From the NCBI GenBank assembly GCA_020525365.1, contig JAIZOF010000001.1:682502-746501 (forward strand): a DNA stretch of 64,000 nt, in the 5' to 3' direction. This document shows, one piece after another, positions 1 through 64,000 of this stretch. The DNA comes from Sulfurovum sp. (lineage in GTDB: Bacteria; Campylobacterota; Campylobacteria; Campylobacterales; Sulfurovaceae). The stretch's first letter is position 1; each line of letters opens with the position of its first letter. The notes beneath the pieces were generated by a model. That model searched no databases and was not told where the DNA came from. It saw only the letters and a list, made by a program, of their open reading frames with translations. The translations under genes were made by a program, and so were the position numbers.

Positions 1-17
1 TTTAAAAAGGAAGAAAG

Positions 18-302
18 ATGACAAAAGCAGAATTTGTTGAGTTGGTACAAGAAAACGGTGAGTTTGAAACTAAGGTAGCAGCAGAGAGAGCAGTAAAAGC
101 ATTTATAGACTCTGTTACCAAAGCATTGGTAAAAAAAGAGTCTGTTTCTCTTGTTGGTTTTGGTACATTCTCTACAGCAGAAGTTGCTGAAAAAACTGGT
201 ACAGTACCAGGGACAAATAAGCAATATACAAAACCAGCACACACAGCACCAAAGTTTAAATTTGGTAAAACACTTAAAGATGCTGTAGCAGCTGGAAAGT
301 AA
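18..302 (+). CDS. hup: HU-family DNA-binding protein
   Basis: This 94-residue protein is the usual length for HU, the small histone-like protein that binds and bends DNA without sequence specificity and compacts the nucleoid as a dimer. The N-terminal helices (about residues 1-45) lead into the HU signature around residues 46-65 (LVGFGTFSTAEVAEKTG), then the beta-arm and a C-terminal helix rich in lysine. The start is set by a purine-rich Shine-Dalgarno (ggaagaaag) a few bases upstream. The gene stands alone and is followed by a hairpin terminator. Family assignment is secure; whether it is the only HU of the genome cannot be seen. Confidence 0.95.
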   Translation: MTKAEFVELVQENGEFETKVAAERAVKAFIDSVTKALVKKESVSLVGFGTFSTAEVAEKTGTVPGTNKQYTKPAHTAPKFKFGKTLKDAVAAGK

Positions 303-317
303 TTAAAATCAATATAT

Positions 318-346
318 CCGTCTCTACTATGTGAGGCGGTTTTCTT
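318..346 (+). terminator. Rho-independent terminator after hup
   Basis: A 7-bp stem (CCGTCTC with GAGGCGG, one G-U pair) and an 8-base loop are followed directly by TTTTCTT. It lies 15 bases after the hup stop codon, in the right orientation for hup. Confidence 0.75.
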
Positions 347-477
347 GCATAAACCTTACTCTATTTGAGTTATTATAATCTATCTTTACTCTCCCCTTAC
401 TTTTATATACATACTCTTTACACTTGGTTCTGAATAGCAAAATGGTATAATTTCCTATTAATTTTTTTGGAGATGCT

Positions 478-1272
478 ATGGATTTACAAGAGATGATTGG
501 ACTGGGTGTGGCAGGGAATTTTGCGCATCATTTAGAGCAGGCAGGTGAGTTAGAGGATTTCAGGGGTATTGTTACAACTGAACCAGAAGCCCCCAAAGGG
601 ATATTTCCATTCTATCTTCCTTCATCAAAAGATTTTCTTGGCATCTACTGTATAGGAACTGATAAATTAGAACTTCCTATACATGAAGCCAATACTCAGG
701 TTGAGCCAGAAATTATACTATTGTGTGATATTGTTTACAATAGGATAGAGGTTTCTGATCTTGTACCAAAAGCCTTTACGGTATTTAATGACTGCACTAT
801 TCGAAAAGAGGATGCAAAAAAAATTTCAGAGAAGAAAAATTGGGGACTTAACTCAAAGGGGATTGGAAATAAATGGATTGAAATAGATAAATTTGAGGCA
901 GGGGGAGTGATGGATCGGTACCATCTCTGCTCCTATGTAATGCGAAATAATATACTACACCCTTATGGTGTGGATGCTCCACTACTTGGATATAGTTATT
1001 TTTATGGAAAATTAAAGAATTGGCTTATTGATAAGATGAATACCCAAAAAGACTTTGGGCCTCTTGAAGATATATCGGGACATCTAAGGGCATGTGGTTA
1101 CCCTAAAAAGGCACTTATCTCTATTGGGGCAACAGCTTATGCAGAGTTTGGTGAGAAGAACTATCTTGAAAGTGGAGATGAGATATATATTATCTCCTAT
1201 GACACAACATGTGATCAGGGGGATATTACTCCCTCTTCGACTAAGGCTATTTTACACCAGAAGGTTATGTGA
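478..1272 (+). CDS. DUF5718-like conserved protein
   Basis: A 264-residue soluble protein with no signal peptide or membrane segment. The opening (MIGLGVAGNFAHHLEQAGE) and overall length recall the Campylobacterota family named DUF5718, whose function is unknown to me; this is recognition from memory and not a search. The middle and end (for example ISIGATAYAEFG near residue 220) look like a compact enzyme fold, possibly fumarylacetoacetate-hydrolase-like, but no catalytic residues can be named. GGAG sits 6 bases before the ATG. The gene is monocistronic between the hup terminator and the convergent dnaJ. Confidence 0.6.
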   Translation: MDLQEMIGLGVAGNFAHHLEQAGELEDFRGIVTTEPEAPKGIFPFYLPSSKDFLGIYCIGTDKLELPIHEANTQVEPEIILLCDIVYNRIEVSDLVPKAFTVFNDCTIRKEDAKKISEKKNWGLNSKGIGNKWIEIDKFEAGGVMDRYHLCSYVMRNNILHPYGVDAPLLGYSYFYGKLKNWLIDKMNTQKDFGPLEDISGHLRACGYPKKALISIGATAYAEFGEKNYLESGDEIYIISYDTTCDQGDITPSSTKAILHQKVM

Positions 1273-1356
1273 GTACGGTTTTAATTTTTACAATAAATCT
1301 TGTCATGCCATCATGAAATAGTTTACAAAAGCAAAAGATTCCTTAAGAAAGAAAAA

Positions 1357-2490
1357 TTATCCCTTGAACCACCCCTTGATACGACTGAAGGTAGACTCAA
1401 ATGTACTCTTGTATGGATGACTTTCTACGCCATAACTCTCTTGTAATGTTTCAAGAATTTTTTTCTGTTCTTCATTGAATTTTTTAGGTAATATCAACTT
1501 GATTTGTACGATGAGTCGCCCCTTATGTCTACTTTGAACATCAGGTACCCCTTCACCCTCAAAGACAAACTGTTCTCTATCCTTGGTTCCTTGTTTGAGT
1601 TCTAGTTCCAATTCGCCCTTAAGTGTAGGGATAGAGATGGTTTCACCCAAAATTGCTTGTGTAAAAAAGACTGGTACTTCAATATATATATCGTTGCCAT
1701 TTCGAATAAAATGCTCATCTTCCTCGACATAGAAACTTAAGTAGAGGTCACCTCTACGACCATTTTTATCTTCGTTACCATGACCAGGAACACGCAGACG
1801 ATTCCCACTGTCGATGCCAGCAGGAATTTTAACAGTGACATTCTCCTCTGTTGTGTTGTAACCTTTTCCTTTACATGCAGAACAGCTTTGTGCTATTTTC
1901 CTACCTGCACCATGACACTTTGGACACTCTTGTGCAAAGGTCATAAAGCCTTGGCGCATAACAACTTGCCCTTGACCATTACAATAGTCGCAAGTAGTTA
2001 ACTTTCCATCTTTGGCACCAGTGCTTTTACAGTCACGGCAGTAAGTTTTATAGGTAATATCGAGTATTTTTTCACAACCAAAAACTGCATTATTGAATTC
2101 TAGAGATAGTTCCATTTCAAAATCTAATGCATACTTTTGATTTGGGTTTTGTCTGCTTTGACTGAAGCCACTACCAAAGCCACCACCCCCACCAAACATA
2201 GAGTTAAAGATATCCATAATATCATCCATGCTTGAGCTACCAAAGCCACCACCCATACCCTGTCCTTGAAGACCTTCTTTTCCATAGCGATCATAAATGG
2301 CACGCTTTTCCTCATCGTTAAGAATTTGATAGGCTTCATTAATGAGCTTAAATTTTTCTTCAGCTTCTTTGTTGTCAGGGTTTCTGTCTGGATGGTATTT
2401 GAGTGCCAGTTTTCTATAAGCTTTTTTTAACTCAGTACCTGTACAATCTTTGCTAATTTCAAGTATTTCATAATAATCCATTTCAGCCAT
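1357..2490 (-). CDS. dnaJ: Chaperone DnaJ (Hsp40)
   Basis: DnaJ is the co-chaperone that binds unfolded proteins and stimulates the ATPase of DnaK. The 377-residue protein has the full type I layout: J-domain with the HPD motif near residue 34 ([10 protein letters not shown]), a Gly/Phe-rich linker (about 75-115), four CxxCxGxG-type zinc repeats (about 147-210; the first reads CRDCKSTG) and the C-terminal substrate-binding domains. It is transcribed alone, away from the Dabb gene, and is about 3 kb from grpE-dnaK, so the chaperone genes are split. ATG start; ATG AAA-type alternatives were not needed. Confidence 0.95.
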
Positions 2491-2590
2491 GACTGCTCTC
2501 TCCTCATAAGGAATTACTTTGGGCGAATTCTACCATAAATTTCGTTATAATGTGGGACTAAAATAGTATATAAATGAAGGAAAAACAGCT

Positions 2591-2887
2591 ATGCTAATAC
2601 ACATCGTAATGTTTAAGTTTAAAGAGGAGAATAAGCAGCCTAACCTTATTCGTGCAAAGCAGATGATGGAAAACTTGATGGGAGAGGTACCAACATTACG
2701 GAGTATAGATATTGGTCTTAATTTTTCCAAGGAGGAGCGTGCTATGGATATGAGTATCATTACAGCTTTTGAAAGTAAGGAGGGGCTAGAAGCATATGCC
2801 CTACATCCAGAGCATCTGAAAGTGATTGAGTTTATCAAACAGGTAGTTGAGTACTCTAAAGTGGTTGACTATGAGCGAGAGTGGTAG
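2591..2887 (+). CDS. Dabb (stress-responsive A/B barrel) protein
   Basis: A 98-residue protein with the start typical of Dabb dimeric alpha-beta barrel proteins (MLIHIVMFKFKEE), a central helix with TLRSIDIGLNF, and an ending of the HPEHLKVIEFIK type. These small ferredoxin-like barrels are found alone or as enzyme domains and often have no known substrate. A TATAAT-like box near 2545 and GAAGG near 2577 precede the ATG. The gene lies upstream of recR with a 43-base gap and may be co-transcribed with it. Family is fairly sure, function unknown. Confidence 0.75.
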   Translation: MLIHIVMFKFKEENKQPNLIRAKQMMENLMGEVPTLRSIDIGLNFSKEERAMDMSIITAFESKEGLEAYALHPEHLKVIEFIKQVVEYSKVVDYEREW

Positions 2888-2930
2888 GGAGGATTGGTAG
2901 TATTAGTAGAAAAAAATAGAAGAATTGTAT

Positions 2931-3500
2931 ATGAAAAAGTATAGAATAGAAGCATTTGAAAACCTTGTTGAAGCATTTTATGCTCTACCGTCTGTAGGAA
3001 AAAAAAGTGCACAGAGACTTGCCTATCATGCGGTTATGGAGAATTGTTTTGCCGCACTTAAGCTTGCCCATGCACTTGAAGATGCAACTAACAGCATACA
3101 AAAGTGTAGTAAGTGCCACAATATGAGTGAGGATGAACTTTGTAGTATCTGTTCCGACCCATACCGTGATACCAGTAAACTCTGTATTGTTCAAAGCGCT
3201 AAAGACATTTTGACCATTGAGGAGAATTGCCAATTTGATGGGATTTACTATGTGGTATCCGAAGTGAAAGATCTTGATGAAAGCCATCTTTTTTATGCAG
3301 TTGAGGGGGTTGATGAAATTATCTTTGCGTTCCCCCCGAGTATTGCAACTGATACAATGATACTCTATATTGAAGATAAGCTTTTAGGGCTTGATATTCA
3401 GTTTTCTAAAATTGCACAAGGGGTACCAACAGGAGTAGAATTGGAAAATATTGATATGATGTCACTTACCCGTGCCTTAGAGGCACGGGTAAAGATATAG
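2931..3500 (+). CDS. recR: Recombination mediator RecR
   Basis: RecR works with RecF and RecO to load RecA on SSB-coated gaps. The protein has the N-terminal helix-hairpin-helix region (LPSVGKKSAQRLAYH, about residues 17-31), a C4 zinc finger (CSKCHNMSEDELCSIC, about 56-72) and a Toprim domain to the end. I take the ATG at 2931 (189 residues); an in-frame TTG two codons earlier is less likely. Length is close to the usual 190-200 residues. It follows the Dabb gene on the same strand. Confidence 0.92.
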   Translation: MKKYRIEAFENLVEAFYALPSVGKKSAQRLAYHAVMENCFAALKLAHALEDATNSIQKCSKCHNMSEDELCSICSDPYRDTSKLCIVQSAKDILTIEENCQFDGIYYVVSEVKDLDESHLFYAVEGVDEIIFAFPPSIATDTMILYIEDKLLGLDIQFSKIAQGVPTGVELENIDMMSLTRALEARVKI

Positions 3501-3524
3501 AGGATTAAAAGTATATAAAATATT

Positions 3525-4568
3525 CTATCCGCACTTCTCATTTATATATTCTTGTACAAACTTTCGCACATCACTATAAACAAATGAATCTTTATATCCT
3601 TCTATTTTTCCACCACTTGCATTAGGATGACCGCCACCATTACCTATCTTGGATGCCATTTGGGAGACGTCAAGTTTATCATTGCTTCGCAGAGAGAAGT
3701 TGCCTCGGAAGTTGATATCCATATAAAAATCATAATCAGGGTTATTGACTAAGAAGGTATTGCCAATAATAGAGGTATTGCCAACATTATAGCCAAGGAT
3801 TCCCTTGTAATTACCATAGTAGATACTTAGGCGTTGCTTATTCTGGGTAAGCAGATTAGTAATATAGTAGGCAACAAGATTATCTTTGGTATTGTCAGTT
3901 GATTGTTTAAAGAAGCTTTTCTTGATTTGATGGAGATCATCATCAAGTTGAATAGCAGCTTCATGCATCTCAATACGTTTTTTTGCTTCATCGATCATGT
4001 AGAGTTTGAAAGTTCTGTCTTCATTGGAAAAGAGGATACGGTTGACCTCGCGTGCACCAGAGATCATGCCAAGCATTACTTTTCCATACTCAAAGAGTGT
4101 ATCTTTACTCTTCCAGATATCAATAGCATTGATAGCTTTGACGATGGTTGCATATGTATTTTTTAAATCAAAGCTATAATATTTTTGTAGCCAGTTGTAA
4201 GTGATAAGCGTGGCACAGCAGGTGGTATCAAGCGTGTACCATGCGAAACGTTCTGCCGCATTAGCTCCACTAGCATGGTGATCGAGTAGTTGCAATTTTG
4301 CACCAATACGCATAGTTTCTTTTTCAATCCAGTTACTCTCTTTGGTGGTAAGGTTGAGGTCAGTAATAAGGATAAGATATTCAGCTTCGTTGCCATGGAT
4401 GAAGATATCTTGTTCAATTTTCTTCATTATCTCCTCAAGGCGAGCGATAACCTCTGGACCATAGTTGGCATTGTAGCACTCAATATTTTTAAAGCATTTG
4501 GTGGTTAGATACTGACAGCCGTAACCATCAAGGTCGATATGAGAGAGATGGTAAACATATTGAATCAT
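3525..4568 (-). CDS. DHH-superfamily phosphoesterase (NrnB-like)
   Basis: A 347-residue phosphoesterase of the DHH/DHHA1 superfamily. Visible motifs are the N-terminal HIDLDGYG (residues about 10-17), the DHH box LLDHHASG (about 95-102) and the C-terminal DHHA1 glycine-rich box GNGGGHPNASGG (about 312-323). This set fits oligoribonucleases and cyclic or linear dinucleotide phosphodiesterases such as NrnB; the exact substrate cannot be read. Metal binding by the Asp and His residues is expected. It starts 2 bases after the Rrf2 gene ends on the same strand, so the two probably form an operon. Confidence 0.8.
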   Translation of the reverse strand: MIQYVYHLSHIDLDGYGCQYLTTKCFKNIECYNANYGPEVIARLEEIMKKIEQDIFIHGNEAEYLILITDLNLTTKESNWIEKETMRIGAKLQLLDHHASGANAAERFAWYTLDTTCCATLITYNWLQKYYSFDLKNTYATIVKAINAIDIWKSKDTLFEYGKVMLGMISGAREVNRILFSNEDRTFKLYMIDEAKKRIEMHEAAIQLDDDLHQIKKSFFKQSTDNTKDNLVAYYITNLLTQNKQRLSIYYGNYKGILGYNVGNTSIIGNTFLVNNPDYDFYMDINFRGNFSLRSNDKLDVSQMASKIGNGGGHPNASGGKIEGYKDSFVYSDVRKFVQEYINEKCG

Positions 4569-4570
4569 GT

Positions 4571-4969
4571 TTATAATATATCTTCCAAGGTTAATCCATG
4601 TAAAAAATCATCAATCTTGGTTTGGAAATTTGCAAGGAATGGAGAAATGGCACAGTTTCCAATGGAACCATTTGGGCATGTGTTCATGTAACTTGTACAA
4701 TCAAAAACTGCCGGTGCTTTTCCTTCGGCTGCAAGAATAATGCTGCGTACAGTAATTTTACTAATATCTTGTGCTAACATAAAACCACCATGTGCACCTT
4801 TTCGTGATTCAAGAACCCCTTCTTTTGCCAAACTTTGTAAGATTTTAGCAAGGAAGCTTTTAGGGATACCTAGTTCATCAGCAAGCTGTTCAGCCCCAAT
4901 AGGTTTGTCTGATTTGCGAATAGTATCCAAAGAGAGAAGGGCATATTCGCTTGCACGTGTCAATAACAT
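4571..4969 (-). CDS. Rrf2-family transcriptional regulator
   Basis: A 132-residue winged-helix regulator of the Rrf2 family (IscR, NsrR, RsrR). The N-terminal helix-turn-helix reads LTRASEYALLSL to RKGAHGGFML (residues about 3-66). Three cysteines follow (FDC, NTC, GNC; about residues 89-107), the usual iron-sulfur ligands of the family, so it may sense redox state, iron or nitric oxide. The downstream partner is a DHH phosphoesterase gene. A GAGTA-TTT-TACTC inverted repeat lies about 25 bases upstream of its start and is a plausible autoregulatory site. Confidence 0.85.
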   Translation of the reverse strand: MLLTRASEYALLSLDTIRKSDKPIGAEQLADELGIPKSFLAKILQSLAKEGVLESRKGAHGGFMLAQDISKITVRSIILAAEGKAPAVFDCTSYMNTCPNGSIGNCAISPFLANFQTKIDDFLHGLTLEDIL

Positions 4970-4992
4970 AGTTTTGCCTTCAGATTAACTAG

Positions 4993-5005
4993 GAGTATTT
5001 TACTC
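4993..5005. promoter_or_regulatory. Inverted repeat upstream of the Rrf2 gene
   Basis: The perfect inverted repeat GAGTA-TTT-TACTC lies 24 bases upstream of the Rrf2 ATG. Rrf2 proteins commonly bind short AT-rich dyads at their own promoter; the link here is inference from position. Confidence 0.35.
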
Positions 5006-5115
5006 TAAAATATATTATAGTTTGGCTCAATAAGGGATAGAAAAGGTTATTATGTTATGATTTCAGACTCATTTTCAAGAAGTGAGAATTTATTTATACC
5101 AATCAGGAGGTCATT

Positions 5116-5385
5116 ATGGCTTTGGATCAGGCGAAAAAAGCAGAAATTATTGCTAAATATGCAAGAGATAAAAATGATACAGGTTCAACAGAGGTACAAG
5201 TTGCACTCCTTACAGAGAGAATAAAATACCTGACTGAACACCTTAAAATTAATAAGAAAGATCACTCTTCAAGACTTGGACTTCTTAAGCTTGTCGGTCA
5301 GAGAAGAAGACTTATGAGATATCTTAAGAAAGTTAATCTTGAGAGATGGCATACTATTAAAGATGCACTTGGCATTAGAAATTAA
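5116..5385 (+). CDS. rpsO: 30S ribosomal protein S15
   Basis: The 89-residue sequence is typical S15, a primary 16S rRNA-binding protein of the central domain. Recognisable segments are [16 protein letters not shown] (about residues 20-35) and [16 protein letters not shown] (about 54-70). A textbook Shine-Dalgarno (aggagg) stands at 5105-5110. The gene is monocistronic here, with a hairpin after its stop codon. Confidence 0.97.
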
Positions 5386-5396
5386 TTTTTAATTAT

Positions 5397-5425
5397 CTAT
5401 ACCCATCCTTGAACGATGGGTATAG
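5397..5425. terminator. 10-bp hairpin after rpsO
   Basis: CTATACCCAT and ATGGGTATAG form a perfect 10-bp stem with a 9-base loop, 11 bases after the rpsO stop. The sequence after the stem is not a run of T, so termination strength is uncertain. The rest of the AT-rich gap up to grpE holds the operator and promoter listed next. Confidence 0.5.
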
Positions 5426-5549
5426 CACTACAACTAAATTTTACATCCCCCTATTTTTCTACTAAATACCTAAAAACCTAATATATAAATATACCGAAAG
5501 TCTCTAAAAATATATTATCTAAATTTTTTATTACTATATACTACTATAA

Positions 5550-5574
5550 AAGTTTAGTCAATAACACTAAACTT
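5550..5574. promoter_or_regulatory. Operator-like dyad upstream of grpE-dnaK
   Basis: AAGTTTAG and CTAAACTT form a perfect 8-bp inverted repeat with a 9-base spacer, ending 27 bases before the grpE -35 box. The spacing equals that of CIRCE, the HrcA operator of heat-shock operons, but the sequence differs from the CIRCE consensus. A role in heat-shock control is inference. Confidence 0.45.
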
Positions 5575-5601
5575 ATCTTCTAAAAAATATTTAATCAATA
5601 C

Positions 5602-5631
5602 TTGACAAACTTACACTCAATGTTGTATAAT
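5602..5631 (+). promoter_or_regulatory. Sigma-70 promoter of grpE-dnaK
   Basis: TTGACA (5602-5607) and TATAAT (5626-5631) are both consensus, with an 18-base spacer, about 50 bases upstream of the grpE ATG. It is one of the strongest promoter matches in the window. Confidence 0.8.
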
Positions 5632-5683
5632 GGTATCAAGCATTTAATTATTGATGCGAAGTTTTAGGAAAAGGAGATCTGTA

Positions 5684-6241
5684 ATGAGTCAGGAGACTAA
5701 AGAAGATCTTGAGCAGATTCAGAATGAAGAGCAGGTAGAAGAAACAAAAGCTCAACATGAAGAGAATACTCAGGAAGTAGACCCGTTAGAAACTGCAAAA
5801 GCAGAAGCAGCAGAATATAAAGATAAATATATCAGAGCTCATGCAGATTTTGAGAATGCAAAAAAGCGTCTTGAAAAAGATAAAGCCAATGCGGTTTCCT
5901 ATGCAAATGAGAGTTTTGCTAAAGATATTTTAGCAGTTATTGACTCATTTGAGCAAGCACTAACATCTATAGAGAGTGCTGGTGAAGAGCATAGTGGTGA
6001 AGTCCTTGAAAAGATGAAAGAAGGCGTAAAACTTACTTATGAACAGCTCAAAAAAGTTCTTGAAAAAAATTATATCAAAGAGATTGTTTGTGATAGTGAG
6101 TTTGATCCTGAAGTGCATCAAGCGATCATGCAAGTTGAGAGTGATGAGCATGAGTCTGGAAGCATTGTGCAGGTGATGCAGAAAGGCTACACTATTAAAG
6201 ATAGAGTATTGCGTCCTGCTATGGTAAGCACCTGTAAGTAA
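5684..6241 (+). CDS. grpE: Nucleotide exchange factor GrpE
   Basis: GrpE releases ADP from DnaK and acts as a thermosensor. The 185-residue protein has an acidic N-terminal tail, a long coiled coil (about residues 40-90, including AHADFENAKKRLEKDK) and the C-terminal beta domain with the family ending GYTIKDRVLRPAMV. I choose the ATG at 5684, which has aaggag 7 bases upstream, over an in-frame ATG 11 codons earlier that lacks one. It leads the operon with dnaK, 75 bases downstream. Confidence 0.95.
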   Translation: MSQETKEDLEQIQNEEQVEETKAQHEENTQEVDPLETAKAEAAEYKDKYIRAHADFENAKKRLEKDKANAVSYANESFAKDILAVIDSFEQALTSIESAGEEHSGEVLEKMKEGVKLTYEQLKKVLEKNYIKEIVCDSEFDPEVHQAIMQVESDEHESGSIVQVMQKGYTIKDRVLRPAMVSTCK

Positions 6242-6316
6242 ATATGAATGAATCTTGCATTCAAGTCAAAGTATATATTTACACAAGAAATTAAAATGAA
6301 TTAAAAGGATAATAAG

Positions 6317-8185
6317 ATGGGAAAAGTATTAGGAATTGATTTAGGAACAACAAATTCTGCAATGGCAGTCTATGCCAATAGTGAGGCAGCAATTATTGCA
6401 AATAAAGAGGGAAAGAATACGACACCTTCTATTGTTGCATTTACAGATAAGGGCGAAGTGCTTGTTGGTGAATCTGCCAAAAGACAGGCAGTGACCAATC
6501 CTGAAAAGACTATCTATTCCATTAAGAGAATTATGGGACTAATGTGTAGTGAAGATAAGGCAGCAGAAGCCAAAGAGAGATTGCCATACCATATTATTGA
6601 TAGAAATGGTGCATGTGCAATTGAGGTTGATGGAAAGACTTATACGCCACAAGAGATATCTGCAAAGGTGCTCATGAAGCTTAAAGAGGATGCAGAGGCA
6701 TACCTTGGTGAAACAGTGACTGATGCGGTTATTACGGTACCAGCATACTTTAACGATGCACAGCGTAAAGCAACAAAAGAGGCAGGCACAATTGCAGGCT
6801 TAAATGTATTACGCATTATCAATGAACCTACCTCTGCAGCACTGGCATACGGTCTTGATAAAAAAGATGCTGAACAGATTGTAGTATATGATCTTGGTGG
6901 TGGTACGTTTGATGTAACAGCACTTGAAACAGGTGATGGCGTAGTTGAAGTATTGGCAACTGGTGGTGATGCATTCCTTGGTGGTGATGACTTTGATAAT
7001 CGTATCATCGATTATGTAGCAGAAGAGTTTAAAACTGAGACAGGCATTGATGTAAAATCTGATGTAATGGCACTTCAGCGTGTTAAAGATGCAGCTGAGA
7101 CAGCAAAAAAAGAGCTCTCTTCTGCAACAGAAACAGAGATTAACTTACCATTTATTACAGCTGATGCAAGTGGTCCAAAGCACCTTATAACCAAGATTAC
7201 TAGAGCGAAGTTTGAGTCTTTAATTGCTGACTTAGTCGATAGTACTATTGCAACTATTGAGTCTGTACTAAAAGATGCTGGTTTGACTAAAAATGATGTT
7301 AAAGAGATTGTTATGGTCGGTGGATCTACTCGTGTACCATTGGTACAGGAAAAGGTTAAAGCCTACTTTAGTAAAGAGTTGAATAAATCCGTAAATCCTG
7401 ATGAGGTTGTTGCTATTGGTGCGGCAATTCAAGGTGGTGTTCTTGCAGGTGATGTTAAAGATGTGCTTCTACTTGATGTAACACCATTAAGCCTTGGTAT
7501 TGAGACACTTGGTGGTGTAACCACAAAGGTTATTGAGAAGGGCACAACGATTCCTGCAAAAAAATCCCAAGTCTTCTCTACAGCTGAAGATAACCAGCCA
7601 GCAGTAAGTATTCATGTACTCCAAGGAGAGCGTGAATTTGCTAAGGACAACAAGTCACTCGGTATGTTTGAGCTTAGAGACATCCCGCCTGCACCAAGAG
7701 GAGTACCTCAGATTGAAGTAACTTTTGATATCGATGCAAATGGTATTTTGACAGTATCTGCAGTTGATAAAGGGACAGGCAAGTCTCAAGAGATTAAAAT
7801 TACTGGTTCGAGCGGATTAAGTGAAGAGGAAATTGAAAAGATGGTTCAAGATGCTGAAGCACACAAAGCTGAAGATGAAAAGCGTAAAGAGATTATTGAA
7901 GCAAAGAATCAAGCAGACACACTTATCCACCAAACAAAAAAATCACTTGATGAGCTTGGCGATAGCTTTGATGCAGATGAAAAATCAAATATTGAAACAG
8001 CCATTTCTGACCTTGAGGCTGTTCTTAAAGATGAGAATGTGACCAAAGATCAGATTGATGAGAAGGTTAAAGCACTTACAGAAAAAAGTCATAAACTTGC
8101 TGAAGCAGTTTATGCCAAAGAACAGGGTAGTGCCGATGCTGGCAAAAAACCAGATGATGACGTTATTGATGCAGAGGTTGAGTAA
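6317..8185 (+). CDS. dnaK: Chaperone protein DnaK (Hsp70)
   Basis: The 622-residue Hsp70 begins with the phosphate-1 motif [14 protein letters not shown] and shows the second phosphate loop ([15 protein letters not shown], about residues 194-208), the adenosine motif ([14 protein letters not shown], about 332-345), the interdomain linker [13 protein letters not shown] and the substrate-binding domain and helical lid to the acidic C-terminus [10 protein letters not shown]. It folds client proteins in the cytoplasm with DnaJ and GrpE. An aagga box precedes the ATG. Full length, no anomaly. Confidence 0.98.
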
Positions 8186-8343
8186 AACTCTGTATCAAGT
8201 ATATTCTACTTTAAATGAAGATTGAGTGCACAGAAGTGGACACGAAATAAAATCTACATCTTTCGTCTGTATAAAGGTATTATAGGCTAAAATAACCTAG
8301 TAAATATGTAAATAGTTGGTTAAGTCTTGCAAAAAGGAGAATT

Positions 8344-8646
8344 ATGAAAGTTGAAGTAGAATGTACAACATTAGAAGAGGCAAGAAAAAAGATTGATGAG
8401 GTAGATGAAGAGATTGTTAAACTGATTGCAAGGCGCAATAACTATATTAAACAGATTGCACGCTTCAAAACAAGTGTAGAAGAAGTAAAGGCCGAAGAGC
8501 GCATTAACGATGTGATCAATCGTGTACGTCACCAAGCAATCGATCTTAATCTCTCTCCCAATCTCATTAATGATCTTTATGTTCGCATGATCGACGCAAT
8601 GGTAGAAAGTGAAATTGCTGAGCTTAGTAACGCAAAAAGTTTTTAA
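8344..8646 (+). CDS. Chorismate mutase, AroQ class
   Basis: A 100-residue all-helical protein of the AroQ/PchB class, which converts chorismate to prephenate for phenylalanine and tyrosine. Family positions visible are the first helix (LEEARKKIDEVDEEIVKLIARRNNYIKQIARFK), where the conserved arginines and lysine sit, and the last helix (LYVRMIDAMVESEI). A strong aaaaaggag lies 5 bases before the ATG. It stands alone after dnaK. A salicylate-type PchB role is possible but there are no partner genes. Confidence 0.8.
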   Translation: MKVEVECTTLEEARKKIDEVDEEIVKLIARRNNYIKQIARFKTSVEEVKAEERINDVINRVRHQAIDLNLSPNLINDLYVRMIDAMVESEIAELSNAKSF

Positions 8647-8654
8647 TGAGATAT

Positions 8655-8834
8655 CTAGTTATCACCACTATTTGGTATAACAGTATCTACCACCATCCCA
8701 CCTGCCGCACCAGCAACACCAAAAGTTGTCTTAGCAACAGTTCCCGCAATAGAGATAGGAGCGGTTACGAGTTGCGTACACCCCAGCAAAAAGAGTCCTG
8801 AAATAATTAGAATAATGTGTGTTATTTTTTTCAT
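8655..8834 (-). CDS. Small lipoprotein, 59 aa
   Basis: A 59-residue reading frame with a clean lipoprotein signal: MKKI, a hydrophobic stretch (ITHIILIISGLFL) and the lipobox LLGC with Cys19. The mature part is about 40 residues, rich in Gly, Ala, Val and Thr (AGTVAKTTFGVAGAAGG), and resembles tiny lipoproteins common in Campylobacterota. It probably sits in a membrane, anchored by lipid. It is convergent with the chorismate mutase gene, 8 bases away. Function unknown. Confidence 0.7.
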   Translation of the reverse strand: MKKITHIILIISGLFLLGCTQLVTAPISIAGTVAKTTFGVAGAAGGMVVDTVIPNSGDN

Positions 8835-8938
8835 GCTGAAAGTATAATAATTTCTTTCTGTATACTTTCTTAATTATAATCTATATTATTGAGGTAAAGA
8901 TAAATATATCAATCTTTTTTGGGCTATTGTCCATGTAG

Positions 8939-9331
8939 CTATGCCATACTATCCATAAGGATACTAATAATATCACTCATAGTTAAAATACCTTGCAACT
9001 CATTATTGTCAATGATGAGAAGACGTTTGATAGAGCTAGTAACCATCATGCGTGCAGCATACTTGATATCGAGCTCTGCTGAAACAGAAATAGTAGGCAT
9101 AGTAGCAATATCATAGACATTGAGCAGATCAATATCACCATCTTCTGCAACAATACTCTGTAAAATATTTTTAAAGGTTACCAGTCCATAGGCACCTGAT
9201 GAGCTATGCTTATCAACAATAACTGAACGGACACTATGTGCTCTCATCAGTTCGAGTGCTTCTCTTACTGTTGCCATAGGCGATACACGTATAAGCTTCT
9301 CTTCTGGGGTCAGCAAGGGATTAGTCAACAT
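8939..9331 (-). CDS. CBS-domain pair protein, start at repeat edge
   Basis: About 130 residues forming two CBS motifs: the first around VSPMATVREALELMRAHSVRSVIV and the second around ISVSAELDIKYAARMMVTSSIKRLLII ending GILTMSDIISIL. CBS pairs bind adenosyl ligands and regulate partner domains; no partner domain is present here. The ATG at 9331 is only 7 bases from the boundary of the 3.86-kb inverted repeat and has no convincing Shine-Dalgarno. In the repeat the frame stays open to 9424, but those residues come from repeat DNA. The native N-terminus may have been lost or changed at this junction. Confidence 0.7.
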   Translation of the reverse strand: MLTNPLLTPEEKLIRVSPMATVREALELMRAHSVRSVIVDKHSSSGAYGLVTFKNILQSIVAEDGDIDLLNVYDIATMPTISVSAELDIKYAARMMVTSSIKRLLIIDNNELQGILTMSDIISILMDSMA

Positions 9332-9456
9332 ACTGCTGCAAAAAGAGCAAAAAATAAAGGAATGAAAGTGGTACAAAACCTTTGCGCCATGATTGAATGT
9401 CACCATATGTGACTGAACCCTCAAAAACTACTTATTTATCCAGCATAAAGGTGTTT

Positions 9457-9533
<77 letters not shown>

Positions 9534-9589
9534 TCAAATGAAGTATGTGATTTTATAGCCTGAAATAGCATTCAAGCCAAAATCTATTA

Positions 9590-9664
9590 TGGATGGGGTA
9601 GAGGGATTCGAACCCCCGAATGACTGGACCAAAACCAGTTGCCTTACCGCTTGGCTATACCCCA
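9590..9664 (-). tRNA. tRNA-Gln (TTG)
   Basis: A 75-base cloverleaf with acceptor TGGGGTA/TACCCCA, anticodon loop TTTTGGT (anticodon TTG) and encoded CCA. The U1-A72 pair is the element GatCAB uses to recognise tRNA-Gln in bacteria that make Gln-tRNA by transamidation; gatA is present at 56021. The discriminator base is T, where G is usual. Confidence 0.95.
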
Positions 9665-9678
9665 ATTATGTAGGCGAA

Positions 9679-9707
9679 ATTATAGCACCAAATGTTTTGC
9701 TTGTCAA
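9679..9707 (-). promoter_or_regulatory. Promoter of tRNA-Gln/tRNA-fMet
   Basis: On the minus strand TTGACA (9702-9707) and TATAAT (9679-9684) are separated by 17 bases and lie 14 bases upstream of tRNA-Gln. Both boxes are consensus. Confidence 0.85.
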
Positions 9708-9799
9708 GACTTTATTTCTATGGATTGGATACGCATATGGACATATTTATAGATACTTCATCACATGCATTATCAATGAAAAGGAGGGCTAAGAGATTT

Positions 9800-9867
9800 A
9801 AAAAAAGTGAAGTTTTGAAAGGATGACAACCCAATGTCAGTTCAACCTTACTCGGAACTTCAAAACC
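9800..9867 (-). ncRNA. Structured three-way-junction small RNA
   Basis: The minus strand has a TATAAT box ending at 9872 and seven T at 9806-9800, which would give an RNA of about 68 bases. Within it GTTTTGAA (9866-9859) pairs with TTCAAAAC (9819-9812), closing GTTC/GAAC (9858-9855 with 9843-9840) and TGACA/TGTCA (9839-9835 with 9828-9824). Only four bases of the junction are unpaired. An alternative pairing GAAGTT/AACTTC would bring a stem next to the U-tract. No known RNA family was recognised. Its position upstream of the Cas9-like gene suggests a guide, tracr-like or leader role, which is inference. Confidence 0.5.
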
Positions 9868-9871
9868 GATT

Positions 9872-9900
9872 ATTATAGCACCTTTTGTGTCCCCACACAA
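9872..9900 (-). promoter_or_regulatory. Promoter of the small RNA
   Basis: Minus-strand TATAAT (9872-9877) with TTGTGT (9895-9900) 17 bases upstream. The -10 region shares 11 bases, GGTGCTATAAT, with the tRNA-Gln promoter. A perfect 6-bp hairpin TTGTGT-CCCC-ACACAA (plus strand) overlaps the -35 region. Confidence 0.55.
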
Positions 9901-9948
9901 GCAGGCTACGACTCCATTGTAAATCAAAAAACCTTAAAAGGATATAAA

Positions 9949-12900
9949 ATGGTAAAAATATGTCAAAATATTTTAGGATTAGAGATAGGAATATCCTCTA
10001 TAAGCTGGGCAGTGATTAACTACTGTAATCAAAATACGGATCACAATAAAATTATAAAAAGTGGTGTACGCATTTTTACTCAGGCAGAACATCCCAAGGA
10101 TGGCAGTTCATTGGCACTACCTAGACGTTTAGCAAGAGGAACAAGGCGTACACTAAAACGAAAACGTCAGCGAATGAAGCAGATCAAAAATCTTTTGGTA
10201 GACACTTTGGGTTTAACCAAGAAAGATTTATTTGTAGATACGACAGATGAGACAATTTATAGCAAAAAAGGGAATATTGATATTTGGCAACTTAGGAAAG
10301 ATGCTGTTAAATGTAAATTATCCAATACAGAGTTTGCAAGAGTACTCACACACATAGCAAAGCATAGGGGATATAAATCTAATAGAAAAGTAGATGAACA
10401 AGGCGACAGTGAAGGCAAAAAAGTACTCAGTGCCATAGAATACAATAAGACACTTTTAACAAAATATGAAACCATAGGTCAAGCTATTTATGAAACACAT
10501 AAAGACAGAAACATATTTAGAAACAAAAAGGAAGATTATTCACATAGTGTCTCAAGAGAGATGCTTTTGGATGAGATAACAACAATATTCAAAAAACAGC
10601 AACACTTTAACAATCATTTGGCTACAGATGAACTAAAAGACAAATATATAGAGATAGCATTTTTTCAACGTGATTTTGCATCTGTTGATGGCATGGTAGG
10701 CAAATGTACACTCGAACAAGATAAATTAAGGGCTGCTAGAAGAACCTATAGTGCAGAAGAGTTTATGACACTTACAAAACTCATTAATACCAAAATTGTC
10801 ATGGAAGATGGTAAAGAGAGGGGGTTAACACAAGAAGAGCTAGAAAAACTTATATCACTTTGCAAGCAGAGTGAAAATCCTACCTATATTAAAATGAAAA
10901 AGGCTATCAAGATAGAACCTACTTCCCAATTTAAAAATGTAGAAGATTACGAGACAGATAAAGAGTACAAGAAAAGTCTTACAAAAATCACAACATTTAA
11001 GAGTAGCTTTCAAGGGTACCATAGCTTAAGGCATGTTATCACAAAAGCACTTTCCAAAACACATTGGCATAATATATCACAAGATACTAGATTACTTGAT
11101 GATATAGGTACAATTTTTTCTATCCACAAGAGTGATGAAAAAATTAAAAATGCTTTAAATGGGCTAGCATTTACGATGCTCAATGAAGATGAGACACAGA
11201 CTGTTAAAGAGGCACTTATTTCATCCATCAGTTTTAGAGGATTTATTCATTTAAGTCTAGAGGCTTTAGAGAAACTTCTTCCTTACCTAAGGGAAGGTAA
11301 ATGTTATGATGAAGCTATGGATTTAGCAGGGTACAAAAAAAAGTCTGGTACGCAACAGAAATTCTTACGAGCACTAACCAAAGAAGAACAAAGCGAACTT
11401 ACCAGTCCCATAGTCAGACGTGCCATCACTCAAACACGAAAAGTGGTTAATGCACTCATCCGAGAGTATGGACAGTTTGATGCTATACATATAGCACTTA
11501 CAAGTGAAATCAAAAAAAGTTACAAAAACAGAAAAAGGCTAGAAGATTCTCAGAGAAAAAAGCAAGCACTTGAAAAAAAAGCAATAAAAAGTTTTATGGG
11601 ATATGTTGGAAGAGAGCCAAAAGAGAATGAACTGCTCAAATTTATGCTTTGGGAAGAGCAAGATGGTTACTGTGCCTACAGTGGTTTTATGGGGGAAAAA
11701 GCTTATATACAACCTAAAAAACTCATAACAGATGCCAAATATACTAAAATAAGCCATATACTTCCCTATAGTAGAAGTTTTGATGATAGCCCAAACAATA
11801 AAGTACTCTGTCTTGCCAAAGAGAGCCAAGAGAAGAAAAATATGACCCCTTTTGAATATTTTAATACTATAGACAGAGACTGGAGTAGCTATGAAACATA
11901 CATAAAAGCAATGAAAGGTATACATAGGGTCAAAAAAAGTAAGTTACTTAAAAAGAATTTTAATCAAAACGTAGAAGAAGAGTTTCAAAAACAAAATGTA
12001 TATGATACAACATTTACAGCACACTATATTAAAAACTTTATAGAAGAAAACCTTGAACTTACAGGTAATACAAAAGAAAAGGTTAGTGCAATCAACAATA
12101 CATTAATTAAGACGCTCAGATATGGATGGGGAGTGGATGCCAGGGGAGAAGATACATATTTGCATTATGCAATTAATGCTATCATCGCTGCTTTTGCTAC
12201 ACAAAATGAAGTACAAAAACTCTCTATACAATCAGCCAAAATAGAGGAATTTGGGCAAAATAAAGAAAAATCACAATATTTTAAGTTTACACCTCCTGTA
12301 GAGAACTTTGAAAAAAAAGTACAAAAGTGTATAGATGAGATATTTGTCTCTCATATGCCTAGACGAAAAGTAACAGGTGCAGCACACGAGGAGACAATCT
12401 ATAGCCCTATTACCTTTGTAGCCAATCGAAAAAAAGAGAACCCATCTATCTTGCCACACAGTACAAGAAAAAGGGCTGTAGTGCTAAATATGGGTAAAAA
12501 GTTAGCCAAGCATAGCTCTATGCCTAGGATAGATATATTTCAACATAAAGATAGTAAAAAATACTATGTTGTGCCCCTGTATGTCTCTGATTTTGTAAAG
12601 AAAGCATTGCCAAATAAAGCCATCGTGCAAGGTAAAAACAAAAATGGTTCTCCCAAAGAGTGGTTGGAGATGGATGAAAATTATGAATTTAAATTTTCAC
12701 TCTTTAAGGGTGAACTAGTAGAGGTTCAGACCAAAAAAACCAAAACAAAAAAAGCTAAAAATATTGTAGGATATTTTGTTTTTGCACATAGTGCAACAGG
12801 TGCAATCATTCTTAGAAGTCATGACAATTCTGAAAAAGACGGCTTCAAGAGAAGTGCTTCAGGTAGTTGCGAAATGAGTTTGGGTATTCAAAATGTTGAG

Positions 12901-13032
12901 TATGTAAAAAAATATCAAGTTGATGCCTTAGGCAACAGACATGAAGTCAAACAAGAGCCAAGAATGGCAATGGTAACAGCAAAAAGAAAAGAACACATTA
13001 AAGCAAAAGCCAATGTTGCTATTGGGTTTTAA
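9949..13032 (+). CDS. Cas9 homologue, C. jejuni type, catalytic sites lost
   Basis: A 1,027-residue protein colinear with C. jejuni Cas9 (984 aa). Order: RuvC-I (1-45), Arg-rich bridge helix (58-82), REC lobe (83-485), RuvC-II (486-540), HNH (560-640), RuvC-III (690-760), WED/PI domain (790-1027), with the C. jejuni-like stretches SGVRIFT, SLALPRRLAR and PYSRSFDD. Catalytic positions have changed: RuvC D to E12, E to A516, H to Y740, D to N743; HNH D to S602 and N to S626, while H603 remains. RNA- and DNA-binding parts look intact, so a binding-only, nuclease-dead protein is inferred. Start: ATG 9949 with aaaagga; the frame is open 42 codons further, but C. jejuni Cas9 starts here. No cas1, cas2 or array is near. 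Confidence 0.9.
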   Translation: MVKICQNILGLEIGISSISWAVINYCNQNTDHNKIIKSGVRIFTQAEHPKDGSSLALPRRLARGTRRTLKRKRQRMKQIKNLLVDTLGLTKKDLFVDTTDETIYSKKGNIDIWQLRKDAVKCKLSNTEFARVLTHIAKHRGYKSNRKVDEQGDSEGKKVLSAIEYNKTLLTKYETIGQAIYETHKDRNIFRNKKEDYSHSVSREMLLDEITTIFKKQQHFNNHLATDELKDKYIEIAFFQRDFASVDGMVGKCTLEQDKLRAARRTYSAEEFMTLTKLINTKIVMEDGKERGLTQEELEKLISLCKQSENPTYIKMKKAIKIEPTSQFKNVEDYETDKEYKKSLTKITTFKSSFQGYHSLRHVITKALSKTHWHNISQDTRLLDDIGTIFSIHKSDEKIKNALNGLAFTMLNEDETQTVKEALISSISFRGFIHLSLEALEKLLPYLREGKCYDEAMDLAGYKKKSGTQQKFLRALTKEEQSELTSPIVRRAITQTRKVVNALIREYGQFDAIHIALTSEIKKSYKNRKRLEDSQRKKQALEKKAIKSFMGYVGREPKENELLKFMLWEEQDGYCAYSGFMGEKAYIQPKKLITDAKYTKISHILPYSRSFDDSPNNKVLCLAKESQEKKNMTPFEYFNTIDRDWSSYETYIKAMKGIHRVKKSKLLKKNFNQNVEEEFQKQNVYDTTFTAHYIKNFIEENLELTGNTKEKVSAINNTLIKTLRYGWGVDARGEDTYLHYAINAIIAAFATQNEVQKLSIQSAKIEEFGQNKEKSQYFKFTPPVENFEKKVQKCIDEIFVSHMPRRKVTGAAHEETIYSPITFVANRKKENPSILPHSTRKRAVVLNMGKKLAKHSSMPRIDIFQHKDSKKYYVVPLYVSDFVKKALPNKAIVQGKNKNGSPKEWLEMDENYEFKFSLFKGELVEVQTKKTKTKKAKNIVGYFVFAHSATGAIILRSHDNSEKDGFKRSASGSCEMSLGIQNVEYVKKYQVDALGNRHEVKQEPRMAMVTAKRKEHIKAKANVAIGF

Positions 13033-13033
13033 G

Positions 13034-13054
13034 TTAAAGGGTTTAACCCCTTAA
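13034..13054. terminator. Hairpin just after the Cas9-like gene
   Basis: TTAAAGGG and CCCCTTAA pair with one A-C mismatch around a 5-base loop, 2 bases after the stop codon. There is no U-tract downstream on the plus strand, so it is a weak terminator or part of an RNA structure on the minus strand. Confidence 0.4.
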
Positions 13055-13064
13055 TAATAGCAAT

Positions 13065-13113
13065 TTGTGTGGGGAAGGTACTATAGCTTTATCATAACAG
13101 AAGCACTATTGTA
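13065..13113 (-). other. Possible antisense RNA start and flank motif
   Basis: TTGTGTGGGGA followed by AGGTACTATA (plus strand, 13065-13085) resembles the inverted motif upstream of the gene. A bulged hairpin, ATAGCTT with AAGC(AC)TAT, spans 13083-13109, and TACAAT lies on the minus strand at 13108-13113. A tracr-like RNA transcribed toward the Cas9 3' end is possible, but the -35 box is poor and no anti-repeat can be proved without an array. Confidence 0.25.
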
Positions 13114-13185
13114 GCATATTTGTATGAAAAAAAGATATTATTCCCCATATTGGTTCGCAATATTAGAAATTTTAATGTCAAATAA

Positions 13186-13198
13186 ATGACTCAGTCAT
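13186..13198. repeat. 13-bp palindrome at inner repeat edge
   Basis: ATGACT-C-AGTCAT is a perfect dyad. The identity between the two outer arms ends inside it, at 13193. Because the dyad continues unbroken on the left side, the left junction is probably the native continuation of the chromosome. Confidence 0.6.
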
Positions 13199-13300
13199 AT
13201 TTTAGACCCCTCAAACATACCTGCTATAATTATTTATATGAAATATAAAAAAATAAATAGAACTCATTAGTTATTACAAAAGAAGACTGAAGGAAGTGTA

Positions 13301-14108
13301 ATGTTTAAAGATGATAAATATTTATATCTTTGGTTATAAATATTATTACATTATCTTTTTGTGGGACTACCTAAGCAAATAAGATACTACCGAAAGAGAT
13401 GGGTGGAAAATGCTATCATACAATATCCTAAATGATAAATCTTATAGAGAATACTTTGTATTAAAGGTAAAAATAGAAACCCTATTGATATATTGTTGAT
13501 CTTCAATGGATTGATAATAACAAACTGTTTGCAAAACAACAACATTACTCTGCTAATGTGGTGCAAAAATATGGTGTCAAGAGAAGAAAAAACGATTTTA
13601 CTCTTTTGGTTCCACCCATTGAATCATCCATAAGTACTACAAACAGTACCTTAAAGTAAAAGATTTGCAAAACCATACACAAATCAAAAAAATTATAGCC
13701 TAAAAATATGGAGTCAAAACGAATGAGAACTTCTTGTTTTGCTTTATCAGAGCCACATCCTATGAGCATAGCTAACAAGCTGCCATAGAGAGTGCATGGG
13801 GCTATCTCGATTTTTGTAAACTAATATCTTTGGCGTCTGGGTAGGATTCGAAAAAAGAAGGAATTGCAGCATTACAGCAGTGAAAAAATAATTTGGGTAA
13901 GAAAGTTTGATAACCTCCAAGTGAAGCAATCAGACAGTATTACTTTATGCTCTCATCTTCATCGCTATAAAATATTTAAAAAATGAACTACGAATAAGCC
14001 TGCTACCGAAATCATAAAAGGTTTAAAATACTATTCTGAAAGAGGGTAATGCTTATATAAAAGAGATTCGTAGTGTGATTCGTCACAATAGCTTACAGGC
14101 ATAAATAA
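13301..14108 (+). pseudogene. Degenerate glucosaminidase copy with 5' end
   Basis: A noisy copy of the gene at 32510-33112. It is the only place where the native 5' end survives: aaggaag (13290-13296) precedes an ATG at 13301, and, read across several frameshifts, a hydrophobic segment and about 90 residues lead into the NVVPKN that begins the clean copy. The clean gene is therefore probably truncated at its start. Frameshifts prevent translation as written. Confidence 0.6.
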
Positions 14109-14126
14109 GCACTACCTGTAAATACT

Positions 14127-15211
14127 ATTTTCGCTGAAGAAATACACCACTTTCTACATGCTCTGTGTAGGAGCTGGTGTTTATTAACATCCAATAACTG
14201 GCAGTGAGTCTGCAATGTCTCCTAAATCACGTACTAGTGTTTAAAGTTTACAAAATTATAGATAATATACTCTAAACCAGAAAATCGGTCTCATGGTACC
14301 TTCATCTAGCCCTGCGGTGGCGGGATAACCAATACGGTCGAAAAGTTGTATGTTGGAAGATCAACTTCTTGAGCCTAAAAAAACTCTCGTATACTTAAAT
14401 TGCTTCTGTCATCTCTTCAGATGCAAGTCTAACAAACGTAATATTATCAATACCATTTGTTTACAGTTCTCCAATGCTGCATAAATGGAACGTTTACTAA
14501 TCTCAGTTGCCAATACTTTGCGAAAATAGCGTGAAAGTGGTAGTGTAAAAGTTCCCTGGCCACAGTGAGCTTCAGAAAATCTCCACCTCTACCTTTATTT
14601 AGCGTGTATTGCCCACTCAGCCATCTTTATATTCACCCAAGTTAGGCTGGGTAAAACCGCCTTCATATTGCACATGAAAACTATAAGTTCTACCAATCTC
14701 TGTTAAACTACTCAGTAACAACTCGGTGAATCACTCTTCTTTTGTTTGACTGCGCCCCATCACTTTAGTAGAGTAGAATCTTCAAGTATTTTCATCACCA
14801 GCGCCACACTTCATCAGGATTTGATGGTAAGCATCATGTCGAACCTCTGTCGTAGTTGCAAGAAACTCCGGCAAAAAGTTTTGTGTTAAGCACCTCTTGT
14901 GAGGCATTAATCTCTTCTGGTAGTCTCCACGCTGAACACTGTGACGATAACATTTTAAACACCTTCAATGCTCACTGCTCCATTACGATTCATAGCACCA
15001 TCGCATAACTACGCGATTTTCTTCATACATAAATACGAAATTCTGCACAGGCGATAGTGAAAGTCTGGTGAATCAAATACTTCAAGCATACCGTTATAAA
15101 ACGGAGAAAGCATTTTTCTACTGTCTCACTGCTCTTTTAGCTGTATTGCATAGTCCAGTGCATACGGACTGCATGAACCACAGTTGCAAAATGTTTACAT
15201 ACCACATTCAA
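14127..15211 (-). pseudogene. Degenerate trmA copy
   Basis: The reverse complement of trmA (31372-32493) with many indels; no reading frame longer than about 60 codons follows the gene. Order and spacing to its neighbours match the clean half. Confidence 0.8.
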
Positions 15212-15382
15212 CCCTTTAAACACTTCCCAAATAATACTTTATATTTTATCTAAAACTTCCATAATTGACCTACAAAACCACTTACCCAAATAATTATATC
15301 TCTCAAGGGCTCTTCTCCTCCACATTAAATACAATTGATATAATCAACAAATCTTTTATTACATCTTTTAAAAGGTAGTCTT

Positions 15383-16633
15383 GTGCCTATCTCTGTTATC
15401 GATTCTTGCTGCTGGTCAAGATACACGCATGAAGTCCCCAAAACCAGAAGTTCTTCATGGAAATCTCTGGTAAGCCAATGCTCATGATCGATACAGCACA
15501 AGAAGATTAGTGATGACATTGTTGTAGTACTCCACCATCAAGCCTTAGACGTATCCAAAACATAGTCGAAGAGCACTATAAGATTATCTGTTTTCATAGA
15601 CAAGATGTACAACAGTTCCACGAGTACTGGTGGGGCAATGAAGGGCATAAGCATCAAGCATAAGCGTGCACTCTTATTCTCAATGGCGATATGCCACTGA
15701 TCACAAGAATAACGAGGCTCACTGTGGAGTGCTGACATCCAATGTCTATCATCAAACGCGAGGACGAACCGAGGATGGAGCGTGTTGTCATCAAGAAGGA
15801 AGTACCAAAGAGATTATTGAACAAAGGTTCTTACACCTGAACAACTGAAAATCAATACAGTGAATGGTGGTATCTATGCCAGTTAATACCATGGTGCTAG
15901 AGCGTTATATTCCTCAACTTGAGCAATCATAACTGCCCAAAAAAGTATCTTACAGATATCATTAAAATGGCAGTTGATGAGGCAAGAGGTTGCACCTGTC
16001 TATATTGAAGGAGCGTATTTAAGGCGTCATTCAGCTCGACCACTTACGTGCTGAAGAGATTATGCAGATCGTATCAAGAAGTTGTCGTGATACAAGGTGT
16101 CACTATGCGTATCTGCTGAAACCATCTACATCGACTGTCGTGCTATATTTGAAGGAGAGTGTATTTTAGAAAATGGTGTAACATCATTGGAGAGAGCAGG
16201 TAATGCTCAATAATCAAAAGCCGCTTTCTGTCCTTAGAGAACTCCATATTGAAGACTCTAGTGTTGGTATATGGGACGCATCTGATTTATTGGCTTTATG
16301 AGCACACATATAGAATTTCGTTGAAGTCTAATCATCCTTACAATACCAAAGCAGGGCACCTTTCCTATATTGGTGATGCAACCATTGGCAGGAACCAATA
16401 TTGGTGCAGAGTTCATTACTTGCAATTATGATGGTAAAAGCATAAAACTATCATTGGTAAAATGTTTTGTTGGCTCAGATACTCAACTTATTGCACGTTA
16501 TATGAAGATAATGTTATGATTGCTGCAGGGTACTGTAAGCAAAAATGTAGAAAAGATTTCGCTATCTCAGACTTATCAAGATTATTAAAAATTTCTTCTA
16601 TACATTTTTTTGGAGCTGACCAGTACCAAATAG
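15383..16633 (+). pseudogene. Degenerate glmU copy
   Basis: A broken copy of glmU (29892-31193). The start reads GTG in place of ATG and the sequence near 15440 still matches the pyrophosphorylase motif with about one change in ten bases. Fragments of the left-handed beta-helix remain near 16360. Several frameshifts. Confidence 0.8.
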
Positions 16634-17872
16634 ATCTACGGGAAAATCAGTACTTCTTGGGGTTACGGAAGCATTTCGGCTTACAAGGCAGTGTGATGTT
16701 GCTAGACACACTGTCAGCAGGTGCTAATATACATGTAGTCATGAGTCCTAGTGCAGAACTTGATTTGTCTCTGCTTTGAGCTTTGAAGCATTGACGCTGC
16801 AACCCCGTACTCACAGCACAAAGTGAAGCTGGATGGTGACCTCAATCATGTGAAATAGGTAAAAAAATGGCAGTGTATTTATTATTGCGCCTGCAACAGC
16901 AAGCTAATCAACAAAGCTCTCCAAAGGGATTGCCGATAATATATTATTACAAACCAGCACTTGCTTTTACTAGATCCATATCATTGCTTCACGCTTAAAT
17001 GTACAGATGCTCTCCAATCACTATGCATTGACCTAAAAAAATGCTCAAAGTGAATGACTATATAATCATTGAAGTACTAAGAGAAACAACTGCCCAATGG
17101 CGACATACATAGCAATAGGGCACTTACCAGATTAAGAGGTATTTTTTGAAACAGCCAAAGCCATGTTCAAAGATGACTTCTGGAGTAATCGTCGTGTGGT
17201 TGTAACGGTGGTGGAACACGTGAGAAAATAGACGAAGGTACGCTATATCTCAAACTACTCACTCTGGAAAAATGGGAAGGCACTTGCGCTTCTGCTCTAT
17301 CTACCACAATTTTGGATGTCTGCTACGTACCACCAAGACAAGAGGACTACCTTCCAATATATATATACCCTCAATGTAGAGAGTGCGAAATTGTGACTAC
17401 ACTGTCATTTCAATACGTGTTTCAAGGTATCATGAGCAAGCAAGCATGAACAGTACCAATCCTCATATGCTCATCAAAACCCTTTCTCTTCATGGCAGCA
17501 GCAGTCTCTGACTATAAACCAACATTTTTCTCAAAATGATAAAATAAAAGAGATGCTGGGAAAAACGCAGCAGCTGCATTGATACAGACACCGATATTCT
17601 CTCCTCGCTCAGCAAAGATGGTATCACAAACTATTTGCCTTCAAGCAGAGATGGATGCACAACATGGATTAAACAATGCTCACACTTTGCTACACATACT
17701 AAAAAGGTTAATGCAGTATGTCTGTGCTATTTGGAATATGGTAAGCTTTGGTACTGAAGAAAATGAAATAACATTTATTATTACCCAAACATACAGTATC
17801 ACTTGGCAAAGAGATAAGCTGACCCTTGCAATAAAAATGCTCAATGAAGCAAAAAAACTTGCAGATTATTAA
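16624..17872 (+). pseudogene. Degenerate coaBC copy
   Basis: A broken copy of coaBC (28633-29901), including recognisable pieces such as the GANIHVVMSPSAE segment near 16720. The overlap with the glmU copy is kept as in the clean half. Confidence 0.8.
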
Positions 17873-18543
17873 AACACCACTCAAACACCTTGCTATCATT
17901 ATGGACGGGAATGGTCGATGGGCACAACAGCGTGGGCTTAACCGTACCAAAGGGCATGAAAAAGGTGCGAAACTATACGCGATGTCACTACTTATTGTGC
18001 CAAACACCCTACGATTGAGAGTGTTACTTTCTATGCTTTTAGTACAGAGAACTGAGCGTCAAAACTTTCCAGTAGACTTTCTTATGCGTCTGCTCGATCG
18101 ATATATTCAGCAGGGTGAAACCTACCTCAACAATAATATATGCTTTATGACCATTGGAAATACCAGTACTTTTTACCAAAACTTCAAAAAAAGAATAGAA
18201 GTGACCACAGAAACGACTAAGCACAATACTAGCCTCATGTTTATATACTTGCCCTCAGCTATGGAGGGTCGTGCAGAATTGTCCATGCAGTCAACAGTTT
18301 TGATTAAAGCAAAAAGAAAGTGGTCAAGGGATATCTCCTCTATGTTACAAACCCATGTATAGTGATATAGATCTATCATCGTGCCAGTGGAGAAGAGCGT
18401 GTTTAACTATTTGCTTTGGCAAATTAGCTATGCTGAGCTCTACTTTACACAAACATTTTGCATTATGACTTTGCCACACAGAACTCGATGAAAGTATTAC
18501 TGATTTTGAAACTTACACGACGCTTTTTGGAGGATTAGCATAA
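17862..18543 (+). pseudogene. Degenerate uppS copy
   Basis: A broken copy of uppS. The longest surviving stretch (about 17890-18360) still encodes [19 protein letters not shown], but a frameshift follows shortly after. The TAATG junction with the next copy is preserved. Confidence 0.85.
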
Positions 18544-19254
18544 TGGAAATGACAATAACATTTTCACCTTTATTTTAGGCACAATGGTTGGCTCATTTCT
18601 TAATGTTGTCATCTACCGTATCCCCAAGGGGAAGTATTGTTTTGCCTGCCTCAAATGCCAAGTTGTCCGACCTCTTAGGTGGTACCACAATATCCCCATT
18701 CTTTCATGGCTCTCTCTTCGTGGAAAATGTGAGAAGCTTTTGTAAAAAAACCCATTTGTAAACAATATCCCATTGTAGAACTAATCACAGGACCTCTTTG
18801 ATCTTATACATGAAACTTGAACTTGTATGGTATCTCCTTTTGTAGTAGCTTCGTTTGCTGCACTCTTTGTGCTTGTCATGATTGACACTAAATATATGGC
18901 AGTTCAGACAGCATTAACTTTACAGCACTCATTGTTGCGCTTATCAGCAAACTTTTTCCTCAAGCAACCATATCTGCAGTATGGCTGCAGGTGGGCTCTA
19001 TATAGTTGGTTTCTTCTTTACTTGCACGAAGGCAGGCAATGAGTGGAGCAGATGTGGTGTTGCTGGAACCATGGGAACACTGTTAGAAGGTTTCCTAACT
19101 TTTGCCCGCCCTTTTTCTCAGCCATTCTTGCCATCATCCTTCACTACTCAATCGTCAAAGTGGTGTACCATTTGTGCCATTTCTTGCCTCACCTTTATTG
19201 TCTATCTTTACGACATGGAGACAACCAATTTTAGGAGATTGATTTGCATGTTAA
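18543..19254 (+). pseudogene. Degenerate prepilin peptidase copy
   Basis: A broken copy of the gene at 27217-27951. Fragments VVASFAALFVLVMID (near 18840) and the zinc-cysteine region can be found in different frames. Confidence 0.8.
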
Positions 19255-20261
19255 GACCAAAGGGTATATTGTTGTATTAAATTTTACAAGGGTATTTCTA
19301 ACCATATTTCTCCTTTTTTCCTCATTATCTCACTGATATTTCTTGTTAAGATATCGTCATTTTACTACTCAAATTAAGCTTACATTTACTGAGCTAATGG
19401 TACTTTTTAGCTACTCCATACCTGACATTATTTTCTATACACTTCCCCTCTCTTTCATTGCAGCACTATCTAATACACTGATTAGACTTTCAACTGGCAA
19501 TGGTGGTTATACTATTGATGTTAGGATTAGAAATGCAAATCGTGTGCTTCGTAACCTTTTCTTATCAATACACTCTTCTCTATGCTTCTGATAGCATTCT
19601 CTTTTATTGCTATGCCCATAAGCAACAGGTGATTCAAATTATTCAAGGAGGAAAAAAAGAGGACAGAAAGCAAAACTCAATATTGTTTCAAAACTAGGAC
19701 AAGTTTGGCAAATATTGTAATCTGTGAAGGACAAAATAAGGTAGATGGTGGCTTTCGAGATCTGGTTATTTATAACAATGCTTTGATAAACAAATGAACA
19801 GTTCTTTTAACGCAAAACAAGGAAGGAACTCAATAAGCAAAATGGGCAAATTTCTCTTATCTGCACAAGATGATTTGTGGATACACCTACTCCAATGGTT
19901 ATCTGCGGCAGATTCAGTATAGAGATACTTGAGGCGCTGACACAGTAGAACAAAAACCTTTTGCTTTGAGGATATCCATCAGCTATTGGGAAGGGCATCA
20001 CACATGATCATAGGAGTATGCACCGACTTCAACCTTTCATCAGCCTCATACCACTGCTTGCTCTCTACCCTGTAGCAGCATTCACAATCATTAATCCACG
20101 ATATCAGAAGAACATACTTTTATCATTATTTCTATAACCACTGCACATATCGCTTCTTCTTTGGAAAAGAGTGATAATATTCCTATGCTTATAAGTGATC
20201 TACTCTTCTTACATTTAGTGATTTTTGGCTCTTTCGAAAACGATGTAGCAAGGTATTTTAA
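19248..20261 (+). pseudogene. Degenerate lptF copy
   Basis: A broken copy of the permease gene at 26199-27224. The segment TTQIKLTFTELMVLFSYS (near 19365) survives in one frame before a shift. Confidence 0.8.
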
Positions 20262-20958
20262 TGCGTGTTAGGCAATCATTGCTTATGATGGTGAAGAGTA
20301 TCTTTTATGGGTTTCAAAACAGCGCACAACTCCACATACAATCACGCAATGCATTGAAAAGATACTCAAAACACTACTGGTTATTTAACCATTATTGGTA
20401 GCGGAAGAACCGATAGAGGTGTCCGTACAGAGACAAGTAATCCACCAAGTCTGCCTGATTTCTGGGAAAGATCTTGAAAGAATTAAGACCTCCTCAATCG
20501 TAAACTCAAGGTATCTTCTTTCGCAAGATCACTATTGAGATCATTTCATACCAGATTGATGCCAAAACGTCTCTATCGTTATCTCTTCAAAACATCACAA
20601 CCCAATGTATTTAGAACAGAAACTATATTGCATACTACAAAACACTTTGATATATGCCCTCAATAGTGCTAAATACTTTATTGGAGAGCATGATTTTGTT
20701 ATTTCTATAAAACCGCTCCAAGGTACACACAACCCATAGAATACTCTACCAAGCAGGCTGCTACTGTTATCAAGGTTTTTATGTAATCATTTGGAAACAA
20801 AATGGTTTTTACGCTCGCAATTTACGCATGATGGTTTGATGCAGCTATGATGTGCGTATGGCACGTTAAGTCTGGGCACACTTCAGGCACAGTTAATACA
20901 ACAAATCGTATATAACTACACACTTTCCTACAAGGTGTTGGTTCAAAATTAGTATTAA
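20261..20958 (+). pseudogene. Degenerate truA copy
   Basis: A broken copy of truA (25474-26199). The TAATG overlap with the lptF copy is present; indels break the frame within the first 60 bases. Confidence 0.8.
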
Positions 20959-20969
20959 AGTTTACCGGT

Positions 20970-21323
20970 ATGAAATATATTTACCCTTGATGTTTGGCTT
21001 CTTTGTATTATCCTTGTGCAACTTAGATGATCCTATGAAGATACTCTATATATGAAGAGTGGCTGTTCTGTATGGACTTTATGCAGAGGAATTGGTGCAA
21101 CACATGAGACTTCAAAGCCTAAAGATCTACTCAAGGAGCAATTACAAAAAATCTCAAAGGAAAAACCCGTAGTGCTTTGGTGCAGTTATGAGTCTCCTTG
21201 CTAAGAACTGAGTAATAAGCAGATTGAGCAGATGACAACATGGCTTTCACGGCTTAAGAAGAGAAGCCCTAATGAGACGTATGAGTTGAGTATTTCGACA
21301 ACACCGGAGATGGTGCGTCATGT
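20970..21323 (+). pseudogene. Degenerate cytochrome c copy
   Basis: A broken copy of the cytochrome at 25097-25459; the CxxCH heme motif region near 21060 is disrupted by deletions. Confidence 0.8.
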
Positions 21324-21377
21324 GATCAATTTCAAGAAGTGGGAGGAAGTAACAATGTGTTCTCTTGGGATCTTCTG

Positions 21378-21910
21378 TTATTTCTCTTCACTTTCCTCCT
21401 TGAGCTCGTCAAGTTCCTCTTTTGCGTAAAGTTCCTTTGTCAAGATCCTTCTCTTTCTACATTTGCACCATATTCATAAACAAGTTCTCCTACATCTTTT
21501 CCTTGCTTTAAATATTACCAACTACAAATAATATAAGAACAAAGTGGATACAGTATTGTAACAAATCTTTTAAATTGTCATAAAAAATATCTTAGATACA
21601 ACCAAATATAGAAGAAGCATCAGATAGGTTCCAAAGTTTATGCTCTTTAAGCTCTTCTTGTCCTGCCTAGTCAATACACTAAATGCCTCTTTTCATCACT
21701 AGCCAGTAAAATATGCAGAAATGGTTTGCAATCATACCAAAAATGAGTAGCACAAGGCTAGTCCACTAGTACTTTCTTCTTCATAAGGTTAACAAAGTTC
21801 CATCATGAGCACAAATGCAGAATGGCTATCTGAAATGATCTATTATGGTGGATGCAATAGTATGGGGATATCAAACAGTATTCATTCGGTAGTTTTAATG
21901 CTGTAGTTCT
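21378..21910 (-). pseudogene. Degenerate DUF2231 gene copy
   Basis: A broken copy of the membrane protein gene at 24478-25032, reverse oriented, with its ATG lost at the upstream end. Confidence 0.8.
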
Positions 21911-21983
21911 ATATATTTCCTTTATTATTTTAACATGGACTATTATAACATAAAATGAATTTATTTTTATGACATAACTTAAT

Positions 21984-22407
21984 TTAAAATGGTCTAATCA
22001 CAACCATAACAATTCCAACCATCAAATATTTGGTACTTCGTATATATTCAGAAACAAATTTACCACTTTTTGTAATGACATTCTCTCTAAGTTTCTTTCT
22101 CAATTGCTCTAAAAGAAAAGTGGTATGTAACCAGAAGTGCAGCAAACAAGTTTTGCAGCCCATCCACCACCGCTTTGAAAAATAGCAGGATTCAGGTAAA
22201 CATTGTGGCGCCTGAAGTATTGTCATACATTACAGCACTATTGGCTTTATTGAATATACTCTTGTCTTTGTACCACTTTTACAAACCCTTTGTTCTCTCC
22301 ATTTTCACTATGTGGTAGACAAATAGGCGTGGCTGATAAAACAACATTGCCATCCAGCTAATAAAACCCATGACATGAAATGCCAATATCCAAGTATAGT
22401 ATTGCAT
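21984..22407 (-). pseudogene. Degenerate hemJ copy
   Basis: A broken copy of hemJ (23970-24404). The end (LRKKLRENV and following) and the start are recognisable, but frameshifts separate them. Confidence 0.8.
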
Positions 22408-23168
22408 CTATTCTCCAATTATTATAAAGTCTTTTTTGCTATATATCACTAGCTGTAGCCTTCTATAATATCTATATAGACTGTATTTATCTTTGACTAC
22501 TAGTACCATTGCGTCATTATCAGTTTCCGACTTTTTAAAAGTAGATAGGTATCTTTTGCCATCGGTGCAAAGTAGCCTTTTGATATACCCCAACAGATTC
22601 CGTACCACTTCATTTTGTCTCAATCTTATCAAAACTACCATAATAAACAGAAAAGAGCCTCTCCTTCTCTGTTATGTGTGATATTGCCGTAATCTCCTTG
22701 AGCCTTTATATGTGTGTATTGTCTGTATTGTCGGGTCGTATTTGATGTCCCTCTTAAACCAACCGGCAAGACAAGCCATCTACCATGAGGTACTGTTTAA
22801 TGACAACAAGAACGTCCCACGTTCAAGCACAACAACCACATCTTTCAATACAACAGGTGCATCAAACATCGGTGCATAAAGCATCTCTATGGTGCCACTC
22901 TTTAGTGCTTTCTGATTTTTTTGTTACCAAAGGCAGGTATGGCTTTGTATCAAATAGTACCAAATGGGCAAGTGGTCAGAGTACCCCTCTCCTGTATGCT
23001 TGCCTCTCTCATCTGCCAACCCAGTTAATATACCTTTGGGGTAAATAGATAGCAGGGCTTAAATACCCTGAACAGATCATTGACATAGTCTATTCCTTTA
23101 CCATCAAAGCATGCAGAGACGAAAGTGGCGTGTGACCTAAAGTGCTCTTTTTCCCATAAAACCTATGG
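22408..23168 (-). pseudogene. Degenerate EEP-family gene copy
   Basis: A broken copy of the gene fragment at 23172-23969. A piece with QNEVVRNLLGYIKRLLCTDGK remains near 22600. It ends at the fold point of the palindrome. Confidence 0.8.
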
Positions 23169-23197
23169 CTTGAGCTCTCTCCTCAAGAGCGTTGGAA
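23169..23197. other. Fold point (loop) of the palindrome
   Basis: The left arm ends with CCTATGG and the right begins with CCATAAG; the 29 bases between are unpaired. In the right frame this loop encodes ELSPQERWN and continues straight into the EEP gene, so it is native sequence of that gene and not a linker. Confidence 0.85.
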
Positions 23198-23969
23198 CCA
23201 TAAGTTTTATGGGAAAAAGAGTACTTTAGGTCACATGCTACTGCCTCAAAGTATGCTTGATGGTAAAGGAATAGACTATGTCAATGATTCGTTCAGGGTA
23301 TTTAAGCCCCGCTATCTATTTACCCCAAAAGGGTATATTAACCGTTGGCAGATGAGAGAGGGTAAGCATACAGGAGAGGGGTACTCTGACCACTTGCCCA
23401 TTTTTGCACTATTTGATACAAAGCCATACCTGCCTTTGGTAACAAAAAATCAGAAAGCACTAAAGAGTAGCACCATAGAGATGCTTTATGCGACCGATAA
23501 GCTTGATGCACCCGTTGTATTGAAAGATGTGGTTGTTGTGCTTGAACGTGGACGTTCTGTTGTCATTAAACAGTACCCCAAGGGTAGAGGTGTATTTGTC
23601 TTTGGCTTAGTTGGTTTAAGAGAGGGACATCGTTACGACCTGACAATACAGACAATACACACATATAAGGGGCTCAAGGAGATTACGGCAATATCACACA
23701 TAACAGAGAAGGGGAGAGTGGCTCTTTCTGCTTATTATGGTAGTTTTGATAAGATGAGACAAAATGAAGTGGTACGGAATCTTGTTGGGGTATATCAAAA
23801 AGGCTACTTTTGCACCGATGGCAAAAAGATACCTATCTACTTTAAAAGTCGGAAACTGATACCACGCAATGGTACTAAAATAAAGATAGCCATAGCCCAT
23901 ATAGGATATTATAGAAGGCTACAGCTAGTGATATATAGCAAAAAAGACTTTACAATACTGGAGAAATAG
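23172..23969 (+). CDS. EEP-family nuclease/phosphatase, 5'-truncated
   Basis: The C-terminal part of an endonuclease/exonuclease/phosphatase-family protein. The SDHLP motif (GEGYSDHLPIFALF, about 20 residues after a WQMREGKH stretch) supplies the family's catalytic Asp-His pair. It is followed by about 180 residues of unrecognised, beta-rich sequence (VVVVLERGRSVVIKQYPKGRGVFVFG). The N-terminal two thirds of the EEP domain are missing because the fold point cuts the gene; the frame is open from 23172, and the ATG at 23235 is only an internal methionine. It abuts hemJ with no gap. In the true genome the gene should extend beyond this point. Confidence 0.7.
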   Translation, partial: ELSPQERWNHKFYGKKSTLGHMLLPQSMLDGKGIDYVNDSFRVFKPRYLFTPKGYINRWQMREGKHTGEGYSDHLPIFALFDTKPYLPLVTKNQKALKSSTIEMLYATDKLDAPVVLKDVVVVLERGRSVVIKQYPKGRGVFVFGLVGLREGHRYDLTIQTIHTYKGLKEITAISHITEKGRVALSAYYGSFDKMRQNEVVRNLVGVYQKGYFCTDGKKIPIYFKSRKLIPRNGTKIKIAIAHIGYYRRLQLVIYSKKDFTILEK

Positions 23970-24404
23970 ATGCAATACTATACTTGGATATTGGCATTTC
24001 ATGTCATGGGTTTTATTAGCTGGATGGCAATGCTGTTTTATCAGCCACGCCTATTTGTCTACCATAGTGAAAATGGAGACAACAAAGGGTTTGTAAAAGT
24101 GGTACAAAGACAAGAGTATATTCTCAATAAAGCCATTGGGGTGCCAGCAATGTGGGCGACAATACTCTCAGGCGCCACAATGCTTTACCTGAATCCTGCT
24201 ATTTTTCAAAGCGGTGGGTGGATGCATGCAAAACTTTTGTTTGCTGCACTCTTGGTTACATACCACTTTTCTTTAGAGCAATTGAGAAAGAAACTTAGAG
24301 AGAATGCCCATTACAAAAGTGGTAAATGGTTTCGAATATATAATGAAGTACCAACATTTCTGATGGTTGGAATTGTTATTATGGTTGTGATTAGACCATT
24401 TTAA
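23970..24404 (+). CDS. hemJ: Protoporphyrinogen oxidase HemJ
   Basis: A 144-residue membrane protein with four hydrophobic segments. The start (YYTWILAFHVMGFISWMAMLFYQPRLFVYH) carries the conserved histidine and the PRLFVYH motif of HemJ, and the last part (LEQLRKKLRE, RIYNEVPTFLMVGIVIMVV) matches the family. HemJ oxidises protoporphyrinogen IX to protoporphyrin IX in heme synthesis. It follows the EEP gene directly and precedes a DUF2231 gene by 73 bases. A plain CopD-family protein is the alternative. Confidence 0.85.
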   Translation: MQYYTWILAFHVMGFISWMAMLFYQPRLFVYHSENGDNKGFVKVVQRQEYILNKAIGVPAMWATILSGATMLYLNPAIFQSGGWMHAKLLFAALLVTYHFSLEQLRKKLRENAHYKSGKWFRIYNEVPTFLMVGIVIMVVIRPF

Positions 24405-24477
24405 ATTAAGTTATGTCATAAAAATAAATTGTTTTATGTTATAATAGTCCATGCTAAAATAATATTAAAGGAAATAT

Positions 24478-25032
24478 ATGGAACTACCAGCATTAAAACT
24501 ACCGACAGTTGAATTACCGTTTGATATCCCCATACTATTGCATCCACCAATAGATCATTTCGTGATAGCCATTCCTGTACTTGTGCTCATGATGGAACTT
24601 GTTAACCTTTTTATGAAGAAGAAAGCAATTAGTGTGATCAGCCTTGTGCTACTCATTTTTGGTATGATTGCAACCATTTCTGCATATTTTACTGGGCTAG
24701 CAGATGGAAAAGAGGCATTTAGTGCATTGACTCAGGCAGGACAAGGAGAGCTTAAAGAGCATAAACTTCTTGGAACCTATCTGATGCTTCTCTCTATGGT
24801 TTTGGTTGTATCTAAGATATTTTTTATGACAATTTCAAAAAGATTTGTTACAATACTATATCCACTTATTCTTATATTATTTGTAGTTGGTATTTTAAAG
24901 CAAGGAAAAGATGGTGGAGAACTTGTTTATGAATATGGTGCAAATGTAGAAAGAGTAGCTGATCTTGACAGCGAACTTTTTGACGCAAAAGAGGAACTTG
25001 ACGAGCTCAAGGAGGAAAGTGAAGAGAAATAA
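24478..25032 (+). CDS. DUF2231-like membrane protein
   Basis: A 184-residue protein with four predicted membrane helices (about residues 28-45, 52-70, 99-117, 122-142) and a charged C-terminal coiled coil (DLDSELFDAKEELDELKEE). A histidine before the first helix (PPIDHFVIAIPVL) and one between helices (KEHKLLGTY) are in positions typical of DUF2231, a family of probable heme or electron-transfer membrane proteins. Function unknown. An aagga box precedes the ATG. Its neighbour hemJ supports a heme-linked role, by inference. Confidence 0.65.
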   Translation: MELPALKLPTVELPFDIPILLHPPIDHFVIAIPVLVLMMELVNLFMKKKAISVISLVLLIFGMIATISAYFTGLADGKEAFSALTQAGQGELKEHKLLGTYLMLLSMVLVVSKIFFMTISKRFVTILYPLILILFVVGILKQGKDGGELVYEYGANVERVADLDSELFDAKEELDELKEESEEK

Positions 25033-25096
25033 CAGAAGATCCCCTAAGATTCAAGAGAACATATCACATTCCCTCCCACTTCTTGAAAATTGATCA

Positions 25097-25459
25097 CTAT
25101 GACGCACCATCTCCGGTGTTGTCGAAATACTCCAACTCATACGTTTCATTAGGCTTCTCTTTCTTAAGCCGTGAAAGCCATGTTGTCATCTGCTCAATCT
25201 GCTTATTGCTCAGTTCTTGTGCAAAGGAGACCATAACCGTACCAAAAGCACTACGGGTTTTTCCCTTTTTGAGATTTTGTAATCGTTCTTTGAGTAGATC
25301 TTTAGGTTTTCCTTGAAGTCTCGGTGTTGCACCAATTCCCTCTGCATAAAGTCCATGACAAGCAGAACAGCCACTCTTCATATAGAGTATCTTCATAGGA
25401 TCATCTGTTGCATATGATAATAAAGAAGCCAACATCAAGGGTAAATATATATTTCTCAT
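25097..25459 (-). CDS. Class I c-type cytochrome, periplasmic
   Basis: A 120-residue protein with a short signal peptide (MRNIYLPLMLASLLSYA) and one heme motif CSACH (about residues 31-35); a methionine in GTVMVSFAQ is a likely axial ligand. It would act in the periplasm as a small electron carrier. It is the last gene of a minus-strand run truA-lptF-prepilin peptidase and converges with the DUF2231 gene. Confidence 0.85.
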   Translation of the reverse strand: MRNIYLPLMLASLLSYATDDPMKILYMKSGCSACHGLYAEGIGATPRLQGKPKDLLKERLQNLKKGKTRSAFGTVMVSFAQELSNKQIEQMTTWLSRLKKEKPNETYELEYFDNTGDGAS

Positions 25460-25473
25460 ACCGGTAAATCCTT

Positions 25474-26199
25474 TTAATACTTAATTTTAGCCAAATAGAG
25501 ACCTTGTGGTGGTGCCAGTGTAGTTGTTATACGATTTGTTGTATTAATCTGTGCCTGAAGTGCGTCTAGGCTTAACGTACCATACGCACACATCATAGCT
25601 GCATCAACCATCATGCGTACCTGTGAGCGTAAAAAACCATTTGCTTCAAAATAGATTACATAAAAACCTTGATAACAGTAGCAGCCTGCTTGGTAGAGTA
25701 TTCTGCGTGTTGTGTGTACCTTGGAGCCGGTTTTATGGAAATAATAAAAATCATGCTCTCCAATAAAGTATTTTAGTGCACTATTGAGTAGGCATATATC
25801 AAAGTGCTTTTTGTAGTATGCAATATAGTTTCGTTCAAATACATTGGGTTGTGATGTTTTAAAGAGATAACGATAGAGACGTTTTTTGGCATCAAATCTG
25901 GCATGAAAATGATCTTTTTCAATAGTGATCTTGCGAAAGAAGATACCTTTAAGTTTACGATTGAGGAGGTGTCTTAATTTTTCAAGATCTTCCCAGAAAT
26001 CAGGCAGATCAAAGTGGATTACTTGCCCTGTTGCATGGACACCTCTATCGGTTCTTCCGCTACCAATAATGGTTGTATTAATCTGTAGTGTTTTGAGTAT
26101 CTTTTCAATGGCATGCGTGATTGTATGTGGAGTTGTGCGCTGTTTTTGAAACCCATAAAAGATACTACCATCATAAGCAATGATTGCCTTAACACGCAT
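25474..26199 (-). CDS. truA: tRNA pseudouridine(38-40) synthase TruA
   Basis: TruA makes pseudouridine at positions 38-40 of many tRNAs. The 241-residue protein opens with the family pattern YDGSIFYGFQKQ and has the catalytic aspartate in GSGRTDRGVHATGQV (about residue 54). I start at the ATG at 26199, whose A is the last base of the lptF stop codon; an in-frame start 12 codons upstream would lie in lptF. It belongs to the uppS to truA operon. Confidence 0.93.
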   Translation of the reverse strand: MRVKAIIAYDGSIFYGFQKQRTTPHTITHAIEKILKTLQINTTIIGSGRTDRGVHATGQVIHFDLPDFWEDLEKLRHLLNRKLKGIFFRKITIEKDHFHARFDAKKRLYRYLFKTSQPNVFERNYIAYYKKHFDICLLNSALKYFIGEHDFYYFHKTGSKVHTTRRILYQAGCYCYQGFYVIYFEANGFLRSQVRMMVDAAMMCAYGTLSLDALQAQINTTNRITTTLAPPQGLYLAKIKY

Positions 26200-27224
26200 T
26201 AAAAATACCTTGCTACACGTTTTCGAAAGAGCCAAAAACCTCCACTAAATGTAAGAAGAGTGACTACTATAAGCATAGGAATATTGCCCCACTTTTCCAA
26301 AGAAGAAGCGATGAGGTAAAGCAGCAGTGTTGTTGTGAAAATAACGATAAAAGTATGGTTTTTCTGATATCGTGGATTAATGATTGTGAATGCTGCTACA
26401 GGGTAGAGAGCAAGCAGTGGTATGAGGCTGATGAAAAAGAAAAAAAGAAGTCGGTGCATAATTCTATGATCATGTGATGCCCTTCCCCAATAGCTGATGA
26501 TATCCTCAAAGTAAAAAGGTTTTTGTTCTACTGTGTCAAATGCCTCAAGCATCTCATACTGAATCTGCCGCAGATAACCATTGGAGTAGGTGTATCCATA
26601 ACCATCTTGCAGGATAAGAGAAATTTGCCCATTTTGCTTATTGAGTCTTCCTTGTTTTGCAGCAAAGAACTGTTCATTTTGTTTATCAGCATTGTTATAA
26701 ATAACCAGATCTTGAAAGCCACCATCTACCTTATTTTGTCCTCTTACATAGACATAATATTTGCCAAACTTTTGTCCTAGTTTTCCTGAAACAATATTGA
26801 GTTTTGCTTCACTTCTTTTTTCCTCCTTGAATAATTTGAACGCCTGCTTGCTTATGGGCATAGCAATAAAAGAGAATGCTATCAGAAGCATAGAGAAGAG
26901 TAGGCTGATAAGAAAAAGGTTACGAAGAATACGATTTGCATTTAATCCTAACACACAAAGGGCAATCAATTCATTGCCAGTTGAAAGTCTAATCAGTGTA
27001 TTAGATAGTGCTGCAATGAAAGAGAGGGGAAGTGTATAGAAAATAATGTCAGGTATGGAGTAGCTAAAAAGTACCATCAGCTCAGTAAATGTAAGTTTAA
27101 TTTGAGTAGTAAGTGACGATATCTTAACAAGAAATATCAGTGAGATAATGAGGAAAAAAGGGAGAAATATGGTTAGAAATGACTTTGTAAAATTTAATAC
27201 AATATACCCTTTGGTCTTAACCAT
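26199..27224 (-). CDS. lptF: LptF/LptG-family permease
   Basis: A 341-residue inner-membrane protein of the YjgP/YjgQ family, the permease part of the machine that moves lipopolysaccharide to the outer membrane. Three hydrophobic segments at the N-terminus (about residues 10-120), a large periplasmic jellyroll region (about 125-255) and three C-terminal helices (258-340) match the fold. The family has two paralogues; LptF or LptG cannot be told apart with certainty. The start overlaps the end of the prepilin peptidase gene by 8 bases. Confidence 0.8.
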   Translation of the reverse strand: MVKTKGYIVLNFTKSFLTIFLPFFLIISLIFLVKISSLTTQIKLTFTELMVLFSYSIPDIIFYTLPLSFIAALSNTLIRLSTGNELIALCVLGLNANRILRNLFLISLLFSMLLIAFSFIAMPISKQAFKLFKEEKRSEAKLNIVSGKLGQKFGKYYVYVRGQNKVDGGFQDLVIYNNADKQNEQFFAAKQGRLNKQNGQISLILQDGYGYTYSNGYLRQIQYEMLEAFDTVEQKPFYFEDIISYWGRASHDHRIMHRLLFFFFISLIPLLALYPVAAFTIINPRYQKNHTFIVIFTTTLLLYLIASSLEKWGNIPMLIVVTLLTFSGGFWLFRKRVARYF

Positions 27225-27951
27225 AAATCAATCTCCCTAAAAATTGGGTTGTCTCTATGTCGTAAAGATAGACAATAAAAGTTGCGAGTGCAAGAAATGG
27301 CACAAATGGTACACCACTTTGACGATTGAGCAGTGAAGGGATGATGGCAAGAATGGCTGAGAGAAAAAGGGCAGCAAAAAAGTTAGGAAACCCTAACAGT
27401 GCTCCCATGGTTCCAGCAACAATTACATCTGCTCCACCCATTGCCTGCCTTCGTGCAAGTAAAGAAGAGAAAAAACCAACTATATAGAGCCCACCTGCAG
27501 CCATAATTGCAGATATGATTGCTTGAGGAAAGTTTGGTTGGATAAGCGCAACAATGAGTGCTGTAAAGTTAATGCTGTCTGGAACTGCCATATATTTAAA
27601 GTCAATCATGACAAGCACAAAGAGTGCAGCAAATGAAGCTACTACAAAAGGGAGATACCATACAAGTTCAAGTTTCATGTATAAGATCAAAAAGAGTAGT
27701 CCTGTGATTAGTTCTACAATGGGATATTGTTTGGCAATGGGCTCTTTACAAAAGCCACATTTTCCACGAAGAGAGAGCCATGAAAGAATGGGGATATTGT
27801 GGTACCACCTAAGGGGTGTTTGACAACTTTGGCATTTGGAGGCAGGCAAAACAATACTCTCCCCCTTGGGGATACGGTAGATGACAACATTAAGAAATGA
27901 GCCAACCATTGTGCCTAAAATAAATATGAAAAATGTTATTGTCATTTCCAT
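27217..27951 (-). CDS. Prepilin peptidase (A24 family)
   Basis: A 244-residue membrane protease of the PilD family, which cuts type IV pilin-like leaders and can methylate the new N-terminus. Evidence: MVGSFLNVVIYRIP near the start, two CxxC pairs (CQSC, CGFC; residues about 40-69), and the two catalytic aspartates in MIDFKYMAVPDSI (about 115) and GGADVIVAGTMG (about 172). About seven hydrophobic segments. No pilus genes lie nearby. It overlaps uppS by one base (TAATG). Confidence 0.9.
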   Translation of the reverse strand: MEMTITFFIFILGTMVGSFLNVVIYRIPKGESIVLPASKCQSCQTPLRWYHNIPILSWLSLRGKCGFCKEPIAKQYPIVELITGLLFLILYMKLELVWYLPFVVASFAALFVLVMIDFKYMAVPDSINFTALIVALIQPNFPQAIISAIMAAGGLYIVGFFSSLLARRQAMGGADVIVAGTMGALLGFPNFFAALFLSAILAIIPSLLNRQSGVPFVPFLALATFIVYLYDIETTQFLGRLIYG

Positions 27952-28640
27952 TATGCTAATCCTCCAAAGCGTCGTGTAAGTTTCTCAAAATCAGTAATAA
28001 TTTCATCGAGTTCTTGTGTGGTAAAGTCAGGCCAAAATGTTTGTGTAAAGTAGAGCTCAGCATAGCTAATTTGCCAAAGCAAATAGTTAGAAACACGCTC
28101 CTCTCCACTGGTACGGATGAGTAGATCTATATCACTATATGGGGTTTGTAACATAGAGGAGATATCCTCTTCGACCACCTTCTCTTTTTTTGCTTTAATT
28201 AAACTGTTGACTGCATGGACAATCTCTGCACGACCTCCATAGTTGAGGGCAAGTATATGTATGAGGCTAGTATTGTGCTTAGTCGCTTCTGTGGTCGCTT
28301 CTATTCTTTTTTGAAGTTTTGGTGAAAAAGTACTTGTATTTCCAATGGTCATAAAGCATATATTATTGTTGAGGTAGGTTTCTAGCTCCTGCTGAAGGTA
28401 TCGATCGAGCAGACGCATAAGAAAGTCTACTTCAAGTTTTGGACGTTTCCAGTTCTCTGTACTAAAAGCATAGAAAGTAACACTCTCAATCGTAGGGTGT
28501 TTGGCACAATAAGTAGTGACATCGCGTATAGTTTCAGCACCTTTTTCATGCCCTTTGGTACGGTTAAGCCCACGCTGTTGTGCCCATCGACCATTCCCGT
28601 CCATAATGATAGCAAGGTGCTTGAGTGGTGTTTTAGTCAT
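27951..28640 (-). CDS. uppS: Undecaprenyl diphosphate synthase UppS
   Basis: UppS makes the C55 lipid carrier for cell-wall synthesis by cis-prenyl condensation. The start region has [17 protein letters not shown] with the catalytic Asp; later blocks are [20 protein letters not shown] and the C-terminal RTSGEERVSNYLLWQISYAELYF. I use the ATG at 28640, which overlaps the end of coaBC by 8 bases (229 aa); an upstream in-frame ATG at 28661 is possible. Full family length. Confidence 0.93.
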   Translation of the reverse strand: MTKTPLKHLAIIMDGNGRWAQQRGLNRTKGHEKGAETIRDVTTYCAKHPTIESVTFYAFSTENWKRPKLEVDFLMRLLDRYLQQELETYLNNNICFMTIGNTSTFSPKLQKRIEATTEATKHNTSLIHILALNYGGRAEIVHAVNSLIKAKKEKVVEEDISSMLQTPYSDIDLLIRTSGEERVSNYLLWQISYAELYFTQTFWPDFTTQELDEIITDFEKLTRRFGGLA

Positions 28641-29901
28641 CTGCAAGCTTTTTTGCTTCATTGAGTATTTTTATTGCAAGGGTCAGCTTATCTCTTTTGC
28701 CAAGTGATACTGTATGCTCTGGGGTAATAAATGTTATTTCATTTTCTTCAGTACCAAAGCTACTGCTATCTAAAAGAAGATTGTGACATACTGCATTAAC
28801 CTTTTTAGTATGTAGTAAAGTGTGAGCATTGTCTAATCCATGCTGTGCATCCATCTCTGCTTTGAAGGCAACAGTTTGTATACCATCTTTGTTGAGCGAG
28901 GAGAGAATATCGGGTGTCTGTATCAATGCAAGTTGCCATGTTTTTCCCAGTATCTCTTTTTTTATTTTACCATTTTGAGAAAATGTTGGTTTATAGTCAG
29001 AGACTGCTGCTGCCATGAAGAGGAAAGGGGTTTTTTGGATGAGCATACGAGGATTGGTACTGTTCATGCTTGCTTTGCTCATGATACCTTTTTTGGAAAC
29101 ACGTACAGCATCGACAGTGTAGTCAAGCATCTCTTGGGCACTCTCTACATTGAGGGTATATATATTGGAAGGTAGTCCCTCTTTGTCTTTGGTGGTAATG
29201 TAGCAGACATCTGCACCGTGTAGATAGAGTGCAAGCGCAAGTGCCTTTCCCATTTTTCCAGAGGAGTAGTTTGAGATATAGCGTACCTCGTCTATTTTCT
29301 CACGTGTTCCACCACCTGTTACAACCACACGACGATCACTCCAGAAGTCATCTTTGAACATGGCTTTGGCTGTTTCAAAAAATACCTCTTTGGGTTCTGC
29401 AAGTGCCCCATTGCCAGTGTCGCCACAAGCAAGTTGCTTCTCTTGTGGCTCAATGATTATATAGTCATTCACTTTGAGCATTTTTAGGCTACCAACAGTA
29501 TAGTGATTGGAGAGCATCTGTGTATTTGCTGCAGGGGCAATGAGTATGGATCTAGTAAAAGCAAGTGCTGTTTGTAATAATATATTATCGGCAATCCCTT
29601 TGGAGAGCTTGTTGATTGAGTTTGCCGTTGCAGGCGCAATAATAAATACATCACATTTTTTACCTATTTCAATATGATTGAGGTCACTACTCCAGCTCTC
29701 ACTTTGTGCTGTGAGTACGGGGTTGCGCGTCAATGCTTCAAAGCTCAAAGCAGAGACAAATCGTTCTGCACTAGGACTCATGACTACATGTATATTAGCA
29801 CCTGCTTTGATAAAAAGTCTAGCAATATCACATGCCTTGTAAGCCGAAATGCTTCCTGTAACCCCAAGAAGTACTGATTTTCCTGTAAGATCTATTTGCA
29901 T
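28633..29901 (-). CDS. coaBC: Bifunctional CoaBC (PPC decarboxylase/PPC synthetase)
   Basis: CoaBC couples phosphopantothenate to cysteine and decarboxylates the product in coenzyme A synthesis. The N-terminal flavoprotein part (residues 1-180) has GVTGSISAYKACDIA, PATANSINKL and LIAPAANTQM, with ACGDTGNGALAEP near 160. The C-terminal synthetase has VVVTGGGTREKID and FKAEMD motifs. 422 residues, a normal size. It sits in the glmU-coaBC-uppS run and overlaps both neighbours. Confidence 0.93.
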   Translation of the reverse strand: MQIDLTGKSVLLGVTGSISAYKACDIARLFIKAGANIHVVMSPSAERFVSALSFEALTRNPVLTAQSESWSSDLNHIEIGKKCDVFIIAPATANSINKLSKGIADNILLQTALAFTRSILIAPAANTQMLSNHYTVGSLKMLKVNDYIIIEPQEKQLACGDTGNGALAEPKEVFFETAKAMFKDDFWSDRRVVVTGGGTREKIDEVRYISNYSSGKMGKALALALYLHGADVCYITTKDKEGLPSNIYTLNVESAQEMLDYTVDAVRVSKKGIMSKASMNSTNPRMLIQKTPFLFMAAAVSDYKPTFSQNGKIKKEILGKTWQLALIQTPDILSSLNKDGIQTVAFKAEMDAQHGLDNAHTLLHTKKVNAVCHNLLLDSSSFGTEENEITFITPEHTVSLGKRDKLTLAIKILNEAKKLADD

Positions 29902-31193
29902 TGGTCAGCTCCAAAAAATGTATAGAAGAAATTTTTAATAATCTTGATGGGAGTTCTGGAGATAGCGAGTGCACCTTTTTCTACATTTTTGTTTACAGTA
30001 CTTCCTGCAGCAATCATAACATTATCTTCAATAGTAACGGGTGCAATAAGTTGAGTATCTGAGCCAACAAAAACATTTTTACCAATGATAGTTTTATGCT
30101 TTTTTTTACCATCATAATTGCAAGTAATAACCCCTGCACCAATATTGGTTCCCTCGCCAATGGTTGCATCACCAATATAGGAAAGGTGCCCTGCTTTGGT
30201 ATTGGTAAGGGATGATTGTTTGACTTCAACGAAATTTCCTATATGTGTGCTCTTAAGTAGGCTACCAGGTCTGATGCGTCCCATAGGGCCAACACTAGAG
30301 TCTTCAATATGGGAGTTCTCTATGACAGAGTGGCTTTTGATATGAGCATTAATGAGTCTGCTCTCTCCAATGATGCTTACACCATTTTCTAAAATACACT
30401 CTCCTTCAAATATAGCACGACAGTCGATGTAGATGGTTTCAGGCAGATGCATAGTGACACCTTGTATCATCAATACCTCTTTGATACGATCTTGCATAAT
30501 CTCTTCAGCACGTGCAAGGTCAAGCTTGGAATTGACGCCTTTAAATACGCTCTCTTCAATATAGACAGGGTGCACCTCTTTGCCCTCATCAACTGCCATT
30601 TTAATGATATCTGTAAGATAGTACTCTTTTTGGGCGTTATGATTGTCAAGTTGAGGAATATAACGCTCTAGCACCATGGTATTAACTGCATAGATACCAC
30701 CATTCACTGTATTGATTTTCAGTTGTTCAGGTGTACAGTCCTTTTGTTCAATAATCTCTTTGGCACTTCCTTCTTTGATGACAACACGCCCATATCCGTT
30801 CGGGTCTTCAAGTTTGATGATAGACATATTGATGTCAGCATCACCCACAGTGAGTGCCTCAAGTGATCTCTTTGTGATCAGTGGCATATCGCCATTGAGA
30901 ATAAGAGTACGCTTATGCTTGATGCTTATGCCCTTCATTGCCCCACCAGTACCAGGGAACTGTTGTACATCTTGTCTATGAAAACAGATACCTTTATAGT
31001 GCTCTTCGACTATGTTTTGGATACGCTCTGCTTGATGGTGGAGTACTACAACAATGTCATCGCTAATTTCTTGTGCTGTATCGATCACATGAAAGAGCAT
31101 TGGTTTACCAGAGATTTCATGAAGAACTTTTGGTTTTTGGGACTTCATACGTGTACCTTGACCAGCAGCAAGAATCACAACAGAGATAGGCAT
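29892..31193 (-). CDS. glmU: Bifunctional GlmU (GlcNAc-1-P uridyltransferase)
   Basis: GlmU makes UDP-GlcNAc, first acetylating glucosamine-1-phosphate and then adding UMP. The N-terminal part has the Rossmann motif LAAGQGTRMKSQKPKVL (about residues 8-24); the C-terminal part (from about 250) is a left-handed beta-helix with [20 protein letters not shown] and CNYDG. 433 residues. It is the first gene of the minus-strand run to truA and diverges from trmA; an AGGAG-AAGAGT-CTCCT hairpin lies between them at 31261-31276. Confidence 0.95.
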   Translation of the reverse strand: MPISVVILAAGQGTRMKSQKPKVLHEISGKPMLFHVIDTAQEISDDIVVVLHHQAERIQNIVEEHYKGICFHRQDVQQFPGTGGAMKGISIKHKRTLILNGDMPLITKRSLEALTVGDADINMSIIKLEDPNGYGRVVIKEGSAKEIIEQKDCTPEQLKINTVNGGIYAVNTMVLERYIPQLDNHNAQKEYYLTDIIKMAVDEGKEVHPVYIEESVFKGVNSKLDLARAEEIMQDRIKEVLMIQGVTMHLPETIYIDCRAIFEGECILENGVSIIGESRLINAHIKSHSVIENSHIEDSSVGPMGRIRPGSLLKSTHIGNFVEVKQSSLTNTKAGHLSYIGDATIGEGTNIGAGVITCNYDGKKKHKTIIGKNVFVGSDTQLIAPVTIEDNVMIAAGSTVNKNVEKGALAISRTPIKIIKNFFYTFFGADQCK

Positions 31194-31371
31194 ACATTTA
31201 CCTTTTTAAAAAGATGTAATAAAAGATTTTATGATTATATCAAATTGTATTTAATGTGTGAGGAGAAGAGTCTCCTTGAGAGATATAATTATTTGGGTAA
31301 GTGGTTTTGGTAGGTCAATTATGGAAGTTTTAGATAAAATATAAAGTATTATTTGGAAGTGTTTTAAAGGG

Positions 31372-32493
31372 TTGAATGTGGTATGTAAACATTTTGGAAA
31401 CTGTGGTTCATGTAGTCTGTATGCACTGGACTATGCAACACAGCTAAAAGAGAAAAAAGAGACAGTAGAAAAATGCCTTTCTCCGTTTTATAACGGTATG
31501 CTTGAAGTATTTGATTCACCAGATTCTCACTATCGTGCCCGTGCAGAATTTCGTATTTGGCATGAAGAAAATCAGTGTAGTTATGCGATGGGAAATATGA
31601 ATCGTAATGGAGCAGTGAGCATTGAAGCGTGTTTAAAGGTTATCAAGCCTATTGAAAAACGTATGTGGAGACTACTAGAAGAGATTAATGCCTCACAAGA
31701 GGTGCTTAAACACAAACTTTTTGCTGTGGAGTTTCTTGCAACTACGACAGATGAGTGTCTTATTACGATGCTTTACCATCGTAAACTCGATGAAGTGTGG
31801 CAAGCAGAAGCAAAAATACTTGAAGATCTACTCCACGCTAAAGTGATGGGGCGCAGTCGTAAACAAAAGGTAGTGATCTCCAATGAGTTTGTTACTGAGA
31901 AGCTCAATATAGATGGTAGAACTTATGCTTATGTGCAATATGAAGGTGGTTTTACCCAGCCTAATCCTTGGGTGAATATAAAGATGGTTGAGTGGGCAAT
32001 TACACAAGCAAAGAAGGTAGGAGGTGGAGATTTTCTTGAAGCCTACTGTGGGCTAGGGAACTTTACACTACCACTTTCACGCTATTTTCGCAAAGTATTG
32101 GCAACTGAGATTAGTAAACGTTCTATTTATGCAGCATTGGAGAACTGTAAACAAAATGGTATTGATAATATTACGTTTGTTAGACTTGCATCTGAAGAGA
32201 TGACAGAAGCACTTAGCGGTGTACGAGAGTTTTTTAGGCTCAAAGAAGTTGATCTTCCAACATATAACTTTTCGACCGTATTGGTTGATCCGCCACGTGC
32301 AGGGCTAGATGAAGGTACCATGAGACTGATTTCTGGTTTAGAGTATATTATCTATATCTCTTGTAACCCTAAAACACTAGTACGTGATTTAGAGACATTG
32401 GTGCAGACGCATACAGTTATTGATGCTGCAATGTTTGACCAGTTCCCACACACAGAGCATGTAGAAAGTGGTGTATTTCTTCAAAGAAAATAG
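31372..32493 (+). CDS. trmA: tRNA (uracil-5-)-methyltransferase TrmA
   Basis: TrmA methylates U54 of tRNA to give ribothymidine. The 373-residue protein has Cys residues near the start (CKHFGNCGSCSL), the AdoMet site FLEAYCGLGNFTLPLS (about 224-239), VDPPRAGLDE (about 302-311) and the catalytic cysteine in ISCNPKTL (about 327). The start is uncertain: TTG at 31372, or GTG two codons later, both preceded by aaagg. It diverges from glmU and converges with the glucosaminidase gene. Confidence 0.88.
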   Translation: MNVVCKHFGNCGSCSLYALDYATQLKEKKETVEKCLSPFYNGMLEVFDSPDSHYRARAEFRIWHEENQCSYAMGNMNRNGAVSIEACLKVIKPIEKRMWRLLEEINASQEVLKHKLFAVEFLATTTDECLITMLYHRKLDEVWQAEAKILEDLLHAKVMGRSRKQKVVISNEFVTEKLNIDGRTYAYVQYEGGFTQPNPWVNIKMVEWAITQAKKVGGGDFLEAYCGLGNFTLPLSRYFRKVLATEISKRSIYAALENCKQNGIDNITFVRLASEEMTEALSGVREFFRLKEVDLPTYNFSTVLVDPPRAGLDEGTMRLISGLEYIIYISCNPKTLVRDLETLVQTHTVIDAAMFDQFPHTEHVESGVFLQRK

Positions 32494-32509
32494 TATTTAC
32501 AGGTAGTGC

Positions 32510-33112
32510 TTATTTGTCATATTTCGTAAGCTTATTGTGACGAATCACACTACGAATCTCTTTTATATAAGCATTACCCCTTTCAGAATAGTATTTTAAA
32601 CCTTTTATGATTTCGGTAGCAGGCTTATCTTCGTAGTTCATTTTTTTAAATATTTTATAGCGTGATGAAGATGAGAGCATAAAGTAATACTGTCTGATTG
32701 CTTCATTGAGGTTATCAAACTTTCTTACCCAAATTGTTTTTTTTCCACGTTTTTGCAATGCTGCAATTCTCTTTTTTTTCGAACTTGTACTCCAGACGCC
32801 AAAGATATTATTAGCTTTACAAAAAAATCGAGATGTGCCCCATGCACTCTCTATGGCAGCTTGTGCTAGGGTTATGCTCATAGGATGTGGCTTGATAGCA
32901 ACAAGAAGCTCCTTATCTGTTTTGACTCCATATTTCTTTTTTAGGGCTACAATTTTTTTTTGATTTGTATGGTTTTGCAAATCTTTTTTTACTTTAAGGT
33001 ACTGTTTTTGTAGTAATTTATGGATGTATTCAATGGGTGGAACCAAAAGAGTAAAAAATCGTTTTTTCTTCTCTTGGACACTCATATTTTTTGGTACCAC
33101 ATTAGAGAACAT
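32510..33112 (-). CDS. Glucosaminidase-domain protein (Bax-like), 5'-truncated
   Basis: The 200 residues contain a glucosaminidase domain of the Bax/FlgJ kind: SITLAQAAIESAWGTSRFF with the likely catalytic Glu (about residue 84), KANNIFGVWS, and a C-terminal YYSERGNAYIKEIRSVI. It would hydrolyse peptidoglycan or glycan links outside the cytoplasm. No signal peptide is seen because the clean sequence breaks at 33113; the degenerate copy at 13301 shows that the native protein starts further upstream. The ATG at 33112 lies on junction sequence and is not trusted. Confidence 0.7.
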   Translation of the reverse strand: MFSNVVPKNMSVQEKKKRFFTLLVPPIEYIHKLLQKQYLKVKKDLQNHTNQKKIVALKKKYGVKTDKELLVAIKPHPMSITLAQAAIESAWGTSRFFCKANNIFGVWSTSSKKKRIAALQKRGKKTIWVRKFDNLNEAIRQYYFMLSSSSRYKIFKKMNYEDKPATEIIKGLKYYSERGNAYIKEIRSVIRHNKLTKYDK

Positions 33113-33472
33113 TTATACATTAAGGTAAAAAAATGTGAAAACCCTATTGATAGCATTGTTGATTCCTAAATGGATTAATAATACCAAACTGTTTTGCAAA
33201 ACAACAACATTACTCTGCCAATGTGGGTACTCAAAAATAAGGAGTGTCCAAGAGAAGAAAAAACGATTTTTTACCTTTGGTTCCACCCATTGAATACATC
33301 CATAAACACTACAAAACAGTACTCTTAGTAAAAGATTTGTAAAACCATACAAATCAAAAAACAGTCCCTAAAAGAAATATAAATAAACAGATAAGGAGCC
33401 TGCTGCCATCAAGCTACACATCCTATGAGCATAACCCACAAGCTGCCATAGAGAGTGCATAAGTACATCTCG
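33113..33472. repeat. Second degenerate fold-back segment
   Basis: These 360 bases run in the same direction as 13461-13810 and are a noisy inverted copy of the glucosaminidase 5' region (about 32850-33107 plus some 130 bases upstream of it). Then the sequence jumps to the clean outer arm. There is no gene here; the open frame on the minus strand is a by-product. Confidence 0.8.
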
Positions 33473-33633
33473 TGAGTCATTTATTTGACATTAAAATTTC
33501 TAATATTGCGAACCAATATGGGGAATAATATCTTTTTTTCATACAAATATGCTACAATAGTGCTTCTGTTATGATAAAGCTATAGTACCTTCCCCACACA
33601 AATTGCTATTATTAAGGGGTTAAACCCTTTAAC

Positions 33634-36600
33634 TTAAAACCCAATAGCAACATTGGCTTTTGCTTTAATGTGTTCTTTTCTTTTTGCTGTTACCATTGCC
33701 ATTCTTGGCTCTTGTTTGACTTCATGTCTGTTGCCTAAGGCATCAACTTGATATTTTTTTACATACTCAACATTTTGAATACCCAAACTCATTTCGCAAC
33801 TACCTGAAGCACTTCTCTTGAAGCCGTCTTTTTCAGAATTGTCATGACTTCTAAGAATGATTGCACCTGTTGCACTATGTGCAAAAACAAAATATCCTAC
33901 AATATTTTTAGCTTTTTTTGTTTTGGTTTTTTTGGTCTGAACCTCTACTAGTTCACCCTTAAAGAGTGAAAATTTAAATTCATAATTTTCATCCATCTCC
34001 AACCACTCTTTGGGAGAACCATTTTTGTTTTTACCTTGCACGATGGCTTTATTTGGCAATGCTTTCTTTACAAAATCAGAGACATACAGGGGCACAACAT
34101 AGTATTTTTTACTATCTTTATGTTGAAATATATCTATCCTAGGCATAGAGCTATGCTTGGCTAACTTTTTACCCATATTTAGCACTACAGCCCTTTTTCT
34201 TGTACTGTGTGGCAAGATAGATGGGTTCTCTTTTTTTCGATTGGCTACAAAGGTAATAGGGCTATAGATTGTCTCCTCGTGTGCTGCACCTGTTACTTTT
34301 CGTCTAGGCATATGAGAGACAAATATCTCATCTATACACTTTTGTACTTTTTTTTCAAAGTTCTCTACAGGAGGTGTAAACTTAAAATATTGTGATTTTT
34401 CTTTATTTTGCCCAAATTCCTCTATTTTGGCTGATTGTATAGAGAGTTTTTGTACTTCATTTTGTGTAGCAAAAGCAGCGATGATAGCATTAATTGCATA
34501 ATGCAAATATGTATCTTCTCCCCTGGCATCCACTCCCCATCCATATCTGAGCGTCTTAATTAATGTATTGTTGATTGCACTAACCTTTTCTTTTGTATTA
34601 CCTGTAAGTTCAAGGTTTTCTTCTATAAAGTTTTTAATATAGTGTGCTGTAAATGTTGTATCATATACATTTTGTTTTTGAAACTCTTCTTCTACGTTTT
34701 GATTAAAATTCTTTTTAAGTAACTTACTTTTTTTGACCCTATGTATACCTTTCATTGCTTTTATGTATGTTTCATAGCTACTCCAGTCTCTGTCTATAGT
34801 ATTAAAATATTCAAAAGGGGTCATATTTTTCTTCTCTTGGCTCTCTTTGGCAAGACAGAGTACTTTATTGTTTGGGCTATCATCAAAACTTCTACTATAG
34901 GGAAGTATATGGCTTATTTTAGTATATTTGGCATCTGTTATGAGTTTTTTAGGTTGTATATAAGCTTTTTCCCCCATAAAACCACTGTAGGCACAGTAAC
35001 CATCTTGCTCTTCCCAAAGCATAAATTTGAGCAGTTCATTCTCTTTTGGCTCTCTTCCAACATATCCCATAAAACTTTTTATTGCTTTTTTTTCAAGTGC
35101 TTGCTTTTTTCTCTGAGAATCTTCTAGCCTTTTTCTGTTTTTGTAACTTTTTTTGATTTCACTTGTAAGTGCTATATGTATAGCATCAAACTGTCCATAC
35201 TCTCGGATGAGTGCATTAACCACTTTTCGTGTTTGAGTGATGGCACGTCTGACTATGGGACTGGTAAGTTCGCTTTGTTCTTCTTTGGTTAGTGCTCGTA
35301 AGAATTTCTGTTGCGTACCAGACTTTTTTTTGTACCCTGCTAAATCCATAGCTTCATCATAACATTTACCTTCCCTTAGGTAAGGAAGAAGTTTCTCTAA
35401 AGCCTCTAGACTTAAATGAATAAATCCTCTAAAACTGATGGATGAAATAAGTGCCTCTTTAACAGTCTGTGTCTCATCTTCATTGAGCATCGTAAATGCT
35501 AGCCCATTTAAAGCATTTTTAATTTTTTCATCACTCTTGTGGATAGAAAAAATTGTACCTATATCATCAAGTAATCTAGTATCTTGTGATATATTATGCC
35601 AATGTGTTTTGGAAAGTGCTTTTGTGATAACATGCCTTAAGCTATGGTACCCTTGAAAGCTACTCTTAAATGTTGTGATTTTTGTAAGACTTTTCTTGTA
35701 CTCTTTATCTGTCTCGTAATCTTCTACATTTTTAAATTGGGAAGTAGGTTCTATCTTGATAGCCTTTTTCATTTTAATATAGGTAGGATTTTCACTCTGC
35801 TTGCAAAGTGATATAAGTTTTTCTAGCTCTTCTTGTGTTAACCCCCTCTCTTTACCATCTTCCATGACAATTTTGGTATTAATGAGTTTTGTAAGTGTCA
35901 TAAACTCTTCTGCACTATAGGTTCTTCTAGCAGCCCTTAATTTATCTTGTTCGAGTGTACATTTGCCTACCATGCCATCAACAGATGCAAAATCACGTTG
36001 AAAAAATGCTATCTCTATATATTTGTCTTTTAGTTCATCTGTAGCCAAATGATTGTTAAAGTGTTGCTGTTTTTTGAATATTGTTGTTATCTCATCCAAA
36101 AGCATCTCTCTTGAGACACTATGTGAATAATCTTCCTTTTTGTTTCTAAATATGTTTCTGTCTTTATGTGTTTCATAAATAGCTTGACCTATGGTTTCAT
36201 ATTTTGTTAAAAGTGTCTTATTGTATTCTATGGCACTGAGTACTTTTTTGCCTTCACTGTCGCCTTGTTCATCTACTTTTCTATTAGATTTATATCCCCT
36301 ATGCTTTGCTATGTGTGTGAGTACTCTTGCAAACTCTGTATTGGATAATTTACATTTAACAGCATCTTTCCTAAGTTGCCAAATATCAATATTCCCTTTT
36401 TTGCTATAAATTGTCTCATCTGTCGTATCTACAAATAAATCTTTCTTGGTTAAACCCAAAGTGTCTACCAAAAGATTTTTGATCTGCTTCATTCGCTGAC
36501 GTTTTCGTTTTAGTGTACGCCTTGTTCCTCTTGCTAAACGTCTAGGTAGTGCCAATGAACTGCCATCCTTGGGATGTTCTGCCTGAGTAAAAATGCGTAC

Positions 36601-36717
36601 ACCACTTTTTATAATTTTATTGTGATCCGTATTTTGATTACAGTAGTTAATCACTGCCCAGCTTATAGAGGATATTCCTATCTCTAATCCTAAAATATTT
36701 TGACATATTTTTACCAT
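33634..36717 (-). CDS. Cas9 homologue, catalytic sites lost (second copy)
   Basis: Identical at protein level to the product of 9949-13032: 1,027 residues with C. jejuni Cas9 layout and the same changes at RuvC (E12, A516, Y740, N743) and HNH (S602, S626; H603 kept). Being the mirror image of the left copy, it carries no independent evidence. It reads toward the glucosaminidase segment and away from the tRNAs. If the right arm proves to be an assembly duplicate, this entry should be merged with the left one. Confidence 0.8.
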   Translation of the reverse strand: MVKICQNILGLEIGISSISWAVINYCNQNTDHNKIIKSGVRIFTQAEHPKDGSSLALPRRLARGTRRTLKRKRQRMKQIKNLLVDTLGLTKKDLFVDTTDETIYSKKGNIDIWQLRKDAVKCKLSNTEFARVLTHIAKHRGYKSNRKVDEQGDSEGKKVLSAIEYNKTLLTKYETIGQAIYETHKDRNIFRNKKEDYSHSVSREMLLDEITTIFKKQQHFNNHLATDELKDKYIEIAFFQRDFASVDGMVGKCTLEQDKLRAARRTYSAEEFMTLTKLINTKIVMEDGKERGLTQEELEKLISLCKQSENPTYIKMKKAIKIEPTSQFKNVEDYETDKEYKKSLTKITTFKSSFQGYHSLRHVITKALSKTHWHNISQDTRLLDDIGTIFSIHKSDEKIKNALNGLAFTMLNEDETQTVKEALISSISFRGFIHLSLEALEKLLPYLREGKCYDEAMDLAGYKKKSGTQQKFLRALTKEEQSELTSPIVRRAITQTRKVVNALIREYGQFDAIHIALTSEIKKSYKNRKRLEDSQRKKQALEKKAIKSFMGYVGREPKENELLKFMLWEEQDGYCAYSGFMGEKAYIQPKKLITDAKYTKISHILPYSRSFDDSPNNKVLCLAKESQEKKNMTPFEYFNTIDRDWSSYETYIKAMKGIHRVKKSKLLKKNFNQNVEEEFQKQNVYDTTFTAHYIKNFIEENLELTGNTKEKVSAINNTLIKTLRYGWGVDARGEDTYLHYAINAIIAAFATQNEVQKLSIQSAKIEEFGQNKEKSQYFKFTPPVENFEKKVQKCIDEIFVSHMPRRKVTGAAHEETIYSPITFVANRKKENPSILPHSTRKRAVVLNMGKKLAKHSSMPRIDIFQHKDSKKYYVVPLYVSDFVKKALPNKAIVQGKNKNGSPKEWLEMDENYEFKFSLFKGELVEVQTKKTKTKKAKNIVGYFVFAHSATGAIILRSHDNSEKDGFKRSASGSCEMSLGIQNVEYVKKYQVDALGNRHEVKQEPRMAMVTAKRKEHIKAKANVAIGF

Positions 36718-36765
36718 TTTATATCCTTTTAAGGTTTTTTGATTTACAATGGAGTCGTAGCCTGC

Positions 36766-36794
36766 TTGTGTGGGGACACAAAAGGTGCTATAAT
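36766..36794 (+). promoter_or_regulatory. Promoter of the small RNA (second copy)
   Basis: Mirror copy of 9872-9900: TTGTGT, 17 bases, TATAAT, reading away from the Cas9-like gene. Confidence 0.5.
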
Positions 36795-36798
36795 AATC

Positions 36799-36866
36799 GG
36801 TTTTGAAGTTCCGAGTAAGGTTGAACTGACATTGGGTTGTCATCCTTTCAAAACTTCACTTTTTTT
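36799..36866 (+). ncRNA. Structured three-way-junction RNA (second copy)
   Basis: Mirror copy of 9800-9867, same predicted stems (8, 4 and 5 bp) and seven T at the 3' end. It is encoded here on the plus strand, in front of tRNA-Gln and on the same strand. Confidence 0.45.
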
Positions 36867-36958
36867 AAATCTCTTAGCCCTCCTTTTCATTGATAATGCA
36901 TGTGATGAAGTATCTATAAATATGTCCATATGCGTATCCAATCCATAGAAATAAAGTC

Positions 36959-36987
36959 TTGACAAGCAAAACATTTGGTGCTATAAT
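36959..36987 (+). promoter_or_regulatory. Promoter of tRNA-Gln (second copy)
   Basis: TTGACA (36959-36964), 17-base spacer, TATAAT (36982-36987). Mirror of 9679-9707. Confidence 0.8.
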
Positions 36988-37001
36988 TTCGCCTACATAA
37001 T

Positions 37002-37076
37002 TGGGGTATAGCCAAGCGGTAAGGCAACTGGTTTTGGTCCAGTCATTCGGGGGTTCGAATCCCTCTACCCCATCCA
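37002..37076 (+). tRNA. tRNA-Gln (TTG) (second copy)
   Basis: Identical to the tRNA-Gln at 9590-9664, including encoded CCA, U1-A72 and the unusual T discriminator base. Confidence 0.95.
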
Positions 37077-37132
37077 TAATAGATTTTGGCTTGAATGCTA
37101 TTTCAGGCTATAAAATCACATACTTCATTTGA

Positions 37133-37209
<77 letters not shown>

Positions 37210-37328
37210 AAACACCTTTATGCTGGATAAATAAGTAGTTTTTGAGGGTTCAGTCACATATGGTGACATTCAATCATGGCGCAAAGGTTTTGTACCACTT
37301 TCATTCCTTTATTTTTTGCTCTTTTTGC

Positions 37329-37784
37329 TCTAAGCATGATCTTGTTTTGTCTTCAATGAAATATTATTTAGAACAAGCTCTAAAGCGTTATTGGGTAAAA
37401 CCATTGGAGAGGAGTGAAGAACCCATAGAGACACTCATCCAACAAATAAAACTATATCAAAATATGTTTTTAGATCCTAAAAATTTTTTAGATTTAAAAC
37501 ATGGTTGTCCATTGAGTAATTTTATTTTAGATATGAGTGATAAGGATCCATTGTTTTTTGAGTATCTTAAAGGTGTCTATGTAAGATGGGAAAAAGCGAT
37601 AGAACAAGCACTAGATAAAGCAAAAGAGCTACAGCAGACAAAAACAGATTTCAATTCTAAACATCAAGCAGTTTTTATTATGTCATCCTTAGAGGGGACA
37701 ATTGGGTGCACAAAAGCATTTAATGATATCAAAATACTGAAAAAGGGAATATCGGTATTAAAAGAGCATATAGGTCAACTTTAG
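37329..37784 (+). pseudogene. TetR-family regulator, N-terminus missing
   Basis: About 150 residues with the C-terminal ligand-binding domain of a TetR/AcrR regulator: SKHDLVLSSMKYYLEQAL at the end of the usual helix-turn-helix, then KHGCPLSNFILDMSDKD and ALDKAKELQQ. The DNA-binding helix-turn-helix of about 45 residues that should precede SKHDLV is replaced by repeat-arm sequence. So the gene is broken exactly at the 37328 junction, and the frame that continues upstream into the arm is accidental. A 7-bp hairpin (TGAGGAG/CTCCTCA) follows at 37812-37838. Confidence 0.7.
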
Positions 37785-37938
37785 TTGGTTGTGCTATTCA
37801 GCCTTGAGTTGTGAGGAGTTGGACAGTATACCTCCTCAAAGAGTATTGTGATCTAATCTATGACTACTATATTAAGGAAGAGTGCCTTGTGCATTATCTT
37901 TAAGGGGCTTGACAGAGGAAGTAAAAAATATCTCTCTT

Positions 37939-37958
37939 TTTTATCGCTAACGATAAAA
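37939..37958. promoter_or_regulatory. Operator-like dyad in the ilvA promoter
   Basis: TTTTATCG-CTAA-CGATAAAA is a perfect 8-bp inverted repeat. It ends 9 bases before the TATAAT box and so covers the -35 position of the ilvA promoter. A repressor site is plausible; the binding protein is unknown. Confidence 0.45.
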
Positions 37959-37967
37959 GGTTTTGGC

Positions 37968-37973
37968 TATAAT
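37968..37973 (+). promoter_or_regulatory. -10 box of ilvA
   Basis: TATAAT preceded by TTTTGGC, 27 bases before the ilvA ATG. No clear -35 box, as is common in this phylum. Confidence 0.6.
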
Positions 37974-38000
37974 TGTGTTTATATAAAAGTAGAGGTAGGC

Positions 38001-39215
38001 ATGACGTTAAATTTAAAAAAGGTTAAGACAGCATATGCGAGGTTGGAGAATGTGGTACATCATACCCCATTCTCATTAGCACCTATACTCAGTGAGATAA
38101 GTGGGTATGAGGTGTATTTAAAAAAAGAGAATCTTCAAAGAACAGGTGCATTCAAACTTAGAGGAGCTTTCAATAAGATTGCAACACTTGTCGAGAGAGA
38201 TGAAAAGGGTGGTGTCGTAACTGCTAGTGCAGGCAATCATGCACAAGGAGTGGCATTTGCTGCAAACTATTTTAGTATTGAGGCAACCATTGTTATGCCT
38301 GAGTCTACACCACTTACTAAAGTACAAGGGGTTAAAGCATTTGGTGCTAATGTTATTTTGCAAGGAAGCAACTATGATGAAGCCTATGCCTATGCTGTAC
38401 AATATGGTAAGAAAAAAGGGTATAATTTTGTTCATCCTTTTACTGATGAAGAGGTAATGGCAGGACAGGGTACAATTGCACTAGAGATGCTTGAAGAGCA
38501 ACCTGACCTTGATGCAATAGTCGTTCCTGTTGGTGGTGGTGGACTCATAGCAGGTATGGCAGTCGTAGCCAAGGAGATTAAGCCCGACATTAAGATCATT
38601 GCTGTTTCTGCGCAAGGTGCACCAGCCATGCGAAATTCCTATGAAGCCAAAAAACCCATAGACACTATTTTGGTACGTACAATTGCCGATGGAATTGCTG
38701 TACGCGATACTTCTCCTGCTACTTTAGAGTATATTTTACAACTTGTTGATTGTTTCGAGGGGGTGTGTGAAGATGAGATTGCTTCAGCTATTCTCTTTTT
38801 GCTTGAGCGTCAAAAAGTACTTGTAGAGGGTGCAGGTGTTGTAGGTGTGGCAGCACTGTTACACAATAAACTTAATCTTCCTAGGGGCAGTAAAGTAGGC
38901 ATTGTACTTAGTGGTGGAAATATTGATGTGACGATGCTCTCACTTATTATTGAGAAAGGTCTTATGAAATCTGCACGGAAAATGAAGCTTATTGTGACAC
39001 TCATGGATAAGCCTGGTGCACTCCAACATTTTACCAAAATATTGACTGAAGTAGGGGCAAATATTGTACAGATTGGCTATGATCGTACCTCTATTAACCT
39101 TGAGTTTGGTGATGCCCATGTAAGTGTGGCATTGGAGACTAAAGGAAAAGAGCATCAAGAATCAATACGTCAGTGTCTCAAAGAGAATGGATTTGTTTTC
39201 AGGGAAGAACAGTGA
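38001..39215 (+). CDS. ilvA: Threonine dehydratase (threonine ammonia-lyase)
   Basis: IlvA deaminates threonine to 2-oxobutanoate, the first step to isoleucine. The 404-residue PLP enzyme has the Schiff-base lysine in AFKLRGAFNK (about residue 51), the phosphate-binding SAGNHAQGV (about 77) and VGGGGLIAGMA (about 177), and a C-terminal ACT-like domain (from about 325, MKLIVTLMDKPGALQHF) that may bind isoleucine for feedback control. I use the ATG at 38001, preceded by gtagagg, and not the long upstream extension. ilvB and ilvH follow within 3 kb. Confidence 0.9.
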   Translation: MTLNLKKVKTAYARLENVVHHTPFSLAPILSEISGYEVYLKKENLQRTGAFKLRGAFNKIATLVERDEKGGVVTASAGNHAQGVAFAANYFSIEATIVMPESTPLTKVQGVKAFGANVILQGSNYDEAYAYAVQYGKKKGYNFVHPFTDEEVMAGQGTIALEMLEEQPDLDAIVVPVGGGGLIAGMAVVAKEIKPDIKIIAVSAQGAPAMRNSYEAKKPIDTILVRTIADGIAVRDTSPATLEYILQLVDCFEGVCEDEIASAILFLLERQKVLVEGAGVVGVAALLHNKLNLPRGSKVGIVLSGGNIDVTMLSLIIEKGLMKSARKMKLIVTLMDKPGALQHFTKILTEVGANIVQIGYDRTSINLEFGDAHVSVALETKGKEHQESIRQCLKENGFVFREEQ

Positions 39216-39283
39216 TAGATAGGTTTTCCATGAATTCAAGCTCTATTGGATAGTACAAATACTATGCTAGAATAGGGAGTTTT

Positions 39284-40201
39284 TTGATTGCGATAGACTT
39301 GGGTTCCAATACACTACGAGTATTGGAATATGATTGTGTTCGTAAGTGTTCCACTGCACAGTTTGAGAAGATTGTCAAGACAGCAGATAAGTTGGCTTTA
39401 ACAGGAGTAATTGACCATACTGCAATAGAGAGGGTAATCTGTGCTATTAAGGAGGCACAGGAGCAGATTGATTTTGATAGTCAAGAGATTGTTGCAGTGA
39501 CTACCGAGGCAGTGAGGCAAGCTAAAAATAGTAATAGTACACTTTTGCATATTGCAGAAGAGACAGGAGTAAAGTTTTGTGTTATAAGTGGCAATGAAGA
39601 GGCACGTCTTACCCTGCTTGCAGCACAAGAACGCCTTAAAAAACTACAGTACAACACAGCATCTTTTGCATTGATCGATATTGGAGGAGGTTCAACGGAG
39701 ATTATTTTTAGTTGTGCAAAGGGGTACATGAGTCGTAGCTTCCCTGTGGGTATTGTGACTATTGCACAACAGTATGGTGACCTTGATAAGATATGTCAAG
39801 CACTGCCTGACAAAATGCTTGACATGCAGATATTCTGTAATGAAACTTTTGCAACAAGGGGAGAAATTGATACTTTTGTGGCAACGGCAGGTACGCCAAC
39901 AACAGTGGCAGCAATGAAACTAGGACAGACATATGCAACCTATGATGCAACTCAGATTAATGGGGTTTCACTCAAAAAAGAGGAACTAGATTTCTATCTT
40001 GAAAAGTTACTCTCTATGTCTTTTGAGGAGAGAGAAGAGACTGTAGGAACAGGGAGAAGTGATTTAATTGTTGCGGGTATTCTTATTTTTAAACAGCTCT
40101 ACGCAATCCTTAAAAGTGATATTTGTATTGTGATTGATGATGGCTTGCGTGAAGGGGTAGCACTTGACGCATGCATGAAGCAAGCAAGTGTTACTATGTG
40201 A
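39284..40201 (+). CDS. Ppx/GppA-family phosphatase
   Basis: A 305-residue member of the exopolyphosphatase/guanosine pentaphosphatase family with an actin-like ATPase fold. The phosphate-1 motif is IDLGSNTLRVLEYD (about residues 4-17), the second is ALIDIGGGSTEIIF (about 128-141), and the C-terminal part has VGTGRSDLIVAGI. It probably handles polyphosphate or pppGpp. The start is a TTG with agggag 4 bases upstream. It lacks the extra C-terminal HD domain of longer Ppx proteins. Confidence 0.85.
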   Translation: MIAIDLGSNTLRVLEYDCVRKCSTAQFEKIVKTADKLALTGVIDHTAIERVICAIKEAQEQIDFDSQEIVAVTTEAVRQAKNSNSTLLHIAEETGVKFCVISGNEEARLTLLAAQERLKKLQYNTASFALIDIGGGSTEIIFSCAKGYMSRSFPVGIVTIAQQYGDLDKICQALPDKMLDMQIFCNETFATRGEIDTFVATAGTPTTVAAMKLGQTYATYDATQINGVSLKKEELDFYLEKLLSMSFEEREETVGTGRSDLIVAGILIFKQLYAILKSDICIVIDDGLREGVALDACMKQASVTM

Positions 40202-40255
40202 GACCAAAAAAGAACCAATAGGTTTTCTTAGAGTGCACCTCTAATATTATTTTGC

Positions 40256-40261
40256 TATAAT
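40256..40261 (+). promoter_or_regulatory. -10 box of ilvB-ilvH
   Basis: TATAAT preceded by TTTTGC, 35 bases before the ilvB ATG. No attenuator or leader peptide with branched-chain codons was seen in the short leader. Confidence 0.55.
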
Positions 40262-40296
40262 CGGGCTAAAATTTATTAAAATATGGAGTGTTGACC

Positions 40297-42000
40297 ATGC
40301 AAATGAGTGGTGCACAAATGGTGTGTGAAGCAATTATTGCTGAGGGTATTAAAATAGTTTTTGGATACCCCGGTGGTGCAATCATGCATGTTTATGATGA
40401 GATATATAAGCAGAATGGGTTTGAGCATATTTTAACCCGACATGAGCAAGCTGCAGTACATGCAGCAGATGGTTATGCTAGGGCGACAGGGGAAGTGGGG
40501 GTAGCCATGGTTACTTCTGGGCCAGGGTTTACTAATGCAGTAACTGGGTTAGCAACGGCTTATATGGATTCTATTCCTTTGGTTGTTATTTCAGGGCAGG
40601 TACCACTTTCATTAATTGGTACAGATGGTTTTCAGGAAATTGATGCAGTAGGGATTTCTCGTCCGTGTACCAAGCACAATTTTCTAGTACGTTCACTCGA
40701 AGAGTTGCCCCGTACCCTTAAGGAGGCATTCTATCTTGCAAGAAGTGGTAGACCTGGACCAATTCTTGTGGATATTCCAAAAGATATTACCGTTGAAATT
40801 GGGAGTTTTAGTTACCCAGACTCTGTAAGTATTCCAAGTTACAAGCCAACTTATAAAGGAAATAATCGTCAGATTGAAAAGGCAACCGAGGCAATTAAAA
40901 AGGCAAAAAAGCCATTGTTTTATATTGGTGGAGGGGTTGTTCTTTCTAATGCTTATCAATTGGTAAGAGAGTTAGTAGAAAAGACACAGATTCCTGTGGT
41001 TGAAACCTTAATGGCACGCGGTGTTATGGGTGCAAAAAACCCATTACTTTTAGGAATGCTGGGCATGCATGGGAACTATGCTTCCAATATGGCAATGAGT
41101 GAGACGGATTTGGTTATCTCTTTGGGTGCACGATTTGATGATCGTGTTACAGGAAAACTCTCAGAGTTTGCCAAATATGCTGATATTATCCATGTTGATA
41201 TTGATCCTGCCAATATTGCTAAACTGGTTGATGTAGATTATCCAATTGTTGGTGATATAAGTGCGGTACTTCAAAAAATGTTACCGCTTCTTGATAATAT
41301 TAATACAGATCGTTATCAGACATGGAGAGAGATACTCAAGCGCTACGATGAGCTTCATCCACAGTCCTATGTTGATTCTGATGAGGTAATTAAACCACAA
41401 TGGGCAATAGAGCGTCTTGGTGAATTGGTGGGTGAAGATGCTATCATTACATCTGATGTCGGACAACACCAGATGTGGGCAGCACAGCACTATCCATTTG
41501 ATAGACCACGCCAGTGGATTAACTCTGGTGGCCTAGGAACAATGGGCTTTGGGTTCCCTGCTGCTATTGGTGCAAAGAAAGCATATCCAAAGAAGACAGT
41601 TATTAATATTACCGGTGATGGCTCCATCTTGATGAATATGCAGGAGTTGGTAACAGCAGCAGAGTATAAGATACCAGTTATCAATATTATCCTTAATAAT
41701 CATTTTCTTGGTATGGTACGTCAATGGCAGACTTTCTTTTATGAAAAACGCTACTCTGAGACTGATTTAACTTTCCAGCCTAACTGGAAAGCACTTGCTG
41801 AAGCGTGTGGGGGTATTGGGTACGATGTAACAACCAAAAAAGGGTTTGATGCAGCAGTAAAAGATGCTATCAAGCAGAACAAAGTTTGTTTCATGAATGT
41901 GGCAGTTAATCGTTTTGAGAATGTACTTCCAATGGTACCTTCAGGTGGTGCACTTTTTAATATGATGTTGCCACCAAAAACTGAAATTGGAGAGGAGTAG
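40297..42000 (+). CDS. ilvB: Acetolactate synthase, large subunit
   Basis: A 567-residue thiamine diphosphate enzyme that makes acetolactate or acetohydroxybutyrate for valine, leucine and isoleucine. Motifs: FGYPGGAIMHVYDE near the start, the catalytic glutamate in TRHEQAAVHAADGYAR (about 48), and the TPP-binding GDGSILMNMQELVTA...ILNNHFLGMVRQWQ block (about 440-475). ATG at 40297 with tggag 8 bases before it. The regulatory subunit gene begins 5 bases after the stop. Confidence 0.95.
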   Translation: MQMSGAQMVCEAIIAEGIKIVFGYPGGAIMHVYDEIYKQNGFEHILTRHEQAAVHAADGYARATGEVGVAMVTSGPGFTNAVTGLATAYMDSIPLVVISGQVPLSLIGTDGFQEIDAVGISRPCTKHNFLVRSLEELPRTLKEAFYLARSGRPGPILVDIPKDITVEIGSFSYPDSVSIPSYKPTYKGNNRQIEKATEAIKKAKKPLFYIGGGVVLSNAYQLVRELVEKTQIPVVETLMARGVMGAKNPLLLGMLGMHGNYASNMAMSETDLVISLGARFDDRVTGKLSEFAKYADIIHVDIDPANIAKLVDVDYPIVGDISAVLQKMLPLLDNINTDRYQTWREILKRYDELHPQSYVDSDEVIKPQWAIERLGELVGEDAIITSDVGQHQMWAAQHYPFDRPRQWINSGGLGTMGFGFPAAIGAKKAYPKKTVINITGDGSILMNMQELVTAAEYKIPVINIILNNHFLGMVRQWQTFFYEKRYSETDLTFQPNWKALAEACGGIGYDVTTKKGFDAAVKDAIKQNKVCFMNVAVNRFENVLPMVPSGGALFNMMLPPKTEIGEE

Positions 42001-42005
42001 AAGCA

Positions 42006-42488
42006 ATGACAAACAATGCAACGAATGAAAAACGTGTTATCTCTGTTATTGTCATGAATGAGAGCTCTGTACTCTCCCGAATTACCTCTATGTTTGCTGC
42101 ACGTGGTTACAATATTGAATCTTTGACTGTTGCTCCTATCCCTGAGAGTGATATGTCGCATATGACTATTGAAACTAGAGGGAATGCGAAAGTAATGGAG
42201 CAGATTACAAAGCAATTACATAAGCTCATTTCTGTCTATAAGGTTATTGAACATGAAGAGATGATCGAGAAGGAGATGGTGCTAGCTAAGTTCCCTATTG
42301 CTGAAAACTTAGCAGATATTTCTGTACTTGCATCGGCCTACAATGGTGGTGTAGTGAATGTTGGTAAAGATATGATTATCGTTATGGTAGCAGATGAGCC
42401 CAAGCGTATTAAATACTTTATTGAGGCAGCACAGCGTTACAATCCATGTGAGGTAGTACGTGGTGGCGTGGTGGCGATCGAAAGATAA
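42006..42488 (+). CDS. ilvH: Acetolactate synthase, small (regulatory) subunit
   Basis: A 160-residue ACT-domain protein: RVISVIVMNESSVLSRITSMFAARGYNIESLTV at the start, then a second domain with PCEVVRGGVVAIER. It stabilises the large subunit and binds valine for feedback inhibition. It is 5 bases from ilvB and 21 bases from lpxD on the same strand. Confidence 0.93.
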   Translation: MTNNATNEKRVISVIVMNESSVLSRITSMFAARGYNIESLTVAPIPESDMSHMTIETRGNAKVMEQITKQLHKLISVYKVIEHEEMIEKEMVLAKFPIAENLADISVLASAYNGGVVNVGKDMIIVMVADEPKRIKYFIEAAQRYNPCEVVRGGVVAIER

Positions 42489-42509
42489 CTGATCATAACG
42501 AGGAAATAT

Positions 42510-43466
42510 ATGACCTATCCACTCTCGAAGATAGCAAAAGAGCTTAACCTTGATTTTAATGGTGATGATATTGATATAGAGGGCATTCACACCCTAAGTG
42601 AAGCAACACCTTCTCAGCTCAGTTTTTTTAATAATGATAAGAAGTATGAGGTACAACTTCCTTTAACAAAAGCAGGAGCAGTATTGATCGATATTAAGTA
42701 TGCAGACCTGCTTCCAGAATCGACCATTGCACTTATTACTGATGAGCCCTACTTAAAGTTAGCAGAAGCTTCAAGACTTTTTACCTATATCCCTTCTACA
42801 CAGACAGATAAACCACGTCAGGGAAAAGGGTGTGATATTGATATTTCGGTGACATTTGGTAAAAACGTTATGTTGGGAAACAATGTAGTTATTATGGCGG
42901 GTTGCTATCTTGGTGATGATGTTGTAGTAGGGGACAATACACTACTGTATCCCAATGTAACACTCTATTATGGTACAAAAGTGGGTAGTGACTCTATTAT
43001 TCATAGTGGTACAGTCATTGGATGTGATGGCTATGGATTTGCACACACGAAACAAGGAGAACATATCAAGATCTATCAGAATGGGCATGTAGTTATTGAA
43101 GATCATGTAGAGATTGGTGCTAATTGTACTATTGATCGAGCAGTATTTGGTACAACAGTTATTCGCAAAGGCACCAAGCTAGATAATCTTATTCAAATTG
43201 CACATAATTGTGATGTGGGAGAATGTTCATTGATAGCGGCACAAGTAGGGCTTGCTGGTTCTACAACCTTAAGAAGAAATGTGGTTATGGGTGGACAGAG
43301 TGCTTCAGCAGGACACCTTGAAGTGGGAGCCTTTGCAACAATAGCAGGTAAAGGAGGAGTAACTAAATCACTTGAAGGGGGTAAGACCTATGCTGGTTTC
43401 CCTGCCATTGAAATCCGACTTTGGAGACGCATGCAAGCAACATTAATGCGTTTGATTAAAAAATAA
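42510..43466 (+). CDS. lpxD: UDP-3-O-acylglucosamine N-acyltransferase LpxD
   Basis: LpxD adds the second acyl chain in lipid A synthesis. The 318-residue protein has an N-terminal uridine-binding part (about 1-100), then hexapeptide repeats of a left-handed beta-helix (VMLGNNVVIMAGCYLGDDVVVGD) with the catalytic histidine in LIQIAHNCDVGE (about 235), and a C-terminal helix. No other lipid A gene is near; it is just joined to the ilv genes. Confidence 0.93.
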   Translation: MTYPLSKIAKELNLDFNGDDIDIEGIHTLSEATPSQLSFFNNDKKYEVQLPLTKAGAVLIDIKYADLLPESTIALITDEPYLKLAEASRLFTYIPSTQTDKPRQGKGCDIDISVTFGKNVMLGNNVVIMAGCYLGDDVVVGDNTLLYPNVTLYYGTKVGSDSIIHSGTVIGCDGYGFAHTKQGEHIKIYQNGHVVIEDHVEIGANCTIDRAVFGTTVIRKGTKLDNLIQIAHNCDVGECSLIAAQVGLAGSTTLRRNVVMGGQSASAGHLEVGAFATIAGKGGVTKSLEGGKTYAGFPAIEIRLWRRMQATLMRLIKK

Positions 43467-43509
43467 ACCTTTTGTGCTATAATCACCCATATTAACTAAA
43501 GGATTTAGT

Positions 43510-43740
43510 ATGAGTGGAAAAATGACTGAAATTGCCAAGATGAATCTCAGTGGAACCAATGATGGTAAAATTATGATTACAACCATTGAAGAACCTTATG
43601 GTATAGGTAGTGAAAATATTGCAAGTATTGGTATTTTTCTTCAGGAAAATGCACAGGAACCCGATTGGAAAGTACATATTCCTAAGGAAAATATTGATGC
43701 AGTAATTAGTGCACTCCAAAAAGCCAAAGAGGTTCTTTAA
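43510..43740 (+). CDS. Conserved small protein of unknown function
   Basis: A 76-residue soluble protein, acidic to neutral, without cysteine. The readable core is KMNLSGTNDGKIMITTIEEPYG and the end is EPDWKVHIPKENIDAVISAL. It has a clear aaagga before the ATG and its own TATAAT at 43478-43483, so it is probably expressed. No family was recognised. Nucleic-acid binding or a PC4-like fold (short beta-sheet followed by a helix) is a guess. Confidence 0.65.
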   Translation: MSGKMTEIAKMNLSGTNDGKIMITTIEEPYGIGSENIASIGIFLQENAQEPDWKVHIPKENIDAVISALQKAKEVL

Positions 43741-44013
43741 AAAGTATTATACTCTCCTTTATTGACTAGGGAGGGATTGATCTGATGATCTTTTTAATCT
43801 AACTTCCACCATTTTTTCTATATATGCCACCTTTTTGAAAAGTTAAAATATTTTAAAATTATTTATTGTACAAAACTTGAAAAAATAATAGTTGGCGATA
43901 CAATTTTGTGTCATATTATTTTAATGGGTATAAGGCATATTTCTTCATCATTAAGAGAACACAGTATAAAATTAAAGATTATAAAAAGACTGTTTAAAAA
44001 TCAGGAAATAATA

Positions 44014-44199
44014 ATGAAAATAAACCAAATCCTCTGTCGATACTGTAAGCAGTCTGTTGCCAAAGGAGATAAACGTTGCCCTTATTGTGGGATACTTAAT
44101 CCTTCTATGGATGTTAGGCAATCACTCACTTGGACAGTAGGGGTGATAGGGATACTTTATATTATTTATTTTTCAATATATTATTTTGGAAATAAGTGA
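44014..44199 (+). CDS. Zinc-ribbon protein with one membrane helix
   Basis: A 61-residue protein: the zinc ribbon CRYCKQSVAKGDKRCPYC (two CxxC pairs, about residues 8-25) followed by one membrane helix (WTVGVIGILYIIYFSIYYFG). I choose the ATG at 44014 because agga precedes it and the longer open frame upstream (from 43906) is of poor composition. The gap 43741-44013 shows only a weak stem and no gene. Function unknown. Confidence 0.6.
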   Translation: MKINQILCRYCKQSVAKGDKRCPYCGILNPSMDVRQSLTWTVGVIGILYIIYFSIYYFGNK

Positions 44200-44293
44200 C
44201 AATTTCCTATCATTTTCTGGACGACACCCTTGCTATTCATTATATCTACATATATAGTATAAAACAATATAAATACTTTACTAGGAATTGATA

Positions 44294-45574
44294 ATGTCAA
44301 AAATTATAGAATATTTTAAAAAATTGACACAGATACCACACTGTTCAAAAGAGTCAGCAAAGTTGTGTGATTTTTTGGTGAATTTTGCCCAAGAGCGAGG
44401 GTATATAGTTGAAGTGGATGAAGCTAAGAATATTTATGTGCATAAGGGTATGCCACGACTCTGTTTGCAAGCACATTACGATATGGTCTGTATGGGGAGA
44501 GCACCTGTTATTGAAGCCTATATAGAAGAGGGGTGGATGAAGGCAAAGAACTCTTCACTTGGAGCAGATAATGGGATAGCAATTGCAATGATGATGCAGA
44601 TGATAGATGATGGCAGAGTGTTAGAGTTTCTGTTTACTTCTGATGAAGAGATTGGGCTCATTGGTGCCAATGAGCTTGCTTTTAATCTTAAGGCAGACTA
44701 TATGCTCAACCTCGATAGTGAGGATGAGGCAGAGGTGTATATTGGGTGTGCAGGAGGTACAGATATTGTGGCACTCAAGCAAGATAACTATATAGAAGGC
44801 AAGGGTATTTGCTATGAAGTGGCAGTTAAGGGGCTGGCTGGCGGTCACTCTGGGGTAGATATTGATAAGAATATTCCCTCCGCGATTAAAGTGATTGGTA
44901 GGTACTTAAAGGAGAAGGAAGTCAAACAACTGGTAAGTATACATGCTGGTGAACGCCGTAATTCCATTCCTGCTAATGCTGTAGCAATTGTACGGTCTGA
45001 AGTACCTTTGAGAGATGAAGGGAAAGTAACTGTTAAGGTCTTGAGTGAATCACCTGATATACTTCAGAATGGAGAAAAAATTATTGATTTAATTGATACC
45101 TTTAGACATGGGGTACACCGCATGAATCAAGAATTTAGTATTCCTGATGTGAGTATTAATTTTGCTATTATTGTGGTTGACAAGAAGGGAAACATTACTG
45201 CTGAGGTCAGTGCTCGTGCGATGGATATGGTATCTCTTAATACATTGACTAGCAATACAGCTGAGATATTTAAAGCATATGGTTTTGAGATAAAAATAGA
45301 AGATAAATATCCTGCATGGAAGCCCGATATAACAAATTTTACAAACCTTATTGATGAAAAGATGAGAGAAGTATTTGGAAAAAGCAAATTGATGGCAATT
45401 CATGCTGGGTTGGAGTGTGGCGTAATTAGTACAAAGTATCCACAGATAAAATTTGCTTCTATTGGTCCAACTATTCGCTATCCACATTCAACACGCGAGA
45501 TGGTGAATATTGATTCGGTAGAGAAAATATTTGAGGTACTCAATAGAGTAATACAGTCAATTCAAACTATCTAA
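44294..45574 (+). CDS. pepD: M20-family dipeptidase (PepD type)
   Basis: A 426-residue zinc peptidase similar to aminoacyl-histidine dipeptidase. Metal and catalytic residues: LQAHYDMV (His, about 64; Asp two residues on), LGADNG (about 96), TSDEEIG (tandem Glu, about 119), NLDSED (about 145) and the C-terminal HAGLECG (about 374). The product probably cuts cytoplasmic dipeptides. An in-frame TTG two codons earlier exists; the ATG is preferred. It is convergent with nth, 3 bases apart. Confidence 0.85.
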   Translation: MSKIIEYFKKLTQIPHCSKESAKLCDFLVNFAQERGYIVEVDEAKNIYVHKGMPRLCLQAHYDMVCMGRAPVIEAYIEEGWMKAKNSSLGADNGIAIAMMMQMIDDGRVLEFLFTSDEEIGLIGANELAFNLKADYMLNLDSEDEAEVYIGCAGGTDIVALKQDNYIEGKGICYEVAVKGLAGGHSGVDIDKNIPSAIKVIGRYLKEKEVKQLVSIHAGERRNSIPANAVAIVRSEVPLRDEGKVTVKVLSESPDILQNGEKIIDLIDTFRHGVHRMNQEFSIPDVSINFAIIVVDKKGNITAEVSARAMDMVSLNTLTSNTAEIFKAYGFEIKIEDKYPAWKPDITNFTNLIDEKMREVFGKSKLMAIHAGLECGVISTKYPQIKFASIGPTIRYPHSTREMVNIDSVEKIFEVLNRVIQSIQTI

Positions 45575-45577
45575 GTT

Positions 45578-46231
45578 TTATACCTTAAAACGCTCTGTTG
45601 TTTTGCAATAAGGTTGCATAAAACAGCCATTGCATTCAGGTTTAAGCGCTTTGCATCGGTAGCGCCCAAATAATACCATTGCTTGATGGAGTCGATGTAG
45701 ATCAGTTTTGAATTTTTTGACCAATTGTTCTTCGCATTTGATGGCAGTGAGAGCATCGCAAAGACCTAGACGATGTGCCACACGGTAGACGTGAGTATCA
45801 ACTGCCATTAAGTTGGCACCGGTGTACTCTATCATTACAACATTGGCAGTTTTTTGTCCTACTCCTGCAAGCTTAACCAACTCTTTTTGTTTTAATGGTA
45901 TATTTCCTTCATAATTTTCTACAACATTCTGTGCCATCTTGATAAGATTTTTGGCTTTATTGTTAAAGAAAGAGCAGGTATTAATATGAGATTTGACTTC
46001 ATTGAGGTCGGCATTAGCGAGCAAGGCTGGATTGGGGTAATGCTTGAAAAAAGTAGGGGTGATGATATTGACACGTTTATCAGTACATTGTGCTGATAGC
46101 ATGACAGAAACGAGTAGCTCATAAAGGTTTTTATATTTTAGTTCAGTCACTGAATTGGGATAGTGTTCTAGAAAAAGCTTCTTAATTTTTTCTATCTCTT
46201 GTTTTGTTGCTTTTTTTACCTTTTTGGTCAT
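45578..46231 (-). CDS. nth: Endonuclease III
   Basis: A 217-residue DNA glycosylase/AP lyase for oxidised pyrimidines. It has SAQCTD, the helix-hairpin-helix LAGVGQKTANVVM (about 118-130) with the catalytic lysine, the catalytic aspartate in AVDTHVYRVA (about 142) and the 4Fe-4S loop CKALKPECNGCFMQPYC at the C-terminus (C-x6-C-x2-C-x5-C). Standard length; single gene. Confidence 0.95.
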   Translation of the reverse strand: MTKKVKKATKQEIEKIKKLFLEHYPNSVTELKYKNLYELLVSVMLSAQCTDKRVNIITPTFFKHYPNPALLANADLNEVKSHINTCSFFNNKAKNLIKMAQNVVENYEGNIPLKQKELVKLAGVGQKTANVVMIEYTGANLMAVDTHVYRVAHRLGLCDALTAIKCEEQLVKKFKTDLHRLHQAMVLFGRYRCKALKPECNGCFMQPYCKTTERFKV

Positions 46232-46345
46232 GCTGACTCAACTCCTTTAAAAAATCTTAGCATAACGCGTATTAATTAATAAATTGTTTAACTAGATACA
46301 GATATAATACTACCGTTTAATTTTAGATTTGAAAAAGGATATATT

Positions 46346-47182
46346 ATGACCAAATTTGTAAAAGTATCATTATTTACTATTGCTGTGACAGTAACTTCAA
46401 TTGTTGCTTCAGACATTCTTGTAACTGTTAATGGAAAAAATATTACCAAACAAGATGCTGAACTTTTTGTCCAAGCAAAATCTCCAAAGATGCACTACGA
46501 ACAGCTATCAAAAGATCAGAAGGAACAGGTTAAAAAGATACTTATAAAAGGAACACTCCTTGCAGAGTTAGCACAAAAAGAGGGTATCAAAAAGACACCC
46601 GAGTTTAAACATAGTATGGAGAAGGTAGCCGATCAGGTTGCTGTTGATATATGGATACAGAAACTGATAGAAAATACAACTATTAGTGATAAAAAAGCCA
46701 AAGCATTCTATGACAAGAATCAGGCAGCTTTCATGAAACTTGGAAAGATACATGCAAGACACATTCTTGTAAAAAGTGAACAAGAGGCAAAAGATATTAT
46801 TAATCAGCTTCAAGGACTGAGCAAAGACAAACTTAAAGCAAAGTTTATTGAACTTGCAAAATCAAAATCACAGGGTCCTTCTGGTGCAAATGGTGGTGAC
46901 CTTGGAAGCTTTGGAAAAAAAGATATGGTACCAGAGTTCTCCAAAGCAGCATGGAACCTTGTGGTAGGTACGATTACCACAGAACCTGTTAAGACAAAGT
47001 TTGGCTACCATGTGATCTATCTTGAAAAGAGAGATAAGGTACAAACGAAGCCTTTTGAGACAGTAAAAGAGAAGATTATTGCTAATTTGAAACAGAGAGA
47101 TTTTGAGAACAAGATTACAGATATTACCAAAGAGCTAATGAGGAAAGCAAAGATAGTTGATATGAGTAGAAAAAGCAAATAG
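46346..47182 (+). CDS. Periplasmic parvulin-type PPIase (PEB4-like)
   Basis: A 278-residue secreted protein resembling C. jejuni PEB4. Signal peptide (residues 1-21), SurA-like N-terminal helices (about 22-125) and one parvulin domain (about 130-235) with IHARHILVKSEQEA, GGDLGSFGKKDMVPEF and KTKFGYHVIYLEKR. It would help fold outer-membrane proteins. A TATAAT (46303-46308) and gaaaaagga precede the start. The next gene is a related chaperone without the PPIase domain. Confidence 0.88.
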   Translation: MTKFVKVSLFTIAVTVTSIVASDILVTVNGKNITKQDAELFVQAKSPKMHYEQLSKDQKEQVKKILIKGTLLAELAQKEGIKKTPEFKHSMEKVADQVAVDIWIQKLIENTTISDKKAKAFYDKNQAAFMKLGKIHARHILVKSEQEAKDIINQLQGLSKDKLKAKFIELAKSKSQGPSGANGGDLGSFGKKDMVPEFSKAAWNLVVGTITTEPVKTKFGYHVIYLEKRDKVQTKPFETVKEKIIANLKQRDFENKITDITKELMRKAKIVDMSRKSK

Positions 47183-47217
47183 TACAAAGAAATAAGGTTA
47201 GCTAATAGGTAAAAAGT

Positions 47218-48252
47218 ATGAAAAAAATAGTAGCAATACTTAGTGCAGGATGTATTATAGTCACTATTCCTGTATTGGGGGATCATCTCAAAGATAGTTT
47301 GAGCGGAATGCTGAAAAAAAAGGATGAGATACCAGCTATGGTTAATCTCGATATACTTAGTGCCACACAACCAGTAAAAGCCAAGAGCCGTTCTCCTAAG
47401 ACGGTGATCGCTACGGTAAATCATATAGACATTATCAAAAAAGATGTAGATACTTATTTGCAGCAACGAACAAAAGGAGAGGTAACAGATTTTGATTTGC
47501 TTTCTAAAGAACAGCGCTTAGTGTTGATTAAGGAGATCTCCTTGTCTCTACTTTTAGAAGAAGGTGCACAGAAAGCACTTTCAGATCAAGAGAAAGATGC
47601 TGTTCTCTCTAGTGTATGGATCATGCAAAAGACACAAGATGCAAATATTACTGATGCACAAATAAAGGTTGTATACGAAGAGCTCAAGGTACAGGCAAAG
47701 GCTCAAGGTGCCATACAACAAGTTTCTCCATTTGAAGCTGTTAAGGAGCGTATTAAAATACAGATTGTTACACAAAAAATTGCTTCTGACCTCATGGAGG
47801 GTGCGAAAGTGCGTATTGTACAAGATGCAGGCAATATTGCAGGTTATGTTGGCATGATAACTATTAGTATTGATGAGGCAAATAAAGTACTTCAAACAAT
47901 GACTCAAGGAAAGATGAACTGGAAAACAATTTCTACTACAGAGAAGATACAGCTACTTCAGGCAATTGCACCAAGTAAATTTATTGCACTAGCAGCAAAG
48001 AACAGTTTAAGTGAGAAAGAGCAAAAAAGTGTTTTAGCAAACTACTGGATGCAAAAACGTCTTTCCCAGATAAGCGTGAGTGACATGGAGGTAAAAAAGC
48101 GTTATGAAGAGATCAAGAAGATACAAAAGGGAACCAAACTAGAAAAAGAGCTTTTAAATTATACAACACTTGAAAAAAGTCTTAAAATACAGATTGCCAA
48201 TGAAAAATTTATAGAGGGCTTGCTAAAACAGGCAAAGATAAAACTAAAGTAA
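47218..48252 (+). CDS. SurA-N-like tandem chaperone without PPIase domain
   Basis: A 344-residue secreted or membrane-anchored protein (signal-like hydrophobic start KKIVAILSAGCIIVTIPVLG). It contains two copies of the SurA N-terminal helical unit: residues about 60-205 (LLSKEQRLVLIKEI to KIASDLMEGAKVRIV) and about 215-344 (ISTTEKIQLLQAI to FIEGLLKQAKIKLK). Both copies resemble the helical part of the preceding PEB4-like protein, and no parvulin domain is present. It may be a holdase partner; this is inference. It begins 35 bases after the PPIase gene and is followed by fba 15 bases later. Confidence 0.6.
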   Translation: MKKIVAILSAGCIIVTIPVLGDHLKDSLSGMLKKKDEIPAMVNLDILSATQPVKAKSRSPKTVIATVNHIDIIKKDVDTYLQQRTKGEVTDFDLLSKEQRLVLIKEISLSLLLEEGAQKALSDQEKDAVLSSVWIMQKTQDANITDAQIKVVYEELKVQAKAQGAIQQVSPFEAVKERIKIQIVTQKIASDLMEGAKVRIVQDAGNIAGYVGMITISIDEANKVLQTMTQGKMNWKTISTTEKIQLLQAIAPSKFIALAAKNSLSEKEQKSVLANYWMQKRLSQISVSDMEVKKRYEEIKKIQKGTKLEKELLNYTTLEKSLKIQIANEKFIEGLLKQAKIKLK

Positions 48253-48267
48253 TACAAGGATATTTGA

Positions 48268-49341
48268 ATGCCTACAAAAGTGTTAGACACAATCAACGCA
48301 GGGGTCGTAACAGGAGATGACCTTCAGACACTATTTCAAATAGCAAAAGAGTATCAATTTGCTATACCTGCGGTTAATGTAGTCAGCACATCATCAATCA
48401 ATGCAGTGATGGAGGCAGCAAAAAAGATTAATTCTCCTGTTATTGTACAATTTAGTAATGGTGGTGCATCTTATTATGCAGGAAAAGGTATTGATAGTCA
48501 AATTGGTGCAGTACTTGGTGCTATTAGTGGTGCACAGCATGTGCATATGCTTGCAGAAGCATATGGTGTACCAGTCGTACTTCACACTGATCATGCGGCA
48601 CGCAAGCTATTGCCGTGGATTGATGCATTACTCGATGCAAGCGAGAAGTATTTTAAAATACACAGAAAACCACTTTTTTCTTCCCATATGATTGATTTGA
48701 GTGAAGAGCCACTTAAAGAAAATATTGAAACGTGTAAATATTACCTTGAGCGTATGAGTAAAATAGGTATGACTCTTGAGATAGAGCTAGGCATTACTGG
48801 TGGTGAAGAGGATGGTGTTGACAACTCCGATGTAGACAATGCACTACTCTATACACAACCCGAAGAGGTGGCTTATGCTTATGAAGAGCTTTTAAAGGTT
48901 TCTAATAGATTCACTATTGCTGCATCGTTTGGCAATGTGCACGGAGTTTATAAGCCAGGCAACGTTACTCTTCGTCCTGAAATTCTTCATAATTCTCAAA
49001 CGTATATTGAAGAGAAGTATAACACTGGTTCAAAACCTATAAATTTTGTTTTTCATGGTGGTTCAGGTTCAGATGAGCAAGATATTTATGATGCTATTAA
49101 CTATGGAGTAGTTAAGATGAATATTGATACTGATACACAGTGGGCATTCTGGGATGGTGTACGACAATATGAAGCAAAGTATCACAATTATCTTCAGGCA
49201 CAAATAGGCAATCCTGAAGGTGAAGACAAGCCAAATAAGAGTTACTACGATCCACGAAAATGGCTTAAGGCTGGTGAGGTATCGATGGTTAACCGTCTAG
49301 ATAAAGCATTTAGAGATCTTAATTGTGTAGGACGTAATTAA
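48268..49341 (+). CDS. fba: Fructose-bisphosphate aldolase, class II
   Basis: A 357-residue class II, zinc-dependent aldolase of glycolysis and gluconeogenesis. Evidence: AIPAVNVVSTSSINAVMEAA, the zinc site VVLHTDHAARK (about residues 105-115), EIELGITGGEEDGVDN, FGNVHGVYKPGNV and FVFHGGSGSDEQDI. The last, with INYGVVKMNIDTDTQWAF, is the substrate-phosphate site. Full family length. Confidence 0.96.
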   Translation: MPTKVLDTINAGVVTGDDLQTLFQIAKEYQFAIPAVNVVSTSSINAVMEAAKKINSPVIVQFSNGGASYYAGKGIDSQIGAVLGAISGAQHVHMLAEAYGVPVVLHTDHAARKLLPWIDALLDASEKYFKIHRKPLFSSHMIDLSEEPLKENIETCKYYLERMSKIGMTLEIELGITGGEEDGVDNSDVDNALLYTQPEEVAYAYEELLKVSNRFTIAASFGNVHGVYKPGNVTLRPEILHNSQTYIEEKYNTGSKPINFVFHGGSGSDEQDIYDAINYGVVKMNIDTDTQWAFWDGVRQYEAKYHNYLQAQIGNPEGEDKPNKSYYDPRKWLKAGEVSMVNRLDKAFRDLNCVGRN

Positions 49342-49387
49342 GAAATGAAGGTTTATATCATTTAATGTTGCTATATAGGCGATAAAT

Positions 49388-50278
49388 ATGCAATTTCCTT
49401 CCCCTATACAAGCCACTCAGTTTGAAAATTGTACTTTTTATTTAAAACGTGATGATCTAATTGATATTGATTTTTCTGGAAACAAAGCTCGGAAATTTTA
49501 CTATTTTTTAACCCATGACTTTCCCTCTATTAAAAAAGTTATCTCCCGCGGTTCGGTACAATCTAATGCAATGTATTCACTCTCAGTATTGGCAAAAAGA
49601 AAAAGATGGGAGTTTGAATATTATGTTGATCATTTACCTGACTACCTAAAGCAAAATCCTCACGGGAACTACAAGGCAGCAATTGAGAATGGTATGAAGA
49701 TATATGTAGGGGTATCTCCAAGCAATTATTCTCAAGATATATTATTTATAGAAGAGGGAGGACGACAGAAGGAAGCAGAGTATGGTATTAGATTTTTAGC
49801 AAAAGAGATTATTGATTGGCAGATAGAAAAAGAGATACCTGAACTAACTGTATTTCTTCCTTCAGGTACAGGAACAACTGCACTTTTTTTACAAAAACAC
49901 CTTTTAGATAGTATACAATCAAAAGAGACTTCCTCGGTAGTATATACATCTCCTTGCGTTGGAGATACTGCATACTTGAAGGAGCAGTTTTCTATACTTG
50001 AAGCAAATCAAGCATTGCACCCTACTATCATCTCATTACCAAAAAAATACCATTTTGGTAAACTTTATAGAGAAAATTATGAAATTTGGCTAAAATTACA
50101 GCAACAAACGGGTGTAGTGTATGATTTGCTTTATGATCCTTTGGGGTGGCGTAGTTTATTGGCACATCCTGTATTGTATGAAAAAAAGCCACTACTTTAT
50201 ATTCATCAAGGTGGAATACTTGGAAATGAAAGTATGATTAGGCGCTATGAGCGCAAGTACCCAGAATTGAGCTTATAA
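49388..50278 (+). CDS. PLP enzyme, ACC deaminase/D-cysteine desulfhydrase family
   Basis: A 296-residue beta-type PLP enzyme related to 1-aminocyclopropane-1-carboxylate deaminase and D-cysteine desulfhydrase. The PLP lysine is in DFSGNKARKFYYF (about residue 33), followed by the SRGSVQSNAMYSLSV block and the phosphate loop LPSGTGTTAL (about 157). The C-terminus has HQGGILGN. The exact substrate cannot be read from sequence; a divergent family member of unknown role is likely. It lies between fba and hisD on the same strand. Confidence 0.7.
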   Translation: MQFPSPIQATQFENCTFYLKRDDLIDIDFSGNKARKFYYFLTHDFPSIKKVISRGSVQSNAMYSLSVLAKRKRWEFEYYVDHLPDYLKQNPHGNYKAAIENGMKIYVGVSPSNYSQDILFIEEGGRQKEAEYGIRFLAKEIIDWQIEKEIPELTVFLPSGTGTTALFLQKHLLDSIQSKETSSVVYTSPCVGDTAYLKEQFSILEANQALHPTIISLPKKYHFGKLYRENYEIWLKLQQQTGVVYDLLYDPLGWRSLLAHPVLYEKKPLLYIHQGGILGNESMIRRYERKYPELSL

Positions 50279-50313
50279 AGTGGGTTTTTTTGGATTTATC
50301 AAAGGAAAAAGTG

Positions 50314-51606
50314 ATGAAAATATTTTACAGTAGTGATACTACTTTTGAGGCAAACTTTAATGAACTTCTTAAACGCGGGAAGATGGATATTGATGGAGTA
50401 ACGAGTATTGTTTCGAGTCTTCTTAAAGAGATACATGAAGAAGGGAATAGTGCACTAAGAGTACAGATTGCACGATTTGATCGGTGGAAACCCAAAGAGG
50501 ATGATGCACTGATGGTTTCAATAGAAGAGATGAAAAAAGCATATGAAAATATCAATCCAAAACTGCGTGATGCATTACAACTTGCTTATAACCGTATTAA
50601 GTCTTACCATCAAAAGTTGATGCCAAAAACATGGATGGACAAAGAGACCAATGGAACAGTGCTTGGGCAAAAAGTTACAGCAGTAGATAGAGCAGGACTT
50701 TATATTCCTGGTGGCAAGGCAGCCTACCCAAGTTCACTGCTGATGAATGTTATTCCTGCACAAGTTGCAGGGGTAGAAGAGATTATTGTCTGCACCCCTG
50801 CACCAGATAATGAGCTTAATGAACTACTGCTGGCAGCTTGCCATCTTTGCAAAGTGACAAAAGTTTTTAAGGTGGGTGGTGCTTCTGCCATTGGTGCAAT
50901 GGCATACGGCACGGAGACTATCCCCAAAGTTGACGTTATCACTGGACCTGGCAATATCTTTGTGGCTACGGCTAAAAAATTGGTGTATGGTGAAGTAAAT
51001 ATAGATATGATAGCAGGTCCATCAGAGATAGGTATATTAGCAGATGAGACTGCCAAAGAGGATTATTTGGCTATAGATTTATTAAGTCAAGCAGAACATG
51101 ATGAGATGGCATCCTCTATACTCATTACTACCAATGAAGAGTTGGCAAACAAGGTGAGCGATAAAGTAGAAGAGTATCTAAATATACTGAGTCGCCAACA
51201 GATAGCTAGAAAGTCTATAGAAGAGCGTGGAGCAATCATTGTAACATCTAGCATGAAAGAGGCAATTGAGCTTATGAATAAGATAGCACCAGAGCACCTG
51301 GAGATTGTGACAAAAGATCCTATGGGTTTATTAAGTGATATCAAACACGCAGGTGCTATCTTCTTGGGTGAAAATACACCTGAACCTATAGGTGACTACA
51401 TTGCAGGACCTAATCATACACTTCCTACAGGTGGAACAGCAAAGTTCTATTCACCATTGAGTGTTGAGCATTTCCTTAAGAAATCTTCTATTATTATGAT
51501 GAGTAAACGAGGTATGAATGAGATTGGTGAACAGTGTGCAATGATTGCTCATGTAGAAGGATTGACAGCACATGAAGAGAGTGTACGTATGAGACTGGAG
51601 AATTAG
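50314..51606 (+). CDS. hisD: Histidinol dehydrogenase
   Basis: A 430-residue NAD enzyme for the last two steps of histidine synthesis. Motifs include VDRAGLYIPGGKAAYPSSLLMN, VITGPGNIFVATAKK, IDMIAGPSEIGILAD, SQAEHDEMAS (zinc ligands) and the C-terminal NHTLPTGGTAKF with FLKKSSII. I use the ATG at 50314 (aaggaaaaag upstream); a TTG 8 codons earlier is less likely. No other his gene is near. Confidence 0.95.
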   Translation: MKIFYSSDTTFEANFNELLKRGKMDIDGVTSIVSSLLKEIHEEGNSALRVQIARFDRWKPKEDDALMVSIEEMKKAYENINPKLRDALQLAYNRIKSYHQKLMPKTWMDKETNGTVLGQKVTAVDRAGLYIPGGKAAYPSSLLMNVIPAQVAGVEEIIVCTPAPDNELNELLLAACHLCKVTKVFKVGGASAIGAMAYGTETIPKVDVITGPGNIFVATAKKLVYGEVNIDMIAGPSEIGILADETAKEDYLAIDLLSQAEHDEMASSILITTNEELANKVSDKVEEYLNILSRQQIARKSIEERGAIIVTSSMKEAIELMNKIAPEHLEIVTKDPMGLLSDIKHAGAIFLGENTPEPIGDYIAGPNHTLPTGGTAKFYSPLSVEHFLKKSSIIMMSKRGMNEIGEQCAMIAHVEGLTAHEESVRMRLEN

Positions 51607-51715
51607 TAAATTTCTACAAGATTATTGTTCCCGTTTCAACCTGAGTCTAGCATATCTGCTAATTTCACTATATACATATGATAGTTAAGAGGATAAATTA
51701 AACTTTAAAGAAGTG

Positions 51716-51792
51716 TGGCGCGGCGGACGAGACTCGAACTCGCGACCCCCTGCGTGACAGGCAGGTATTCTAACCAACTGAACTACCGCCGC
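51716..51792 (-). tRNA. tRNA-Asp (GTC)
   Basis: 77 bases, acceptor GCGGCGG/CCGCCGC, anticodon loop CTGTCAC with GTC, encoded CCA. Last gene of a seven-tRNA minus-strand cluster. Confidence 0.95.
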
Positions 51793-51926
51793 ACAAAACC
51801 AACTTAATGGTTGAAAAGATTTTAACTAAATTTTGTATAAACAAAACTAATTCTATGAACATATTCTACCAAAAGAAACCCAGTGTTCATCTAGAAAGAT
51901 GAGTTTTGCTCATTTTTTCTATCTAA

Positions 51927-52002
51927 TGGTGGTCGCTACAAGACTCGAACTTGTGACATCTACCTTGTAAGGGTAGCGCTCTACCAACTGAGCTAAGCGA
52001 CC
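51927..52002 (-). tRNA. tRNA-Val (TAC)
   Basis: 76 bases, acceptor GGTCGCT/AGCGACC, anticodon loop CTTACAA with TAC, encoded CCA. Same sequence as 52109-52184 over the whole gene. Confidence 0.95.
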
Positions 52003-52004
52003 AA

Positions 52005-52080
52005 TGGCGACCCTTAAAGGATTTGAACCTCTGTGACTACGATGAAAACGCAGCATCCTTGGCCACTAGATGAAAGGGTC
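52005..52080 (-). tRNA. tRNA-Glu (TTC)
   Basis: 76 bases, acceptor GACCCTT with AAGGGTC, anticodon loop TTTTCAT with TTC, encoded CCA. Separated from tRNA-Val by two bases. Confidence 0.95.
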
Positions 52081-52108
52081 ATATAGATCCAAACAGTCAT
52101 AAAATACA

Positions 52109-52184
52109 TGGTGGTCGCTACAAGACTCGAACTTGTGACATCTACCTTGTAAGGGTAGCGCTCTACCAACTGAGCTAAGCGACC
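52109..52184 (-). tRNA. tRNA-Val (TAC)
   Basis: 76 bases, duplicate of the tRNA-Val at 51927-52002, with encoded CCA. Confidence 0.95.
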
Positions 52185-52204
52185 AATGGTGTAATATACT
52201 ATGG

Positions 52205-52280
52205 TGGTGACCCGTCTAGGATTCGAACCTAGGGCCCACTCCTTAAAAGGGAGTTGCTCTACCGACTGAGCTAACGGGTC
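52205..52280 (-). tRNA. tRNA-Lys (TTT)
   Basis: 76 bases, acceptor GACCCGT/ACGGGTC, anticodon loop CTTTTAA with TTT, encoded CCA. Duplicate at 52403-52478. Confidence 0.95.
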
Positions 52281-52295
52281 AATATCAAATAAAAG

Positions 52296-52372
52296 TGGCG
52301 CGGCGGACGAGACTCGAACTCGCGACCCCCTGCGTGACAGGCAGGTATTCTAACCAACTGAACTACCGCCGC
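52296..52372 (-). tRNA. tRNA-Asp (GTC)
   Basis: 77 bases, duplicate of 51716-51792, encoded CCA. Lies between the two tRNA-Lys genes. Confidence 0.95.
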
Positions 52373-52402
52373 ACCATAACCTAATTAAAGGCTTAATATA
52401 GG

Positions 52403-52478
52403 TGGTGACCCGTCTAGGATTCGAACCTAGGGCCCACTCCTTAAAAGGGAGTTGCTCTACCGACTGAGCTAACGGGTC
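52403..52478 (-). tRNA. tRNA-Lys (TTT)
   Basis: 76 bases, first gene of the cluster after its promoter. Same sequence as 52205-52280. Confidence 0.95.
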
Positions 52479-52514
52479 ATATATTTATATAGACTTTCAA
52501 AATAAGTGGACGGA

Positions 52515-52543
52515 ATTATAGCCAAGAGTGCCTTGATTGTCAA
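52515..52543 (-). promoter_or_regulatory. Promoter of the tRNA cluster
   Basis: On the minus strand TTGACA (52538-52543) and TATAAT (52515-52520), 17-base spacer, 36 bases before tRNA-Lys. Both boxes are perfect. Confidence 0.85.
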
Positions 52544-52563
52544 GAGAAAAAAATGTAAAAATT

Positions 52564-53046
52564 TTAAATATTTAAAAGCTCTGCTAGTTTTGTGATAGCA
52601 AAGATAACAGACTGTTTTTGTATGTTTTCTCTGTTCCCCCGAAAGGAACAATGATATATTTTTTTTGTGTCAGGAGCCAGAAGACCAATATAAACAGTTC
52701 CTATAGGTTTGAGTTTTGTGCCACCCGTAGGTCCAGCAATACCTGAAACGGCAATACCATAATCAGCCCCTGTCATGTTAATGATTCCATCAAGCATTTG
52801 AGAGATACACTCTTTGCTAACAGCCCCATATGTCTCCAATACTTTTTTTTCTACACCGAGCCAGCGATGCTTAATCTCATTGGAGTAGGTAATACATGAG
52901 CCACTGAGTATACTGGAGACACCAGGGATAGCTGTGAATTCTGCTACAATACGTCCTCCTGTGCAGCTCTCAGCAAAGGTAACTGTTTCGCCTCTGTGGG
53001 CTAGCGCTGTAACAATTTTTTCAGTTTTTTTTCGTATAGTTTTCAT
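52564..53046 (-). CDS. pncC: CinA C-terminal-type amidohydrolase (PncC)
   Basis: A 160-residue stand-alone CinA C-terminal domain, which converts nicotinamide mononucleotide to nicotinate mononucleotide for NAD recycling. Motifs: TVTFAESCTGGRIVAEFTAIPGVS (about residues 21-44), CITYSNEIKHRWLGV, and YGIAVSGIAGPTGGTKLKPIGTVYIGL (about 95-121). It lacks the N-terminal molybdopterin-binding-like domain of full CinA. Its 3' end lies 21 bases upstream of the tRNA-cluster -35 box. Confidence 0.88.
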   Translation of the reverse strand: MKTIRKKTEKIVTALAHRGETVTFAESCTGGRIVAEFTAIPGVSSILSGSCITYSNEIKHRWLGVEKKVLETYGAVSKECISQMLDGIINMTGADYGIAVSGIAGPTGGTKLKPIGTVYIGLLAPDTKKIYHCSFRGNRENIQKQSVIFAITKLAELLNI

Positions 53047-53088
53047 GATACGAATTGTAGCAAAAGTAGCCTCTAATGGACATTGAGG

Positions 53089-53094
53089 TATAAT
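53089..53094 (+). promoter_or_regulatory. -10 box of ileS
   Basis: TATAAT preceded by TTGAGG, 33 bases before the ileS ATG; no clear -35 box. Confidence 0.5.
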
Positions 53095-53127
53095 CCCCCG
53101 ATAATATAACTTAAGGTATTATCGATA

Positions 53128-55884
53128 ATGGATTACAAAGAGACCCTTCTTCTTCCCCAGACAAATTTCCCAATGCGTGGAAACCTTCCAGCAAATGAAC
53201 CCAAAAAATACAAAGCATGGTCTGATGCTAATATCTATGAACAGATGAAGAATAAGCGTAAAAACGCTGATATGTTTACTCTGCATGATGGTCCTCCGTA
53301 TGCCAATGGTGATATTCATATTGGTCATGCACTTAACAAGATTCTTAAAGATATTATTTTAAAGTATCATTACTTTCAAGGCAAAGCAGTACGCATGACG
53401 CCAGGTTGGGATTGTCATGGTCTTCCTATTGAGCAAAAGGTTGAAGAGAAAGTTGGTAAATCCAAAAAAGAGTCAATGCCTACCGAGAAATTCAGGGAAC
53501 TTTGTCGCGCACATGCGACAAAGTTTATTGATATTCAAAGAGAAGGGTTTGAGTCACTTGGGGTTATTGCTGACTGGAAAAATCCTTATGTAACCATGGA
53601 TTTTAAATTTGAGGCAAATATTTATCGTACACTTTGTGAAGTAGCAAAGCGTGGACTATTGGTTGAACGACATAAGCCTATTTTTTGGTCATGGGCAGCA
53701 CAAACGGCGTTGGCAGATGCTGAGGTAGAATATGAGGATAAAGAGGATTACTCTATTTATGTACACTTTGAGTTAAGTGATGCAGCAAAAGAGAAGCTTG
53801 ATATTCACAATAAAGCAGGTTTGGTTATCTGGACAACTACACCATGGACATTGCCGGCAAATACTGGTATTTCGCTCAATCCTGAAGAGATGTATGTACT
53901 TACCAATGATGGGCATATCGTTGCTGAAGCACGTTATGATGTTATGATAGAAGAGGGTGTAGTAAGTGGGAATGCATCACGTAAGATTGCAGCAACTGAA
54001 CTTGAAGGACTGCTTACTATCAACCCACTTAATGGCAGACCCTCTAAAGTGGTTTTGGGTGACCATGTTCTTATGGATGGTGGTACGGGATGTGTCCATA
54101 CTGCACCAGGGCATGGTGAAGATGATTATAAAGTAGGACTCAAATATGGGCTTGAAGTAGTAATGCCTGTTGATGAGAAGGGACTGTATGATGAGTCTAT
54201 TGTTGGACTCAATCTTCTACCCGGTGCCGAAGAGTTTGTTGGAATGCATATCTTTAAGGCTAACGAGAAGATACTAGAACTACTTGGTGAGAGTTTATTA
54301 AAGGTTAGTAAGTTTATTCACTCCTATCCGCACTGCTGGAGAACAAAAAAACCACTTATTTATAGGGCAACAAATCAGTGGTTTATCTCTATTGATGATA
54401 AGCCGATAGGTTCTGATAAAGCACTAAGAGAAGCTGCACTGAATGCTATTGAAGATGTGAAGTTTTATCCAGAAAGCTCTCAAAATAGGCTTAAACCTAT
54501 GATAGAAGGTCGTCCAGATTGGTGTATCTCGCGTCAACGTTCGTGGGGTGTGCCTATAGCATTTTTTAGAATTAAAAGTACCAAAGAAGTTATCTTTGAT
54601 GAGGAGATACTTAACCATATAGCATCACTCTTTGATGAGTATGGGGCAGATGCATGGTACTCCATGAGTATTGCTAAAATGTTACCTAAAGACAGCAAGT
54701 ATGACCCCAATGAATTAGAGAAAGTTTCTGATATTTTGGATGTATGGTTTGACTCTGGTTCTACATGGAAATCTGTACTTAGTTCAGGAAACTATGATGC
54801 AGGCGAATATCCTGCATCACTCTACCTTGAAGGGAGTGACCAGCATAGAGGTTGGTTTCAGTCTTCACTGTTGCTCTCTTCGGCCATTCATCAAGTATCA
54901 CCATATAAAACGCTGATTACACATGGGTTTACCGTAGACGCAAAAGGTGAAAAGATGTCTAAATCTAGAGGTAATGTGGTTTCTCCAGATAAGGTCATTA
55001 AGCAATATGGTTCTGAAATATTGAGACTGTGGGTAGCGCTATCTGACTATCAATCTGACTTGAAGATTTCAGATGAAATCCTCAAGCAAACTGCCGAGCA
55101 GTACAGAAAGATACGTAATACTTTTAGATTTTTACTTGCAAATGTGAATGATTTAGAGTCTTTTGTAGATAATGATGCCTATGGTGAATTAGATAGGTGG
55201 ATACTTACTGTAGCAGATAAGGTATTTGCTTCAACCAAAGCAAGTTTTGATGCATATGATTTCTTACGAGGGTTTGCAACACTGAATCACTTTATTACCA
55301 ATGAACTAAGTGGTATCTATATGGATATTACTAAAGACAGGCTCTACTGTGAAGAGAAAAATGATCCCACAAGACGTGCAACACAGTCTGCTATGGCACA
55401 TATAGCTAAGGCAATGCTAGGTCTAATAGCACCAGTACTGACCTATACAGCAGACGAGATACTTGAATATGCACCGGAATTTTTTAAGCAAGGTATGGAG
55501 AATGTATTTGATCTTGAGTATATAAAAATACCAGAAGTAGAGAAGAGTTTTAATGACACTATACTCCTAGAAGTACGTGAAAAATTCTCTGAAGCAATAG
55601 ATAGTCTCAAAAAAGAGAAAATTATTAAGGCTACACTAGAACTAGAAATAGCAGGAAATATAAATCTTCTACCTATTGATAACGGTAAAGACTTAGAAGA
55701 TTGGTTTGCTGTATCTGCAATGAAAACAAATTCTGAGGGTGAGAGAGTTGCTTTATTTGAAGTAAGGGGTAAAGTATTTTCTGTACACAAAGCCATAGCA
55801 GCCAAATGTCCTAGATGTTGGAGGTTTGTTGCTCCATCAGAAGGGTGTATCTGTGAACGTTGTGCAAAAGTAGTAGGTGCATAA
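53128..55884 (+). CDS. ileS: Isoleucyl-tRNA synthetase
   Basis: A 918-residue class I synthetase that charges tRNA-Ile. Signatures: HIGH box GDIHIGHALNKIL (about residue 58), the editing-domain block WTTTPWTLPANT, DVWFDSGS and the KMSKS box GEKMSKSRGNVVSP (about 608). The C-terminal zinc domain is CPRCWRF...CERCAKV (about 893-915). It leads a run with a 41-residue membrane protein and gatA; the stop overlaps the next start by one base. Confidence 0.97.
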   Translation: MDYKETLLLPQTNFPMRGNLPANEPKKYKAWSDANIYEQMKNKRKNADMFTLHDGPPYANGDIHIGHALNKILKDIILKYHYFQGKAVRMTPGWDCHGLPIEQKVEEKVGKSKKESMPTEKFRELCRAHATKFIDIQREGFESLGVIADWKNPYVTMDFKFEANIYRTLCEVAKRGLLVERHKPIFWSWAAQTALADAEVEYEDKEDYSIYVHFELSDAAKEKLDIHNKAGLVIWTTTPWTLPANTGISLNPEEMYVLTNDGHIVAEARYDVMIEEGVVSGNASRKIAATELEGLLTINPLNGRPSKVVLGDHVLMDGGTGCVHTAPGHGEDDYKVGLKYGLEVVMPVDEKGLYDESIVGLNLLPGAEEFVGMHIFKANEKILELLGESLLKVSKFIHSYPHCWRTKKPLIYRATNQWFISIDDKPIGSDKALREAALNAIEDVKFYPESSQNRLKPMIEGRPDWCISRQRSWGVPIAFFRIKSTKEVIFDEEILNHIASLFDEYGADAWYSMSIAKMLPKDSKYDPNELEKVSDILDVWFDSGSTWKSVLSSGNYDAGEYPASLYLEGSDQHRGWFQSSLLLSSAIHQVSPYKTLITHGFTVDAKGEKMSKSRGNVVSPDKVIKQYGSEILRLWVALSDYQSDLKISDEILKQTAEQYRKIRNTFRFLLANVNDLESFVDNDAYGELDRWILTVADKVFASTKASFDAYDFLRGFATLNHFITNELSGIYMDITKDRLYCEEKNDPTRRATQSAMAHIAKAMLGLIAPVLTYTADEILEYAPEFFKQGMENVFDLEYIKIPEVEKSFNDTILLEVREKFSEAIDSLKKEKIIKATLELEIAGNINLLPIDNGKDLEDWFAVSAMKTNSEGERVALFEVRGKVFSVHKAIAAKCPRCWRFVAPSEGCICERCAKVVGA

Positions 55885-56009
55885 TGTTTGATATGACACA
55901 ACCTATAAGAATGGAAGTGATTGTAGGCTCAATCATTTTTATAGTTGGGCTTGTGGGTATTGGGCTTGGTATTGTGGCATACTATAAAAAGAAATTAGAT
56001 ATTAAATAA
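55884..56009 (+). CDS. 41-residue single-helix membrane protein
   Basis: A short frame, MFDMTQPIRMEVIVG then a membrane helix (SIIFIVGLVGIGLGIVAYY) and KKKLDIK. Its ATG overlaps the ileS stop (TAATG) and its stop is 11 bases from gatA, a tight coupling that argues for a real gene. Function unknown. Confidence 0.55.
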   Translation: MFDMTQPIRMEVIVGSIIFIVGLVGIGLGIVAYYKKKLDIK

Positions 56010-56020
56010 GGAATAGATAA

Positions 56021-58826
<2,806 letters not shown>

Positions 58827-58971
58827 GATATCTACAAAATAAACAGTAATTTTTTATTGTTTATAATTTTAAGAACCAATAGTTATTACCTTTATTGTAT
58901 ATATTTTTATTTAAATAAGATACAATATACAGATTAATTATCTCCCATTAGGGCAAAAAAAGGAATAAGAT

Positions 58972-59676
58972 ATGGCATTTTTTGGTAAAAGTAAAAGTGA
59001 ATTTGATACAGAAGTGATGATGTCTAAAGTACCAATGGCACCCAAAAATAGTGCAACAACTATTATGGAGTGTATGGAGATACAAGGTAATGTTAAAGGA
59101 TGTGGAGTAGTTCACGTAGATGGAAAAATTCATGGAGACCTTACTATAGATGGTGATATTATTATTGGTAAAGAGGGTGTTATTCATGGAAATGTCTCGG
59201 CAAAGAAAATTATTATTAGTGGAAAGATTAGCGGTAGCACTAAATGCGAGGCTCTTGAAGTAACACAAACTGGAGAGTTAGCAGATACTATTGTAGCTTC
59301 AAAAATTGTCTCTGATGGAAAACTTGAAGCTATAATAACTGACTGTGAATCGATTCACATCACAACAAATGGTCAAATTGTTACAAAAAAGATGGTAGGT
59401 AAAAATATTGTTATTAATGGAAAAGTAGAAGGAAATATTATTGCAACAGAATTACTTGAGATTAGTAAAAGTGGTATCGTTAAAGGAGAGATACAGGTCA
59501 AGAAGATCAAAGTCTCTGAAGGTGGGTTAATGTTGGGCACGATGCTTACCTATGAACCATCTAGTCCTGTGAGAAAAGTAGAAAAGAAAGCAGGTAACCA
59601 AAATAAAGAGACAACTTTGTCTAAGAATGAACAGGCAACTTCACTTAAAGAGATTGTCAAGACTAAAGAGAAATAA
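58972..59676 (+). CDS. Bactofilin (polymer-forming cytoskeletal protein)
   Basis: A 234-residue protein of the bactofilin family. From about residue 33 (MECMEIQGNVKGCGVVHVDGKIHGDLTIDG) to about 185 the sequence has the regular hydrophobic/glycine rhythm of a right-handed beta-helix. That is about twice one standard bactofilin core, and the pattern seems to continue through a second core. A short charged N-terminal tail and a Lys-rich C-terminal tail flank it. Bactofilins form non-polar filaments under the membrane and can control cell shape. An aaagga precedes the ATG. Confidence 0.8.
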   Translation: MAFFGKSKSEFDTEVMMSKVPMAPKNSATTIMECMEIQGNVKGCGVVHVDGKIHGDLTIDGDIIIGKEGVIHGNVSAKKIIISGKISGSTKCEALEVTQTGELADTIVASKIVSDGKLEAIITDCESIHITTNGQIVTKKMVGKNIVINGKVEGNIIATELLEISKSGIVKGEIQVKKIKVSEGGLMLGTMLTYEPSSPVRKVEKKAGNQNKETTLSKNEQATSLKEIVKTKEK

Positions 59677-59689
59677 AAATAAGAGAGAT

Positions 59690-60955
59690 ATGATGCATGA
59701 GCAGACCATAGCCGTACACGCAGGTTATGACAAGGATACACAGGGTACTATGGCAGTACCAATCTATCAGAGTACAGCATATGAGTTTAGAGATACTGAA
59801 CATGCGGCAGATCTTTTTGCTCTTAAAGAGTTAGGCAATATTTATACCCGTTTAATGAATCCGACTACGGATATTTTTGAGAAGCGTTTTGCTACTCTAG
59901 AAGGTGGCGTGGCAGCAATTGGTACAGCATCAGGAATGGCAGCAATTTTTTATGTTATTGCTAATGTTGCTGAAGCAGGCGATAACATTATTGTTGCCAA
60001 ACAGGTTTATGGTGGAACAACCACATTGACAGGACATACCATTAAACGTTTTGGTATTGAGACCCGCTATTTTGACGTCACTGATCCTTTGCAAATAGAG
60101 GAACTCATTGATGAAAAGACAAAGTTGATTATCTTTGAAAGTATTACAAACCCAAGTATTGATGTAGCAGATATTAGTGAGATTGTTGCTGTCGCCAATA
60201 AGTATAATATTTTAACTTGTGTGGATAATACAGTTGCCACATCAGTACTGTGCAAGCCTATTGCCTATGGAGTTGATCTTGTCGTTCACAGTACAAGTAA
60301 GTATACAACAGGGCAGGGGCTAGCACTTGGTGGGATTATTGTTGAGCGTGAAAATCTTGTAGAGAAAATTAAAGATAATGACCGTTACTATCACTTTAAT
60401 GAGCCTGATGCAAGTTATCATGGATTAATCTACTCTGATCTACCGTTACCACTTTTTACATTACGTGTACGTTTAGCATTATTGCGTGATCTTGGTAGTG
60501 CACCAAGTCCATTCAATTCATGGTTGCATATTCAAGGGCTTGAGCACCTCTCACTTCGTATGGAACAGCATTCTAGTTCAGCACTGATGATTGCTCAATT
60601 TCTTGAAGCACACCCAAAAGTGAAAAAAGTTAATTATCCTGGACTTAAAAGTTCTTCACAGTACCATTTGATTGAAAAATATTTTAAAAATGGGATGGCA
60701 AGTGGTTTACTCTCTTTTGAAGTAGAAAATAAAGAGGAGGCACAAAAAGTTGCTGATGCAACAGAGATTTTTTCTGTGGTTGTCAATATTGGTGATAGTA
60801 AATCGATTATTACTCATCCAGCAAGCACAACCCATCAACAACTTTCAGCGCAGGAGCTTATTGATGCTGGTGTACCAGGAGGACTTATCCGTCTTAGTAT
60901 AGGACTTGAGAATACACAAGATCTTATAGATGATCTCAGAAAAGCATTGGATTAA
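59690..60955 (+). CDS. metY: O-acetylhomoserine sulfhydrylase
   Basis: A 421-residue PLP enzyme of the Cys/Met metabolism family that makes homocysteine from O-acetylhomoserine and sulfide. It begins HEQTIAVHAGYDKDTQG, has the YTRLMNPT block near residue 52 and the PLP lysine in VHSTSKYTTGQG (about 206). The C-terminal SIGLENTQDLIDDL is typical. The start is one of two adjacent ATG codons at 59690; the longer upstream frame lies in the bactofilin gene. metX, which makes its substrate, follows 55 bases later. Confidence 0.9.
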   Translation: MMHEQTIAVHAGYDKDTQGTMAVPIYQSTAYEFRDTEHAADLFALKELGNIYTRLMNPTTDIFEKRFATLEGGVAAIGTASGMAAIFYVIANVAEAGDNIIVAKQVYGGTTTLTGHTIKRFGIETRYFDVTDPLQIEELIDEKTKLIIFESITNPSIDVADISEIVAVANKYNILTCVDNTVATSVLCKPIAYGVDLVVHSTSKYTTGQGLALGGIIVERENLVEKIKDNDRYYHFNEPDASYHGLIYSDLPLPLFTLRVRLALLRDLGSAPSPFNSWLHIQGLEHLSLRMEQHSSSALMIAQFLEAHPKVKKVNYPGLKSSSQYHLIEKYFKNGMASGLLSFEVENKEEAQKVADATEIFSVVVNIGDSKSIITHPASTTHQQLSAQELIDAGVPGGLIRLSIGLENTQDLIDDLRKALD

Positions 60956-61010
60956 AGCGCAAATACGATAAAATAATAAGTTAACTCCAATTCCATGCAC
61001 GAAGCAGTCT

Positions 61011-62132
61011 ATGAATATCAAAACCAAAATAGCCCATTTCAGCTCTCCACTTTACCTCGAGAGCGGTCGTATTTTAGAACCATATGAGATTGCCTATGAG
61101 ACCTATGGTGAACTAAATGAAGAGAAATCCAATGTAATACTTGTTTGTCATGCGCTCAGTGGCTCGCACCATGCAGCAGGGTTTTATGATGGTGACCGGA
61201 AGCCAGGATGGTGGGATGGACTCATTGGTGAAAAAAGGGCAATCGATACAACAAAATACTTTGTTATCTGTACCAATGTTATTGGCTCCTGCTTTGGCTC
61301 TACTGGTCCCATGAGTGAAAGTTATCCATCACTTGAACCGTATCGCCTCAAGTTTCCGGTTGTAACTATTAAAGATATGATATGTGCGCAGATGCATCTG
61401 CTCTCCCAACTTGGTATCTATCATGTTAGAGCAATCATAGGGGGTTCGATGGGCGGAATGCAGGCATTACAATTTGCGGTGGACTACCCCAATTTTGCTG
61501 ATGAGATTATTTCTCTTGCTGCAACTTATGCAACACGCCCATGGACAATTGCTTTTAATAAAGTTACTATTGAGGCGATTCGTCGTGATCCACGCTTTAA
61601 ACATGGTAATTATGGCACAAATGACTTCAAAGAAGAGGGGCTTGATGGGCTTGCTATTGGTCGTATTGCTGGTCATATTTCTTACCTCTCTCCTGATTCA
61701 ATGGATGAAAAGTTTGGACGTAACTACGTTAGTAATGATGGACTTTTTGAGCTTTTTGGGCGCTATGAGGTAGAGCGTTACATGGAGTACAATACCAATA
61801 ATTTTGCACGTATCTTCGACCCACTTAGTTATCTCTATATTGTCAAAGCAATTAATACTTTTAATCTCAGTCGTGGTTATGATTCATTGCATGATGCAAT
61901 TAGTCGTATTAAGGCAAGGGTGCATCTAATTAGTTTCTCTTCGGACTACCTTTTCTTTCCTTCAGAGATGGAACACATTGCCCATATGATGGCACGCAAT
62001 AGACAGCCCCACACCTATGTGAAAGTAGAGAGTAGCTATGGTCATGATGCTTTTTTAGTGGAGATAGAGAAGTTTGATCAACATATTAGAAATATTTTAT
62101 GTATCAAAAAGGGTAGGCACAATGAAAACTGA
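61011..62132 (+). CDS. metX: Homoserine O-acetyltransferase
   Basis: A 373-residue alpha/beta hydrolase-fold enzyme that activates homoserine for methionine synthesis. The nucleophile serine is in AIIGGSMGGMQALQFA (about residue 145), the start has LEPYEIAYETYGELNEEK, and the Asp and His of the triad lie in SSDYLFFPSEME and YGHDAFLVE near the C-terminus. It works with the adjacent metY. The xseB start lies inside its last codons. No SAM riboswitch was seen upstream. Confidence 0.93.
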   Translation: MNIKTKIAHFSSPLYLESGRILEPYEIAYETYGELNEEKSNVILVCHALSGSHHAAGFYDGDRKPGWWDGLIGEKRAIDTTKYFVICTNVIGSCFGSTGPMSESYPSLEPYRLKFPVVTIKDMICAQMHLLSQLGIYHVRAIIGGSMGGMQALQFAVDYPNFADEIISLAATYATRPWTIAFNKVTIEAIRRDPRFKHGNYGTNDFKEEGLDGLAIGRIAGHISYLSPDSMDEKFGRNYVSNDGLFELFGRYEVERYMEYNTNNFARIFDPLSYLYIVKAINTFNLSRGYDSLHDAISRIKARVHLISFSSDYLFFPSEMEHIAHMMARNRQPHTYVKVESSYGHDAFLVEIEKFDQHIRNILCIKKGRHNEN

Positions 62133-62334
62133 AACATTTGAAGAGAAGCTTGAATACTCTAAGAGGGTACTTGAAAAGTTAATGGATCCAGAGATTACGC
62201 TTGAGGAGTCTATCAAGCTTTATGAAGAGGGACTTCAAGGTATCAAGGAGGCACAGAAGATGATCGAGGAGGCAAAAATAAAGGTCTCTGTGATCGATCA
62301 AAAAAATCAGAATCTTGAAGTAGATGTGCAATGA
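62122..62334 (+). CDS. xseB: Exodeoxyribonuclease VII small subunit
   Basis: A 70-residue helical protein: TFEEKLEYSKRVLEKLMDPEITLEESIKLYEEGL is the XseB pattern. It pairs with XseA (not in the window) in the single-strand nuclease Exo VII. ATG at 62122 overlaps the metX end by 11 bases; the next gene overlaps its stop by 4. Confidence 0.88.
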   Translation: MKTETFEEKLEYSKRVLEKLMDPEITLEESIKLYEEGLQGIKEAQKMIEEAKIKVSVIDQKNQNLEVDVQ

Positions 62335-63134
62335 AGAAGCTTGTAGTTGCTGCCTTACAGCTCCCAACATTGGGAATGAATGCAACCCGTTTGGAGTTCT
62401 ATCTTAAGAAAGCAACTGAGCGTGGTACACAAGTAATGTTGCTTGGAGAATATGTTCTCAATCATTTTTTTAAAGAACTGGCAATAATGTCAAAAAGTAT
62501 GATTAAGGCACAGACTAAGAGGCATCTTCAATTACTCAAAGAGCTTTCTATAGATTATGATATAGTCCTTATTTCCCCCATTATTCTTGTAAAGAGTGAT
62601 GGTTACTATAAAACAATTGTCAAGATTACTCCTAAGAATACTAGTTACTATGAACAGCAAATACTCATTCCCTATGAACATTGGAATGAGAAGATTTTTT
62701 TCTCCAATAAGGTCAAACCATTTAAAGATCCAATGGTTTTTAGGTTACAAGGTTTTAAAATTATGGTGATGGCAGGGTTTGAGATGCATTTTGATTTATT
62801 TTGGCAGAAGGTGATGGAGAAGAAGGTTGATTTGGTATTGCTACCGACTGCTTCAACATTTGATTCACATAATCGTTGGCGTGAAATTATTAAGACTAAA
62901 GCATTTTTACATGGTTGCTTCATCTTACGTGCTAATCGACTAGGCGAATATGTGGACAAAGGGACGAAGTGGCATTTCTATGGTGACACAATGCTTGTTT
63001 CACCAAAAGGTGAAGTAGAGATGATGCTTGAGGACAAAGAGTCTATGTTGATAGAAGAGATAGATAAAAAAGAGATCACTGAGCACCGGAAGATATGGAA
63101 ATTTGAAAAAATACTTAGGGAGCACAAGGAATGA
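62331..63134 (+). CDS. Nitrilase-superfamily protein, triad degenerate
   Basis: A 267-residue protein with the carbon-nitrogen hydrolase fold: KKLVVAALQLPTLGMN at the start, GEYVLNHFF with the conserved glutamate (about residue 41), and the later LVLLPTASTFDSHNRW. The catalytic lysine position in the YEQQIL stretch (about 112) appears to be Gln, and the catalytic cysteine position in VMAGFEMHFD (about 151) appears to be Gly. It may have lost amidase activity or use a variant mechanism. It overlaps xseB and the ThiF-like gene by 4 bases each (ATGA). Confidence 0.7.
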   Translation: MKKLVVAALQLPTLGMNATRLEFYLKKATERGTQVMLLGEYVLNHFFKELAIMSKSMIKAQTKRHLQLLKELSIDYDIVLISPIILVKSDGYYKTIVKITPKNTSYYEQQILIPYEHWNEKIFFSNKVKPFKDPMVFRLQGFKIMVMAGFEMHFDLFWQKVMEKKVDLVLLPTASTFDSHNRWREIIKTKAFLHGCFILRANRLGEYVDKGTKWHFYGDTMLVSPKGEVEMMLEDKESMLIEEIDKKEITEHRKIWKFEKILREHKE

Positions 63135-63802
63135 CACCAGAAGTATATTTTGATCGCCAAATACAGCTATGGGGAGAGGCGACACAGAAATCTTTAGAGA
63201 AAAAGAAGATTGCTATTATTGGTTCAGGTGGACTAGGATCGACACTAGCACTAGCACTAGGTACCTCAGGTATTGGTGAAATTCATCTTATTGATTTTGA
63301 TACAGTCTCTATCCATAATATTCATCGACAGATTGCATTTGCATTAGACGATGAAGGAAAAAATAAAGCTAAGTGTATTGTTAATCTACTAGAGAAAAAA
63401 AACCCTTTTATTAAGGCTGTTGCTTTCAATATATCTTTTGAAGATTTTAAAGAGATGGGCAACTGCTATGACCTTATTCTTGATGCAACAGACAACCTAT
63501 CTGTACGTGGAGAGATAGATAAGTATGCTAAGCAGATAAAGATACCATGGATTTATGCTTCTGTAGAGGAGTTCAACGGGCAGGTCTGCTTTTTTGATAA
63601 GGCAGATTTTAAGATCTTCAATATTTCTGATCGTAAGCCAGGAGGTGTTACTGCACCAATTGTGATGCATATAGGGTCACTTCAGGCAAATTTGGCACTA
63701 CGTTATTTGGCTGGACTTCCTGTTGTGAAAGACAAGCTCTACTACCTTTGTTTTAATGAAGAGGGAGAGTTGGTGACACAGAAATTTGGGATGCCTAAGT
63801 AG
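63131..63802 (+). CDS. ThiF/MoeB-family E1-like adenylyltransferase
   Basis: A 223-residue E1-like enzyme. The nucleotide loop is IAIIGSGGLGSTLALALGTSGIG (about residues 27-49), followed by the acidic/arginine motif IDFDTVSIHNIHRQ (about 55-68) and LDATDN. It would adenylate the C-terminus of a small sulfur-carrier protein in thiamine or molybdopterin synthesis. The usual C-terminal CxxC zinc pair and rhodanese domain are not seen, so a ThiF-like rather than MoeB-like role is guessed. Confidence 0.75.
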   Translation: MTPEVYFDRQIQLWGEATQKSLEKKKIAIIGSGGLGSTLALALGTSGIGEIHLIDFDTVSIHNIHRQIAFALDDEGKNKAKCIVNLLEKKNPFIKAVAFNISFEDFKEMGNCYDLILDATDNLSVRGEIDKYAKQIKIPWIYASVEEFNGQVCFFDKADFKIFNISDRKPGGVTAPIVMHIGSLQANLALRYLAGLPVVKDKLYYLCFNEEGELVTQKFGMPK

Positions 63803-64000
63803 TAAAAATGAGATCAGACTAACAGATTGAAAGATTTAACCAGAAGCCAATTGTGTTTTTATAATATATGGGAAAACTATAGGTTTTGTAAATTGTGTAT
63901 TGGGCTCTTCCCAAAAAAATAAAAAAATCTGTTGAGTATTTGATTGTAATAATTTTTACACCCAATTGTAATTACGATATGAATATCTCTGTACCCGTTT
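63803..64000. other. Intergenic end of window
   Basis: I see no gene here. The stretch is AT-rich and holds no clear terminator or promoter. Confidence 0.5.

What the first reader, a model, noticed from the sequence alone, without database searches (positions are those of the whole stretch)
9949..13032. Full-length Cas9 homologue with dead RuvC and HNH sites
The protein aligns end to end with C. jejuni Cas9, but RuvC D, E, H and D are E12, A516, Y740 and N743, and HNH D and N are S602 and S626; only the HNH His (H603) is kept. Six separate missense changes in an open frame cannot be sequencing noise. Bridge helix, REC and PI regions look intact, which argues that binding is still under selection. 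No cas1, cas2 or array is present. By analogy with TldR, the nuclease-dead TnpB-derived repressors, this could be a natural RNA-guided DNA-binding regulator. That role is inference; I do not know of a described example of this exact kind.
Basis: partly seen in the sequence, partly recalled or inferred. Interest (0 to 1): 0.92.

Follow-up and report, generated by a model that had tools for sequence, protein, structure and literature searches.

The report
A naturally dead Cas9 kept intact
A bacterium carries a Cas9 that has lost its DNA-cutting residues but keeps its guide-RNA and DNA-binding parts, its helper RNA and one leftover guide unit, so evolution seems to have turned a DNA cutter into an RNA-aimed DNA binder.

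Summary
ORF 9949-13032 is a full-length type II-C-like Cas9. RuvC D/E/H/D are E12/A516/Y740/N743; HNH D/N are S602/S626; only H603 is kept. The same sites read D-E-D-H-N-H-D, wherever covered, in all 40 related Cas9 proteins compared. The changes are aimed, not random: of 117 columns invariant in relatives, 15 of 68 changed in RuvC/HNH but only 1 of 49 in bridge helix, REC and PI. In a codon model the nuclease part, not the binding part, is relaxed on this lineage alone. cas1 and cas2 are absent from the genome. The window also holds a fold-back palindrome, so the second cas9 copy and the sequence beyond 13193 are most likely assembly artefact. Best reading: a natural dCas9, an RNA-guided DNA binder, probably a silencer. 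Function and target are not shown; the spacer has no convincing target (one weak lead, a moxR start codon). Known from one genome only.

The parts
9949..13032 (+). Cas9 homologue, 1027 aa, RuvC and HNH catalytic residues lost except H603
9800..9912 (-). predicted tracrRNA, upstream of and antisense to cas9; core 60 of 62 invariant positions kept
9916..9921 (-). likely -10 box (TACAAT) of the tracrRNA; start expected near 9909 (inferred)
   Evidence: by eye; relatives have an AT-rich -10-like stretch at the same place
13033..13053 (-). hairpin that ends the array (relatives have a GGGGCTT...AGCCCC hairpin in the same place)
13054..13087 (-). diverged CRISPR repeat that pairs with the tracrRNA antirepeat
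13088..13107 (-). 20-nt spacer AGTGCTTCTGTTATGATAAA
13108..13126 (-). 3' half of a second repeat with the -10 box TGCTACAAT, likely crRNA promoter (inferred)
33634..36717 (-). mirror copy of cas9, most likely assembly artefact
36754..36866 (+). mirror copy of the tracrRNA, most likely assembly artefact
   Evidence: coordinates by reflection

Best explanation
It is a natural dCas9. A type II-C CRISPR locus lost cas1, cas2 and nearly all of its array, and Cas9 lost all four RuvC catalytic residues and two of three HNH ones, while the protein's RNA/DNA-binding lobes, the tracrRNA and one repeat-spacer unit were kept. Proposed mechanism: the tracrRNA pairs with the crRNA from the single remaining unit, Cas9 loads the duplex, finds a PAM plus a short seed match, forms an R-loop and stays bound, blocking transcription there. 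Shown: sequence, substitutions, selection contrast, conserved tracrRNA, predicted repeat pairing. Inferred: expression, RNA loading, DNA binding, silencing, and that the target is chromosomal.
For: Catalytic sites lost in this protein only, among 41. Invariant sites changed: 15 of 68 in the nuclease part, 1 of 49 in the binding part, Fisher p=0.0019. Codon model: nuclease part specifically relaxed on this branch, 2dlnL 36.5, against 0.06-4.0 for four control lineages; omega=1 rejected for the binding part, 2dlnL 29. tracrRNA core 60 of 62 invariant positions kept. Own repeat pairs with own antirepeat at -36.7 kcal/mol, better than with relatives' antirepeats. cas1 and cas2 absent genome-wide.
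Against: One genome only; no dead sister to show conservation of the dead state. No convincing target for the spacer. Spacer is 20 nt, not the usual 30, and the second repeat is half gone, which also fits decay. Synonymous sites are saturated and part of the branch predates inactivation. No expression data.
Confidence: 0.62

Rival explanations
1. A decaying CRISPR remnant: the system lost its function, drifts, and has not yet collected a stop codon.
For: cas1, cas2 and most of the array are gone; the second repeat is half lost; single genome.
Against: Drift would hit invariant sites everywhere; 48 of 49 in the binding part are kept while 15 of 68 changed in the nuclease part. Full-length open frame; tracrRNA core kept.
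Confidence: 0.18
2. Binding-only immunity: the protein blocks an invader's replication or transcription without cutting, as Cas12m does, using its one spacer.
For: Cas12m shows that binding alone can protect (PMC11013384). The spacer has no clear chromosomal match.
Against: Only one spacer, no cas1 or cas2 to gain more; no exact viral match.
Confidence: 0.13
3. The protein acts with a tracrRNA-derived single guide on its own locus (as tracr-L of Streptococcus), and the leftover crRNA unit is dead.
For: The antirepeat folds on itself in the window and in relatives.
Against: The -10 box sits just before the antirepeat, leaving no guide; near matches to the upstream stretch show no coherent target.
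Confidence: 0.04
4. Sequencing or assembly error has produced a false dead Cas9.
For: The surrounding assembly is clearly faulty.
Against: The gene lies in the 100% identical outer arms with an unbroken frame, while the poor inner arm is full of indels. Sixteen in-frame changes at invariant sites, 15 of them in the nuclease part, do not look like base-calling error.
Confidence: 0.03

Closest known systems
Type II-C Cas9 of Campylobacterota (CjCas9 kin; cas9-cas1-cas2-array loci in G063 and G149)
   Same: Homologous over its full length (up to 68% identity full-length), same type of tracrRNA upstream, same repeat family
   Different: Catalytic residues, cas1, cas2 and all but one repeat-spacer unit lost
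TldR, nuclease-dead TnpB-derived repressors (PMC13418256)
   Same: RuvC nuclease lost with RNA/DNA binding apparently kept; short guides may suffice
   Different: TldR derives from TnpB and has known targets; this is a Cas9 with tracrRNA and crRNA and no known target
Cas12m, subtype V-M (PMC11013384)
   Same: Works by programmable DNA binding without cutting (here inferred)
   Different: Different protein family; Cas12m serves an array, this has one spacer
Francisella Cas9 with scaRNA, and Streptococcus tracr-L (PMC8730458)
   Same: Cas9 used as a repressor with a diverged repeat or short guide match
   Different: Those Cas9s are active nucleases that hold back from cutting because the match is short; this one is predicted unable to cut
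Laboratory dCas9
   Same: Both nuclease sites disabled, binding parts kept
   Different: Natural, with six catalytic substitutions and a fixed native guide

Membership tests
Cas9 protein family | Full-length match to the Cas9 model with RuvC, bridge helix, REC, HNH and PI regions | tested here: met
Cas9 protein family | Intact RuvC and HNH catalytic residues | tested here: not met
   E-A-S-H-S-Y-N against D-E-D-H-N-H-D
Type II-C CRISPR-Cas system | cas1 and cas2 | tested here: not met
   absent from the whole genome
Type II-C CRISPR-Cas system | tracrRNA | tested here: met
   by sequence conservation, not expression
Type II-C CRISPR-Cas system | CRISPR array with several repeats | tested here: not met
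   one repeat, one spacer, half a repeat
TldR repressors | Derived from TnpB | tested here: not met
   it is a Cas9
TldR repressors | Guide matches a chromosomal promoter or gene start | tested here: inconclusive
   only a weak moxR site
Cas12m-like binding-only immunity | Array of spacers against invaders | tested here: not met
   one spacer, no exact viral match
RNA-guided DNA binder | Binds guide RNA and DNA | not testable with these tools
   needs biochemistry; selection on the binding lobes is indirect support

The most novel reading that the evidence does not exclude
The first natural, fully nuclease-dead Cas9 domesticated as a dedicated RNA-guided transcription regulator, with its tracrRNA and one crRNA unit kept as a fixed guide for a chromosomal target.
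Probability: 0.45. Interest if true: 0.93.

Novelty: new variant of a known kind. Interest (0 to 1): 0.86.

Why it matters
dCas9 is one of the most used laboratory tools and was made by hand. Nuclease-dead relatives of TnpB and Cas12 are known in nature, but no natural dead Cas9 turned up in the papers searched here (an open-access library, so absence is not proof). If this one binds DNA, evolution made the same tool, and the locus gives a minimal, directly testable system: one protein, one tracrRNA, one guide.

Tried and rejected
Second dead homologue: none among the related Cas9 loci read from genomes of the family and order nor in viral contigs; not every hit was read. Plasmids hold only distant Cas9s at about 33% identity or less, whose catalytic sites were not read. 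Chromosomal target of the spacer: a 17-mer with 3 mismatches and a 13-mer with 1 mismatch gave no more hits than the reversed-pattern control. The moxR start-codon site (12 of 13 nt, followed by CAAAATAC, which fits the CjCas9 PAM N4RYAC as I know it; the PAM of this Cas9 is unknown) was noticed after the fact, with about 0.2 such sites expected by my rough estimate, so it is only a lead. Natural single-guide target from the tracrRNA 5' side: nothing coherent. AlphaFold model with 9 sequences was poor (pLDDT 63, pTM 0.34), weakest around the RuvC motifs, so not used. Covariation in the tracrRNA: none with both sides changed, the sequences are too alike. A repeat-like ATTATAGCACC near 9680 looks like the -10 box of the tRNA-Gln promoter.

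Full report
The protein. Window 9949-13032 encodes 1027 residues that match the Cas9 family model TIGR01865 at 615 bits, Pfam HNH_4 and RuvC_III above their cut-offs, and solved Cas9 structures. The nearest relatives, 58-70% identical, lie in genomes of the same family. The residues around each motif align without ambiguity, so no shifted alignment restores the sites.

Is the change aimed, or is the gene rotting? Of 117 columns invariant in the relatives, 16 changed in the window. By region: RuvC-I 2 of 14, RuvC-II 4 of 11, HNH 2 of 31, RuvC-III 7 of 12, bridge helix 0 of 7, REC 1 of 26 (K to R), WED/PI 0 of 16. Nuclease part against the rest gives p=0.0019; catalytic positions against the rest p=1.7e-5. 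Single active relatives treated the same way change 2 to 6 such sites. Domain limits were carried over from CjCas9 and are approximate. The window's protein branch (0.32) is as long as that of one active relative (0.33, L008 of G171) and longer than the others.

Selection by codon model (own script, eight sequences, 868 codons, shared branch lengths). On the window branch omega is 0.110 in the nuclease part against 0.029 elsewhere in the tree, and 0.062 in the binding part against 0.046. Letting the two parts differ improves the fit by 2dlnL 36.5; for four active lineages used as controls the figure is 0.06, 0.79, 3.96 and 1.42. omega=1 for the binding part is rejected by 2dlnL 29. Synonymous changes are saturated, so I trust the contrast and the controls, not the absolute values. 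Part of the branch predates inactivation; the invariant-site count is the better argument that binding stayed under selection afterwards.

The RNA parts. Relatives carry cas9-cas1-cas2 and an array with a 36-nt repeat and 66-nt period. Antisense to and upstream of cas9 they share a predicted tracrRNA, and the window has it at 9800-9912: 60 of 62 invariant core positions kept, 20 of 25 in the upper antirepeat. Directly after the cas9 stop codon the window holds the array-end hairpin, one repeat, a 20-nt spacer and the 3' half of a second repeat, the half that carries the -10 box. Compared with relatives, cas1 and cas2 are missing from between cas9 and the array; neither is found anywhere in the genome. 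The repeat pairs with its own antirepeat at -36.7 kcal/mol, better than with those of two relatives (-33.5, -32.0) and far better than shuffled repeats do (mean -13.6). If transcription starts about seven bases after TACAAT, the guide is about 13-15 nt; that is inference.

Target. The 13 nt next to the repeat have no second match in the genome with fewer than one mismatch, and the two one-mismatch sites are fewer than the reversed-pattern control gives. There is no exact match of the spacer in viral contigs. One site combines the last 10 nt of the spacer with a CjCas9-type PAM: C1:383798-383815, over the start codon of a MoxR-like ATPase gene. It was noticed after the fact and is not very unlikely by chance. 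TldR represses with guides as short as 6 nt (PMC13418256), so a short match could work, but nothing here shows that it does.

The assembly. Sequence from 9338 to 37328 is a palindrome centred near 23333: outer arms identical over 3,856 bp, inner arms 88% identical with about 1,000 gap openings, and the left inner arm breaks genes that the right one keeps. This is what a fold-back read leaves in an assembly. The two cas9 copies are most likely one. The cas9 unit itself lies in the clean arms.

What it is. By homology it is a Cas9; by the tests it is not a working type II-C system. It works, most likely, like dCas9, TldR or Cas12m: it binds where RNA directs it and does not cut. A decaying remnant remains possible because only one genome has it. 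The host is a member of the Campylobacterota, judging by the named relatives; the genus is probably Sulfurovum, which is my inference and not from a named record. Literature searches found no described natural dead Cas9, in a library that lacks most subscription papers.

Noticed in passing
window 9338-37328: Giant fold-back palindrome centred near 23333; the left inner arm is a low-quality mirror of the right one. Most likely an assembly artefact.
   Followed up: partly
window 32829-33472: A smaller fold-back nested inside the large one (32829-33103 against 33220-33472).
   Followed up: no
window 37242-37784 and 23235-23969: Reading frames that look cut at the palindrome's outer junction (a TetR-like C-terminal part) and at its centre (an endonuclease/exonuclease/phosphatase-like C-terminal part), by eye.
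   Followed up: no
window 51716-52478: Cluster of seven tRNA genes with near-identical repeated copies (Asp, Val, Lys twice each).
   Followed up: no
G382:C1:1280850-1283819: A distant Cas9 relative with nine in-frame stop codons, a true decaying copy for contrast.
   Followed up: no
L102 219-905 (own genome near C1:52000): Tandem copies of an 83-codon reading frame about 438 bases apart.
   Followed up: no
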